NCBI GenBank assembly: GCA_033439255.1
Contig: JAVRDV010000016.1
Location: 868,001-932,000, forward strand
Source: Hericium rajendrae
Taxonomy: Eukaryota > Basidiomycota > Agaricomycetes > Russulales > Hericiaceae
Length of the DNA: 64,000 nt
Reading direction: 5' to 3'
Shown in pieces: positions 1 to 64,000 of this stretch (position 1 is the first letter of the stretch; every line of letters begins with the position of its first letter). The translations under genes were made by a program, and so were the position numbers. The notes under the pieces are model-generated. The model was not told where the DNA came from. It ran no database searches and saw only the letters and a list, made by a program, of their open reading frames with translations.

Positions 1-123
1 TATCTCTAGCAGCTGCTGTATGTCCTTCAAGTTATATGTTCCAACTATACAAACACACTTACACTTTGCAGTACTCTTATCAGAATTTAGGCAAATATCT
101 AAACACTTTATTACAGCAGAACT

Positions 124-1239
124 CTAAGCCCTTCCACCATCACCAGTGCTATCAACAATCTCAGCTGTAAATCCTGCTTTGGCCTTCTCAAATGCAGCTT
201 TAATATGCTGTGAAAAGGTAATTGCACAGCCTCATGTTAGCCGTGTGCATGTCATGGTTGTGTCATGATAGTGTTTTGGTTTGAAAGCCATCAAAGTACC
301 TCTATATTGTGGTACTATAATCTTCAGGTTGAGATCAACATAGTTTCCACCAAAGCGCTGGGGATGATCTTCTGGAATAACTTGAGAGGGTGAGGATGAG
401 GAAGCTGTACTATTGCTAGCCTGAGCCTGAACTTGTGCTTCATATTGTGTCTGCCTACGTGTTTGATGGACCCGGACTAGTGCAAGGGGCTTTTGAGCTG
501 GAACCTCCTCCTCACCTGTAATCCATGAGTATGTCATATTAGCATAAAAGCCATCCACATGGATAGGGCTGTTCATATAATAAGCTTCAGCTTTGAAACA
601 CTGGCAGTTTAAAACATACAAAGAATAGCCCTGCACCATATATCCCTCTGGTGGTGCACGTTCTGCTAAAGGAAAATTATACTTTTTTCCATTCACTGTA
701 AACCCATAACCAGTGCCTAATGCAGATTAATACAGGTATTATAAGCATATATGATTGTTTGACTGTAAGTTTATCACTCACCTGGTGTTATGATTTGGGT
801 AGCAAGTTTGGACATCCCAGACTCATTTATAATGTGCTCAGTCTCATCTACAACATCTGTGGGTATATGGGCGCGGACCAGTGACCACATGAGTGACAAT
901 ATTGCCACTACATCCTCATCATGCTTTCTCTGCACCTCCTCAGTCCGCTTTTTGGCAAAACTTACTGCCAGGCCCCAGATATGAACATCACGGGCACCAG
1001 CATTCCAGCCAAGCTGCACCATTTTCCCCTGATGATTGGGCTTGGATATATTATATAAGTTTGATATGCATTACTGTAGCTGAATAAATCACTTACCCTA
1101 ACATTACGTCTTTCACCACAGGCTTCTGCAACAGCACTGTCCACAAAGGCATAGACTGCCTCACACTCTTCTTCAAACCCTTCTTTCATCCCTATATCAC
1201 GTATGACAAATGCTTCTACATGTGGTGCCGTGAGATCAT
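124..1239 (-). pseudogene. 3' part of an unrecognised conserved fungal gene
   Basis: Three exons can be read: 1239-1097, 1028-782 and 716 downward, joined by short AT-rich GT-AG introns that keep frame. The protein includes a stretch with MKEGFEEECEAVYAF, then GWNAGARDVHIWGLAVSFAK, then AERAPPEGYMVQGYS. I do not recognise a domain; the style resembles multicopy proteins of unknown function in Agaricomycetes. In the last exon a TGA at about 232 stops the frame, but the same frame stays open beyond it (GCAITFSQHIKAAFEKAK onward) to a TAG at 124-126. A CGA to TGA change would explain this, so the gene is probably decaying. Just upstream of exon 1239 lies the LTR fragment at 1297-1831, so the upstream exons are separated or lost. 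It is AT-richer than the genes after 6 kb. Confidence 0.5.
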
Positions 1240-1296
1240 CTGTAAAAACAATCAAAAATTATTGCACAGCTTTTAAAGCTAAAAATACCATACCAT

Positions 1297-1831
1297 ACCG
1301 ACCCAATCTCCAATTCCTTCCTGATCCTGCCTGCTCCAGGTCTCTTGGCAAGTGGAGTTGTTGCGACTCGGCTCGTGCAGGGCAGAGGGCATGAGCATGG
1401 TACAAGCGAATCAAAGGCACCACCTTACAACACTGCCCGGGGCGTGCGTCAGGAACGGCGAGCGCGTCGAGCTGGAATGGCTGGGATGACATCAGTAGCA
1501 CACCGTCGTGGGTGCCACTCATGATCTGGGGGCATGTGGGCATTCGAGGGTGCGTTGATTGAGCCGGCTGGTTCTTCTGGGCGCGCTCTATTCCTGTGCC
1601 GCTGACTCGTCCGGTCAGTTGATCTCTAGCCTGTTCGGTGCATCGGACCACGGGACACCGGCTTTAGTCCGACCCGGTCAGTCCCGAACTCGTGGGGGTG
1701 CTTGTCCTGTGCAAGGAGCAACGTCACGGTGGGCGGACTTGGTGCAGCTGAGGTGAAGTAGAGCGGGACGGGCAAGGAAGCTGGGAGTGGGCAATGCCGT
1801 TGCAAGGCGCGCTAAGGGGCGCATCACCGCG
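1297..1831 (-). repeat. Decayed LTR fragment, same family as the Gypsy element at 31.8-43.9 kb
   Basis: This stretch aligns along its length with the inner-to-outer part of the 1018 bp LTR (about 32300-32833 and 43410-43944) and ends at the same LTR terminus (GCGCATCA). The first half of the LTR is missing. Against the two fresh LTRs most differences are C to T or G to A, many at CpG sites, as expected for an old methylated or RIP-exposed copy. Orientation matches the complete element (minus). Confidence 0.85.
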
Positions 1832-2332
1832 CATCTAAACCGACCACAAACTGAAGTCAGCAATGTGGACACACCTCTGGTTCATGGCTGAACCCCCCTT
1901 TTGAGCGAGCCACAACACATCAACCACGAATCGATCAAGACAGATGATGTGACGGCGCACCTCGCCCAGCCTCTTCCCCATTAGAGGGGATATGGCGGCA
2001 TGGAAATTGAGTAGTTGATGGACAGCTGCCATGTTTTTAAGGTCAATAAGGGCATAGGAGGTGCAGAGCGAGTGTATTCAGTGGTGTCACAGCGGAAGAT
2101 AGACGTGATACCCGAGCGTGGGATGACGTTCATTCTGCAACGATGTGTCTTGGAAGATGAGGTAGTCTACAGACTGTGCAGCAGAGTGAACAACAAAACA
2201 TGAGCAAATAGGAAAGAGATGCGCAAAGAGACTACAACCAAATATGTACAATTGCTGCGAAGAGTACTCGGTAATAGTAGAGGAATCTGGGATGCTGTGT
2301 GCCCATCTCTTCCCCTGGGTCACACCTACTGC
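1832..2332. other. Stretch without a supported gene
   Basis: Only short open frames without recognisable motifs are present between the LTR fragment and the exon-like piece that follows. I see no repeat or RNA gene here. Confidence 0.4.
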
Positions 2333-2640
2333 TCATCCATAGCCCTGTGCTTTCTTCATATAAGATGGAGGAGCCCATTTGAAATACTCCAAAATATTCT
2401 GAGGTGTCACAGTAAACCCCGCATCATAAGAGATAATATCCTGCACCCGTAGATGACTGGTATAAGAGGGAAGTCCTAGAGCCTCCATAATATATGCCAG
2501 TGCATAAAAGTTCCTGACTATATTGAAGAGGAGCCCCCTGTTACCCTCAACATGATAGTAAGCTGCATCCTCTATATAAGAGGGAATTATGGTCCTAAGA
2601 ACAGCTTTTAAGTCTGTAGAGCCCACTGATGCACCATATT
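2333..2640 (-). pseudogene. Exon-like piece, possibly the upstream part of the gene at 124-1239
   Basis: An open frame on the minus strand reads GSTDLKAVLRTIIPSYIEDA, then RNFYALAYIMEALGLPSYTS and FTVTPQNILEYFKWAPPSYM. It has the look of a real protein and the same AT-rich composition and strand as the exons at 124-1239, with the LTR fragment lying between them. I could not find a clean splice junction linking the two, so the connection is inference from position, strand and composition. Confidence 0.35.
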
Positions 2641-3075
2641 CAGCTGAGACTTAAACCATGGCAGGTATTCTAGGGAAACTACAGAGTATTATCAATGTAG
2701 ATCAATGTGTCATAATGTGAGCTGAGTTACCCTACAGAAAAAGGAGAGTTCTGCATAAAACTGGCTGTAGGTGATGTGGGAGGAGCAGCTGATGGAGAGC
2801 ATAATGAAGGCGGAAGCAGGGATGTAGTGGAATTACCGCTGAATATACAGGAGCTGGTGACAAAGATATAGCATAGTGACCTTCCACATGTACAGAGGCT
2901 TGATAAGAATATAACGATGAAATGGAAGTTGAAGTCGATCTGGCATGGCTGCTGTACTTGTATAAAGGCAACCATCACTAGTCCTTAGCACTCTTTTATT
3001 ATATCTTGGCTTACAGATGCACATAAAGTGGTGTGAATAAGGGACCAATATAGTCAGACATAAGATTTCAAACAT

Positions 3076-3590
3076 ATTGAGGTTTTTCTGCACTGTAATG
3101 TATTCTTTGAGATTACATATTGATTCTTGGCAAATGTTATTGAGCTTTCAGAACTCTCTAATTTTTTCTTTTTCTGTAGCTATTGATAGAGACCTGTAAG
3201 AGCACAGGTGACAGCACATATATTCACATATGACTTTTTGCACATCTGCAGATTTTTGTTAGAGGGAATATACTATCTGACCTCTGATTTGCAATTTAAG
3301 CAGATTTTGCTCAGATTTCAGAACTCTAAAAATGTATTTTTTGCTGTAGCAATTTCGAAACAGGCATAGGGAGATAGTTGATTATCCATATCTGCAAATG
3401 ATATTTTGCACAGCTGAACATTTTTCTGCAAGGTAATGTATTATCTGGACTTATGTATTGAACTTTAGCAGAATCTGTTGAGATTCTAGAACTCTATAAT
3501 TGTATCTTTGTTTGTAGTTATTCATAAAAGAACATGGAATTATAATGGTTAGGCCCAAGCACATTTCAATGTAAGATTGACAGGGCTAAT
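3076..3590. repeat. About three tandem ~169 bp AT-rich repeats
   Basis: Three diverged units start near 3076, 3246 and 3418. Each carries the same landmarks in order: a (G/A)nTTTTTCTGCA-like block, TATTATCTG, TTCAGAACTCT, then a T-rich tract ending TGTAG. Matching landmarks are 170 and 168 bp apart. No coding sense; the array ends where the integrase gene's stop codon lies. Confidence 0.7.
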
Positions 3591-5381
3591 TAAGCAGCTG
3601 GAGTGTACAACTGCTGACATATAGTGAGGGCATGTATCCATACTAGCTTTCGTACCTGCATGTCCTTACTATAACAGTCTATGCGCTGATGCAACTCTGT
3701 ATCAAGGTATTGCACCTCCTCTGCCATAAATGGACAATTCAGCTCCTCCCATCGAATGTCAGAAGCGTGCTCAGGTAGAAAGGTCATGTCAAATGGATTG
3801 GCATCATCAGCAGTGGGATTGTGTTGAAGAAAATGTGCCATGAGAGTGGGATCATCATGCACTTCCCAGTCAACACCATAGTCTGCAACATGTTCCACCG
3901 GATCGTCGACAAAAGCATGATGGATGTCATGAAGCCCACGAGGTCCATGTTCTATCATGCCAAAGAAATACATGTCCATGGGACTGCGCTGTGGCTCGCC
4001 CTTAAGGGAAACCTTGTGGGAATTCCAGGTAGAGGACCACAAGATAGCATCATCATCGATACTTGTGAGGAAGAGATGGTGGATCAACCATATATGGGCA
4101 GGATGATCTGGATTGAGGCCATGGTGATGCTCAAGATCGACAAAAAAGTTGTACCACTTCTGGCCAAAACCACGGGTAACATCAAACCATAAGCGTTCAA
4201 TCCGGGTATTGTGAACGCTCCTGCAGGCAATTTAGTATCTGTTTGCCTGTACAGAATGAAAGATACACACCGGCCCCAGATGTACGAACCACGTCCCAAG
4301 CCGCGGTGTTCCTCCATCCATTGTGCAACACCAACATTCTCGGTACCGTGGTCACCCCGTACACGGCTGGGAACACCATAGTGGGGATGGCCAGACTTGA
4401 AAAGGGAGAGGACAGTATCAGCACGATTGTTGTTGTGAACACCAATCGCAACGACAAGGCGAGATTTGCCATCTACGAAGCAGTGAATGACAATCTTCCA
4501 CCGAATGAGGCCTACATCGGAGTGAGATCGGAAACAAAAAAACATGAAATCGTACGTACCATGCTGTCCGTCATGATGCCAGAGAGAGTTCGGGCCTGCG
4601 ACATTGTAGACTCGGCGATGAATACGGCGATCTCCAAAGACAGCAGGAGCACCATGAACACGGACGTATGAGGCAGCGATACGCTCGATGGGCACCCGGA
4701 ACCCTTGAGATGTGAGCGAGCCATGGATCATGCGACGCCCAAAATCAGGAAAGAGGGTGAGAATGCCGCTAACCAGGCGATCCAAGTCTGAATCGGTGAT
4801 GAGTGAGACGGCTGGGGTTGTAGATGTATGAAGCGTAGCGAGAGAGCCGTCAGGAAGAGCGATGTCCTCGAAGACCGGAGCACCTGGCTCAAGAAGACCA
4901 TATTCGAGTGCACGCCGGCGAATAGTGCGAGGGTGGCAGGAGAAGACTTCGCCTAGGCGATACGGTCCACGTAACTGAAGAGCTTGAGCCAACAGGTCCC
5001 GGTCAATCTCAACGCGAGGGCGGCCGGGCTTTCCAGACCCAACACGACGAGAGACAGACAGAGAGAGTGCGTCGGGTGGATCGGAGGACTGCTCGCAGGC
5101 CGCACTCAATGCGTCGACCATCTGCCGGATGCTATTCTCCAACACAGTGAATTCATCTATCGGGAAGAGATGATGATGCTACACAAGTGTTTTCGTTCAG
5201 CTTAGAGTAGAGGAATTGAAAAAGAACGCACCTGTTGCGCTGCAGCCCATAATTCGAGTACTTCCAACCTTTGCTCGTCTAGCAGCCGTCGTTCCCCTAC
5301 TTGAGTGCGAAGCGCCGTGATAACACGGTCAGCAAGAACCCAGTATGCACCTCGAAAGTTGTTCAATGGATCAGGAGGCAT
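3590..5381 (-). CDS. Integrase-core (DDE) protein, intact four-exon gene
   Basis: Exons 5381-5232, 5178-4560, 4511-4271 and 4220-3590 sum to 1641 bp, giving 546 aa; all three introns (40-53 bp) have GT-AG ends. The N-terminal half has an HTH-like part (GKPGRPRVEIDRDLLAQAL, then YRLGEVFSCHPRTIRRRALE). The core has WHHDGQHG, RGDHGTEN and, after the last intron, NTRIERLW, giving a D, D, E triad with 34 residues between the second D and the E, as in retroviral-type integrase folds. It belongs to a family of stand-alone integrase-core proteins widespread in Agaricomycetes; I see no RT, protease or gag near it. The intact frame and splice sites suggest it is, or recently was, functional, either as the transposase of an unrecognised DNA element or as a host-adopted gene. 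I found no terminal repeats that would decide between these. Confidence 0.8.
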
Positions 5382-5459
5382 GGCGCTGAACAGATGGTCT
5401 GAGGTGGGGAGATCAAGGACGATGATGATGGGAAGAATGCATCAGCTGCAAGGAGTATG

Positions 5460-5900
5460 TAACAAATCTGTGTACACCGAGGTACAGCAGGTGGCAAGGT
5501 CTAGGGCAGAACCTATGGGAAGTTGGGCTGTGTAGTGTACATCGATGCAATGTTATTTGTGAGTGATCGTGTACACAAGTTTCAATGGATGCAAATGAAT
5601 ACGCACGACAACGAGACAGAGGCACATATGATGGACGACAAAAAGCGTCGATCGAGCTTGTGGTCGTGGAGAGTGTACACCGATTTCCACCATGCTGCAT
5701 TGGGGTGCATTGATGCCGATAACCTGCTGAAAATCAGGACTCACTAATGCGCCCGAGTGCGTCACAATGGTCAGGAATGTACATGGATATACATGGAGCA
5801 TCACGGATGGACAAGCGTGAAGGCCAATGAGCCGCAATTCCCATAGACGTGCATAGATTATCATGGAGGCACACCGATGATCAGAGAAGGACACAGGTGA
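5460..5900. repeat. Degenerate minisatellite-like stretch with GTACAYCGAT-like cores
   Basis: Variants of a GTGTACA(C/T)CGAT-like motif recur near 5470, 5534, 5569, 5670, 5775 and 5870, interspersed with GGATGCA-like pieces. Spacing is irregular. No protein signal in any frame. The rest of 5382-6463 shows nothing else recognisable apart from an ACGCGTCGACGCGT palindrome at about 6002. Confidence 0.35.
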
Positions 5901-6463
5901 GAATTGTTGCTCATACGGGCCCAGGGGTCTCAGCGGAAGTCTAAATCTACTTTTGTCCTGTAAACACCATCATAGTTACGGTCCCTGGATAAGATAAGGA
6001 ACGCGTCGACGCGTGATGACCTCATGATCCCCTCGTGTTTACGCGCTTCCCCAACCTTTTCTCTCTGCTGCGCACTCAGCCAGAGCGTTTCTACAACCAT
6101 GATCCTCAATTTCAGACGTGCAAGACATGATCAGATGACCCTTGACACTAATTGGCTCGTCAAATGTTTGAAGATAAGGACTGGCGTCGAGTCACTCTTC
6201 GGGACCAATTCACCTCATTGACAACGTGTTGTCGGTGCGGTCAGGGCGGATATGCATGGCCAAGTGGACAGTTCTCTCTCATGTATGATGCATGTTGTTC
6301 AAAGCTCTCCAGAAAGATGCAGTCCTTGGAGTAGGTTCACGCAGAACATGAGGTTTGAACATGTATGTCAGCGACTTCGACACCACGGCCTGACCTTGAG
6401 ACATCATTCCATGATACATTATGATATAGTGACAGACTAGTGATATGACGAAAATAACAGAGC

Positions 6464-8484
6464 TCAGGTTGTCTTGCAGATGATTTCATCGTCCCAGCCC
6501 TCAGAATTAACACCATGTCGTATGATCAGCAAGTCGTTGGGGTCAATGGCCTTCTTGATAGCCCTCAGCCGAGGGTAATTGCTGGCCCATTGTGCCTCCT
6601 GCCAATCCTCCAGCAAGATATCCGGCTGAAATGCACCGATCAGTGAGCACAAGAGCGACAAATCGAAGAGACCTGGTGCGCACTTCATTAATGTACTGCC
6701 CACCAGTCGGCGGCGGCGCGAGATCCCTGATCGGCTGGATCTGCGCGTGCACGCTTTGGATGGCGGCCTGTACCTCCGCTGCGGTACTCGACTGGTCAAA
6801 GTTCGCTGCGAGCGTCATATCCGATACCGTATTCCGCCACGCGGGCGTTATCGACGTCGCGTTCACGGACACATTGCCCACGACACCGCCCGCATCGAGA
6901 CTACCGGCGACATCCGATCAGCATGGTGCTGAGCAGACAAACAACGAAAATGCGCCTACAAAGGCAGCCCCAGTCCAATCTGTGTCAAAATGCCGGCGAG
7001 TGTCGCTGCGCTTTCCGGCGCAGTCAGCTCGCGCGGCATCAGCCACGACGCTTGCACTGAGTACAGCATCTGCCCCGCAAAATTCAGGCCGAAGCCGCGC
7101 GACGGGTCCACGAGGTTGTTGTAGAAGAACTCGTACCACGACGCGTACTCCACGGACATCGCCAGCGAGACGTTTACGCCGGGGATCTGCCGCGACGCGT
7201 CGAAGAACGCCTGCATCGTCGTGTTCGCCGCCGGACTGGCGGGCGTGCTGGGCGTCACCATCGTCAGGAACAGCGAGCCGTTGGAGAACGGCCACGGGCC
7301 GGACCATCCGGCGTCTGCAACCACGTTGTGCATGCCGATCCATGTCTCGAGGAGCTGCTGGTATGATGAGCTTGAGTTGGCAGTCGCCGTGTAGAATGCA
7401 GCCGTGAACGAAAGGGCGGGATGTGTCCTGTACGTGATGGACGTCACGATTCCGAAGCTTGGGGCGCCCCCGCCGCGCAACGCCCAGAAGAGATCGGCGT
7501 GCTGGTAGCTGTTCGCAGTAACGTGAGATGCATTTGGAAGGACGACCGTGTACTGAAGAGTGTTGTCAACACCTGTCCAAAAACAAGTCAGATGAGTTAA
7601 TGGCGGATGGCAAGACTCGTGGAACTACCTAGACCGTAGTGGGAAGACATGACACTGTGCCCGGCGCCCGTAGGCCATCCGCCTCCGGCGCCGACTGAGC
7701 GACTGAAACCGCCGACAATTGTATGATTCTGATCATTAACGAGTCGATAGACGTCGCCCCACAACATCCCAGAGCCGATGGTTACAGCTTGCAAAGATCA
7801 TCAGTACAACGCCCATGTTCACCATGTGGAAGGGTCACCTGACTGTCCCGGGGTAGAGTGGGGCGCGCCTGCGGGAACGAAGTTTTCCGAAAAGTTGGCA
7901 CCTTGCAGACCGCCCGTGAAAAGCTCGACCGCGCCGACACCGAACGCGCGTCCCATAAAATCATGTCTGAACAAGACTCAGCATACCTTTGACGTATTTC
8001 AAGAGTCAAAGCATGCCTACCCAGTATTCTTCACCACGAGCCGCAAGTTATGCTGACCCGCGAACCGCACGGTAGACTGGACGTCCGCAACCGTAGTGGC
8101 ATTGATGGAATACGTCGGCACACGACCCTGGAAGCACGTTGCATTCGGTGCCACGTCGAATCCGCACCCCTGGATGCTAGTATTCGTGAGCACGGACTCA
8201 AAGTTGGTGTACTGCAGCGCATTGCTGGACGTGGCCAGAAAGTCGTCGTCCAGATGCCCCGTCGTGGTCGCCGCGCACGCAGACGGACTGTAGTCTGGCG
8301 AGGTCGGGTAGCACGGCGATGCGAGCGGCCGCTGGTTGGATACGAGAGGCTGGCTGAGGGACCTTGCGAAGGTGTTCCACTGCGACTGCGACGGGAAGCA
8401 GGGATCCGTCGATAGGCATCTGCACTTCCGCGACGCTGAGACGACCGAGGCGAGGGCCAGGCCGAGGAGACTATAGCTGAGCAT
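6464..8484 (-). CDS. Secreted FAD-linked oxidoreductase, berberine-bridge type
   Basis: Six exons (8484-8021, 7966-7839, 7787-7629, 7572-6960, 6900-6684, 6625-6464) total 1743 bp, or 580 aa, with consistent phases. A signal peptide (MLSYSLLGLALASVVSA) starts the protein. The FAD_binding_4 domain follows, with NTGHDFMGR, whose His is the usual covalent flavin site of the family, and the glycine-rich GFSRSVGAGGGWPTGAGHS. The C-terminus has the BBE signature NYPRLRAIKKAIDPND. Many N-x-S/T sites fit secretion. Such enzymes oxidise small molecules or sugars with O2; the substrate cannot be read from sequence. A TATAAAA box lies about 45 bp before the ATG. I see no neighbouring secondary-metabolism genes, so a cluster role is not supported. 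Confidence 0.9.
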
Positions 8485-8527
8485 CGAGGACGAAGCCGAT
8501 GCGGTCAGTGCCAGAGCTCAGGAGGGT

Positions 8528-8535
8528 TTTTATAC
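8528..8535 (-). promoter_or_regulatory. TATA box of the oxidoreductase gene
   Basis: The minus strand reads GTATAAAAAC at this position, about 45 bp upstream of the ATG at 8484, so the 5' UTR would be very short. Confidence 0.5.
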
Positions 8536-9687
8536 GACATCCACAAAATGTGAAACAATCTTCGACATCCCAGATCTTAGAAGAGAGCAATAGAGTTGCC
8601 AGAAGATTGACGGTTGCAAATCAGTCGGACGCAGAGTTAGCGAGATCTCAGCGTCTGTTTCGCGCCCATCCTGAGTAAGGTTGGGAGCGTGCCTCGACCT
8701 ACTATGCCGCAATTTCAGTGGTGATTGAATGGCCGGCAGGTACTGCATTGCGATTGGCATTGAGGTGGCCGGAAAGGGGTGTGATCCTGTGTAGGTGGTG
8801 GTGGCTTGCCAAGCGATCATGGCGAATGGACTTCGGCCTGATGATTGTCAGGTCTGCCAACGTCACACGAAATCGGAAGCAGCATGGAGGCGATGCGGAG
8901 CGCCAGAGATTCTCGTGAGCTCGTAAGACGCCTGTAATTTGATCTCGCCAAATTGAGGTTTTTCTGCTTGCAGCTATAGACTTCCAAGGGGATGTGTACT
9001 GGAGACCATGCAACCATTCATACAGCAATGATGGGCCGCAATATCGCATATACCGGGCCTGAAAAGGGGAGAAGAGTCGCAGCACGCGGAATTATGATAG
9101 ACCCAGAATGACGGACTGGCCATCCTCTCCCAAGATGGATGTCCAAGTGCCGCAAAAGCTCTGCGAGACCTAGCCAGGTGAAACCGACTGCGTCGGACGT
9201 CCCACTATTCGAAACATCAGACCGCTATCTCCGGTCGCCTCTATAAGTATATTTTGTCAACCAAAAAGACCTATATGCATGCTTTGGGCTATCATTGCGT
9301 GAGCAGAGCTGAAGTCGCATCGTGAACTCCTTTGGTCGACTCAGTGCATAGCCACTTACCTCAAAACCATGGATGGATTTGCAATCTTCACGACATCCTC
9401 TTCAGAACGTTGAAATTGCTATCGACGAAGAAGCGGTCAGAGGACAGTCATCACGACAGCTTGAAGCAAGAGGCAGAACGAAGGCAAGACGGAGGCAGAA
9501 CCGTAACAAGAACGTTGCTCGGCGGGTGCCGAAGTGTGCCGAGGCGTCGGCGGCTAGATATTAGCAGTCCCAAATACCTCTTCCTCCCAGGTTCTGCCTG
9601 ATACCCGCAGTCTCTTTCGCTCTTTTATTGACGACATTCACGGCATCGACGGCCATTCTCTCTGTACAACCAAACACGCAGGGAGAT
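8536..9687. other. Intergenic region and 5' leader of the IMD gene
   Basis: No supported gene. A TATAAGTA box at 9242-9249 and an acceptor-like CCCGCAG at 9604-9610 suggest that the next gene may have an upstream exon (a frame starting with ATG at 9373 is a weak candidate). No repeats recognised. Confidence 0.4.
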
Positions 9688-12600
9688 ATGGCCCAGACTG
9701 GTACTTCGATCCAGGCCATTGCTGACCGGCCTGACATTCACAAGTGCTGCCGCTCGCTCGAAGCTGTAGTCAATCTGCTCAATGACTATACGGAAGCAGC
9801 GAGGGCAGTGGTGACGCTGCAGAAGAAACTGGTGAAGGCTCTTAGAGAAGCTGCTGGGTTGAAAGCTACGGGCGACATTCCAGGTGCGCTCCGTTCTTTA
9901 GTTCTTCAGGTTACGCTTCCCGTGCTCGCGCAGTTCGCGTCGACTGTTGGCTTGACAACCATTCTGTATTCTATACTCATAATGTGATTTGGCTCAGGGA
10001 ACACGTTCAGTGTAAGCGCGGGGTTGTTTGAGGTGCTTTCGGACGTCGACGGCAAGTTCGCGAAGCTGGTGGACAAGGAATGTGATGCTGTGAGCGGTGA
10101 GGTGCGAAAGTGGTTCAAGAAACTCGCTGTATGTGCCTCGCTCCATTCAGTGAATCGGGTTTTGAAAACCGTCCCCTATGCTTTTATTTCGGGCTGCAGA
10201 AGGAAGAGAAGGCGCACGATGACAAGATAAACGCAGCGAACGCTAAGATCAAGCAGGCTGGTGCGCTCTGCTGACGAATGCATACATCCTTCATATGTTC
10301 ATAGGAAGGCTCTATCATCTTCTGTGTAGGTCAAAATTACGAGAAGAAAGCGAAGAAAACTGCGTACGACGCGGCGGATGAACATGCGCGTTATATCGCG
10401 CTGCTTTCGTCTCTAGGTCCAGAGGTACAACAAGAAAAATAGTCAGTGTTGCAGAAATTGCATTCGATCTTCAACTCAGTCGGATACTAATTATCCGTGC
10501 CTTCAGCAACCACGCTCTCAGCATCTCTCAACGCAATACCTCCATCACATACACTGTGGCTGGCACTCTTGCCCGCGTCGCAGACGCCGAATGGCTCCGC
10601 GTGAGTGAGAACGTGCGTCGCTTTGCCCCATTGATCGGTCAGGTGGGCGAATGGCGCGCATTATGTGAGGGTGGTTGGACCGGCAGCATACCCGCAAATC
10701 TACCAGACGTGGATGCCCAGAATAATGGACATATGCTGTTACCGGGGCAAGTGCAGCAGCTACTTCAGAATGGCGAAGGTCGTCCAGCTGCAGATGGAGG
10801 ATATGCAGCAGAGGCACCCTCTCATCGAAATCAAGGTACAGACAGGCTTGAATGCATACATTTCATTTCGTACGAGTACCCTAACTGACTTTGATGATGT
10901 CTTGACGTCAGATCGTCGACCATCTCCTGTGCCTCTTTATAATACGCCGCCGCAGGGTGTCGGGCAAGAAGCCGCAACTGATTCTGCGAGGAGTAATCCC
11001 GATGACGCTGTTCAGTCCGATGTGCCTCCCAGTGGTACCGATACGCTCGCACGTCCGGAGGCCCGTCCAGCAAGCCGTTCTGGTGATCGCAACTGTGAGC
11101 CTCAATCAATCTCAACCTCCCTTGCGTCATTTCCCTCCCCGCCCACGCACTTCCCTATCCCGCCTGTCTCGGCCAGCAGTAGCAAGCCCGGCACGCCCGT
11201 CACTGAATCGCCTCTCACCTTGAACCGAGATTTAGCGCCACTGCGTGACGCGAAGGGCCAACGCGCGTCCGGCTCCAGTTCCGATGCATCGCATTCATCG
11301 CCTGGCTCGAGCGGCATCGCTCCGGCGCCAGCCCTTTCCAAAGTGGATGAAGCACCTGATCAAGAACGCTCGATGCCCCCTGGGCCTAGGAATGAGGCTG
11401 TTCTCGACACACCGGCTTTGACAGATGGGTCAATGTCGCCGCCAACGCCACGCGCGGAGACGCCCGTGACACCACCTGCTTCAGGGGCTTATGCGTTCCC
11501 CACTCGTTCGGGTGGAAAAGGCAAGCAAAGGGCAGGGTTGGGTATCAACACCATCGTGGACGAGCGCGCAGACGAGGGACAGCGAGAACCGGCCTCTGGG
11601 TCATCGCAGCCAAGCTCTCATCTCCCTCCACCAACTTCAACTAGCGCATCCACGTCGAATTCACGCTCCAGCTCTTATAATGCCAGTGGTGGCGGAGCGT
11701 TTAAGAAGGGGGATTACCTTGAGCAACGTGAGTTCGGCGTTGATAGAAATAGCGCGCAGCAGGACCAGGATCGAACGAGGAGCTTGGATGGTAGGCAAAG
11801 CAAGGGGGACAGAGTCGAACGGTCGGACACAATGCGCAGTACGACTAGTGGGACTGGAAGCATCGTCGCTCAAATGCGGCACAAGTATTCGTATAGCGTA
11901 AGTACCAGGATCGTTGTCACACTACGCGTGGGTCTTGACAACAGCTTCAGACAGGTCCGGCCTCCGTGCCACCGCGCGACGTCCCGCGATTACCACTTAG
12001 TGTCTCTGACCTCGCGAACAAGTATCAGTCGGTTGCCAGTCCTGTGGAGGCGTCGTTTTCGTTACCGACACCTGCTGCGCGGGGCAGACAGCAAACATCA
12101 CCTGGAGACCCACGACGATCGTACGAAGTAGACAACGCTCCATCTCGCGTCCTTCCAACACCGCCAACCGCTATGGACGATTACTCCCGCCGGAGACAAC
12201 GTATCGAAGAGCTGGAAGAGCTCGAGCGGCATGAGCAGGAACTAGAGCTTCGTGCCCGTGAGCGCGGCCTCGAGATCCGTGCCCGCGAGCGGGAACGCGT
12301 CGAGACCCTACGAGGCCGCGCCGGCGACGGATACTCTAGTGACACGTCGCGCTCGACGCAGCCTCGCCCATACGCGCAGGCGTACCCTCTCAGTCAAAGT
12401 CCCCAGCCGCGCTTCGAGCAGCCGCCGTCGCTGGCTTCGCGGCATTCATATAGTACCACCAGTCTTCCGCAGGCGCAGCCGCTTGCATCGCCTGCGCTGC
12501 GCCGATTCCCTCCGGAGCCTCCGTCAGCGCCGCAAACACCACAACCGCATCCACCCTCGTGCACCTGTCCAGCATGCACTGTCGCGCGCTATACCGCCGA

Positions 12601-12841
12601 GCCCGTCGCTGTCACTCCTGCTGGCAACGCGCTGCGCCCACCCGAGAAGAAGGCCGGATGGCGTCGACGGCTGAGCATGCCTGTCATTGCATTCGCGAAT
12701 GGCGATGCGAAGAAGAAGGACAACAACGCGGGCATGTATGCTGCGGGGATGGGCATCGCCGGTGGAAAGGGCCTGGCCGGAGGTGGCCTAGAGCGGTTGG
12801 TGGAGGCGAACAGGAGTGCGGTGAGTTTTGGGCGGCGGTAA
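9688..12841 (+). CDS. IMD/BAR-type membrane-curving protein, 901 aa
   Basis: Seven exons (9688-9883, 9998-10128, 10200-10260, 10330-10441, 10507-10835, 10912-11897, 11951-12841) total 2706 bp with all phases consistent. The first ~220 residues are helical and charged (SLEAVVNLLNDYTEAARAVV, KLVDKECDAVSGEVRKWFKK, then AYDAADEHARYIALLSSLGP) and match the fungal IMD-domain proteins I remember, which are related to the inverse-BAR domain of IRSp53/MIM and act on plasma-membrane or cortical structures. The remaining ~600 residues are low-complexity Ser/Pro/Thr-rich, with a short coiled coil (RRQRIEELEELERHEQELEL) and a C-terminal basic patch. The ATG at 9688 is the first in frame; an additional upstream exon is possible, because the frame stays open to an acceptor near 9610. 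Confidence 0.7.
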
Positions 12842-13349
12842 GGCGTGGCGTAGCTGCATCTGCGTCTCGGTTTGTACAATTTTCTGTATACCCTGTCTGA
12901 TACGCGAAGGCTTGATTTCAGGAGAGGACTCTGGAGTGGCTGGTTGCGATTACCCGTTGTGCGTGATACCTTATTTTACTGTGTTCCGCTTCTGTTGCTG
13001 CCTTGTTTTGCTGCCTTTGTTTTTCCAGACTTGTGACTTGTATTCGTTATCTGATCACGAATGAGACACGACTGTCACGACTTCTTTCGTATCTTTCGAT
13101 TGACAAGCAGTCTCTAGGATGATATCATCGGGGTCGTGCATAGTCCGTTCATGGACGCAGTCAATTATATCTACTTCGCCTCGTCGACGCGTCTGTCCCA
13201 CCTCATCCCCGCTTTCTGCTCCCTACCTCCATCTCATAAGATGCCATACGCTACTCGTTAAATCTTGGGCGATCGTCAAGATTCTCGCAATCTTCGGATG
13301 CTCAATCGTCGCAGAACAACAGTCACTCGGAATGGCCAAATTTTTTGTC
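12842..13349. other. 3' region without a supported gene
   Basis: Pyrimidine-rich 3' flank of the preceding gene followed by DNA without coding signal; a GTCGACGCGTC palindrome lies near 13185. Confidence 0.4.
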
Positions 13350-14301
13350 TCTCACTAGACAGTTATATTGCTCAGACTCTAAAGACGATAATCTTCATCG
13401 ACAACACTCAATACCCATTTGCTACCGGGCATGATGCTTTGTATGCCTTCGTTCCACTTTCCATTCGAGATGCTTTGCGAAAACGAGGCTTCGTTCACTT
13501 TTATCATCCTGGAATGTCGAAAGACTTTTGCGAACTGACTTTCAACAGTTTTAGGACAGAGAATTCCAACTGCCGCATTCTCTTTGCAACCAGCGATTTT
13601 GCTCTGGTGAGAGATTATTTGCGGGCATATATGCGCTGAAATAACAGCCTTCCGATTCATTCAATATGGCTTCTGTCAATCCGTCAGCGAGCTCCTGCGG
13701 CGCTTCGCCCGCATTTCACGTCGCACGGGAACTGAGGGACTCTGCTTGTTGATGTATGATCTTTGGATTTCGAAGGATCGCGATGCTGTGATTGTGACCA
13801 TTCTGCAGCAATGACCGATCTCGCTCCCTTCAAATTGCAGGCGTACTTCCCCGGACCTTTGGTCTCTCGTCTGCTGTTTGCGAAGAGGCCAGCACAGTAC
13901 TCAAAACTGTATAGACCCGAATGGCGGCGGCCTCATATGTCAAGAATGCTTCAAGACTGGCGACGATCACTGGAGTCTCGAGACCCTGCGGACCTCTTCT
14001 CGCACATTCAGCAGTTCCAGCTTCAAGTCGATGCGAAGGCAGACAGTGGAAGCCCGAGTATGAGGCAGCATGCGCACAGGAAAAAGCGGCGAGAGGCATC
14101 ACCTGTAATCCTAACAGAAGAAAGACGGCGGGCAATGTAGGACGGCACCAAGAGGTTGCTAGTAGTGACGAAAGTGACGAGGATGGTGCAGTCTATGAAG
14201 GCGATGAGGAAGATGCTCAGCATGACGTTGAAGAGCATCTGCAGAAGCGTGTACGGCTAGAACCCAGGTTCATACTAACCGACGCTCCGATGGGCGAGTA
14301 G
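13350..14301 (+). pseudogene. RecQ-type helicase remnant
   Basis: The frame at 13380-13620 reads KTIIFIDNTQYPFATG, VHFYHPGMSKDF and CRILFATSDFAL, matching the order of the C-terminal helicase lobe in fungal RecQ-like DEAD helicases (IIF-x-DN, then ILIATDA). After a possible intron a second frame gives QYGFCQSVSELLRRFARISR, corresponding to the later VVQWG...QRFGRAAR part. The strongly conserved GMGVDIPD block expected between them is absent, and the following frames (to 14301) are disjointed. No N-terminal lobe with Walker A is present. I read it as a fragment of a repetitive helicase family; boundaries are approximate. Confidence 0.5.
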
Positions 14302-15906
14302 CTGCGTATATGACCTTTCTTATTCGGATGAACGTAATCTTCCTGTGTACGCACTTTGACTCCGGGTAATTGTACCCATGTTTAGATCGATACTGTATAC
14401 TATAGCATCAACTTCATGTGAACTCGTATGAAACTCATCGATGCATACAGCTATGTTCCATGTGATGTTAGTCATGGAGTCTAGCATGAAATGGGTGCTT
14501 CGAGCCTTGACTACACTCAAACCATGCTGTGGTGCATCAACTATATTGCTTGACAATAGTATGGCACCGCAAAAAAGGGGATGAACTGTAATGCCCTATC
14601 GCACGATCTGCCCTGGTACGTAGCTATGGAAGAGAGTAGATGACGATGGCAAAATGACCTGGGGTAATTGATTTGCAAATCGCAACTGGAACCCATGATG
14701 GGAACCAGTGCACTCTTAGAAACCACGTCGGACCACACGAGGCAGTCACGGACAGAGCTCCTTCAATAGGTAATCACCTCAAAGAAAGGGTGAAGCAAGA
14801 CGGCCCGAGACGTATTTCGCAAGGGCGTCGTCGCAGCAAATTGCTGCTCCCCCTGGACGGGGTGGCCGAAGGCTGCCAGGAGAAGGCGCTTGAACCAACG
14901 GCAGGGGTGGCCGTGCGACAGAATGAGAGGTCGCACAGCGGGGATGACCTGGGGTAATTTATTTGAACAGCACAGAATCCAGTCATCACTGACGGAAGAT
15001 ACAACATCAGTATAACGAAGCACCACGTTGGAGAAGACAGCCTTACGGGGTTTAACCGCCAAATTCCAGATTCTGCGAAATACATGGAAATCCATGCATG
15101 GTCTTCAGCTCTACTGGCACAAGATAAGCAAGAATTAAGACGATAAGTGATGGAAGAGCATACCAAGCGACGGTTTTAAAGGGAAATATGTCGTGGAGGC
15201 AGAAATGGCTATCCAACACCAATCAAGGTGTCGACTGAAGAGTATCATTGCATGAGACAGACGTTCGAAAGCGGACATTAGACGGGAAAGCACACCTTCT
15301 CTCGATAAGACGGACAAGCCGTCTAGAGGTGAGAGGCCCTACTCTCCCGTATCTTGGGGAAGCGGATCCTGAAGCTGTAGCCGAATATGACCGGGCGGTA
15401 ACAGTCGAGTGCGAATGCCTGTCGGAGCACTGGCGGTCCTCCACTTGGTGGGGTCGTCGAGACTCGCGGCGTTCAACGCATTCGGGCTGCACCAGCGTGT
15501 TCGGAACTTGAGGCAGGCCTTATATACCTTCACCGGCAATTGCCGTAACCAATCAAGCTGCGGATGCGTCCTGCGGAACTCAAACCAAAGTTCTGCAGAT
15601 CTATCTTGAGTCCTGCGGATGTCATCAGGACGGTGCGGTTGTTGACAGGCCGCTCTTGGACGTTGCGCATATTTCAGTTCGGAGACAGACTCAGTTGGCT
15701 ACGGATGCGCCTGACGCTTGCTCGACGAGAAACACAGGCTCACGCCAAACGAATACACCATTTGAACCCATCTCCGAACTACATCATGGCGGCTGAACAT
15801 CTGGTATGCACATTCAAGTCTCTTGCGAGGCGGCTGTGTAAATGTACACCCCCAAATATATGCATAAACACTTTACATGGCGAACATCGAAGCGCCCGCC
15901 TGCGCT
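14302..15906. other. Gene-free stretch with one short direct repeat
   Basis: No frame with recognisable protein signal. GACCTGGGGTAATT occurs at about 14658 and again at about 14947, each followed by (G/T)ATTTG and an AT-rich tail, so a ~290 bp unit may be duplicated imperfectly. The right end is the 3' flank of the GH92 gene. Confidence 0.35.
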
Positions 15907-18900
15907 TCAGTTGAGCTTATACCCCGTACTGATGCTCGGCGGCAGATCCTCCGGGCCCGTGCCCCAGGTCGACGGTTCCGGGCCGAGCTCGAGCTCGAGC
16001 GTGCCGCCCTTCACAAAGATGTCGTGTGTAATGAAGTTCTTCGTGTACGGGCGCCCGTTGAGCGTAGCGCGCTGCACGTATTTGTTATGTGTCGCGCCGT
16101 CGAAGCCATGTGCAACGATATGCGCGGTCGTTCCTGTGACCTCGTTCGTGATGCTGATCGCGGGGAAGAGCGGCGTCGAGATGAGGTAGACGTCCTGCCC
16201 CGCGACGGGGTATATCCCAAAAGCGCTCCACACGACGAACGCGTCCATCGCACCGCTGCATACACGTTCCTATCAGCCGCGTGCATGCTAGCGAGGAGCA
16301 GAACGCACCTGTCGTCGTTGCCCGGCAGGCCCGTGACGGCCGTGCTGTAGTTCTGCGCAAGGATCGTGAGCACGCGGTCGACCGTGCGGCTCGGCGCGCC
16401 GCCGTAGTTGTACAGGAACGCGAGCAGGAACGCGGGCTCGTCGCCGATGTCGAGGAACAGATTGTCCCAGCCGGCGTCGAGGCGGTCCACGAACGTCTGC
16501 GCGCCGCCCATGAGCCCGATGAGCCGCGCCATGTCATGCGGCGCGTAGAAGGAGTACTCCCACGAGGACGCCTCGTAAAACTCGCCGCCCGTCGGGTTGA
16601 GGAAACAGTCTGTGTGGCCGAGGACGGGCGAGCAGTGCCGCGGGTCGACGAACGCGAATTCGCCGGTCTGCGCCGCGTCAGGTGCGCCCTTCATCGTGCG
16701 GAAAGTCAGACAACGCACCTCGAGACGCGGCTGGATGAAGCCGCTGTAGCCCGTGTTGTTCACGCTCGGGTCCCACAGGTTCGCCCAGTCCCCGGAAGCG
16801 TTCACGTATGTCGCGTAGTCAGCCGTCTTGCCGAGGCCCTGAGCAACGAGCGCAATGCTGAAGTCGTTGTATGCGTACTCGAGTGTGCGCGACGCAGAGC
16901 GTCCAGGCGTCGCGCCAACCGGGAGCGGATCCGTTGTGTCCCCTTGAGGGACGTAGTGCAGCTTTGCGCGGGAGATAATGCCCCCTCGGCCCTCGACGCC
17001 CCAGTTCGGCGGTGGTACGGTCGCATCTTTGACCATCTAAACGCCCCGCGGTGTGAGTGGTGACTGAAGGCATGGGTCCAGACAACGTACCGCTTCATAG
17101 CCTGTTTGCCAGTCGATGCCTGAGTTGATACCCTTGAGGAAGCTGTCCGAGAGTAAGCTATCCGCGTTACTACCCTAAACATTTAAAACGAGGTCAGGCC
17201 TGAGACACGAAGATGTCGAACGCGTACGCACACCCTGAGTAAAACCCTGGTCCAACGACATCCTGCAATCCGGCAAGAATCCCGTGTGCCTGTACACATC
17301 TACGCACAATCATCAACTCTTCTAATAGGCCAGCAGAGATGCCATTATACGCACCAATGAGAGCCCGGACTATCTCAGCCTGCGCTGCCGGCTGCGTGAT
17401 CGCGTAGAGCGGATGTACGGTGCGGAAGCTGTCCCAGATGCAGTAGTAGCTATCGTAGAACGGCTCCGTGCTCTCCCAGAGCGGATTATCGCCCGTCACG
17501 TTGATCGGCGAGATGGAACTGCGGTACAACTGTTCCATCATCAGTCTCGTCCAACGTTGACGCAAGAAAGGATGGAAGCTATGCACCGACGACCAGAAGA
17601 GCTCGTTCCGGTCATGCGTGACACCGGCCAGGTCGACCTGCACGGTGCCCAGCGCGTCGTTCCACTGCGCTCGCGCGGCGGCTTTCGTTGCATCGAAGCC
17701 CTTGGTCGAGATGTCGGGGATCTCCGCCTCGGCATATTGGCACGCGCGGGCTTCCGAGATGAACGACACGCCGATACGCGTCGTAAATACGCCGGTCTCG
17801 GCCTGAAGTGCGGCGGGCGAGAGCTGCAGCAGCGCACCAGAAGCTATTGCGGGCGGCGGGGGCAGGCCGATTAGGTCTGCGCCGGGAGAAAACGCAGGGG
17901 ACGTACGTTCGGCGTTGATGATGAGGGATGTACTGTTCGTGATCTGCGAATTTTCGTAGATCACGGCAGAGTCGATGCCAGGAGCGTCCAAGCAGAAGAA
18001 GACCTACGGGAACCGGTCAGAGGGATGCGCCGCTGGCATGGAGAACACTTTACGTCGTACGTCCCGATACCGAAGCTGGGGTGGAACTGGCCCCCGCCTG
18101 TGACGCGTACCGTCTTGCCTGCCGACGCGTCTGAGGCATTGCTGGCGCGGCGGTGGTTCGCCTGCAGCGTCTGCAATGTGATTGTGCCATTATCAAACGA
18201 GTGCGAGAGGTCATTCGTAAGGTCGACCAGGAGCGCCGCAGGTGCGGAGGTCGAACGGTACGTGATACGGTGGATGGCAGTGTGGGCTGTCACCGTGACT
18301 TCGGCGGTGAGATTGCTACCGAGACCAATGGAGAAGTATCCGGGAGATGTAACTTTGGGGACATAAGCAGGGAAAATAGATGCGAAGAGGCATAGCACCT
18401 ACAGACGTTGCTCCCGGGAACGGTGCGGCTGGATTCGTCGATGACGCAGGCGTTCGCGGCAACGTCGCAGAACATGGGAAGGATCTTGAAGTTTCCAAGG
18501 GAAGCGCCTCCGCCGGTGCCATCGTCGTGCCTACAGCACGTTTAGATTCAAAGCGACGCGTCAAGACGCGTCGACGACTCACAACTGGGAGATGCCGCGG
18601 ATACGGGAACCATCGGAGACAAAGCCGCCTTGGTTGTCGCCGCTGTCCGAATCAGCAACGGCTGTTACAGACCATAGGTCAGGCCATAAGTCAAGTGAGG
18701 GGGTCCCGATCAAGGGAGAGATCGGACGTATCGGCTATGAACGTGGGGGGTGGGTAACAAGCATACCTTTCACAGACCCGAAAGGAAGAGTTGCGCCGGC
18801 AAAGACGTGTCCGCCGTTGGCAGTGCCGATAAGCTGGTTCACTGCAATTGATGAAGCTAAATGAGCATCGTCTCGTAGGAGCAGACGCGTCTGGACACGT

Positions 18901-19035
18901 ACCATATTGTGCAGGATCTGCAGCCGCACCAGGAGGGCTATGGGGACGATCAAACGTACCTGCCGCGCGAGCGCGAGGCACGTCAGCCACGGCCAACGCC
19001 ACAAGGGTAGAGAGGAGGGTGCCCTGGAGGAGCAT
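15907..19035 (-). CDS. Secreted GH92 alpha-mannosidase, 846 aa
   Basis: Eleven exons (19035-18903, 18841-18767, 18661-18583, 18530-18403, 18352-18054, 18003-17355, 17299-17232, 17174-17091, 17036-16719, 16667-16309, 16255-15907) sum to 2541 bp, and every junction joins conserved family sequence. A signal peptide is followed by DPAQYVNQLIGTANGGHVF, LHDDGTGGGASLGNF, LPDCRMS, GGSNADSLL, SSWEYSFYAPHD and GNDDSGAMDAFVVWSAFG, all hallmarks of glycoside hydrolase family 92, which are Ca2+-dependent exo-alpha-mannosidases that use an inverting mechanism. It should act outside the cell on mannan or on N- and O-mannosyl glycans. Exon 1 is read without a break to the DPAQY codons, because the paralogue next door has the same continuous SPGAAADPAQY. 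A TATAAAA box lies about 85 bp upstream. The gene looks fully intact. Confidence 0.92.
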
Positions 19036-19556
19036 GAGAAATCAGGGCCTCGAGAAATAGAACCGGGGGCAAACGTCGGCGACCAAGGGCTGGTGAAACC
19101 CGATGCATTGTGGTTCATTTTATAAGATACCACCTCGCAGAATGCAGATGAACGTGTCTTGATAGGAACGGTGGACATTGAGGGACGCAAACGACTTCTC
19201 GAAGATACCTTTCGCTTGCTGGCATGCTGATCAGAACCAGTCGCGGAGACAAGGCGCTCGCCCGACGCGTGATGCCTTCTCGGAGTCGTAGCCACGTGCA
19301 TCGCGCACTCAGTCACCAGCCTTCTTGCGGACCGTCACCTGCAGCCTCTACCAATGTACCATCTGCACTCACTGTGCCTTTCCAGAATAAACAGCATCCC
19401 CATTTCCTTGCTGCCGTCAACGACATCCCATGACAATGCACCATAAGGTTGCATCCTTGGCGCATTCGCTATAAATCCATGGCCCGCCGGCATCATATGC
19501 CCAATCGGAAAGGCGTGTTTCCGTCTATGCTCGTAAGTAGGTAGTATCTGCATTTC
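19036..19556. other. Shared upstream region of the head-to-head GH92 pair
   Basis: About 520 bp between the intact GH92 start and the first coding trace of the broken paralogue. Apart from the TATA box I see no RNA gene or repeat. Confidence 0.5.
19118..19124 (-). promoter_or_regulatory. TATA box of the GH92 gene
   Basis: The minus strand reads CTTATAAAATGA, about 85 bp upstream of the GH92 ATG at 19035. Confidence 0.5.
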
Positions 19557-20850
19557 CGCGCTCTCTGCTGTTCTCGTCGCTGCAAGCGGTATCGATCTTG
19601 AGTACCTTGAGTCTTCAAGTCCGGGTGCCGCGGCTGATCCTGCACAATATGGTGCGTTCTATCCTGATATCCAGAATTGAGCCTATTGACGCGTCCCTGC
19701 ACGCTCAGTGAACGCGTTCATCGGCACTACCAACGGCGGGAACGTCTTCCCTGGGGCTACACCTCCCTATGGTTCCGCCAAAGGTAAGCTTCAACTCCGA
19801 GGAGTTCGTGCGTGCACTCATTCTTGCTGCTCAGCTGGTGCCGAGGCCATTGGCAGCAACGGCCAGGCAGGCTCTGTCCCCGACGGTAGCCCTGTCAGTG
19901 GTATATCTCAACTGTGAGTACCCATCTCTGCCCCCCACATGCAGCAGTATCTTGATCATGTATCCGAGCCACGACGATGGCACGGGCGGCGGCACTTCTC
20001 TAGGCAACTTCAAAATCCTTCTCGTGTACTGCGATATTTCCGGCCATGGAAAAACATGTATCACTAACGAAACTACGCGTCACTCTCCCATGGGCCGATC
20101 TGTATGTTTCGGGATATCAGGGTCCTGATTTCCAGCATCTGATACGTACCTCTTAGCCGCCTCCCCGAGCTACTCTAGCATTTCCCTCGCGGGGAGCATC
20201 TCCGCCGAGATGACCGTCACGCAGCACGCCGCGCTGCACTACATCACTTACCATGATGTGTTCGCATCTTGACCGCCCGCGCTGCTCGTTGACCTGACAA
20301 GTGACAGCATGCACTCGTTCAGCAATGGCTCCATTCAAATCGTGCAACTACCATCTTAGGGCCACCACCGTCGTGTGGTTGACGAGACCGCGGCTGGACC
20401 TGCGAATGCGACGGCACAAGGATCTTACAAGAAGAAGCTGCAGTTTAGCGGCGTGCGTGTCACGGGCGGTGGTAACTTCAAACCGAGTTTCGGATAGGGA
20501 AACTACAACGCACGTCTCCGCATGCCATTCTAGGACATAAGTACTGTCTCTGATGCATTTCGCTGCAGGTTTACTTCTGTCTCGACGCGCCAGGCATATC
20601 TGCCGCGGCGACCTATACCAATGACAAGATCACGTCTACCACGACCCTCTCGCCCCCTTCAGGCTGTACGTCATTCACTTTCGCCTTCTTTCTCATCTAT
20701 ATCCCCAGCCCACAGCGAACGCCGGCGCACTTCTCCAACTCGCCCCCTCCATATTTCCCCCAAGCTCCCTCTACCTCCGCATCGGGGTTTCCTTCCTCAG
20801 CACCACGCGGCGGATATTGAGCGGGGCGGCGAGGAGTTTGTTTTAGCTAT
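19557..20850 (+). pseudogene. Truncated GH92 alpha-mannosidase paralogue
   Basis: Divergent to the intact GH92 gene. Recognisable pieces in order are SSPGAAADPAQY (to ~19650), VNAFIGTTNGGNVFPGATPP (from ~19708), a SDGSxIxGISQL-like block (PDGSPVSGISQL, to ~19917), HDDGTGGGTSLGNFKIL, SAEMTVTQHAALHYITY, ALLVDLTSDSMHSFSNG, RVTGGGNFKPSFG, VYFCLDAPGIS and GALLQLAPS...LYLRIGVSFLS, ending near 20850. Several splice junctions still look usable, but a stop follows the HDVFAS piece, other frames shift, and the C-terminal catalytic half (GGSNAD, GNDDSG) is missing. It is a dead tandem duplicate that keeps about half of the family's usual length. Confidence 0.85.
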
Positions 20851-21399
20851 TTAATTTGTCGGTCTACTTGTCAGATATCTGGACTTTGGCTGTGAATATC
20901 GAATGCTTGGTGCAGGTGTGGAAGCTTGTTGCCGGAGGACATGGGCGACTTGAAAGCTGTAGGTCGAATATAAAGACTTGCCTTCAGCTTTCCGTGTCCA
21001 GCCAACTGGCAATTACATGGGTTGGTCGTCGATATGAGGCAAATATCAGGCCACGCGAGCTTTCTACCATTCCCTTTCACGCCGTTGCATTAGGCAACAT
21101 TGCAAGCATCGCCCGATGCCGCCGACATCCAACTTGCAAGGCGCTTCGCCTATTCTCGAGTCGACGTGATTCGCTCCAAATCGCCACCAATTCGGCCGTG
21201 GATGTCCAGTTCTCACCTGAACACGTAGTTCTATCGAACGTCGTGACTCGTCGAAACGATCAACCCTCGACCGAGCACAGAGTGTTTCCCACCGGCCATG
21301 GAGTGTATAAGACACAAACACAGACAGATGAGCAGCGCCAGGCTCAACAACGCCCCGCGAGCGCGTTATTGATCTGACTGATAGGTGCGCTCCACCACC
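20851..21399. other. Intergenic, promoter side of the Nudix gene
   Basis: No supported gene. A TATAAG box at 21306-21311 lies 90 bp before the Nudix ATG. Confidence 0.5.
21306..21311 (+). promoter_or_regulatory. TATA box of the Nudix gene
   Basis: GTGTATAAGACAC lies about 90 bp upstream of the ATG at 21400, which itself has a good context (ACCACCATGT). Confidence 0.5.
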
Positions 21400-22572
21400 A
21401 TGTCGTCTGAACCCCCCGCAGTCCCTGCACCTGCGCCCGAGCCCACGCTCAGCTTCCTCGACCTCGTCGAGCGCTGCGACAACTTCCGCCCCGCCACCTC
21501 CTCCGAGCCGCTCCTCCCCCTCTTCCTAACCCCGACCTCCGCGCACCCGGTCGGCCTCCTGCGCCCCCGGCTCCTCGCGCAGCTCGCCAACGACGACCCC
21601 ACCGGCGCGCTCATCACCGTCCAGCCGACCCGCGCCGCCTTCGCGCCCGCGCTCTCCACGCCCGCCCTGCGCACCGCCGCGCTCGCGCGCCTCACCGCGC
21701 AGTGGCACGCCCAGGGCGTCTTCGCAGACGTTATCGGCGGGCGCCTCTGGCGCGGCGAGCTCTATGACGTGTACGAGGACCCGTTCGGCCCGCGGCGCGT
21801 CGACGGCGCGGAGTGCGGCAATTGGGCGTTCGCGCTCGAGCGCGCGGCGTGTGCGCTCTTCGGCGTCGTCACGTACGGCGTGCACGCGACCGTGTTCGAG
21901 GCGCGCGTGGACGGGCTGCGCGTGTGGGTCCCGCGCCGCGCCGCGAGCAAGCAGACGTGCGCCCCCCCTCTCCCTCTCCCTCTTCCCTCCGTTCTCGCAC
22001 GCTGACGTCCTGGTGGCCCGCAGGTGGCCGGGCATGCTGGACAACAGCGTCGCGGGCGGCATCGCGAGCGGCAGCAGCGTGTACGGCACGCTCGAGAAGG
22101 AGGCCGGCGAGGAGGCGAGCCTGCCGCCCGCGGCCGTGCGCGCGCACGCGCGCGCCGTCGGCGCCGTGAGCTACTTCTTCCGCACCGCGCGCGGGTGGCT
22201 GCAGCCCGAGGTCGAGTTCGTGTACGACGTGTGCGCGCCGCCGGGCGCGCTCGTGTTAAAGCCCATGGACGGCGAGGTCGAGTCGTTCGCGGTGCGTTTT
22301 TCTTGCGTCGTGGGGGTGGGGCGGACGGGCGCTGATATGGTGGCAGCTGATGACGCTGGAGGAGACGGTTGTGCATATGCGCCGCGGCGAGTTTAAGCCT
22401 AACTGTGCGGTCGGTGCGTGCGGCCGGTCGATGCTGTGTGTGGGATGCTGATGCGCACACAGTGCTCCTCGATTTTCTCATTCGCCGTGGGCTCATTACG
22501 CCGGACAATGAGCCCGATTATATGCAGATCGTTACGCGTCTGCACGGGCGGTTCGACATTGACAAGTGGTGA
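21400..22572 (+). CDS. Nudix hydrolase of the DUF4743 / YJR142W type
   Basis: Four exons (21400-21956, 22024-22291, 22347-22413, 22463-22572) give 1002 bp, or 333 aa. The N-terminal DUF4743-like part (LSFLDLVERCDNF, then GVHATVFE) precedes VWVPRRAASKQTWPGMLDNS and VAGGIASG...LEKEAGEEASL, the Nudix helix in its family form with the EExGE-like EAGEEA core, and a late EFVYDVCAPPG strand. Relatives (yeast YJR142W, the Nudix half of S. pombe Tnr3, plant NUDT20/24) hydrolyse thiamine diphosphate and its damaged oxy/oxo forms. Third-position GC is extreme, unlike the transposon that begins about 30 bp after its stop. The tail (GRFDIDKW) is complete. Confidence 0.88.
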
Positions 22573-22602
22573 AAGGACACACAGCGTGCGTGCAGAAACA
22601 TG

Positions 22603-22646
22603 TACAGTGTTCCACCGTCAGGCGATGATTTACCGTCAGGCGAGGA
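22603..22646. repeat. Terminal repeat of the pogo-like element (left end)
   Basis: TA is followed by CAGTGTTCCACCGTCAGG and then a second ACCGTCAGGCGAGG. TA plus a CAGT-starting terminus is typical of pogo/Tc1 elements. An inverted copy of all ~44 bp lies at 45341-45384. I found no matching right terminus between 25177 and 26000. Confidence 0.65.
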
Positions 22647-22791
22647 TGTTCCGATTTTAGTAACTTCTGATCAGAATAAGGAAAGCCAGTCTCAGGACCC
22701 TTTCGACGTGGATGAACACGATAAACTGCTCGTAGGCCTATAGTATGTACGATAAATACAAATATATACTGTTGATGTGATAGCTTTCCAT

Positions 22792-25176
22792 CTATTCTGA
22801 GTCCTCTGCTGAACTTTCGTGGTCCTCGAAGTGCCTCATAGCTTGCAGAAGCTGCAAGTCCTTCTCCGAATTTGCCTTCCCTTTCCCTTTGCCCTGGTTC
22901 TCCGACGTTTGAAGCTGTTCCTCGAGAGCGATCATTTGTGGAGTCGTCAAACCCTCAGCACGACGGATCGCCTCCTCGAAGCGTGGCGGCGTGGACGCTT
23001 TCGGAGCAAGTCGCGGCTTCCTCGGGTTCTTCGTTCCATCCTCTGCATTGGCATGACAGATCTCCTGCCAGTGCTCCAGCGCACGCTTATTCTCATGTGC
23101 GCGCGCATCCTTCTGCTGTTTCCTCCACTTGGTACGTTCTTGTTTTTCGGCCCTGACAGCAGCACGCTTAATCTTGTCTAGGTCATCCCTTCTGTTCTTC
23201 GTGTCATCTTTCTCCAGCGCCGTCATATACATTGGGTCAGTGTAAACCCGTCGGCCACCTTCTTCTAGGAATTTTCGTGCATTGCTGACCTGTTGCTTTT
23301 TCTTCTCTTTCGCGTTCAAGCGCCGCATTGTTCCCAGGCCTTGTTCATGTTGCACGAGAAGCTGCGCGTCCTGTAGCCGGCGGCGAATCTGCCATTCCTT
23401 CTCGCGCTTCGTCCAGTCAATCTCACGGTCCCTTGAAGATTCGAGAGCAGTGTCAAGCTCAGCCTTGGCCCATCTGAATTTTGCATGAATGTCGTCGGTG
23501 TCGGGCTCTGGATTTCGGGGTCTAGGTGTATGGACAGTATGCGGAGAAGTGGAGGGTCTGGTGGGTGTATTTATTGCGACAGGGTCCAATAGATTTTGTG
23601 TCCCTGCGCTGCCAGGAATGGATGTGAGTGGTGAATTCAGCAAGCGAAACCCGTTCGCAATGTGTGCTGCGATCGCACGTTCCCGATGGTCAGGGGTAAG
23701 GAGCCTCGGATCGATTTTCATTGACTGAGGGGAGAGCTCGGGGCTGCACGGATGTGCTGACGTCGATGGCTGGTGGGGAGTCCGAGATGACGGTGATGTC
23801 TGCTGAGCGAGCTCATCCACTCGGCGAAGGATCCGATCAGCTCTTCGCACAGGTGTTGTCATCGACAATAAGAGATCATTCGAAGTTGATGCTTCCTGAC
23901 TTGGGGCCATCATGTCAGGTGTAACGACGTGCGGTTGGACGGGTCGTGTGAGTCCTGTCACCTGGAATGCACGGAAGTTGTTCTGCGGTGTTGCAACCTT
24001 TGTCCAAACTTGGTGAAAGACGGCCAAGAAATTGTCTTTGCCAACTGGCATTCCATTCTCCTCTTCAAACTCCTTGACTGCAGCAGGCCAGAGCTCTTTG
24101 CAACGCGCAAAGTGGACCCGATCCAAGCCTTGAAGGGCATGCGTCGTTTTCGGTGGATATCCGATCAGCATGATCTTGTTCTGCGCCGCATAGGTGTCAA
24201 ACGCGAGGCCCATATGTGTCTGATGGGAATCGATGTGTAGAACTCGAGTGCGTCCGGCAGCGACACCCTTCGTCTGGCTGTCAAACCACTTTAACCACTC
24301 AAGACTGAGTTCTGAGTCCATCCAGCCATTGCTAGAACAACCCATACTGGCATCATCTGTAAGATTTTATGAAAGCCAGACATGATGAGTTACTCACAGA
24401 CACTTCCCAGGATTGTTCTTGCCCCAGCTTCGCTGAAATCTCTCGCCCTTGAAGATGACGAAAGGCGGCAAGGCAGTGCCATTGCCGCAGATCGTTGGGA
24501 GGACAGTCGTGATCGTGCGATCGCCTTCCTGTCGTGTATGCTGTCGCTTTGTTCCACGAGGGCAAAGAACGCGCTGAGGACCGTGAATCCCATCCCAGAA
24601 TCCTGTTTCGTCACATGCATACTGACACTCCGGCTGCAGGTCGATATCTTCGTAGATGTCAGAAACTGTGTCGTAGTAACCCCCGACAGCATTAGGATTC
24701 AAAGCATTTGCACGCTGTGTCTCGTGCGCGGACCCCCATGATGTCTGCAAGTCTTCATGCCATCGGTCCTTAAATCGCTGGACCCAGTTCTTGCCAAGCT
24801 CCGCATTGGGCGACCGTGCTCGAAGAAGCCTGAGAGCCATTGACTTGAGCTTCGCATTCGTAGGCGGCCTTGCGCGCTTGGCCTGCGCCTTGACCCAGGC
24901 GACAATGGTCTGCTCCTCCTCGACCAGCAACTTCATCTGCTTGTGCCGTGTTTCCCATAGCATCGGTCTTCCCTTATGGGCGTGACGCACGGTCTCGACT
25001 GGGACATCGTGCTTGTCTGCAAAGGGCTTGAGCGAGACGCGTTGCTTGTTGCCAGGATCGTGTTCCTTGGTCGCTAGCGCCGCTCGATACTCGCTGAGCG
25101 CAGCCTGGACGGCTTGCTCTCGCGCCTCCCTCGAGATGTGGTTCTTTACTTGCTGATTCTTTGCACGGCCAACCAT
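22792..25176 (-). CDS. pogo-like (DDE_1) transposase, 777 aa, apparently intact
   Basis: Two exons, 25176-24398 and 24346-22792, with a 51 bp GTGAGT...CAG intron, total 2334 bp. The N-terminus is a psq/CENP-B-like HTH region (VSLKPFADKHDVPVETVRHA) followed by LGKNWVQRFKDRW, the usual CENP-B/Tigger helix. The catalytic core has YACDETGFW, LHIDSHQTH and LQGLDRVHF, giving the three acidic residues of the pogo group. A long basic, coiled-coil C-terminal tail follows (AKEKKKQQVSNARKFLEEGG). It would cut and paste at TA sites. The uninterrupted frame makes a recent arrival likely; lack of a visible right terminus could mean the copy can no longer move by itself. Confidence 0.88.
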
Positions 25177-26079
25177 GCCATTCTAACCTAGACTTATTGA
25201 GTGAGAAATCAGTAAGAGACAGTGTTGTTAGCGAGCCCCACCAGCAGTGGTGCTAAATCGAGAGAAATGATTGGATAATTGGGATCTTAGATTTACCACG
25301 CCGGACCATGTCTGTCTTGTTGATGCCCAGATGTTCCTTGAGCTCGCTAATAGCAGTCAGTTATAGTTGACACAACCTTACTCGTAAAGAAATCGAATTC
25401 TGAGTGAAATTACAGCTGCAGTAGTACTGTACAGAGGACCATAGCGGCGAACAAGCCAGCCTGGGCGCGTCGTGTCGCGTCGTTCACTTTCGCAGGTCGT
25501 TCGACTTCCAGAAGCGTCCTGTCCGTCCGGCCCGTCCTGTCCGTCCTGTCCGTCTGAACCGTTCGCCCCGGACAATTTGGACACTTTCTCCAGACAGTTC
25601 TCTGGACACTCTGGATACTTTGGAACGCGCCCCCGTATTGTCTCTTCACCAGTGTGACTCCCTAGACAGTATGTCACAGATATTTTCTAGTTTTCTCGAC
25701 ATATCTTCTGTTTTCTAACCCTAGCGCTCACGTGCCCTCCGGCAATTCGTGTCCCGCTCTCTTGTTCCCTCACAATCCACAACCTGCGCTGACCTCGCCG
25801 CCCGCCCGCCCGCCCTCTACTTCTCCTGACTGGCTCGGGTGACTGCCATCGTCCACGACTGGATCCTGCGCCGCTGCCCTGTTCTCTTTGTCCAGCATGG
25901 CCGACGCGGGTGATGCGATGAAGTCAAGCGGTGCGAAGAACGGCAGCAGCGCGTGCCGCGCGTCATCTCCCGCGCGCAGATAGCCCTGTGCATCATTAGA
26001 CACCAAAATTCTCCATGTGCGTGTTAGTGCCTACTCACGTCTTCGGTGACATACCTCAGCGCCAAGTTTTCTGCTGCCC
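25177..26079. other. Stretch without a gene, with a GTCC-rich simple-repeat tract
   Basis: A run of (G)TCCGTCC/CCTGTCCGTCC units at about 25515-25560 and GGACA(C/G)T units at 25568-25615. Similar GGACAGTTTGGACAGTT units occur at 45204-45260, close to the second pogo-like terminus. No protein signal. Confidence 0.45.
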
Positions 26080-26465
26080 GCCGCGCCTATGCGCCCTGCG
26101 CGTCCATCTCCGCAAGCCTCTGCCTATACCGCGGATCCGCCTCGCCCCGCGCATATGCATCGTCCCACTTGTCCCACCCCAGAAGGCCCTCGCCCTGCTC
26201 GTTCAGCACAAGCAGCCGCGCGGGCGGCGCCGAGCATGATATTTGGGATGAAGCCGTACTCGTTCGCGAATGGTGCCACCGTCAGCTGGCGGCCCTGGAT
26301 GTCCTTTGTGAACGGCCCGCGGAAGACGTCGAAGCGCAACGTGTCGGTGTTCGCGATGATGTATGCCAAGATGCCCATGCAGCTGCTGGTCGCTGCGAGG
26401 ATGGCGGGCTGTTGTATGAACGCGGAGTGCGGCAGGGATATGGGAATGTGCCTGCTCTGCAAAGA
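26080..26465 (-). pseudogene. Fragment of a calcineurin-like phosphoesterase / 5'-nucleotidase-type protein
   Basis: One minus-strand frame reads ANTDTLRFDVFRGPFTKD then QLTVAPFANEYGFIPNI, resembling the C-terminal 5'-nucleotidase-like part of the fungal YHR202W family (N-x-G-x-xRFD, then FT-x-NDQ...SPF). It then continues in another frame (LVLNEQGEGLLGWDKW, GEADPRYRQRLAEMDA). No N-terminal metal-binding motifs are near. A gene fragment; the family call is from memory of the pattern. Confidence 0.5.
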
Positions 26466-26837
26466 GCGATATCAGAAGCGCTGGGGGACGCGGAAGGTAA
26501 TTTCGGGCCTACACTCTCATGTCATGAAGACTTACTGCCGCTTCTCTGCTCGAACGATATTGTCGATGTACCAGAGCCTTGGAGCAGCATCGAGACGTCC
26601 ACCAGAGCACGATAGGAGTCCCGGCTCTGATGGATGCGATCCGCGGGGTCATATACATCTTCAACTTGCCCCCGCCGTATCGTAGGGAGATCGGGCATCG
26701 TGCGGGACACGCCATATGGCGGCGGCGGCGGATCAGACTGTCGAGGCAGTCGGCGGAAACGTGATGAAGGTAAGGGGAATGCGATGAAGATGGCGCAAAC
26801 ACAATGAAGGTGACGGGGAGGTGACAGCACCGACTGC

Positions 26838-28571
26838 AGCACAACAGAGACAGCCGTGCCGTGTGTGCGACAATTTCTTTAGGGACACCGTAGCGACCTG
26901 CGCTCCAACCAGTGGGGACCTGTCCGGCAACCTGTCGACTGAACTTGAACGCCTCGGGGACGAGGACATGAGCGCCCTTCTCGCCCTTCACGAGCCACTG
27001 CCTGCCTTCACCGATGTTGCAGCGATGTCCGTGCTCCTTCTTGAACTTCTCGGCTTTGGCGTCATAGACCTCCAGGGACTCGAGATCGTGCGTGAGCTCG
27101 ATCTCTTGGTGGAAGACCTTGTGCCTGGGGTCATAGCCGTGGGGCTCTGCAATCCACAACAGTCAGCTCTGTGCAACTTGCGAGAGTGCGCTACTCACCG
27201 ATGAGATGAACATCGGCATGTGGCGAAGCATTCTTCTGGTACTTGTCACCGACATCCTAGTCATCGACAGGTTCATTGGTCTTCGCGTTCACCCAGCCAA
27301 CGTACAGCGAGCCGTCCTTCAGGCGACCCTCGAAGTGCTTGATGTATCCCATCATCCAACCATCTCGATGCAACCTTTCAGCTTGAACTCACCATGCACC
27401 TCCATCTCCTAGCGTGTACGTGAGCTACCCCATGGGCCAACTTCCACAAAGCCAGTGACGACACAATCTTGTCGAGGTCGACGACGTCACACAGCTTAGC
27501 TAAAATTTCATGCATCTTTGCTGATTCTAATTCGTGGAAGTCGAAGCGGAAATTGGCACCAGGAGTGATAGTTACGGTCCGCAAAACGCGCTCCGCCTCG
27601 ACACTATTGATGATCTTGAACTCGGCCGAGTTGTCCCGGGCGATCGCGATGCAATTTGCTCTTATTGACGTGGACGCGGATGCAAATCATGATCTCTGCC
27701 AGGTCAGCAACATGATTCATGTCTACAATTAGATCAGCCCAGATGGGCTCGGCTTGAGTGATGCTGAACAATAAGGGATGCATGAGACCAAGGATGTTGA
27801 ACGTTGAAGGCCAGCTCCTTAGTGGAGAATGTGTGCATGCCGTGCGACTCGACATCTTGGGTGACGCTGTTCGTATTGTCTATCAGGCCGGTACCGCGGG
27901 TCCATCTGCGAAGAAAAATTGTACATGCAATAAGAAATTAAGCTCATAACAGACTCACCCGATGACAGCTCGGCAAAACAGAGATGTTCGCCCCAGTCTC
28001 CGAATAGCAGCGCTGGAACAAGGTCTCAAGCAAGATCTTGGACTCAAAGTACAGACCGTCCTTTCCAATCATGCCATGGTGAGGCAAGGGAGGCAAGGCA
28101 ACTTGGGTTGGGCGAGTGTCGAAGTGCCGGCCGGCCTTCTTGGACTTGACAGCGCCGAGAAGATGGAGAAGCTTTACCAACATGATGCAGTAAGCAAGTG
28201 CAGACATGTCGTCGAGGCCATCGATCTCACAACCATTCTCCGGCACTGCAGCAAAGGGGGGAATGTGATCGAAATTCATGCCGAGCGTGACGTAGATGTA
28301 GTCCAGCAAGGCCTTGACATCCTACTTTGAACCCTGGTTGAATGGGACGACAATGAGAGCAGACCCTCAGCTACCAAAGCGCTGGAATATGCCCTGGTAG
28401 TACTCGACCATGGCATGGCTGTAATGAGAAGTGGAGATAATGATGTGAGCACCACCAGAGAGAAGACCCTTCAGGATCTCGACACTGGCAGAACTCTTGC
28501 TGATACCAGAGAGCAGCGCATTAATGCTAGGATCGGGGTGTAGATGAAGGGTTCCTGGCATGGGCATCGAT
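26838..28571 (-). pseudogene. FAS2: Fatty acid synthase alpha subunit (FAS2) fragment, ketoreductase region
   Basis: Read on the minus strand, pieces follow the FAS2 ketoreductase and post-KR region in the right order: [114 protein letters not shown] and FKFSRQVAGQVPTGW. Frames change several times, there are internal stops, and the rest of this ~1900 aa enzyme is absent. Between the SESxG-like part and WTRGTGLI a GT...CAG intron of about 50 bp is still present (near 27900-27955), so this is a DNA-level duplicate and not a retrocopy. It cannot make an active enzyme; the functional FAS2 must be elsewhere. Confidence 0.85.
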
Positions 28572-29340
28572 TAGGCGCCTGCAACTGCTGGCAGCATTGC
28601 ACGCATGCGCATTTGCGAGCGCAAAGGAGCGGGGGGCGGCATCGCCTTTCCGCAGTATGCCAGGTCATCACATTCTCAGTCTATAGTAAGTAAATAGTAT
28701 TCAGCATCTGAGAATATATGGGTAAAGAGAAAAACATACCAATTTGATGCTGTAAAGCCCATAGTACCCCGCATGCACGATGAGAGAGGAGGAGGAAGCC
28801 GGGAGAGTCCGTCCCACATCCTTTGGTCGAACACAAATTTCAGTACAAGGGAAAATGCCATAAGTTATGAAAATAATAAGCCATCATGTAGCGTACTATG
28901 AGAGTGTATATTGAAGTTTCTGTCTGAATGTGATGCATGAAATGAGAGCTAAGCTCAAAAACTGACGAACGCGTACATTAACTTGAAGCACGGCACTTGT
29001 GGTTAGTGCTCGACGCGTCGAGCTTGAAACATGCCGGCCTCTGGGATTCTGCCTCGAATGCTGAGCATTTCACATCTTCTGTCCATATCGGTGTACCTCA
29101 GTGAGTTGGGGCACTATAGGTAGACCTAACATGAACTTAAGGAATTTTCTACAAGATCCAGATGGCTGGGACCTAGGCAGTTTGAATGTTTTTCTATGCT
29201 TGTGGGGTCTGATTTCACTTATATTTTGTATCTACGTGTCTTCAATCTCTACCAAGATATTTGTAGCTTCGTTATAGGTACATCTTTCATATGCCTGCAT
29301 GTGCGGCATCGGTCACACGTACCCACCACCCACGTCAGTA
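28572..29340. other. Stretch between two pseudogenes, no supported gene
   Basis: AT-richer than its surroundings, with short frames only. A CTCGACGCGTCGAG palindrome lies at about 29009. Confidence 0.4.
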
Positions 29341-30095
29341 TCTCATGCGCGTGCGAAAAGCAGAGCACTTACAGCTTCAACACCATTTCCTCATATGGCA
29401 CGAGCACCCAATTCACTTGCCTCAGCACACTCGCCAGCTCAACAGTCCGCTCCCTGATACACTGCCCATGCACCATCAGCACCTCCCAATCCACAGCAGC
29501 CCAAACTGGCGGCGGCCCCTTCTCCAGCAGCTCCGCCGTGACAGCCAGTAGCTTCGGGATGTACATCATTGGCAGCTGGCAATGACCTTGATGTCCTGGT
29601 GCAGCATGGCGCCGTACACTGCCTATGTGATCTCCTCGTTCAGGCAGAATGCTATCACGAGCGCGCAGACGAACGCGCCCTCCATCGCACCCTCCACTGC
29701 CTGCGACGTGAGCTCCATCGTGAAGTCAAAGTACAGGGCAGACTCTCCGTCGATGCCGCCGCCCACGAGTGCCCCATCGGTGAAAAGCGCACGCACTTGG
29801 TCTGTGCCTCCTGCCGGTACCGCTGCTTCAAGAGGTTATCTCGCTGCGCGCCAGGGAGCATGGTGTCCAGCCAGTCCTCAAGGTCACTCACATCATGGCG
29901 GTCAGCGATGAGGAACTCCTCGGTGCCGTCGAGCGAGAGGTTCTCCGAGATTTGCCAGCGTCGCATGATCACATCCTTGCACACGTCATACAGCACGACA
30001 TACTTGCTGTTCCTGCTTGTGAGCACGCACATACTGTCCGCGCTCCACTCGACGCTCGTGAACGCCTTGCCCAACGCATTATTCCCTACCGCCAT
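29340..30095 (-). pseudogene. PWP2: PWP2 (UTP1) pseudogene, C-terminal part
   Basis: The minus strand gives GNNALGKAFTSVEWSADS, SKYVVLYDV, ISENLSLDGTEEFL, RFSPMGHSWAAASTE and, in shifted frames, FVCALVIAFCLNE and WEVLMVHGQCIRERT, which follow the last WD repeats and the C-terminal Utp12-like domain of PWP2, an essential U3 snoRNP/90S pre-ribosome protein. Frame breaks lie inside the Utp12 part. Its upstream half continues at 43964, beyond the inserted hAT element: the host sequence ACCGCCAT (ATGGCGGT on the gene strand) is repeated on both sides. Confidence 0.85.
30088..30095. repeat. Target-site duplication of the hAT element, left copy
   Basis: ACCGCCAT directly before the TAGGGTTCGAC terminus; the identical 8 bp follow the right terminus at 43964-43971. 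Eight base pairs is the hallmark length of hAT insertion. Confidence 0.85.
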
Positions 30096-31101
30096 TAGGG
30101 TTCGACACGAGTGCACTCGTGGGTGATCCGGATCCGAACCCACAGGTTTCTGACCTATCCAGGGTGCTGACCTGGATCCGGACGGGTTTCAGCCACCGAG
30201 TGATCCGGAGCCGCGGGTCAGGTACCTGTGACATCACGGGTCACCCGCAGGTCAGTCGGTCCTTACCACTCATAACAAAACCTTCCCGCCATTTTTTTGC
30301 CTTAATCGTTCGCTCTTCGCTATATTTCTTCGAAGCAATAGAAGGGTGGGTCTAGTAGTGGTTAGAGGGGCTTCAGGTGAGTCACGAAATTCATTAATTC
30401 AATTGTCCTATATTGATCTCGGGAGTCTCGCTCGATAATGAGCGAGACTCTCGTTTTCTCGTTGTTTTTCGACAACGAATGACTATGTACCATTCTTCGA
30501 CACCTATCTCACGTCGGCGCCATCCGCGCTTCTCCTCGTCACCCGTAATCACCCCCCACTTTCGACAGTTCCCGCCGGTACCTCCCACATCCTCGTCGAC
30601 ATATTGACCATATGCCCTAACCCCCTCCCACATTCCTAGGAGCACCACGGCCCTGGAGTAGTGCACGGAAGACGAGCGACCGCCGACAACGACTTATGGA
30701 GCCTTGTTGCTGTAGCAATGAGGTTCGATTATCATTCATTCATCACCCATGCGGGGTCGCACGTGCTGACTTCGTCGCGGCGCTCGCAACCGCAGGGAAA
30801 CGGGATGCATAGGCAGGCAGTGCAGCAGAGGGATAGGCAGCAGCTGTTCTTCCCTAGGTGCGTAGCATACTACCATCCTCACGTGGTGCGAAACAGGTTG
30901 GGTGCTGATGTGACCAGGATAATCCAGAGCGAAGGCGCCGCGCACTAAAGCATCAACGAAGATGTCGAGGACATGCATGCGCATGTTGCGCGATATCACG
31001 AAGCAGGAGGCAGCGAAGTTGACGTGCGTGCCTTCAATATACGATTGCGCACATGTCCCAGCACTTCCAGGTTCCACAACAGCAATGCATGTGCACCAGC
31101 C

Positions 31102-31441
31102 CGCACCACGTCCTGCCCGCACCACGTCCCGTCTGCGCCACGTCCCACCCGCGCCACGTCCCGCCCGCGCCACGTCCCGCCCGCATTACGACCCGCCCAC
31201 GCCATGTCCCCGCCCGCACCACGTCCCGCCCGCATCACGTCCCGCCTGCACCACGTCCCGCCTGCACCACGTCCCGCCCACACCACGTCCCGCCCGCGCC
31301 AGGTCCCCGCCCGCGCCATGTCCCCGCCCGCGCCATGTCCCCGCCCGCGCCACGTCCCGCCCGCACCACATCCCGCCCGCACCATATCCCGCCCACATTA
31401 TGACCCGCCCACGCCACGTCCCGCCTGCGCCAGGCCCCGAC
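31102..31441. repeat. 16 bp minisatellite, about 21 units
   Basis: Tandem CGCACCACGTCCCGCC-like units, mostly 16 bp with a few of 17, varying chiefly at CpG positions (CGC/TGC/CAC starts and ACG/ATG). It opens long frames on both strands (HVPPAPRPA-type and WRGRDVARAG-type repeats), but these are a by-product of the repeat. It lies inside the hAT element. Confidence 0.9.
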
Positions 31442-31815
31442 CCTGCACAACGGCCGTGTGTGGCCAAGAGGTGGGCAGGGATAGGAGTGTTGACCGAGCA
31501 GCGGCAGCAGGTTCATGGCAAGGCCATAGCAGTGCTGCGTGAATAGCACGTGCAGCAGCATCCAGCGCGCCCCGCGGTGGGCTCTAATGGGGCGACAGTA
31601 ATCGAGTCGGACAGCAGCGGTAATTCAGAGCAGGTCATGCAGTACTCGCAGTAGACATGTAGCATAGAAAGTTTATGTGTACATAGCCTAGAAACAACAT
31701 ACTGTTGATAAATAATTACTGGACCACAGGTTACCTGTGAGTGACTCGCGGGTTGATGGATTTCAGTAAAAGCTTGACCTGGATCTGGACAGGTCTCAGC
31801 CACCAGGTGATCCGG

Positions 31816-32833
31816 TGATGTGTGGACCCTGGGAATGGAGGCGGCAGCCAAAACCAAAACCAACAGAGTACCGGGGGGTGCGAGGGGACCAAGTATCTCA
31901 AGAGGGGAGCGCCGAGACGTGTAGCTGACGGGTGATCGTACTACGGGTAGGGGAGCAAGGCCGCGGAGGGCGAGCTTGCTGCGCGCGGGCGACTTCCGAC
32001 ACGGCTCTGCTAGGGACGATGACGGTACGACAAGACTCACGGGTCTTAGGTGATACGGCTTGTAGATAACGGCGCGGCGACGAGTACGACGAATATGATG
32101 AGCGACACGAGAAAGTGAGAAGAGCTACGTCTGAGACGTGCTTAGAGACTGGGGTGAGAACGTCAAACGGCGGGCTTTGTGAGATCTGAGCTCTGAGGGG
32201 AAAAAGGCAGATTCCGTTCCGATTCTCTAAGTCAGTAGCTACGGTACAAATGGGCAAGGCCGCCTCTGGCGGCCCGGCGCGACTCCCTACGACAACCTCC
32301 CGCTGACCGACCCAATCTCCAATTCCTTCCTGATCCTGCCTGCTCCGGGTCCCTTGGCGAGTGGAGTCGTTGCGACTCGGCCCGTGCAGGGCAGAGGGCG
32401 TGCGCGTGGTACGAACGAATCAAAGGTGCCGCCTTACAACGTCGCCCGGGCGTGCGTCGGGAACGGCGGGCACGTCGAGCTTGAATGGCTGGGATGACGT
32501 CAGTAGCGCACTGTCGCGGCGCCGCTCGTGATCCGGGGGCGTGTGGGCGTTCGAGGGCGCGTTGATTGAGCCGGCTGGTTCTCTGGGCGCGCTTCTGTTC
32601 CTGTGCCGCTGACTCGTCCGGCCGGTTGATCTCCTGCCCGTTCGGTGCATCGGACCACGGGACGCCGGCTTTAGTCCGACCCGGTCGGTCCCGAACCCGT
32701 GGGGGCGCTTGTCCTGTGCGGGGAGCAACGTCGCGGTGGGCGGACTTGGTGCGGCTGAGGTGAAGTGAAGCGGGACGGGCAAGGAGGCGGGGAGTGGGCA
32801 ATGCCGTTGCAAGGCGCGCTAAAGGGCGCATCA
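31816..32833 (-). repeat. 3' LTR of the Gypsy element
   Basis: 1018 bp, almost identical to the copy at 42927-43944; bounded inside by the polypurine tract and outside by hAT sequence. Confidence 0.93.
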
Positions 32834-32835
32834 TT

Positions 32836-32852
32836 CTCCCCCTAACTGAAAA
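32836..32852 (-). repeat. Polypurine tract, LTR-proximal copy
   Basis: The plus strand reads ctccccctaactgaaaa, directly inside the 3' LTR. The same 17 bp recur at 36283-36299 near the end of pol, and the next ~22 bp are also alike. Confidence 0.75.
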
Positions 32853-33030
32853 TTTAGACTCTCCGTAGTCTAATCTGGAGCCCCACGAGGGATTCGGGCG
32901 CGGACATGCGTGAAGCCGATTGTGCGACGGCGCCCTGGGCGGGTGTGCTGCAGCGAGCCTATAAAAGGCATCTACGCCCCGGGAGGGCACTCAACTCCGA
33001 GCCATCTTCGCGCCCGGCAGTCTTGTCCCG

Positions 33031-33783
33031 ATGAACACCTTCCTTGATCAAGTCTTCCGCCAGAAAGTGACCTGGCTCCTTTCGGAGCGCTCGTGGACCC
33101 CGCTCGATGCGTCCACGCTGTCCAAGCGCGACGCGGTCATCCGGGAACGCGAGATCTGGGGTCGAGACCTCATGGTCGCCGTAGTACGTCCAAGCTCGTT
33201 TGCGGCGTTGTTGCGTACCTGCTAATTCTCGGGACTCCAGAAGGACTACCAGCGCTACGCTGGCGCCATCGACGTGGGTCTGCAGGATGACATCACGCAG
33301 ATGTCGGACCACTTCCTGTCCGAGGCCGCCCGCGCGTCCGGGAAAGTCCGCCGTTGGCTCGACTGGGGTTGGTACCTCATGCCGTCGCTGAAGCGCGAGT
33401 GGCTCGATTCCCTGGAGCACCATCAGGTAGATGCCGCGGACCGCCTGTCCGTGGCCGAGTCCGAGCTGTGGGAGACGCGCCGCGCGGTGGCCCTGGAGGA
33501 AATCGATATCACCTGCCGCAAGTACCAGTATGACGTCATAGACGCGGAGGCCTGCAAGCGGGCTCTGGAGCCGTTGTTCGCCAGGCTGCATCAAGCGGTC
33601 TCCGCGCCGGAGTTGCCGTGGGAAGACGCCGGGGGAGAGGTGAGCGAGGATCCGCATGAGCTAGAGACGATGCACCGCCTAGTGGCGGAGGCACTCGACT
33701 TGGCCGAGCTGCTGCGGCTTCCGCCCTACCGAGCAGACGAGGAGGGCGCCCGTGACAGGGTCGCGGGAGGGGCCGCGGATTAG
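33031..33783 (+). CDS. Accessory gene 1 inside the Gypsy element, antisense to gag-pol
   Basis: The frame starts MNTFLDQVFRQKVTWLLSER and runs to a stop at 33783, apparently with one short GT-AG intron (33184-33240). The predicted protein is about 230 aa, acidic and largely helical (VAESELWETRRAVALEEIDI, LVAEALDLAELLRLPPYRAD). I recognise no domain. It is transcribed opposite to gag-pol, between pol and the 3' LTR. The function is unknown; placement resembles the extra antisense frames known from some plant and fungal Ty3 elements. Confidence 0.5.
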
Positions 33784-34089
33784 TATAGTACGATGTACGC
33801 CGGTGGCGAGCATGCCTCACCGCTCAATTGAACTATTCTGGTGCCAAGGCGCACTATGCTGTCTGTGGGACTTGCCCGTCGTTGAATAGGCTTCCTGTTC
33901 GCGAGACGCGGCTGAAATGACAAATGGGCGCCAATCGGGGCCTGAGATCCTGATTGAGTCCGAAGCGACAACTGTTTTGGCCGGGTGCCCGCGTCGCGGG
34001 CTTCTGCGCGAAGCTGCGAAGCTACCTGTACGCGGGGGCTTCTCCGGAGGCAATTCGCCAGGCGCTTCCGTCTTGTCGCGGAGTCCTTA

Positions 34090-35854
34090 TGAACACTGAG
34101 TTGCGAGGCGACTCGCTCCTCAGCACCTCGTCTCCCATGGCTCGCGCATACGTCGACAACCGCCCCAAGGGTATTCAGGCTCTCGAACGCCTCTTCGGGT
34201 CAGGCCACCCGCGCGAAGGCGACCCCGGCAATGTCTGGGCAGAGTGGATCACCCAGGTTGCCAGTTGCTTGGTGAGTCCGCCGGCGCACGTTTTGCTTCC
34301 GTCCCCGCTGACCACCACTCCTGACAGGGCCCTCTCTTGAGGTCGGGTCGACCCACCTCGACAACGATTTCTTCCGTCGCGGGATCGCCGACGCCCGTGT
34401 AGTCTTCAGCCGCCTCGAGCTGAAGTCCGACCGCAAGTGGGGTGCCAAGGTGCTCGACGTCTTCGAGCCCCCCGAAGACCCGACCGAGACAGAGGACCGG
34501 GAGACCGACGAGCTCGAGGAGAGCGACGACGACACCCAAGGGCAAGGGGCCCGCGCAGGTCGCGCCCGTTTCAACGCGCAAGACAGGGCCCCCTAAGGGC
34601 AAAAGGGCGGCCGCGCCAACCAACGAGACCCCGCAGGCCTCGTCTTCCACGCGCACCAGGGCTCCGTCGCCGCCCCGCTCGCAGACCGGTGAGCAAGACC
34701 GCCTCGAAGTCGCCGCCCTGTTGACCGCCACCGGTGTCGTAGACGCGTCCGCCGAGCGGGACGTAGACCCGGCTCTGGACGCTCCAGTGTCCGCCGCGAC
34801 TCGCGCGGCCAAGCGCAAGGCCGTAGCACCTGTCGAGGAGGAGGAGGCGGGGGACGAGATTGTCGAAGTGCCCCCGCCGGCGAAGAGGGCGCGTACGGGG
34901 CCGGCTGGCGCCGTCGCTGCGAACGAGGGGAAAGGGAAGGCCAAGGCCAAGGAGCCCGATGAGAAGTGGGGTCCGGTAAGTACCCATCTCCTCCACCTGT
35001 GCTCGACGCTAATTTTCTGTTTGCGTAGTGCCTGCCCGAGCAGTGGTGCACCGCGTGCATCAACGAGGGCAAGGAGTGCCTCCGCCGGGTCCTCCCTGCG
35101 AAGAACGTCGGGCGCGCGAAGCACGAGCGATGCTGCGAGTGCAGCGAGAAGCGCACTTCCTGCCTCGCCTGTGTCGACCTCAACGCGCATCTGACGCGGA
35201 TGGGTGCGCCCGTCGTGGATCCCGTTGCTGCGCGCGCCGCCGCGGCTTCTTCTGGTCGCGACCAGGTGGCCGACTCCCCCGTGGTCTTGCCGGGGATACC
35301 AGACTCCGCGGGCGCGCTCCGTAAGTCGCTACCCCACTGTTGCTACGCGTTTGCTGACCGGGTGACCGTCCTACAGCCCCGTTCGAGGCGCTCGCATCTC
35401 GCCTTCCGTTCCCGGTCTCCGACGGCTTCCGTCCAGGGGCCTGGGACTACGTCGACCCCTACGCGTGCATTCCGCGCGATTCGTCGCTCCGCCGCACCCT
35501 GCTCGCGGAGACGAGCGGCAGCTCGTCGGTTTGTACCTCCAACGCATGTCGAACCACGGCCAGATCCTCGCCGTCGAGAGGCTCGTCACGGCCCTCTATA
35601 CGGGCACGCGCGGCGAGTATATCGCGGCGGAGGCGGATGAAGAGGGCAAGGTCGCCAAGGACGAGCCTGCGGACGCCGCTAGCGACGCAGAGGAGGAGGC
35701 CGCGGCGAGTCCCACCGCGGGTCCGTCTTCGCGCCCGCTCGCGAGGGAGTCCCCCGTTCCTTCGGTCGAGGGTCCTGGTGAGCCGTTGGAGCCGACGGCG
35801 GCTCCTGTCGCTGAGGTGGCCGCGTCAGAGGAAGTCGTGCCGGCTGACTCCTGA
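34090..35854 (+). CDS. Accessory gene 2 inside the Gypsy element, with a cysteine cluster
   Basis: A second antisense coding stretch opens with MNTELRGDSLLSTSSPMARA and has a long Pro/Ala/Lys-rich linker with basic clusters (AAKRKAVAP, PAKRARTGP, likely nuclear localisation). Then comes a Cys-rich block, CTACINEGKEC followed by RCCECSEKRTSCLAC, and a tail rich in Glu and Ala ending EEVVPADS. At least two short introns seem likely. The Cys spacing resembles zinc-binding modules seen in transposon-linked proteins of Agaricomycetes, but I cannot name the family. The exact exon layout is uncertain. Confidence 0.45.
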
Positions 35855-36282
35855 CGAGCGGGGCTGTCGCTTTGCGCGGGGAGGGAAAGACCCTCCCCTT
35901 TTAAATTTGCTATCTTGTTTTGTCGTCGTGGAAGTTGTCGCATACGTTTTGTGTTGCCCGGGCCTTAGGCCCGGCTTTTTACTATAGGTCGCTCGTAATC
36001 GGGGACGCGAGTCCTACTGTATCGTTGCTCCTGCCGAATGGGAGCCCATCTTGAAGTCTGAACCTGTGTGAATCTAAAGGGGAAAACCAGAAAGAAACAA
36101 AGTCGCCCCAGGCGATCTTGTCAGGGCCTATACGATTGGTGAAGGTAACATCTGAGTGGTGGATGGTATGAAGATCGCCCAAGGCGAGTTTGTCGAAATG
36201 CAAGTAACAATAGATTTATTTCGTGCGTGTGGGTATTGGTGGGGCGTCCAAGGTCGTCGACACGCTTGACTGACGGCCTCTA

Positions 36283-36299
36283 CTCCCCCTAACTGAAAA
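36283..36299 (-). repeat. Second, internal copy of the polypurine tract
   Basis: Identical 17 bp (ctccccctaactgaaaa on plus) to the LTR-proximal tract, lying at the downstream end of pol; the accessory module is bracketed by the two copies. Confidence 0.75.
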
Positions 36300-39200
36300 A
36301 TGGACTGCCCTCAGTCCTCCTCGCTAGTCGAGTGGTCAGAGGACGCCGCGGGCGAACTTGGTCGGGACCTGTCGATTCGCCGAGGTCGCTGCCGGCGGTT
36401 TCGTCATCCGGGTCTGTGACGGTGGAGGCGAGTAAACGTTCAAACTGCTCGATGCCGACATCGAGGAAATCTTCCAATGGCGGGTGATCGAGGATGGTAC
36501 GGGCGAAATACGGGACAACGCGGTAGGCTGCGGTGGGCCGGTCGAATAACGTACCGTCGAGCTCACACAAGAGGTAAGCACGCCCCTTGTTGCGGCCGAG
36601 GACGAGGTACGGGCCTAGGTAGCGCGGTTTGGTCTTCCGGGAATGGCTGGTGCTGTACGCGGAATTGCGGACAAGTACCAGTTCGCCGCGGCGAAAGTCA
36701 AAGTCGCGGATCGTGCGTTCATGTTCCAGTTCGAATTTTCGTGCTGCCTGGAGGCGGGCCTCGTAGACGCGGCTGTGAAGTCGCTGAAGGTCCTTTTGAC
36801 GCTTCTGCAGGGCAAGAGCGCGGGAGGCGATCAGGTCGGTAGAGGACAAGATCGCCTCGGGCGGCGGTAGCAGGTAGGTGGCTTCCGCGATATCGAGCGG
36901 CATCAGGGGGTGCGTACCGGTTACCGCGAAGTATGGGGAACAGCCCATGCGCCGGCGGATGGTGATACGTTCCGACCAGAACACGGAGTGGGCTGAGTAG
37001 CTCCAATTCTTCTCCACGCCGTCGGCGGCCTTGATCAGGGCTTGGCGTACGTCAAAGTGTGCACGCTCAGCGATGCCGTTGGCTCTCGAGTTATAGCCCG
37101 AGATGCGGATATGCCGGACGTGGTACTTCTTTTCCAGCTGCGTCAAGGCTTTAACGAACGGGCCGCCGTTGTCGGACACGATTTCGGTGAGCATACCCCA
37201 GCGGCACAAGATGTCTTGGTAAATCCAATCAGCAATGTGCTCGCTGCGTTCTTTGCGCAGCATGCGCCATTCGGGAAAGTGGGACACCGAGCAGCGCCCT
37301 TGGACCAGGTATTGCATATTGTTGGATTTCGGCAGGTGCATGGTATCCATGTACATTTTCGCAAATAAAGGCGCGGGCACCGCAACCGTTGGCGGGATAA
37401 GAACTTTGCGGATCTGGAACGCTTGGCAAATATGGCACGAACGGACGAACCAAGCGACATCCGAGCCCATAAAAGGCCACCAGAAACGGACCGCGAGCAG
37501 GAGGGCGGTGCGGCGACGCCACGGTGTCCCGCGGACTCGTGAGTCTCAACGAGAGCAGCCCAGCGGCCGGTCGGCGGGAGCACTAGTTTGTGCGCATTTG
37601 TCTTGTCGCGCTTCCAGAGGCGGCCACCTTTCATGAAGAAGTCGCGGCAATAACGCAGGAAGCGAGCGTATTCCCGGTCCGTCAGTCCGTCAGGGCGGAT
37701 CGGATGGAGCAGGAAGTCGGTGACGGCGCGCAGTCGGGCATCCGTGAGGAGGGATTTTTCGGACCTTGGAACGTCTGCGTAGGACGCCAAGTGGTCTTGC
37801 GGAGGAGGCGCGACAAAATCGCCGGCGGCGACATTGGTCGAGATGAGCTGTTGGGCCAGCTGAGGGCGGTCGTGGCCGATCCGAGGCACATTTATTATGT
37901 GTACAAAGCCATAAGCACGGTCGACCCAGTCGTCGAAGTCGTCGTCGGGTTCGGGCGCATCATCGTCCTGGGGGCGGCGCCGGGAGAGGCCATCCGGCCC
38001 ATGCTTCTCGCCAGGGACGTGGACCAGGGTAAATTGAAACATGAGGATGCCGACGATCCACCGGTTCATGGACGCACTAGGGGCGAGATCGGGATTATTC
38101 AGCATGCCGGATATATAACGGGCGTCGACTTCGATAATCAGGTTGCGAACGCCAATGAGCCAGAGTTTGAGTGCGCGAAGGCTCCGGTATAGGCCATATA
38201 ATTCCAGCTTTGGTTGGGAGAAGCGCGCCTCACGGTCGTTCAGGGCGATAGAGCCGAAGCGAGCATACCGGCGAACTTTGGGGTCGTCCACATCCTGTTG
38301 ACAGAGTAGGTAACCGATGGCAATATAGGAGGTGTCGACGCCCAGGATCACTGAGGCGGGAGACTCGTAATCTATCGCGCGCAGGGCGGGTGATGCGAGT
38401 AGCGCTTGTTTAAGGTCTTCCTGCGCAGCCAACTGGTCTGGGCCGAACTCGAATGGGGTGTCCTTGCGCGTAAGCCGTACCAGATGGTGAGCACGTTTTG
38501 CAAAGTTCTTGATGAAGATGCGGGCCACGCCAATGGTCCCGAGGAAAGCGCGAACGTCCGAGAGGTCGGTACAAGGTTGCCAGTTGCTGACCTTGGCGAG
38601 GTTGCTGAGTTCTGGCAAACGGCCCGCCGGCGTGCATCTATGGCCGACGACGATGATTTCCGGCGCGCAAAGGACAGTCTTTTTCCCTGAGAAGGTACCA
38701 CCGCAATATTTCATGCGTTGGACGACACGGTTCGCGCCCTGGAAGTGTTCCCAGACAAAGCGACGAATACCTGGGTTCCAGGGTATAGTTTCAAAATTTC
38801 CGCCGGGCAACTCGTAACGGGTAGCTGGGCCTTTAATGGGGACATCATCGATATAGGGCATGGTGACAGCTGGGATTTCTGGCCGGAGGATTTCGGTAAC
38901 GTCGTCGTGGAAGATAGGCACGGAGTTCGTCCACCCCATGGGCAGCGTAACGAGCCGTTTGGGCCCGAACGGGGTTTGGAACGTGGTCATGTCGCGGGAC
39001 TCCTCCGCCAAGAGTCGCTCGTCGTAACCAACGTAGAGATCGAGGATGCCGCCGCAAGCACGCCCGGCGAACTGCTCGGCGAGCTGGTCGGTAAAAGGCG
39101 GGACGCCCGAGTGAGCGATGGTGACCTTGTTGAGTGGTTCGAGACTGTGCACAATGCGCAGGCTTGTACCATCCTTTTTGGTGACGCAGAACCAGCGTGA

Positions 39201-42200
39201 GCGATATGACGACGACGAAGGCTCATATACGCCGGCGGCGATCTTGGTACGGATAATCTCGCAGACCTTGTCATGGATGCCTGGCGGGATTGGACGGTTC
39301 TTCAAGACCCAGGGGGTGTGCGGTATCACCGGCATAACCACTGAGGGGAAGAAGTCTTCGCGGAAATGTCCCCGCTCTGAATCGTCCCAGGCGAAGGCGG
39401 TATCGTGGAGACACATGAAATGGTGGAGTAGGTCGCGCTCGGAGGGCCAGAGGAAACCTTCTGGATGGGCGCGATCGATAACCGCTTTTCTTTCTTCGGT
39501 ATAGTGGGCGGTGGGAGCGAACGGGGGCGGATTGGGAGATAACTCCGGCAGGTCTTGGAGAGGGTCGCCTTTGATGTTACGGAGAACCCGAAAACGCTCG
39601 GGGAGGTCCGTAAATACTGGGCGGACTTTTTGGGCAACTGGCTTGTATTTCTTTGCGGCGTAAGAGGCGACAGGAGGACCGGTATCCGTCGCGCCAGGAG
39701 GCGGCGGACCCGGGCGACCTTGCTTGGAAGCGGAAGCGGACTTGCAGGCTGTAGCGGAGAGAAAGGCGGACAACAAATTAGATTTATCGGGGGCATCCGA
39801 AAGCGAAGGACCCCCCGGACTAGAGTCGAGAAGCGAGGCATCACAGGCATAGAGATAAAGAGATTGAAGATGATCTTGGCGTTTTTCTGGGTTTTCGGAA
39901 CATTCTGGGGGTATAGCGGCATAAGCCGTGATTTGCGGCGTCTCCGAGTCGAAATCAACGATGAAGGCGACCTCTCCTTGATCTTCGATCAAATCATCGA
40001 AGCGCGAAAATCCTCCTTTGCCGCGAGCGTATACTGAATGTCAGTGCGCGGGTGGGTGGGGATCGTGGCTGCTTCGCCGGTGTTTGGGTCGAAGATGGTG
40101 ATGGTCTGTGTTTCATTGCGGTAGCTGCGCACGACTGACTCGGTAAGCACATCGAAGGGGCGTCCGAGTAGGATATCGTAGGCGGGCGACCGGAGGACGT
40201 GTATTTGGAGGTAGAGAACAATGTTGCCGAAGACTGCAGGCACGTTTCGGCACAGGCCCAGCGAGTCATCAAGTTCGCCGTTGGCGGATTGCATAGTGAG
40301 GATAATCGTGGGGTCATACGACAGGCCTAAGGTGTAGCAAACGCTCTCTGACATGGAGATGACCTGAGAACCTGGGTCCAAGATGCACTCGACCGGTTCT
40401 TGATGATCTATGAGTGCTGCAATAGAACGCAGCGCCGCAGACTCGCGCGAGACGATCAGGGGTTTAGGCTTTTCGTCCGGGCGGAGTTGCTTGAGGTACT
40501 GCTCGTAGGGATCCGGGAGGACGACAGCACCTTCCGGCGGCTCGGCGCACTGGTGCGAAAGGATAGATACTCGTGGATGAGGGGGCGAGGCCGGATGCTG
40601 CACACGGTCGCCTTCGGCGGGCTCGCTCGCGAACTGGATACCTGCAGCGAGCTCTACTTGACGCGCTGGCGAGGCCAGCTCCTCGACTGCATCTTCACCT
40701 GGCAGCTCGGAGAGCAGGTCAGTCTCGTTAAGGACTTCCAACAGGTTCTGTCCCGCCACCGGACGCGTGTGACGCCGTGAGACTGCCTCCTTGTATTTCG
40801 CACGTAGTGCAGGAGCCAGGGACCAGAGCTCGCCCTGGGTGACCTCGATAGGGAGGGACATGGCGCGCGCGAACACGCGGTCCAGCACGTCTTGCCCGAC
40901 TGAGTCTTGCGCACGACGGGTTGGGCCCGTCTCTTCGACTACTTCGATCACTGGGACTTGCGCGGGCCTTGCACCGTCGCGGGCTCTGGCAAATGGGTGG
41001 ACGGGACCATCAGGGTCGCGGAGGTCGTCGCGTACCGCAGGTTGAGATAGAAGGTGGGGGGGGACGTCTCGTTCCGGGCCTGGGGCCGGTGAAGCTTGCG
41101 GAGGGGGCAGGGACGCCCGCGGCGGCTCTGGTTCGTCCTCGATGGTCGGGCGCGGCGGCGCACGGGGCAATCGTGGAGGGGCTGGTTGGCGGGCAGGCTC
41201 TTCCATCCTGCGAGCTCGTTCCAACGCCCGGTTAGCTCTATCACGGCTGGCCGCGGCATTGGGTGGGGGCACAACCGAGGCGTCCTTCAACTGGTATAAC
41301 CGCCGTAGCTCGCCCTCCAGGCTCTCGATCCGCGCGTCTGTGGTGAGCTGGTACAACCCTGCCTGGACCTGGGTATAGGGGGACGCGGTGGTCTGAGCGT
41401 ATGCCGGCGCGACGCGATAGCCGTAGGGGGAGGAGCCCGCCCGCGGCGAACTTGCCTGGTGGGTACCGGCTACACCCATCATAAGCTGACCCGTGGCTCG
41501 CTGATTGGGGTTCATACGGTGGTATTCGTCGATCCGTTCGGCCATAGTCGCGCCTGGGGGTCCTTGCGGGAGCCAAGCCCCAGAGGGTAAGACCATCTTG
41601 CCTTGGACGTCCTTCTTGCACTTGCCGGCGGCCATGTATTCCCGGGCTGTCATGCATTCGCGCACGAAATGCCCCACGTTCCCACAGAAGTTGCACTGAT
41701 CCGACCCCATTCGCCCACGCATTGGCGCGCCTTGATTACCTCCGGAGACCATCGGTTGACGCGACGGCTGCTGCGCGCTCCTCAAGAGGATATCGGCCAG
41801 TGACGCTAACTGCTCACTCTTAATCTGGATAGTCGTCCCTGAGCCTGCATCGGCGGTTGATGACGACGCGGTGGCTTGAGTTGACGACGGTCCACGCAGG
41901 TACGGGTCGGGGGTGATGGCAGTGCCATACATGCACCACTCTGCGGCCCTATAGACGTCGTTGATCGGGTGCGGATCGTCGGGATGGTGATCAGGCTTGG
42001 TAAGAGCAAGGCGGTCCTCTACCCGCAGGCGAAGACGTTCGGGGAGCGCCGCCAAAAACCAGCGTTGTTCCTCGATATCGGAGATGCGGTTCTTGCCTTT
42101 CAGGTAGCGCGTGATGACCGTGAACTCGCGCGAGAACGCACCAAGTTCGCCGACGGAACTGAGGGTGGACTCGGCAGTTCGGTGGACGAGTGACTCCAAA

Positions 42201-42926
42201 TCTTGACGCGAAAAGGTATTCTCCTTAGCCGAGCCCGGGTAGAGTTCGTGGATAGCTTTCTTGAATTCGTCCCAAGTGCCGGCGGCGTACTTGGCCTCGG
42301 ACCGCCACAGCTCTTGTGCGTCAACGTCTGAGAGGAGACGGACCGCATGACTCTTTTTCTCCGCGTCATCTGCCACGGAGGAACGCTGAAAACAAAATTC
42401 GAGATCGAGGAAGTAACGGCCCAGCTCGCGGGGGGAGTTGGTGTCGAACTTGGGAGCACCGCTCTCGCCGCGCATAGGCATGGAGGGGGGCGGCATGACT
42501 GGTTGGATACTTGGTGGCCTGGGGAAGGGGAAACGTGCAGGGGCTAGCGGGCTGTGTTGTTGAGTAGGAGAAGGGGGACGGGGGGTAGCAGGGAAAGTCG
42601 CCTGGTGCGGCGTTGTCCTAGGACCCGCGGTAGCAGAGGGGCCGGCAAGGGGTCGCGGCGCCGGAGTTGGCGATACGGGTGGAGTAGGAACGATGAAGGA
42701 ACGCTCGAGCTCGGGAATTTCGAACTCTTCGTCGATGGGAGTAAGGGGACTAGTGGGAGTTGGAACCGGCGGGAAAGGTGACGGTAGGTCGGGGGAAACT
42801 TGCTGAGGGTCCTGAGTCGCAACACGGACTTCTTGTTCGAGGGTACGATCTGGATTCGACCGTGCGCTACTCCTAGTACGACGCGGCTCTATTTTGAGTA
42901 TGGAACCCTCGCGGTGGGCTCCAAAA

Positions 42927-43944
42927 TGATGTGTGGACCCTGGGAATGGAGGCGGCAGCCAAAACCAAAACCAACAGAGTACCGGGGGGTGCGAGGGGAC
43001 CAAGTATCTCAAGAGGAGCGCCGAGACGTGTAGCTGACGGGTGATCGTACTACGGGTAGGGGAGCAAGGCCGCGGAGGGCGAGCTTGCTGCGCGCGGGCG
43101 ACTTCCGACACGGCTCTGCTAGGGACGATGACGGTACGACAAGACTCACGGGTCTTAGGTGATACGGCTTGTAGATAACGGCGCGGCGACGAGTACGACG
43201 AATATGATGAGCGACACGAGAAAGTGAGAAGAGCTACGTCTGAGACGTGCTTAGAGACTGGGGTGAGAACGTCAAACGGCGGGCTTTGTGAGATCTGAGC
43301 TCTGAGGGGAAAAAGGCAGATTCCGTTCCGATTCTCTAAGTCAGTAGCTACGGTACAAATGGGCAAGGCCGCCTCTGGCGGCCCGGCGCGACTCCCTACG
43401 ACAACCTCCCGCTGACCGACCCAATCTCCAATTCCTTCCTGATCCTGCCTGCTCCGGGTCCCTTGGCGAGTGGAGTCGTTGCGACTCGGCCCGTGCAGGG
43501 CAGAGGGCGTGCGCGTGGTACGAACGAATCAAAGGTGCCGCCTTACAACGTCGCCCGGGGCGTGCGTCGGGAACGGCGGGCACGTCGAGCTTGAATGGCT
43601 GGGATGACGTCAGTAGCGCACTGTCGCGGGCGCCGCTCGTGATCCGGGGGCGTGTGGGCGTTCGAGGGCGCGTTGATTGAGCCGGCTGGTTCTCTGGGCG
43701 CGCTTCTGTTCCTGTGCCGCTGACTCGTCCGGCCGGTTGATCTCCTGCCCGTTCGGTGCATCGGACCACGGGACGCCGGCTTTAGTCCGACCCGGTCGGT
43801 CCCGAACCCGTGGGGGCGCTTGTCCTGTGCGGGGAGCAACGTCGCGGTGGGCGGACTTGGTGCGGCTGAGGTGAAGTGAAGCGGGACGGGCAAGGAGGCG
43901 GGGAGTGGGCAATGCCGTTGCAAGGCGCGCTAAAGGGCGCATCA
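42927..43944 (-). repeat. 5' LTR of the Gypsy element
   Basis: 1018 bp, followed inside by the primer-binding site complementary to a tRNA 3' end (tRNA ending ...GTGGGCTCCA). Confidence 0.93.
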
Positions 43945-43963
43945 TGACTCGTGTCGAACCCTA

Positions 43964-43971
43964 ACCGCCAT
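43964..43971. repeat. Target-site duplication of the hAT element, right copy
   Basis: ACCGCCAT, identical to 30088-30095. Confidence 0.85.
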
Positions 43972-44133
43972 GCAGTCGTCCGCGCGCTGCTCGCCCACGA
44001 CGTCCCGCTGGCCCTCGATGATGCCTGTCTGCTGTACGAGGTTCGTCGAGAAGAACGACAGCTGCCTGTCGAGGCTCGTAACAACGAGCTCCTGCCGTCC
44101 GGCCGGAACGCGAGTGCGAGCATGTCCGTGCCA
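43964..44133 (-). pseudogene. PWP2: PWP2 pseudogene, middle part upstream of the hAT insertion
   Basis: The minus strand reads TDMLALAFRPDG, then in a neighbouring frame ELVVTSLDRQLSFFSTN, QQTGIIEGQRDVVGEQRADD and MAV, which runs into the hAT target site and matches PWP2 just before the GKAFTSVEWS part at 30 kb. Confidence 0.8.
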
Positions 44134-44470
44134 TCATATTCAGTGTGTTACTGGATGGTATCAGATGCACGTTTGATCTCTTTTGCTACTGCAACTTCTG
44201 CACATTCACCTCACCGGAGCCTGTGCAGGTCTTCGACCCAAGCGGCGAGGCCATCGCTGCAGGCTCGACAGACTAGTTCAAAGTCTTCCTGTGGTCTGTG
44301 ACAACTGGAAAGCTGCTCAATGTGCTCGCGGGGCACGAGGGCCCCGTGAGCGTGATTGCATTCTCACTGACCGCAAACATGCTCGTGAGCGACGTGTGGG
44401 ACAAGACCGTGCGTGTATAGAACACGTTCGCACGCACACGCGCAATCGAGCTGTTCGTGCTGAGCACAGT
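44134..44470 (+). pseudogene. PWP2: PWP2 pseudogene, inverted WD-repeat segment
   Basis: On the plus strand, SVLLDGIRCTFDLF, CTFTSPEPVQVFDPSGEAIA, GKLLNVLAGHEGPVSV and WDKTVRV, then TRAIELFVLST, match the WD repeats that in PWP2 come directly before TDMLALAFRPDG. Yet that next piece is on the minus strand and starts at the left edge of this one. An in-place inversion of about 340 bp explains this exactly. Confidence 0.75.
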
Positions 44471-45340
44471 TGCATGCCATGGCCATGCGATGTTCAGCAA
44501 CGCTGTGGAGACTTGCTCGTGCCCTCATCTGTGGGATTTGGGGGTTAGCGCCATAGGAAGGCATGCACAGGAATGAATTTTGAAATGCACGGAGTGAAAC
44601 GGAGCACGTTGACTGCACCGGTCCTCATCGACCTCGTCTTCGGACACGATGTCGTTGTTGTCCTGTAAGTGCAGAAAGGTGCCACCGAGCTGAGTGATAC
44701 TGTGCAGAAGAAGGGGGAGCGCACCACAAAATACTCGTCCTCCACATTGTCGACGTCCACCTCACATTCCTCGTCCACGAAGGCGCGCGGGCATGTATGT
44801 GCTCAAGGGCGGGCTCAGCTCGACTTTGGTGCACTGTTTATGCGTGCTGTTGGTACTGTTGGTACGCGGCCGGTGGTTTCTGGGCTGCGGTCAGACGCGC
44901 GAACGGCTGTGAGGAAGGCCCACCTCGATGAAGAGCGTGTAGACTTCGCAGCTGCTGCAGTCCATCATCATGCCTTCCTTGGAGTAGTATTGAAACATGT
45001 AACTCTGCAAGAGTAGATCTCTCCGACGTTGAGCAGCTCGCGGCGGCAAGAGAAGGTCCAACATGCGTCAGTGAATGGAATGTGGGGCGCCAGGCTGCCG
45101 GCGCTCAATACTTGTGTAATGCCTGACCCCCAGTTACCCGTCACGGATGCCTGTCTCCGATCGGGACCGATCGGGCACGGACGGACAGTTCTGACCATTC
45201 AGACGTGACTCAGACGGACAGTTTGGACAGTTTGGACAGTTCGGACAATCCGGACAAGGACACTTCTAGTTCCCGAACGCCCTCCACTTTCGTGTGCCAC
45301 TGATTCCTAAAATGGCCGAATTCTTGCCCTTTTTGTCAAA
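44471..45340. other. Stretch without a supported gene
   Basis: May hold further degraded gene sequence, but no frame is convincing. A GGACAGTTTGGACAGTT simple repeat lies at 45204-45260. Confidence 0.35.
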
Positions 45341-45384
45341 TCCTCGCCTGACGGTAGATCATCGCCTGACGGTGGAACACTGTA
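45341..45384. repeat. Solitary pogo-like terminus
   Basis: Inverted copy, with only a few differences, of 22603-22646 (ends ...GGTGGAACACTG then TA). No transposase is attached, so it is the right-hand end of a deleted or non-autonomous relative. Confidence 0.6.
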
Positions 45385-46374
45385 TACCTGTACAATTTAG
45401 AGGAAGAACGCAACCTATCCTGAGATGTATTGCTCTGTATGAAGAGACAACATGCGCGTTGTCGCTGTCCGGTGCAGCAATCCTTCCATCAGGCCCATCA
45501 CAGCACACAATATTCCTGAGAAATATTTTCAGAAGCCTCTGATCAATTGTACCGAGTCGCGCAAGCACTGTGGTAAGCTACTATACAAACTCTCGACGCC
45601 TAAACTACGGAATTGCCAGCGAGCGGGACGACCTCGGGCGTCCTGCATACAGCACCCGCGGGGGAGCCTTGGCACCGATATGGACGTATACGGACGCGCA
45701 CGATGGTGGTGATCATTAACTCGAACCCTACGTGGCATTACCCACTGGGCGAATTCCGGAAGAACAGAAAAACACAAGGATGTAGGTAACTAGATGCGAA
45801 TGGATGGGGGATGGATGATGTGGATGGATGATTAGATGCGTGAGAGGATGGGTGGATTGAGTGGATTGATAGCAGGAAGTGAGGAGAACAATGGAATGGC
45901 TCAAAATGGAAGGAGGAGAAAGAGGAATTATGGAACCTGGGTGCAGGGTAGATTGGGATACAGCGCGGGCGGGAGTGTGATATATAGCGTCACGGGACGA
46001 GGATGGATGTATAAGTTAATCTGCAGGTAGGTGGGCAAGGTGGATTGGGCAGCCGACGACGGATGGTAGAAGCGCGGTGTACGGGAACAGCGGAGGGATA
46101 TCCGTATTGCGTGCTAACCCAATTACGCGGGAGAGTGACGCAGGTGGGCAGGGCGCAGAATTCGTACCGCCGGAGGGCGCGTGGGGGTGAAGCCACATGA
46201 GGAACTCGATGCGCACGGGTGTTCGCCGTCGCGACACATGTCACAGGACTAGGCGCCCGTGGCCCTCCAGACGCATGCAGCGACCGTAAACATATGGTGA
46301 ATGTGTTGAGTGTACCATGGCTTCCCATAAATAGCCCGATGCATGTTTTAGAAACAGCCACGAGACGAAAGCGC
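45385..46374. other. Gene-free stretch with a GGAT-rich microsatellite
   Basis: 45795-45880 is made of GGATG, GGATGATG and GGATTGA units. The rest, up to the MED19 stop, shows no coding signal. Confidence 0.45.
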
Positions 46375-47684
46375 TCAGATCCCCTGCGGCGTCGGCTGCT
46401 GCATAGGCAGATGCATATCGCGCGCCTGGCCCTGCATATCCTGCACTTCGTAATCAGTCTCCGATCCCACATGTCGGGCGCCAGCCCGTTCATCCCCGAG
46501 CAAACGAACTCACCATGCGCTGTTTCTTCACAGGTCTTGGCTTCACGCCCGGTATCCCCGGCTTTGCCCCGCCCTGCCCCACTCCGTTCACATTCGTGCG
46601 CATAGGCCCCGTCATATTCGGAGCGCCAGGCCCCGGGCCGGTCTCCTCGAATTCACGCTTCACGCCGCGCGGCGCTGTAGCGTGCTGCTGCGTTCCTGGC
46701 GGTTGGGCCGGCTGCGGCGTGCTGAGACGCGCGGGCGGTGTGGGCACGGGGGTTGTCCCACGCGCGAGGGGTGTTCCAGCCGCTGCGGCTGGCACAGGCT
46801 GACCGCCGTGAGCCTTCGCAAGCTTTTTGAGTTCTTTCTGCAGAGAGGAAATAAACTGTTAAGACCCCGTTGAGCGAGCGAGTCCAAATGCGGCATACCC
46901 TCTTTTTCCGATCTTCGCGCGCTTGTGTCGACTCGAGAACGAGCGCGTGGATATTCCACTAAAACAAGAGTGAGACAACGAGCAATAGAGGGAATAAGTG
47001 GCACCCACGCCTTTGAGGCCCTCGAGTGAGACCGAGAACGCCTCGCGCTGCGTCTTAAGGTCGAACGGGGTGATAGGGATATGCTGCTTCGGCGGCACGG
47101 ATATGGCCGTCGTTAAGAAGTCATCCTTCTTCATAGAGTGACGACCTGTGCAATTGCCGTCTCAGCACGGTAGCATGATCTGAGAGAATGAGGGCGGCGC
47201 ACCTGGAATGCCCTTTATCAGGTGCTTATACGAATTCTTCTTCTTCTTTCCATCCTTCCCATCTTCATCGTCGCCATCCGGCGGCGGCGTGCCCGATTCG
47301 CGCTCCTTGCCCTTGCCTTTATCAGGTGGAGGGAAGGGGGTAAGGGGTGTTTGTGGGGCGAGAGGGGAGGTCGGGGAAGTAGGTGGAGGCGCGGTGAGGG
47401 GGAGCACGAACTTGTCGTAAGCCGGGCGAAGGTTGAAACGGGTGACGAGATCCTGCGTGCTCGTGAGGAGTGGTTGAGGGCGGGGAGGTGCTAAGAGAAG
47501 GAATAGAAAAGTAATGGAAATTTCATGGCCAGAAAGAGGAGCAACGGCGGGGATTAGTGCGGTTCGAAAACAATAGCCTGCCGGAACTGATGCCCATACC
47601 TGAAGGAAGAAGGAATAGATTCGGGGACGGAGTGACGGGTGGTGGGGGCGAGGAGGCCGACGAGGGACCAGGCTCGGGGAACAT
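46375..47684 (-). CDS. MED19: Mediator complex subunit 19 (MED19/Rox3)
   Basis: Six exons (47684-47600, 47490-47203, 47145-47009, 46958-46899, 46837-46514, 46440-46375) total 960 bp, or 319 aa. Family core in order: LLTSTQDLVTRFNLRPAYDK, KKNSYKHLIKGIPG, RHSMKKDDFLTTAI, ITPFDLKTQREAFSVSLEGL and WNIHALVLESTQAREDRKK. The C-terminal half is Pro/Ala-rich and basic, with GIPGVKPRPVKKQRM and a short last exon, DMQGQARDMHLPMQQPTPQG. The subunit sits in the head of Mediator and links activators to RNA polymerase II. The ATG at 47684 is the first in frame after an upstream stop. Intact single gene. Confidence 0.88.
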
Positions 47685-48033
47685 GGATGATGAGGGTCAG
47701 GAGGAAGAGGGCGACGACGACAGGATGGGGGTCGGGAAAGAAGAGCTTGTGTCATGTCTGTGGCGACCCTGACTGCTTCAACAGCGCCAGCCGGGACACC
47801 GCACCGGCTGACGTCAGCATCCCGCTTCAGTGACCACCGTCGTCCTGTCTCGTTACTGTCTTTCTTCCGATTTCTAGCTCGCTCAGCTCTCGAAACCCAT
47901 TACATGGTTTAGCAGGATTAGACGGATAATCTCGTACTCCGAATTTTGTCAATATCGTGACGGGTTGCGTTCGCATGGGCCCAGTAGCCTTGTCAGTGGG
48001 TCAGTGCAGAGCACATCCATATCTTCGGCGAGG
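47685..48033. other. Upstream region of MED19
   Basis: No TATA box or repeat seen before the MITE begins. Confidence 0.4.
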
Positions 48034-48035
48034 TA

Positions 48036-48720
48036 CAGAGGTTAAGCGGTCCTCGGGGCGACCAAATCTTGTCGTCGGTGTAGTGCCCCATGCATCCCTT
48101 CGATAGCAGTTTTTTTTTTAAATATCACATGCCTATGGCATGACTAGAATATGTCTGCTAAGTTTGAAAGCTGCTATGATACGAACACAAGACAAAAGAG
48201 AGGGATCAGTGAAGAAATGCGTTATCAGGCCAAAACCACTCCTCGGGTTGCATCACGTCACGCAGTCGATCAGCAATCTGTTGCCCTAATTAGGTTTATC
48301 GTCTGATTAGATCTGTCAATCTGTCTCTCGATAAGCCAAATAGGGAGATTGTGATGTGACATGACCAGCCCGCCGAGCACCTCCTCGCTCGATACATGGG
48401 TCCAGCTCGCATCCACGGCGATGCAGAAACACGGAATGCATAGTTTAAGTGTTCTCCAATATACTGACAAAATAACACAGCATGAGACCATGTGGTAAGT
48501 CATCCACAAGCCCGACAAATTTCGGTTTTGCGCGTTTTACCACTATTTCGTACATTTCTTTTCCAGCTGTACGATGCGGACACAAATAATTTATGCAGAA
48601 CATACTTACAGTATCTCATTGAAGAATAGAAAGAAGTCCGAAGGGTCCCGGGCTGTTTGGAAAGAGAAAATTCCGTGCCACCCGAGGACTGGTGGCAACC
48701 CGAGGACCGCTTAACCTCTG
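48036..48720. mobile_element. MITE, 685 bp, TA-flanked (Tc1/mariner or pogo type)
   Basis: Left end CAGAGGTTAAGCGGTCCTCG and right end its perfect reverse complement, flanked by TA at 48034-48035 and 48721-48722. A partial extra copy of the subterminal CCCGAGGAC lies at 48681. No coding capacity; it contains a T10 tract at about 48111. Its termini differ from those of the pogo element at 22.6 kb, so it depends on another transposase. Confidence 0.85.
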
Positions 48721-48722
48721 TA

Positions 48723-49594
48723 CGTGTGCAATCTACCAGGAATCACAGCGTAAAAACCTCCATCTGGTGCAAATATCGGAGGTGCGTTCCGCCTGGGAAG
48801 TAATGCGCTAATATCTGACCACACATCAAGCGCTGATCCTCCGAATAGGTATCTATGACACTGGCATTGATTGTCTATCATGTCTGATGCGGGGCATTTC
48901 TGCGTACGTTCTCCTCAGCGTCTAAGAACCGCTACGTGCTGCTTACAAGATCTCATGATCCTTCGATTGCCTTGCGGCTAGATTCTTTTGAGCAGCTACG
49001 TACCATTCGTCCTATGATGGGCATGCGGTTTGCTATATGGCGACAAGATCTCTGGCGGCTATTGGCGGTACTTCTGATCGTGTCTTGATAAGTATGCACC
49101 GCCCAGGGCAGTCGGCATTCGTTCTTTGGGATACGTACTACTAGTCTCCTGCAGGCGAGAGGTGATGGGCCGATTTTTCTGACGGAGCGTAGGTCGATAT
49201 TAACATGGCCATAATCAGAGGAACCTGTCGTATAAATACAGTCAAGACGAAGGCTTTTGTATTTCCTTGTCAACTTTCTAGCCGCCTCACACACACGTCG
49301 CAATCCTGGAGTACATCACCTCGCAGATTCCATTAGCATTGATCCCGAGGCACGACGGTTAAGTCCAGTATCATTCATTCTGCCCCCGCGAGACTAGATT
49401 GGCATGGGAGGTATGAATGTTGCCTCATTCACACGAAGTGCTTCATCTGACTGGATTGAATGTCAGTGATACTGAACTTTTCACCACGGAAGACGGCATG
49501 GCGGGCGCTGCAGAGAATGTTGAACAGAGTAGGATCAGCATCTTGTGCCCCTCTTGCGTCATTGTTCACCTTCCTACTGCCATCATAGAAAACA
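48723..49594. other. Upstream region of the F-box gene
   Basis: A TATAAATA box at 49233-49240 on the plus strand. A plausible first-exon ATG lies at 49417, but I could not settle the splice into the main exon. Confidence 0.4.
49233..49240 (+). promoter_or_regulatory. TATA box, probably of the F-box gene
   Basis: CGTATAAATACAG, about 180 bp before the ATG candidate at 49417. Confidence 0.4.
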
Positions 49595-51208
49595 TTGACA
49601 AGAGATGTGGCCGAGTCGACCATCAAACTCGAGCAACTGCTTTGTCCAGGTGTCCGTCTGCCGACCGAGATTCTTATCCCGATCTTCGAACAAGTTAAGG
49701 AGATATGGGAACCATATTTTTGGGACACGTCCGACCTTTCCGACAGACTAGGTTGGATCACCGTGAGCCACGTCTGTCAACGCTGGCGCGCGATTGTCCT
49801 CGACATGCCCTCGCTCTGGACACATGTCCCGCTCCTACCTGGAGGATGGCCGCAGGAGTTCATTTGCCGCTCGCGTGACCGCAACCTCAGGCACGTCGTC
49901 TTCTTCTCTACGTCTGGGATGCAGAAGCGACGTCGTCAGCGGCACGTTATCAAGCAGCTCGCGGCCAATGCCCACCGTCTGGAGTCCCTTCACCTGCGCG
50001 GGGATGTCGTATACAGATTTTTAGAGCAAGACGCTGGCCCTGCCCCGCACCTATGGAACTTATTTCTCAGCACCCGAGATTCGTCAGGGGCGTCTAGCAC
50101 GCAACGGCGCTTCGTCATGCCGTCCAGTGCCTTCGCAGGCGTCGTCCCTGCCCTGCGGGTGCTCACTCTAGAAGACGTTCCCGTGCATCCCGACTCTCCC
50201 TTGCTCACTGCAAACATCACCCACCTGGAGCTGAGCAGAGGCGGCGTCTTCAACGAGTCTCCATGCCCGCGCTTTCTCTCGCTCCTCGACTTGCTCGCAG
50301 CCCTACGTCGCATGCCGAACCTTTGCACCCTGGAGGCGAACGACATCCTGACGGAGCCGGAGAGCGCGTCGGCGCTCGAGACGGCGCTGGACGCGCTGCA
50401 GACCGTGTGGCTCCCGCAGCTGCAGACCATCAAGATCCACAGCCCCTGGATCCAGAACTACCGCGGGTTCGTGCGGATGGTCGAGTACGAGTATATACCG
50501 GAGCAATGGGACATGGGCACGACGCTTATGGCGCTCGAGGGCCACCACCTCGCGCTTCTCCCGTATGATGTGACGACCTTCAGCGTTCCGGACGAAGTGC
50601 CGCCCCTTGCGTCGCTGCGCCTCCGCAGCTGGAATGCCCACGAGATCACCGTCGAGGGCTGGCGAACACTCGACGTCGAGGGCCCCCTCGGATGGGGACT
50701 TTCGTCATTCTCGGCCAAGCTCTGCCTGGCGAATGCGCGGGCGTGCGATGGCGCCGACTTTCTCTGCGCGGAGCTCCCTTTGCACACGGTCGAGAAGCTA
50801 GCGCTGGACTGGCGCGCCTGGGGCTCGGACCAGGAGGGCAATCCGAGCAGCTGGGTGCCGCTGCTGCAGCGCTGTGCCGGCGTGCGGTGCCTCCAGACCG
50901 ACGAGTACACGCCGCCCGAGGAGATCATCGCCGCGCTTGCGTGGACGGGGACGGACGGCGCCGGGGACACCGTCGTGCTCTGTCCCGGGCTGTGCGAGCT
51001 GCGCATCTGCTACTGCTATATGCCGCCGAAGGCGCAGGGGAAGCATGGAGGCACCGGCAAGACGTTGTTCGAATCGCTTGCGAGTGCGTTGGAGATGCGC
51101 GCAAAGCATGGTTCGGCGCTGCAGAGACTCATAGTGAAGGATAAGCCGATACCTTGCGTGGAGCCGGATGATCTTGACGCTCTGCGACGAATGCAGAGTG
51201 ATCGGTAA
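49595..51208 (+). CDS. F-box protein with LRR-like C-terminus
   Basis: An open frame of about 537 residues with no internal intron. The F-box reads RLPTEILIPIFEQV, then ITVSHVCQRWRAIVLDMPSL, the standard Agaricomycete form, which binds Skp1 in SCF ubiquitin ligases. The rest has irregular leucine-rich repeats (AHRLESLHLRG, VPALRVLTLEDVPV, LQRCAGVRCLQTDEY), typical of the expanded, fast-evolving F-box family of mushrooms. The main exon has no ATG before the F-box, so translation must begin in an upstream exon between 49400 and 49590 that I could not fix. It ends at the TAA before 51209. Confidence 0.78.
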   Translation: MTRDVAESTIKLEQLLCPGVRLPTEILIPIFEQVKEIWEPYFWDTSDLSDRLGWITVSHVCQRWRAIVLDMPSLWTHVPLLPGGWPQEFICRSRDRNLRHVVFFSTSGMQKRRRQRHVIKQLAANAHRLESLHLRGDVVYRFLEQDAGPAPHLWNLFLSTRDSSGASSTQRRFVMPSSAFAGVVPALRVLTLEDVPVHPDSPLLTANITHLELSRGGVFNESPCPRFLSLLDLLAALRRMPNLCTLEANDILTEPESASALETALDALQTVWLPQLQTIKIHSPWIQNYRGFVRMVEYEYIPEQWDMGTTLMALEGHHLALLPYDVTTFSVPDEVPPLASLRLRSWNAHEITVEGWRTLDVEGPLGWGLSSFSAKLCLANARACDGADFLCAELPLHTVEKLALDWRAWGSDQEGNPSSWVPLLQRCAGVRCLQTDEYTPPEEIIAALAWTGTDGAGDTVVLCPGLCELRICYCYMPPKAQGKHGGTGKTLFESLASALEMRAKHGSALQRLIVKDKPIPCVEPDDLDALRRMQSDR

Positions 51209-51593
51209 GTGCTTTTAGCAGAGGTCTCGAAGTAACTGTACTCACAAGGAGATATAGATTTAGCTTATGTGGAATAAAACTAGTTGAACTTAAAGCTTAA
51301 TTTGTATTGATGTCGTGTCTTTTGGCTACGGACACAACGGACGAATATACATCAGTATGTTTGTAAACCTGTATTGTATCGACAGAATGCTTTTCAATGT
51401 CCCACATATTCTCACTCCCTTCCGTGGCCAAGAGGTAGTATAGCGCTAGTGTTCAGCCGTTGGGTGTGGTAGATGTTGGTACAAGGTCTTTTTGCTGAGG
51501 GGAACGCGACGATAGGTGGTATGCGCAGCAAGTTTCCTCTCTTGACGTGAAGAAATTGCGTGAATAAATATATGCGAGAAAGTACAAATATGG
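51209..51593. other. Convergent 3' region between F-box and GDT1 genes
   Basis: AT-rich 3' flanks of two genes pointing at each other; nothing else seen. Confidence 0.5.
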
Positions 51594-52564
51594 TCAGCCG
51601 GTCGGTATATGCATGTCTACGTCGATCTCTGTTGACTCGTACGCTGTCCATAGATAGATAACTCCAAAACAGAGGAACAGCGCCGCTCCCCCTAGCGTCA
51701 CTAAGAGCCAAGTCAGAGTGAGCAGTATCGAAAAAACGCGTCACTCACCATGCTTTGGCGATATTTTCGTCGATACATATCTACCGCCCACAACGGCAAT
51801 CGTCGTACAACAACCGTGCCCGATAATTGTACCAATCGTGACGAGGTATACGTTCTGCAATAACAAGCTCGTCAGCAGACTAAGCAAATAGCAATGTCAT
51901 GGCCTACATGTGCCGCCGCAAGCGCAATCGTCGCAATCTGGCTGCGGTCGCCCCACTCCCCAAGAAACGTGAGCACAAACGCCTGCACGAACACCGGGCC
52001 CAGAAACAGACTGAACAGGTTCCGCGCACCATCGAGCGCGCGATGCACCGCCGACGGCCGCGCCTTCTCCGACAATGACGGCCGCAGCGCGTGTCCATCG
52101 CCCACCGCGCCGCCCGCCTCCATCTCCTCGAGCGGCACGACCTCGCCGTCCGCCCGCCCGCCCGTCCCGTCCGCGCGCGCCTCGTCGCCCTCGATCTCTT
52201 CCTCCGCCTCGCGCATCTCCTCCTGCATCTTCTCGCTCCCACCGTCCATCTCGCGGCCTTCCTTGACCATGCGCGCGCCGAACGCGAGGAAGAGCACGGC
52301 CGCGGCGGCCTGTGTCCAGCGCTTGGGGATGAGCGTGGGCAGGAGGTGGCCGAGCGCGGCGGACAGCGCGGACATGAGCGCGAGCGAGCCCCACGCGCCG
52401 GCGAAGACTGCGAGGCGCGGGTGCCGCATCGCGAGGATGGCGGCGATGAGGAAGGTCTTGTCGCCGAGCTCGGAGACGAGGATCATGAGGAAGGCCTGAA
52501 CGAACGCGGAGAACGCGGTCTCGGGCTCGGGGGCTGTAGGCGTGGTGCCATTTTCGGTGGACAT
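51594..52564 (-). CDS. GDT1: GDT1-type (UPF0016) Mn2+/Ca2+ transporter, 289 aa
   Basis: Three exons (52564-51908, 51854-51749, 51700-51594) sum to 870 bp. Two UPF0016 repeats each carry the signature acidic motif: LMILVSELGDKTFLIAAI near the N-terminus and LTFLGEWGDRSQIATIAL after a long acidic cytosolic loop (EEMREAEEEIEGDEARADG). Six hydrophobic segments follow the family plan; the last two (NVYLVTIGTIIGHGCC, GGAALFLCFGVIYLW) come from exons 2 and 3. Yeast Gdt1p sits in the Golgi and moves Ca2+ and Mn2+ needed for glycosylation. The C-terminus (MHIPTG) is short. No signal peptide; complete and intact. Confidence 0.93.
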
Positions 52565-54371
52565 GCGGATGGCGGGAGTGGATTAAAGATGGCGTTTGGT
52601 TGGCGTGCTCGGCGCTGACGGTTGGCCTCTATGAGGTAGCCCGAGGGATCTACACAGTGCGGTGAAACTTGGCACCTGACGCTGCTTCCCTGGCTTGGAA
52701 AATCAAACAGGGCGCGTGAGGGGGGGAATGTTCTCTAGAGGTATGCTGGGGCCGTTGATTAGCATAGCTACGAATGGAAAAGAAGGCTTTATACACGAAC
52801 AGAGCGGGGATATCTGTACCGGAGGAGTATGGTGGTCGAGTTGTCGAGTTGCCGCCCGACGCAGACTGAGCACAACCACCGACACGTCGCGCGTTCCACG
52901 TGATCCGTTTTACTTCCGTCATGTCTTCCAGGTTCGCGCGTCCGGTCCTTTCTACACTAATACGCTTGCTCGACAGATTCAATTAATAAATGGCACACTA
53001 TACACCCCATGCCACTACCTACATGGATTGTTACAGCGGTGCGCTTATCCTGCCGTCCAAGCCTTCGTCGCGTCCGTGCACACTGCACCCGTTCCGGTGG
53101 GCGCCTTCCTCACCCTTGCTTCTCCATGTGAACTTCCTTCGCAGTTCCATGAACTCACGTATGGCGTCGTGACGTGCGTCTCCGACTTCCGCCTTCATTT
53201 CGGAAGTGCTTTTGTCGCCGGCTCCACCTGAAGTACAGGCTGCTGAGCACCACCACGGCCGGGTCGATCTTCGCGCTCGTTAATTGTGCTCTGAAGGTCT
53301 TTCATAGTCGAATGCTTATTTTAGCACGATCTTCTTCGATTGCACAACGCTAGGTAAGGCGACCGCTCTGCTTCGCGCTATTTACGCCTAGTGCGTGCTA
53401 TGGATAATCAGACTACTAACATCTAATATCTAATCCTGGCACATGCTCTGCGAACATTCCCGACGTCAGCGAACCGTTTCCCCCCGCCTCAGACAGAAGA
53501 TTGCAGCAAGTCCTGCAACCTCCACGGTTTTAGATCCTTCGGGCTCATTGTCCACGCTTCCATGACATGTATAGGACCAAGCTGGAGCACTTCTCAACGT
53601 GCGATATCTTCCGACATTCTCTTTACGTCCTACTACTTCCATCAAGCTGCGTCGAAAATAGGTGCGTAGCTCATGCTGTACTGTTTTTCAAAGGTCAGCA
53701 GCGATCTCTTCGTGAAATTTCGCGAACAAACACTCCTTCCGGGCAAGTGCCTTCCTATAATCTGACTGCAACTCCGTCCAGTGATGGCACATCTCCGCTG
53801 CCCGTTGATCCTGCCGCCATAGCTTGGACTTTATCCCCATTATACATAGGCGCAGCTTCTGATCCACCTACTAGCGCTGCAGTACAGGCAGCCGCTCATC
53901 AAAGGGTCAATCCACTCGCTCCTGAATAGGAACAACTTCAGCTCACCAGCTGTTTTCCGAAGCCCGCAACATAGCCCTTCGAGGCCTCGCGCTGCGACAC
54001 CCGCATCCCAGTTTAGAGGACATCGAGGGATCCTGAACCTGCTAGTCAGATTGAAGGACTGGGCATGCAGCAGGCATGATTTCTGTTACAGGGTCGGCCC
54101 TACAATGACATCGTACTGAAACACATCTTCCAGAGCTCATTTCGCTGCTGAAAAGAGACAGAGATCCTTGTACATTAGGTCATGGTTATCGTATAGGCGC
54201 GACTTCCGTTCGGATAGTTCAGCTTGTACAGGTCGACCTCCATTGTTCTAAATGATTTCAATCAGTTCTCCAATATATTCACGCGATGTCTACACATCCT
54301 TTTTAAAACTTCGGAAGCCTGTTCTGTCGATCTGCATAGTAAGAATAAAAAAGAGGATGGTGAAAATAAAT
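52565..54371. other. Long stretch without a supported gene
   Basis: Several short frames but none with a family pattern; the frame at 53700-53930 is Ser/Pro/Ala-rich and unsupported. No repeats recognised. Confidence 0.35.
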
Positions 54372-54471
54372 TGCCCTCTAACCGACTTGAACGATTGACC
54401 TCATCATATTAGTTACGTAATCACCAATTTGGTGGTACTAGTGATGCGCTCTACCGCTGAGCTAAGAGGGC
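54372..54471 (-). tRNA. tRNA-Thr (anticodon AGU) with a 28 nt intron
   Basis: The minus strand starts GCCCTCTTAGCTCAGCGGTA and ends AGAGGGCA: the 7 bp acceptor stem pairs exactly. The D arm is GCTC/GAGC, the anticodon arm CATCA/TGATG with loop CTAGTA+A (anticodon AGT), and the T arm contains TTCAAGT. A 28 nt intron (54435-54408) sits just 3' of the anticodon, the normal place. T-runs suited to Pol III termination follow downstream. The mature length is 72 nt. Confidence 0.92.
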
Positions 54472-55059
54472 TATGAGTTGAGCTCGTTATGCAAAATATA
54501 TGAGGGCAATTTCACGAGCATAGGATGTGCTGTCCGGTCAAGACATTCCTCGACAGCTCCCATATTGGAGTTGGCTTCTGGCATCGGCGTGCCAAGTCGT
54601 CAAGTATCCCATCCAAGAGCCCATCGGCAACCCCAGCTTGATGATGTCCGCAGAAGCCCGCAGAACTTTCGATGTCATCGGATGATGACCTGAGGATCCG
54701 CAGCAGCTACACCGTCATAGCAAGGGGCCAAACGGTCGACCAGTTGCGACCGTGCAAACGTGACCGAGTGTGACCGAGTGTGACCAGAGACCGATTTCCG
54801 TGGAGCCCGGCACGTGACTTTTTTTTTCGTCAGCCGCAGGGACCGACACTGGATTTTTGCTAAGTCGAAAGGGGGACACTGGTCCACGCTCGGTCGCTTG
54901 TGCGCGCGCGCTGGGAACGGGGCGGCGGCAGCGACGTCGTTCTTGCTCGCACTCGTGCTCGCATCGGCCGGCTCGCTGGCTCAATTCGGGTAGAGTGCAC
55001 GAAGCATGGATGTATTAGGCAGTAAGCAGTAGTACAACATCTGAAAAATCCCAAATTTA
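54472..55059. other. Stretch without a gene
   Basis: Contains a short tandem GTGACCGAGT repeat at about 54762-54782; otherwise nothing recognised. Confidence 0.4.
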
Positions 55060-55335
55060 TATAGCTGCCAGCCAGAATTATCTAGCCTATAGCAAGTATA
55101 TACATAGCTTATACAGATATATAGATCTATAGCAGCTATATAGGCTATATAGCACTCTATGCCATCTATGTGGCCCTATGTAGCTAGTTAGCACAACTAT
55201 GGAAGCTATAGACATGTCTTTAGTTGCTATAGAAGCTATATAGCCTATGTCCACTATATCACATTCTATATTCTATGACATCTGTGAGTTATACAGTAAT
55301 TATATACACTATTGAGGATATGCATGTAGTATAAG
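55060..55335. repeat. AT-rich CTATA/TATAG simple-sequence tract
   Basis: About 275 bp dominated by CTATAG, GCTATATAG, TATATAG and near-palindromic AGCTATATAG(C) motifs at irregular spacing. Composition is sharply different from both sides. Confidence 0.7.
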
Positions 55336-55459
55336 TCACACCAAAGGTAGTCAAATCAAAGGATTTTATTTTTCTCATATTACAAAAAAAAAACTAAATT
55401 TAACTATGTCGAGCACCACCATCTGAGAAAAACACCAGAGGTATATTCAGTCAATGGTG

Positions 55460-55700
55460 TGACTTTGGCCGCAACCTACGGGCCAGACAAAAGTGGCCTA
55501 AGGCCGTAAGTTACGGGCTGGTCAAAGCCAGCTGGAATCACCGTTTTTGGTCCGTAAGCCACGAACCAGCTGGATTTGGGAATAGACCGTAGGTTACGGG
55601 TCGGCTTGCATAGATATGTACCGCAGTCTACGGTGCAGCTCGGTCACCCATATTTAATGCCTCGCAAACTACGGCCCAGCTCAACTGGCCTCGTCCCTGT
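55460..55700. repeat. Degenerate ~40 bp repeats with palindromic CCGTARSTTACGG core
   Basis: Variants of CCGTA-(AG/GG)-TTACGGGCYRGCT occur at about 55470, 55503, 55546, 55586, 55622 and 55665, each followed by a short variable piece. Confidence 0.6.
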
Positions 55701-55734
55701 CCGGATTCACCAGCCCGGTCTCGGACCACTGCAT

Positions 55735-55870
55735 GGACATTCGGACTCGGACTCGGACTCGGATTCGGACTTGTATTATTCGGACTCGGATTCTCACTTT
55801 ACCGGACTCTTAGTTCACCGGATGACTGGATTACCGGTAATCCGGACTACCGGACTACCAGAGGGCTGAA
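55735..55870. repeat. GGACTC hexanucleotide and ACCGGA simple repeats
   Basis: CGGACT(C) units run from about 55739 to 55800, then GGATTACCGG/ACTACCGG units to about 55862. Confidence 0.65.
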
Positions 55871-56036
55871 ACATCGGATTATTAGAGTACCGGATTCAAA
55901 TTCCAATGCTTCAGCTCTTGACAAATTTCCGGACTGGGAATGAAAAAATAGATTCGGACTGGTACAGAAATTTGGAATACAGCAGACTCGGACTCATGGA
56001 CAGACACAAAAAGAATGCACAGATCAATGATATGAA

Positions 56037-57719
56037 CTACTTATCTCCAACGTTGCTATCAGAGGATTCTCCCAATTCTGAGTCCGTCGAAAACTCGTCA
56101 GTAGGAAGGGGCATATGAGTGTTGACCCAGCTGAATTGGTCTGCGACTGTGTCAAACCGATGTTGGACCTCTTCAGACAGGTCATCATGGTCCTGCCGAA
56201 GAGTCGAGAGAGCGTCGGACAAACCAGGGACTTCACACTCTAAGTCGGCAACCTGTCGAGAGACATCGTCGAGCTTGTCCTCCAAATCCTTCATACCCTC
56301 CTTCAGCTCCTGTCTCATCACCGTCACACTCTGCTCCAGAGAAGCTATGCGATTGAGGATGACGTTGCCCTGCTCTGCAGCTAGGGAATACCGCTGAAGG
56401 CCTTTCTCCAATTGCATGGACACATGATCAACATTCTTATGCAGCCCTTTGATGTGCTGGTCAATGTCATGCAGCATATTCATGTTAACCAAGCCGGTTT
56501 GGCCATAAGAAGCTGCGACGTTGCCTCTTTCGTACCGGCTGAGCTCCGGAGTGGTTGTCCCTACGCTAGATGGACCAGGTGCCAACTGGCACTCCTGAGA
56601 AGCTCGGCTACCTGCACCAGTTCGGTCTTTGTCGGTCCGCGTCTGAAGTTGTACTAAAGATTGGGCCTTGGCCTGGATCCACACCATAGGTACATCTGAA
56701 ACCGATGAGATCATGCAACGGAAATGATACATGAACTAACCTTTTCCCGGGGCGGTCTTCGGATCGATGTTGTCGTGCGGCAGAGAGCTCGGACTGCTAG
56801 CCCGGAGATAATGACTCTGGACGATTGGCCCGTGGAATGCTCTGCCAGTGATCGCACTGGGCGGCGGCGGTCGTTGGAGTGCAGGTTCACAATTCCGCCT
56901 CTTTGCCGGTACTATAGGCATCGTCGGCATTAACACGTCTCCACTCCCGATGACCTGCGGACTTCCTACACAACAGCTGTTAATGTGCAATACAAGATTA
57001 CTATGAGACAACACACCTTTGCGAGTTGATCCATTATCCTCATTGCCCAGCTTATCCTCCACTGCAATTAGGCCCTCCTTATCCCCATGCTGACGCTTGT
57101 CTGGAGCTGCAGGGCCTAAATCTGAAATCAGTGCAGAACAAGGAACATACAACAAAGTCATTACCTTGTCCTCCCTCCAACATTGTCGTCGGTCTGATCC
57201 CTCCCCTCGACATCCGGAACCTCTCCACTGCCCGTAGGAGTGACTCTACAATGGTTCCATCAGGTGCTAGCATCACCCCACTGCCTCCACCATAACAAGT
57301 CTTGTACCACTCCGCAACCTTGATGAGCAAAGGGGGGAAACTCTCCAAGATGCATTTCCCACCTGAGGGACGGTCAATCCGAGTGCTAGCTTCGAGGCGC
57401 TTGACTTCTGCAATCGCCTTTTCGATGACGACCTGCGATGCGCGTCAGGGTGTGTACGTAGCTGGAAGATAGCATAGACACTTACTGCGTCACTGCAAAT
57501 GCGAGCGAGGCACCACGGCCTGTCTACCATCCCCGCATCTGCCACGTCGTCAAGATCTCTTCCAATCCGATATTCCATACTCTCAACAGTGGCCCGGAGA
57601 GTCGTCCAGTTGAACGTTATGCTTGTGGAAGAGCGAGAAGCGGTAGTGTGGCAGGGCATTGGACAAGGACATTCCGCACGATGGGCCTCCCTAACACTCA
57701 CAGACGACAGACCATGCAT
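56037..57719 (-). CDS. Unrecognised multi-exon gene with a coiled-coil C-terminus, about 496 aa
   Basis: Exons 57719-57486, 57432-57165, 57121-57017, 56965-56741 and 56695-56037 join in phase (1491 bp). The N-terminal part has YRIGRDLDDVADAGMVDRPW, EVKRLEASTRIDRPSGGKC and LIKVAEWYKTCYGGGSGVML, a well-formed but unfamiliar domain. The last exon is a long coiled coil (ILNRIASLEQSVTVMRQELK, then LEDKLDDVSRQVADLECEVP) ending in acidic TDSELGESSDS. The first exon is uncertain: the frame is open upstream of the chosen ATG without another ATG. It is divergent to the gene at 58073, with about 350 bp between. Possible role: scaffold or DNA-associated protein; nothing firmer can be said. Confidence 0.6.
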
Positions 57720-58072
57720 CGCAAAGTCATTCCATCTCTGACCGGGAGTTGCCGCATGCCACGGAATGCCTGCCCTTTGATTCGGGTTTGAGACAAAGTC
57801 AGTTTTGAGTCAGGTTAAGGTTAGATGACATAAGATCCAGGTAACCGGGCTGGTCCGGCCGGACCGACTTGACTAGGACCGGACGGTCAGAACCGGATTA
57901 CATCAGCACGATGTGACATCATTTTTGTGACGATGAAACGCGCAACACGTGACAAACAAAGCAGCATCAAAGTCCGCGCTCGGTCTCCTTCCCTCCCCCC
58001 ACATCATTGCCTTCCTCAGTCACTATTAACCTGCGGTCTCTGTTTTCAATCATCGCTCATCCTAGCTTTATC
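57720..58072. other. Divergent promoter region
   Basis: Shared upstream region of the genes at 56037-57719 and 58073-59111, with clustered CCGGAC/GGTCCGGCC motifs at about 57850-57895. No TATA box seen. Confidence 0.4.
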
Positions 58073-59111
58073 ATGTCTTCCATTGCGGACCTCAATGCAG
58101 CGTACTCCGCTGCTTGTGACTCGGTCGGTCTTGGTCTTGTTGCTGCAAGGGCAACATCCCCGTTGATGCCTCCGGGCATGCGTGTCGCCTGGGTGCATGG
58201 CTTCATCCAGTGTTTGGTGTGTCACCCTCGGCTACCATCTCCGCTTCTATTCAGTGCTTTGTAGAAGCATGCCGACGCCATTCGAGCGAGCACGGCCAAC
58301 GTGTCCGAGGAGACCGCACTAGTCCCCGTCCCCTCGTTCATGCGCAACACCATGCGAGTCCTCTCGTCCATGTGGCCTGAGAACGTCGATCTCCACGCGC
58401 TCTCCGATTACGCGTATATCGATGGTCTCAGTCCGTCATACTGGATGGCAAGGTCGGAGCAGTTCTGTGGTCATCGCTGGTGGGAGGATGGTGCGTTCCT
58501 GATTGTCATGAACAAATGCGTCAGCTGATGTCCATCACAGTACAGATCTCTGACGCATCTTTCCCCATCTTTCACCTTCCACAAGACCTGGTCTATCCAA
58601 TATATGATCCCACCCCCTCCGCCTATACCCTCCCTCCTCCGGAGCTCACGCTCACAGGCCCCATCAACGCTGACGCCTGGCGTGGGTTGTTTGCAGAGTC
58701 GCCGGAGTCTCTGCAATATGAAGGGCATCGCGCTACCAGTAGTACGTATCCCTCCTCAACTCTTCTGTCATTGCTTTTATACTGACATCGCACCGCTCAG
58801 ACCAGCCGGACCAGCCTGCTGTGGGTCGCACACCTCCGGATGTCGACATGGGACATCAATCTCATGCCTCCGCGCGGCGGCAGCGACCCGCAATGATGAG
58901 TTCCGGAGGGCAGCTGCCCCAGCCTTTGCGCGTTGTTCCGGCACCGCGCGGAGTCTCCGCGCGCACACCGGACAACACGCCGGTCGACCGCTCATTGGTC
59001 CGAGAGGGTCTTCGACCGCTTGCTGCACTGCGGAGGCCAGCCCCGCCCCCCGTGTTCGGTATACCGAAGCGGCCGATGCGCAAAGCCGCCGGTCGCTCCA
59101 GGGTTGATTAA
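58073..59111 (+). CDS. Unrecognised four-exon gene, 293 aa
   Basis: Exons 58073-58216, 58265-58490, 58541-58741 and 58801-59111 (882 bp) keep frame. The start MSSIADLNAAYSAACDSVGL lies in the first exon; later parts include MRVAWVHGFIQCLKHADAIR, LSSMWPENVDLHALSDYAYI and WMARSEQFCGHRWWEDG. The C-terminus is Arg/Pro-rich and basic (LRRPAPPPVFGIPKRPMRK). I know no family. The last ~190 bp of the gene recur at 62.35-62.54 kb at the end of another frame, so the C-terminal module is shared locally. Confidence 0.55.
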
Positions 59112-59125
59112 TTTCTTGCATGTAA
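58925..59125 (+). repeat. Duplicated 3' gene end, copy A
   Basis: Matches 62352-62544 with conserved blocks such as TGCGGAGGCCAGCCCCGCC and TTCTTGCATGTA/ACTTTCATGTA after the stop. The match covers coding end and 3' flank. Confidence 0.75.
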
Positions 59126-61733
59126 TAGTAGCTAGGCATTTATCATAATTCACCCATATCCTGCACCCCACACGACCTATCCCGCATCCAAAACCTCTCC
59201 CCCGACCCAACAACTCGTGCACATTATGCTGTCATGCAACATATCCCATCGCCGTGGAGAATGAGTCGCAGAGCGGCCTTGGGCCACGTACGGAGGTGAG
59301 CACACCGCGAGCAACATGCAGGGAGGACACGTACCTCGGGTAAGCACCCCACCCCTCTTGCATCGCATATGCATGCCGAGACATTGAACAACATGCCCGC
59401 CCCGCTCCGCCCCATCACACGCCCATATATGCCCGCCAACGAGCCCGGGGACCACCGTGGAGTCCGCGCAGATGACATGACCAGTGCTAATCAGCACCAC
59501 GCCCCCAGTCCCGTCCCTTCGCAAGTCCCCGCAACTCTACCCACTAGTCTGGTGGTCCGGTGAAGACCGGCGCATTTTGGACCCCCGCAAACGCATCGCG
59601 TGCCCATGAAGACAGCGCTCGCCAGTCTCCCCCCTCCAGTCCGCTTTGAACCGCGAGAGCGAGCACACACAAATGACCCCCGAACACGTCCAACACCCAT
59701 GTGGGAAAGGACGTGATGCCCGGCGGTTGCATGGCAAGCAAGGCGCGGCCTCTCGAACTTGACGATGACGCCCTTGGCATGCCATGGAGCTGTGCACGAG
59801 ACTGGCAGACGGCGCTCGAGGACGCGGGCGCAGGGGCAGAGTCGGTGGATGAGCGAGATCGGCAGGCTATGTGCACGAGAAATGGTAAGCAAGATCCCAT
59901 TCCGCGAAGCAAAGTACAACTCACTCATGGTGTCGAATCCAGCCGAACTCCGAACCGGCTCATCCGGGAAAGGCGTCAGCGCATGGGAGATCGAAAAGCG
60001 CGACGAAAGCAGCCAGAAACTGAATGCCAGATGAGATCCGCGCATCTAACTTGACGATGACACCTTCGGTTTGGAACTGGCGGACAGCACTCCAGACTGG
60101 TCCTGCGGAAGGGTATGCGATCAGGCGCAGAGTCTGTAGGCGAGCAAGATCAGTAGGGTACGCAAAGGGGAAATGGTAAACAAGACCGCCTTCTCAGAAT
60201 GAAGCACGCGGCACTCACCACATTCTCCAGTCCGATTCGAACACATGCACACCGTGAGCAGCGTCATCGAGAGGATAGAACGTGATGTCGAAGGATTCAA
60301 GAATGCGAGAGTGTGCAGGGCATGCAACGGACGCTGGGAAACCACATCGCGCTCAATGTCCAGCTGGAGCGCGTGACGCCCGAATCACAGACATGACCCG
60401 TACTCAGCACGCCCGGGCATCGCAGAGCGCCCACAATGGTGCCATTCTGGTGCACGCGCTAACAGCGGAGAGCGGGCGCCATGAGCGAAGACGCGTCCCG
60501 CCTCCACATACTTGACGATGATGCCCTCGAGATGTCTAGCTCAAGGTGCTCAGGCGGACAGCAATGCGACGGCACAGCGGATGTATGGATTTCGAAAGTG
60601 CCGCGCAAGAGGGGACTGGCAGAGCGGGAATACGAGGTGAGTACCACATTATCCCCGTGCGCAAAGGCCTCCTCCCCCCAATCTTTACTTACTTCTAACT
60701 CCATGACGTGCCCTGCGAGCGCGTGCGAACATACGCCCAGTGTCGCCACCGCTCACCACGACGATGAGCACTTCATCTTCGGAGTGTGACTGCTGCTCGC
60801 CGCGGGGCCTGAAAGCCACATGTCCGGGCAACGAAAATTTGTTTTTCGAGCTCCTGGTCTGTCCACCTTCCCCTCGGTTCATTTCGATGAAAGAGACTGA
60901 CTGCGTCACATAGCGAGTCAGTGCACGCGCTGGGCTACGCCCAGCGCTCGGATCAGTGTGAACGGAAGTCCATTCGCATTGCCAACGAATATCTTCCGTC
61001 TACCACGTCCAACTGCCGCAAGCCTCGGGAGCCTGGATCTCAAAACTCCGAGGCGACAAACGCCTTCCACGAAGACATCAAGTCAATAACTGAAACGTCG
61101 TCAAAACTGCGCGCTCGGAACACTCACCAGCATCAAGCATGCACGGGGCTGCGCCCCACGCCCGCGCCGTTGCTGACAGCACGTGAACTTTTGCGGAATA
61201 CGAACATTTGCTCTAATGATAGCGGTCCCCGCTCGCCGCGGGGCCTCTGGGCCCGATTTTTGAAACCAAAATAACTGTTATTGGCGACCTCAAGGTGAGC
61301 TCCAATTCACCTCGGCTAATAATGAAAAAGAACTCACGAGAATGACACCGCAGATCACACTGGGCTCCACCCAGAGCTCGCGCGACTGTAAATGTTGATG
61401 TTCACGGACATCGACTCCGACTATTTGGCCTAATGACGGTGCTTGCCGCTCGCCGTGGGGAATCTGGCGTCGAATTTTGGGCCGAAAAAAGCTGCTTGTT
61501 GCGAGCTTCTTGTGAGTTTCAGTTTCTCTCAGCTAATTACCACGACAAACTCACCAGAACAGCGTCATAATGGTGCTAGGCTGCGTCAATCTTCGCATGT
61601 GCCATCCCTGCTCGGGGTATCAACGGACACCTGTTGAATCGGACCTCGAAAGGTCATCTCTCCAGCCCGAGAACTCGCTCCCTGTAGGGGCCTGGACTGC
61701 GTCTAACAATGCCCCGCACCCACGCACAACGAC
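59126..61733. repeat. Region of exon-like modules and tandem repeats, no settled gene
   Basis: Blocks beginning ACTTGACGATGA(C/T)GCC(C/T)T recur near 59757, 60049 and 60511. Each can encode LDDDALGMP/LDDDTFGLE/LDDDALEMS, and each is followed about 120-130 bp later by a splice-donor-like GGTAAGCA/GGTAAACA/GGTGAGTA. A second unit, GCTCGCCG(C/T)GGGG followed by an AT-rich splice-like tail, recurs near 60795, 61230 and 61450. This may be one gene built of repeated small exons, or several decayed duplicates. I could not build a model. Confidence 0.4.
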
Positions 61734-62640
61734 GTGAAACCGCCGACGACTGGCATCGAACTGGGTGAGCCCCATACGGCTGCCACTTACGAATCACCAG
61801 AGTCTGAGCCGGACTTCGTCAATCGCACGCTCCACAACGACATCGTCACCACCACGATCCAGAACGGCTACGAGGCAGGTCTGATGGCTGGGCGAAAGTC
61901 AGGTTTCGCGAGGGCGTGAGGGGTTGGTGGGAAGCACGAAGGCAGGACGGAGTGCGCGTCATGAGGAGGGTCCGAGCGAGTGCACTAAGCAGGGTAGCCT
62001 TGAGGTAAGCACCCCCGCATCACTCGCCATGTCAATCGATGAGATCGACACTGACTTCCTCATGCACATATGCAAAGAGGCAGAGTATGGGGTCTGGGAG
62101 GAAGGACTAGAAGCAGGGATAACGATGGGGAGGAAAGAAGGCAGAAATGACACATACCGGGAGGGATACAAAGCCGCGAAACGCGAGGCGAGTACTGCAA
62201 CCAGCGCCCCAGATGAAGCTCCTGCAATCGACACATTCCCGCATCTCATGATGTCTTCGACACCCCGCACCAACTCGACACCCCCTATTCCATGCCTCGC
62301 ACCACAGAGCTATTGCTTGCTCCTGGACTGTAACACCCTCGGCCTGCACCCATTGTCCCGATACCGTGCAGAGTCTCTGACCGTGCACGGGACAGCACAC
62401 CGGTTGACCACGCATTGGTCCGAGATGGCCTTCGTCCTCATGCTACCCTGCGGAGGCCAGCCCCGCCACCGGTGTTTGGTATACCAAAGCGAAAGGCTCG
62501 CAAAGCTGCCCATCGCTCCAGGATTGATTACTTACTTTCATGTATTGAACTGGTCACCCCGCTGGCACTATGCGGGGGTCACCGGCAAGGCAACAGGGGT
62601 GAGCTCTTACTTGGAGGAATGCTCAATGTTTACATCATAA
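61734..62640 (+). CDS. Putative gene with EGxxxG repeats, possibly broken
   Basis: Frames in this stretch read TIQNGYEAGLMAGRKSGF and VWEEGLEAGITMGRKEGRND then YREGYKAAKREA, a glycine-spaced repeat reminiscent of Yae1/Lto1-like or other EGxxxG helical proteins of Agaricomycetes. The pieces lie in different frames around 61915, with a possible intron. The 3' end duplicates the C-terminal module of the gene at 58073-59111. Function unknown; it may be a decayed relative. Confidence 0.35.
62352..62544 (+). repeat. Duplicated 3' gene end, copy B
   Basis: Counterpart of 58925-59125. In the matching frame it reads LRPHATLRRPAPPPVFGIPK, as in copy A (LRPLAALRRPAPPPVFGIPK). Confidence 0.75.
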
Positions 62641-62740
62641 GTGAGAAGGAGTTCCTTTCGGCGATGCGTGAATTAAAAATACATGTGGTAACCAAATTTC
62701 GTAATTCGAGCCAGGCTCCCCCACAGGTTCCGCGCACCCT

Positions 62741-64000
62741 TCAATCCTCTCCTGTCAACGGAGACTGCAGATAGTCCCATTCTACATCTGCAAGGCTTCG
62801 CAGCTCCTCCACCTGGTTGATCGTGATTGTGCAATGCTTGATGACGAGAGTGAGCCGTGTCCCAAATGCCGCATAGCGATGGGACAGGGATTGCTTGAGA
62901 ATGTAGCCAATGGCATAGGAAGGACGAGAAACCTCATATATGGACCACGGACTATCCCGAGGCCTGGGGTAACTTGTATTAAAATCGACTTCCATGAACT
63001 CGATACGTAATAGATTTCTGAAGAGGTGCGGGAACGAGTCTGGCATTGGGACCTCGTCGACTTCATCTGAGTCCAGGATTGTGATCGGCTCGACTTCATC
63101 TTCCTCCGGAGGAGGGGGCATAAAGGAGCGGGGTGCGGCTAAAGCCATACAGAGCGTACGGCCACTGCCGCCCTTCACCGCGATGGTTTCAATGCCGGTG
63201 TAGGCATGGAAACCAGAGAGCCAGTCGCGAAAAGTGATCTTCTCGATGATGTAATTGTCCCAGTGTTCCAAACCGTGGTCCTCTCCAAAGTCCAGAACAA
63301 GATGCCGTATCTGACGTTTGGTCTCTGTGCTTGGGACATGATTGAGGTCCTCTATCATGGGGCGCCTCTCTGGAGGTCTCTCATCGTCATACCCATCGGT
63401 ATTGGCGTACACGACAACCGAGATGTTCGGGAGATCTGGGTCAAAGGTGGGATGGCCGGTGTGATTGGAGAAGGGAGGATATCCTGATAAGTAGATGTCC
63501 CAGGCTAGGTTATAAGAGATAAAACCGATGCGCATGCTCAGGGGATGGGGTGAGATGTGGCTATCAATGAATGTTGTGAGTGGGGCAAATTCGCCGGCCT
63601 GAGGGTGATCGCCGAGGATGAGGATATTGCAAGAGGGAGGTACAGTGATGTGCTTGATGACATGCGCCATGTGCAGGAATGATTTGTCCTGACATGTGAA
63701 TTTTTGTAGTGAACCGAATGTGACCACAGGCACGACGGGAGGAGGGGAGGGGAGAGGAGGGAAGCAGTGGGAGAGAAACAGCATTTGAAGGTTGGACATC
63801 TGACCGAGAGCTTCGAGCATCTCTCTAAAAGCGTTGACGCTGGGTGGAGCAACAGGAGGTGCCTCTTCAGATGCTACATAGTCCGATGGATGGTCGAAAA
63901 TAATCTTGTGGTCAGGATCAATATTTAGCAGATCTGATCGGGTGGATTTATTATTAATGTGGAGATTGGTGAGACCACGTAGAATACTCCCGGACCACAC
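62741..64000 (-). CDS. Partial LRR/F-box-type protein, runs off the window
   Basis: About 419 residues are open to the window edge, so the N-terminus and any F-box are missing. Visible parts include LRGLTNLHINNKS, MLEALGQMSNLQMLFLSHCF, FGSLQKFTCQDKS and RNLLRIEFMEVDFN, which look like the irregular leucine-rich repeats of Agaricomycete F-box proteins, with an acidic loop (PPPPEEDEVEPITILDSDEV). No intron is needed in the visible part. It ends SPLTGED. Assignment is by pattern only. Confidence 0.6.
   Translation of the reverse strand: MWSGSILRGLTNLHINNKSTRSDLLNIDPDHKIIFDHPSDYVASEEAPPVAPPSVNAFREMLEALGQMSNLQMLFLSHCFPPLPSPPPVVPVVTFGSLQKFTCQDKSFLHMAHVIKHITVPPSCNILILGDHPQAGEFAPLTTFIDSHISPHPLSMRIGFISYNLAWDIYLSGYPPFSNHTGHPTFDPDLPNISVVVYANTDGYDDERPPERRPMIEDLNHVPSTETKRQIRHLVLDFGEDHGLEHWDNYIIEKITFRDWLSGFHAYTGIETIAVKGGSGRTLCMALAAPRSFMPPPPEEDEVEPITILDSDEVDEVPMPDSFPHLFRNLLRIEFMEVDFNTSYPRPRDSPWSIYEVSRPSYAIGYILKQSLSHRYAAFGTRLTLVIKHCTITINQVEELRSLADVEWDYLQSPLTGED

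Follow-up and report, generated by a model that had tools for sequence, protein, structure and literature searches.

The window, a stretch of 64,000 nucleotides from Hericium rajendrae (contig JAVRDV010000016.1, positions 868,001 to 932,000), contains a minus-strand Ty3/Gypsy LTR retrotransposon with TG...CA LTRs, a primer-binding site (PBS) after the 5' LTR and a polypurine tract (PPT) before the 3' LTR. The two LTRs are 99.6% identical over the aligned span. A Pfam search gave the domain order gag, protease, reverse transcriptase (RT), RNase H and integrase, with integrase at the end; Integrase_H2C2 and RT_RNaseH_2 scored above the Pfam cut-off, and RVT_1, the protease and CCHC were below it, yet in the expected order. 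The gag-pol of this copy is broken into three ORFs, the most upstream of which extends back into the 5' LTR. Ty3/Gypsy elements make a short target-site duplication of 4-6 bp; none was found at the window copy (TCCGG versus TGACT flanks), a result for one copy and not for the whole family. Between pol and the 3' LTR lies a module of 3.43 kb, delimited by two PPTs and carrying two plus-strand genes, A and B. The features of the element, in window coordinates, are:

31816-32833, minus strand: 3' LTR (TG...CA), boundaries read from sequence
32836-32852, minus strand: LTR-side polypurine tract, 2 nt before the 3' LTR
32854-32873, minus strand: hairpin upstream of the LTR-side tract, TTAGACT-ACGGAG-AGTCTAA (element sense)
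32960-32967, plus strand: predicted TATA box TATAAAAG, 71 bp before the gene A start codon
33031-33783, plus strand: predicted gene A, 231 aa, with one intron (33184-33240) and without a known family
34089-35854, plus strand: predicted gene B, 540 aa where intact, Cys-rich, frameshifted in the window copy
34272-34327, 34976-35028 and 35321-35376, plus strand: predicted gene B introns
35029-35320 (exon 3), plus strand: gene B Cys block with Zn2Cys6-type spacing
36283-36299, minus strand: internal polypurine tract, with the pol stop codon inside
36302-36317, minus strand: hairpin upstream of the internal tract, GGACT-GAGGGC-AGTCC (element sense)
36289-43528, minus strand: gag-pol frames (CCHC knuckle, protease, RT, RNase H, integrase)
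42927-43944, minus strand: 5' LTR, boundaries read from sequence

As an earlier note on this DNA had claimed, one and the same 17-mer, CTCCCCCTAACTGAAAA (TTTTCAGTTAGGGGGAG on the element, or minus, strand), lies at the end of pol (36283-36299) and beside the 3' LTR (32836-32852), with a spacing of 3447 bp. The LTR-side tract is followed by AA and then by TGATG, the start of the LTR, and the pol stop codon TAG falls within the internal tract. A chance repeat was ruled out, the genome holding 81 exact copies of the 17-mer versus 0 of the reversed pattern. Neighbouring tracts on the same strand and less than 20 kb apart are spaced by 3447-3519 bp in 25 of 31 pairs. Among the 36 RT blocks of the family, 29 have the internal tract 1.9-2.1 kb downstream, and 22 have both tracts, approximately 1.99 and 5.45 kb away.

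Scoring of 40 among 62 candidate module hits gave 25 of full length, from which 15 were aligned with the window's copy. These 16 aligned copies are 0-5% diverged; all of them have an identical internal tract, and all but one (L037, with one substitution) an identical LTR-side tract. Of the outcomes by which the earlier note would have been refuted, neither an unconserved second tract nor a module lacking the duplicated tract in all relatives was encountered. By themselves, identical tracts among young copies are weak evidence of constraint. Both tracts are also retained exactly in a copy diverged by 11-15% (L042/L043), and in one at C11:1486689/1487826, where the end of gene A is gone, gene B is absent among the matches listed and the spacing is 1137.

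In 21 LTR hits out of 40 the tract sits immediately past the U3 end, and in the other 19 it is missing from that place; 17 of the latter are 5' partners of tract-bearing LTRs, and a full-length module hit was found beyond none of the 19. Because the tract adjoins only the 3' LTR in the 17 elements with both LTRs scored, the LTR-side tract sets the cDNA ends in the elements examined. Its position, 2 nt before the LTR, would make it the primer of plus-strand strong-stop DNA.

The flanks of the two tracts, said in the earlier note to be alike, are so for a short hairpin plus tract and no farther: upstream of this cassette no similarity was detected (493 of 500 shuffles score as high), and the downstream flanks diverge from the first base on. 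The arms of the two hairpins differ in sequence and pairing is maintained in both, with 95.8% of cells paired versus at most 50% in slid controls. Four of six hairpin pairs vary on both sides (12 of 500 shuffles do as well) and the covariation score is matched by none of 500 shuffles; the number of further pair types is not above shuffles (271 of 500 as high). Folded as RNA, the internal cassette is more stable than shuffles (z -3.24), and the other four of the five cassettes folded are not clearly so (z -0.39, -1.44, -0.10 and -1.10). Recent direct duplication of the tract region is ruled out by the unrelated wider flanks. To judge from these comparisons the tract duplication is old, because the hairpin sequences differ and the wider flanks are unrelated.

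The two opposite-strand genes announced for these approximately 3.4 kb hold up as credible gene models. When the predicted introns of A and B were located in the copies by approximate motif search, all began with GT and ended with AG in 16 of 16 copies; those of gene B measure 56, 53 and 56 nt in every one of them, and that of gene A 57 nt in the window copy. The TATA motif TATAAAAGGCA is exact in 15 of the 16 copies and is also found in the divergent L042. Gene A encodes 231 aa in 12 of 16 copies, and gene B is full length in just 5. Variants of gene B common to at least two copies comprise 35 synonymous and 34 other changes, versus 24.7 synonymous expected (P approx. 0.004), and shifted-frame controls display no synonymous enrichment; singleton variants behave as neutral (77 synonymous versus 74.2 expected). 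Over all variants, 112 are synonymous versus 99.2 expected, a value reached by 21 of 500 placements. This pattern indicates that gene B is under purifying selection; for gene A, the test was not significant (13 synonymous versus 10.1 expected, P 0.15).

Zn2Cys6 (GAL4-type) clusters follow C-x2-C-x6-C-x(5-12)-C-x2-C-x6-C, a pattern whose first half contains basic residues. Six cysteines of gene B are spaced in a similar way, though their linker is 17 residues long and basic residues are few; the gene B pattern arises in 161 of 100000 shuffles of the block, and its spacing is retained in the copy 11-15% diverged. Pfam returned no Zn2Cys6 domain in gene B and no family for either gene (best E 0.47), nor did PDB chains give a match to either (best E 0.34). 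Structure models were too poor for comparison (mean pLDDT 51 and 48), that of gene A exon 2 being mostly helical at low confidence. Searches of viral contigs with gene B, with the RT and with exon 2 of gene A found no relatives. Within the genome, gene A matches were confined to the module family and an orphan module fragment, L041 (all 62 candidates scored), as were those of gene B (80 of 141 candidates scored).

Sister families with RTs 45-49% identical in amino acids to that of the module family occur in the same genome, and bear out the expectation of single-tract, module-free relatives: at 18 of 20 sites one equivalent tract follows the RT block at a distance of 1.85-1.89 kb (of 28 listed RT blocks from sisters, just 18 have it there, with at most one mismatch), as compared with 1.99 kb for the internal tract of the module family. 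Ten matches to the 3' end of one sister run unbroken from pol into the LTR, and 44 bp separate the pol stop from the LTR in a sister element. Since the internal tract sits at the position of the sisters' only tract, this position can be taken as ancestral, with the module and the LTR-side tract lying beyond it. That a sister might harbour an antisense module in its 5' part was rejected, no gene A or B match better than E 0.86 being found in the one stretch searched (L047); at another sister locus (L046), no integrase match was obtained.

A short family (L009-L025) with one tract and no module has also spread, and carries gag only, as read in one copy (L010). Because it spread without them, neither the module nor the second tract seems to be needed in cis. 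Its upstream flank matches the LTR-side, or module-end, flank at 22 of 24 positions and not the internal one, and it shares the U5 end and PBS with the module family; its flank and its gag-only content rule it out as a clean ancestral state. A joined LTR-tract-pol copy of the module family was not found at up to 3 mismatches, the 21 matches in this search all belonging to the short family.

The sequence comparisons show a two-gene antisense module past an ancestral tract, with the LTR-side tract setting the ends in the elements examined; we lean towards the view that this is an accessory-gene carrier in which the internal tract acts as a second plus-strand start, a reading that we judge somewhat probable. 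A promoter of their own would drive genes A and B. As the two genes run opposite to the genomic RNA, splicing would not remove their introns from it, and these would persist through each reverse transcription. The gene B product, nuclear-looking, acidic and basic, with a Zn2Cys6-type Cys block, would most likely bind DNA and serve the element as a regulator or accessory factor, and the helical gene A product may be its partner. RNase H would spare the two purine tracts, which would then act as RNA primers: that beside the LTR would yield plus-strand strong-stop DNA and strand transfer, and the internal one would provide a second start, like the HIV cPPT or Ty1 PPT2, filling the downstream 3.4 kb but being outpaced in strand transfer. 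With its own tract and LTR, the module probably came via recombination or template switching with another element.

That such an exchange took place exactly at the tract, pol-tract-LTR and module-tract-LTR giving pol-tract-module-tract-LTR, is plausible, if short of an even chance. Module-free single-tract sisters exist, the 3' limit of tract identity coincides with the predicted plus-strand start, and the flank block, U5 end and PBS of the short family suggest that elements swap ends. However, no donor was found, A and B occurring, among scored candidates, in this family and a single orphan fragment; the 5' junction of this old event has no footprint; differing hairpins and unrelated wider flanks argue against a simple recent tract-to-tract exchange; and insertion of the gene pair beside the tract, with the tract then restored at the LTR, would look identical.

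Rather unlikely, in our opinion, is an internal tract that is a relic primer, predating the module and now only the coding end of pol, its identity owed to youth and to overlap with the pol stop. Its position as the sisters' only tract, the low divergence of the 16 copies, the pol stop inside it and the fact that none of the element ends observed starts there all fit such a relic, but the 11-15% diverged copy retains it at 17 of 17 positions together with its hairpin, whose arms are unlike those at the LTR side and still pair. Conservation in that copy is not decisive, because the pol frame could constrain part of the tract.

We think it improbable that the module is a functionless passenger (captured host genes or another transposon) and that the family spread in spite of it. 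The many broken A and B frames, the short family managing without a module and the tracts kept at C11:1486689/1487826 are what would be expected of a passenger; the synonymous excess in shared gene B variants, the introns and TATA box kept across the aligned copies, the 25 full-length hits among 40 scored and the failure to find, among scored candidates, an A or B homologue in other parts of the genome speak against it. Finally, it is most doubtful that the internal tract is a plus-strand origin making the module double-stranded early in the particle, with A and B transcribed before or without integration and a gene B Zn-cluster protein acting on the tract palindromes or the LTR; if true, a duplicated primer would here serve a retrotransposon to have its accessory genes expressed before it integrates.

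Several components of the arrangement we favour, an antisense module past an ancestral tract, have counterparts in the accessible portions of the literature. In Grande, RIRE2 and Retand (plant aORF-3R) and in the fungal Boty, antisense ORFs lie downstream of pol and before the 3' LTR, the Grande gene having its own promoter (PMC7264820; PMC11963269). In contrast to these, the module family has two genes that contain predicted introns and belong to no known gene family, bracketed by two hairpin-plus-tract cassettes, of which those portions of PMC7264820 and PMC11963269 make no mention for aORF-3R or Boty; own-promoter transcription as in aORF-3R would here start from the predicted TATA box 71 bp upstream of gene A.

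As described in the accessible text of PMC2829016, the env-like Ty3/Gypsy elements Athila4 and Calypso have an extra PPT in the pol-LTR linker, like the module family in combining a second PPT with an additional gene there, but with an env-like gene and plant hosts. Ty1 PPT2 and the HIV-1 central PPT are second, internal plus-strand primers upstream of the 3' PPT (PMC2829016); the module family shares a second copy of the PPT sequence, and may by analogy prime there, whereas theirs sit in coding domains and bracket no module. In the linker of Sireviruses (Ty1/copia) the PPT octamer AGGGGGAG occurs four times on average (PMC2829016), and this octamer also terminates the module-family tract. The inverted repeat of Sireviruses adjoins the terminal PPT and spans the PPT/LTR junction, upstream PPTs lacking it (PMC2829016); in the module family, a small local hairpin is found at both tracts. 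According to PMC5371799, no second PPT has been identified in Ty3 itself, and the accessible text of PMC3185511 holds nothing on second tracts in Gypsy elements. We did not find the combination reported, but the general arrangement has more precedent than the earlier note supposed, since antisense linker genes and an extra PPT are each known elsewhere; among titles and abstract openings, with most subscription journals outside coverage, it was not described for any fungus.

The window element thus belongs to a recently active Ty3/Gypsy family that has turned accessory-gene carrier. It bears on the open question of why some LTR retrotransposons retain antisense genes near the 3' LTR, and offers a clean case, with dozens of young copies, module-free sisters and a gag-only relative in one genome. 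The duplicated primer site is a marked junction, which makes gain by end exchange testable. The family places a second, hairpin-bearing PPT in a Ty3/Gypsy element, and illustrates how antisense orientation may let a retroelement retain intron-bearing genes.

The window family is most likely a Ty3/Gypsy family bearing accessory genes. The earlier note had described one 17 bp polypurine tract at the end of pol and again beside the 3' LTR, with two opposite-strand genes between, and this layout was confirmed.

Features of the window element (window coordinates) and of a related short family
31816-32833 and 42927-43944, minus strand: LTRs of the Ty3/Gypsy element, 99.6% identical across the aligned span
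32836-32852: LTR-side tract (17-mer), two bases from the LTR
33031-33783, plus strand: gene A of the module, one 57-nt intron
34089-35854, plus strand: gene B of the module, introns of 56, 53 and 56 nt
36283-36299: internal tract (17-mer), with the pol stop codon inside it
Loci L009-L025, e.g. L010:4128-8604: short family (gag-only, pol-less), 21 junctions found

In the window element, the RNase H and integrase zinc-binding domains exceed the Pfam cut-off; RT, protease and CCHC fall below it, yet lie in the expected order. Its gag-pol is broken into three frames, and in many other copies one long frame stays open through RT (1243-1250 aa, for example).

The genome searched (46.8 Mb, 19 contigs; the window is C16:868001-932000) holds 81 exact copies of the 17-mer and none of the reversed pattern, and the paired tract is not chance. 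Twenty-five of 31 tract pairs (neighbouring, same strand, <20 kb) are spaced 3447-3519 bp, the remaining six spacings being 203, 1137, 6177, 6487, 12329 and 17981 bp, and the module DNA as query returned 25 full-length matches at 95-100% identity (40 scored of 62 candidates). Thirty-six window-family RT blocks were chosen, each 88-100% identical across 391 or more of the 405 query residues, and seven fragments below that length were left out; a tract lies 1.9-2.1 kb downstream of 29 of them, and a second at 5.3-5.7 kb in 22 of those 29. The second tract copy is conserved between copies: among 16 aligned modules, whose divergence of only 0-5% makes tract identity weak evidence alone, the internal tract is unchanged in all, and a single change affects the LTR-side tract of one copy; the divergent copy L042/L043 (85-89% identity) keeps both 17-mers exactly, with both hairpins. 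In one copy (C11:1486157-1495490) the end of gene A is lost, as is gene B among the matches listed; its tracts, spaced 1137 bp, are both retained, together with an open 1243-aa frame at RT.

Single-tract, module-free relatives do exist. The same genome contains sister families whose RT is 45-49% identical in amino acids to that of the window family (long matches). In the sister L044, pol stops at 305-307, ahead of a 3' LTR that begins at 352. Of 33 matches to L044:301-800, 10 span the pol end and LTR unbroken (query 1 or 3 to 500); 15 others begin at or near the LTR start (11 exactly at query 52, i.e. L044:352, and four at query 40-50), the pattern that 5' or solo LTRs would give, which places that start. 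The sister tract before the LTR, TTCCCCGCGGA followed by TGTCGCG, has 20 sites genome-wide (at most one mismatch), 18 of them with a sister RT block 1852-1893 bp upstream (three of these blocks being fragments); of the other two, one is 3017 bp from an RT block and one has no block nearby. At 10 of the 28 sister RT blocks listed, no tract site occurs at that distance. The internal tract of the window family follows the equivalent RT block by ~1.99 kb, and therefore occupies the sisters' single-tract position, with the module and the LTR-side tract beyond. The sister L045 has tract and hairpin as in L044; no pol end was seen in L046, and no module in L047, the 5' part of a sister, which carries a long LTR and gag. 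The earlier note's interpretation, a module gained at the tract, is supported in part, by module-free, single-tract sisters and a module lying beyond their tract position: most likely, module gain put the module, with a further primer site, between pol and LTR and left the ancestral site in place, where it was kept. The sister LTR is long, at least ~2 kb as judged by eye from frames common to L044 and L047; that of L044 contains a 437-codon sense frame (428-1738), and part of the same protein lies in the 5' LTR of L047.

The two tracts had also been said to have alike flanks. This holds for structure, since a hairpin (stem 5-7 bp, loop 6 nt) lies just upstream of each, but not for sequence, as the two hairpins differ and the wider flanks are unrelated although the 17-mer is identical; the tract duplication is therefore old, with structure kept at both places. 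Eight sequences from five contexts were aligned (LTR-side and internal, from the window and divergent copies each; two short-family copies; two sisters), and 95.8% of cells pair, as against at most 50% in slid controls. Both sides change in four of six pairs (12/500 shuffles reach that), and the covariation score was reached by 0/500; further pair types were not above shuffles (271/500). By folding energy alone, only the internal cassette (hairpin plus tract) stands out among the five folded.

Which tract sets the element ends was examined on 40 U3-half matches (scored of 105 candidates; one further 100-bp piece left out). The tract lies directly past the U3 end in 21 and is lacking in 19; of the latter, 17 pair, as the 5' LTR, with a tract-bearing one at most 40 kb away. 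Beyond none of these 19 is there a full-length module match, whereas strand transfer from the internal tract would have placed the module outside 5' LTRs. Judged from these sequences, the effective primer is thus the LTR-side tract, which leaves the internal one as a second plus-strand start at most, of the sort that excerpts of PMC2829016 report for Ty1 and HIV-1.

The predicted introns of both genes have GT and AG ends in 16/16 copies; their shortness, like the kinds of element present, looks fungal. As the genes are antisense to gag-pol, their introns would stay in genomic RNA, which would explain their persistence. Gene A encodes 231 aa in 12/16 copies; a TATA box 71 bp before it is exact in 15/16 and found in L042 too. 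Gene B encodes 540 aa in 5/16 copies and is frameshifted in the window copy. With expected counts from context-matched variant placement, gene B variants found in two or more copies comprise 35 synonymous (24.7 expected, P ~0.004) and 34 non-synonymous ones, singletons are neutral (77 synonymous versus 74.2) and shifted-frame controls give no synonymous excess; shared variants of gene A are 13 synonymous versus 10.1 (P 0.15). When every variant is counted, both genes show a small synonymous excess: gene A 44 versus 37.9 (reached by 44/500 placements), gene B 112 versus 99.2 (21/500). Differences among the window copy and L026-L040 are mostly C>T/G>A at CpG (390 of the 529 differences that make up the 14 commonest classes), the pattern that methylation of the element's cytosines is expected to give.

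For neither gene were relatives found in Pfam or viral contigs, or a significant match among PDB chains, and predicted structure models are of poor quality. Genomic matches are confined to the window family and an orphan module fragment, L041, without LTR or tract within the 9 kb examined (gene B: 80 scored of 141 candidates). Exon 3 of gene B carries C-x2-C-x6-C-x17-C-x2-C-x6-C, kept in L043, a spacing equalled by 161/100000 shuffles of its 50-residue block; Pfam gave no Zn2Cys6 match, so that DNA binding through a zinc cluster is no more than a lead to its role.

Around the window copy, the 5-bp target-site duplication is absent (31811-31815 and 43945-43949 differ) with LTRs 99.6% identical, which suggests a rearranged flank or a recombinant element. 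Near the 3' LTR, a 16-bp unit (CCACGTCCCGCCCGCA-like) forms a tandem array (31095-31455). The window also holds a two-frame Tc5/pogo-type DDE transposase (22792-25182, minus strand; DDE_1 and HTH_Tnp_Tc5 above the Pfam cut-off) and a piece (1297-1826) that matches the U3 half of the element's LTR at ~90% identity.

Excerpts of PMC2829016 mention an extra PPT in Athila4 and Calypso and multiple PPTs in Sireviruses; an env-less Athila-lineage element has 128 bp from pol end to PPT, according to an excerpt of PMC1142308. In the titles and opening lines of abstracts listed by our literature searches, we found no report of an intron-bearing antisense gene pair bracketed by two hairpin-tract cassettes.

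In the short-family copy L010, LTRs and a single tract accompany one ORF of 630 aa, which has a CCHC knuckle. Common to the short and window families, mostly at ~97%, are the final 94 bp of the LTR, at its U5 end, and a 38-bp stretch at the PBS, but gag is only ~65-70% alike. As an ancestor the short family was rejected: on the tract side its flank is similar to the LTR-side cassette (22/24; 0/500 shuffles), which marks a derived, chimeric element. Since its only other relative is the window family (40 scored of 66 candidates), it is probably mobilised in trans by that family; if so, neither the module nor the internal tract would be needed in cis.
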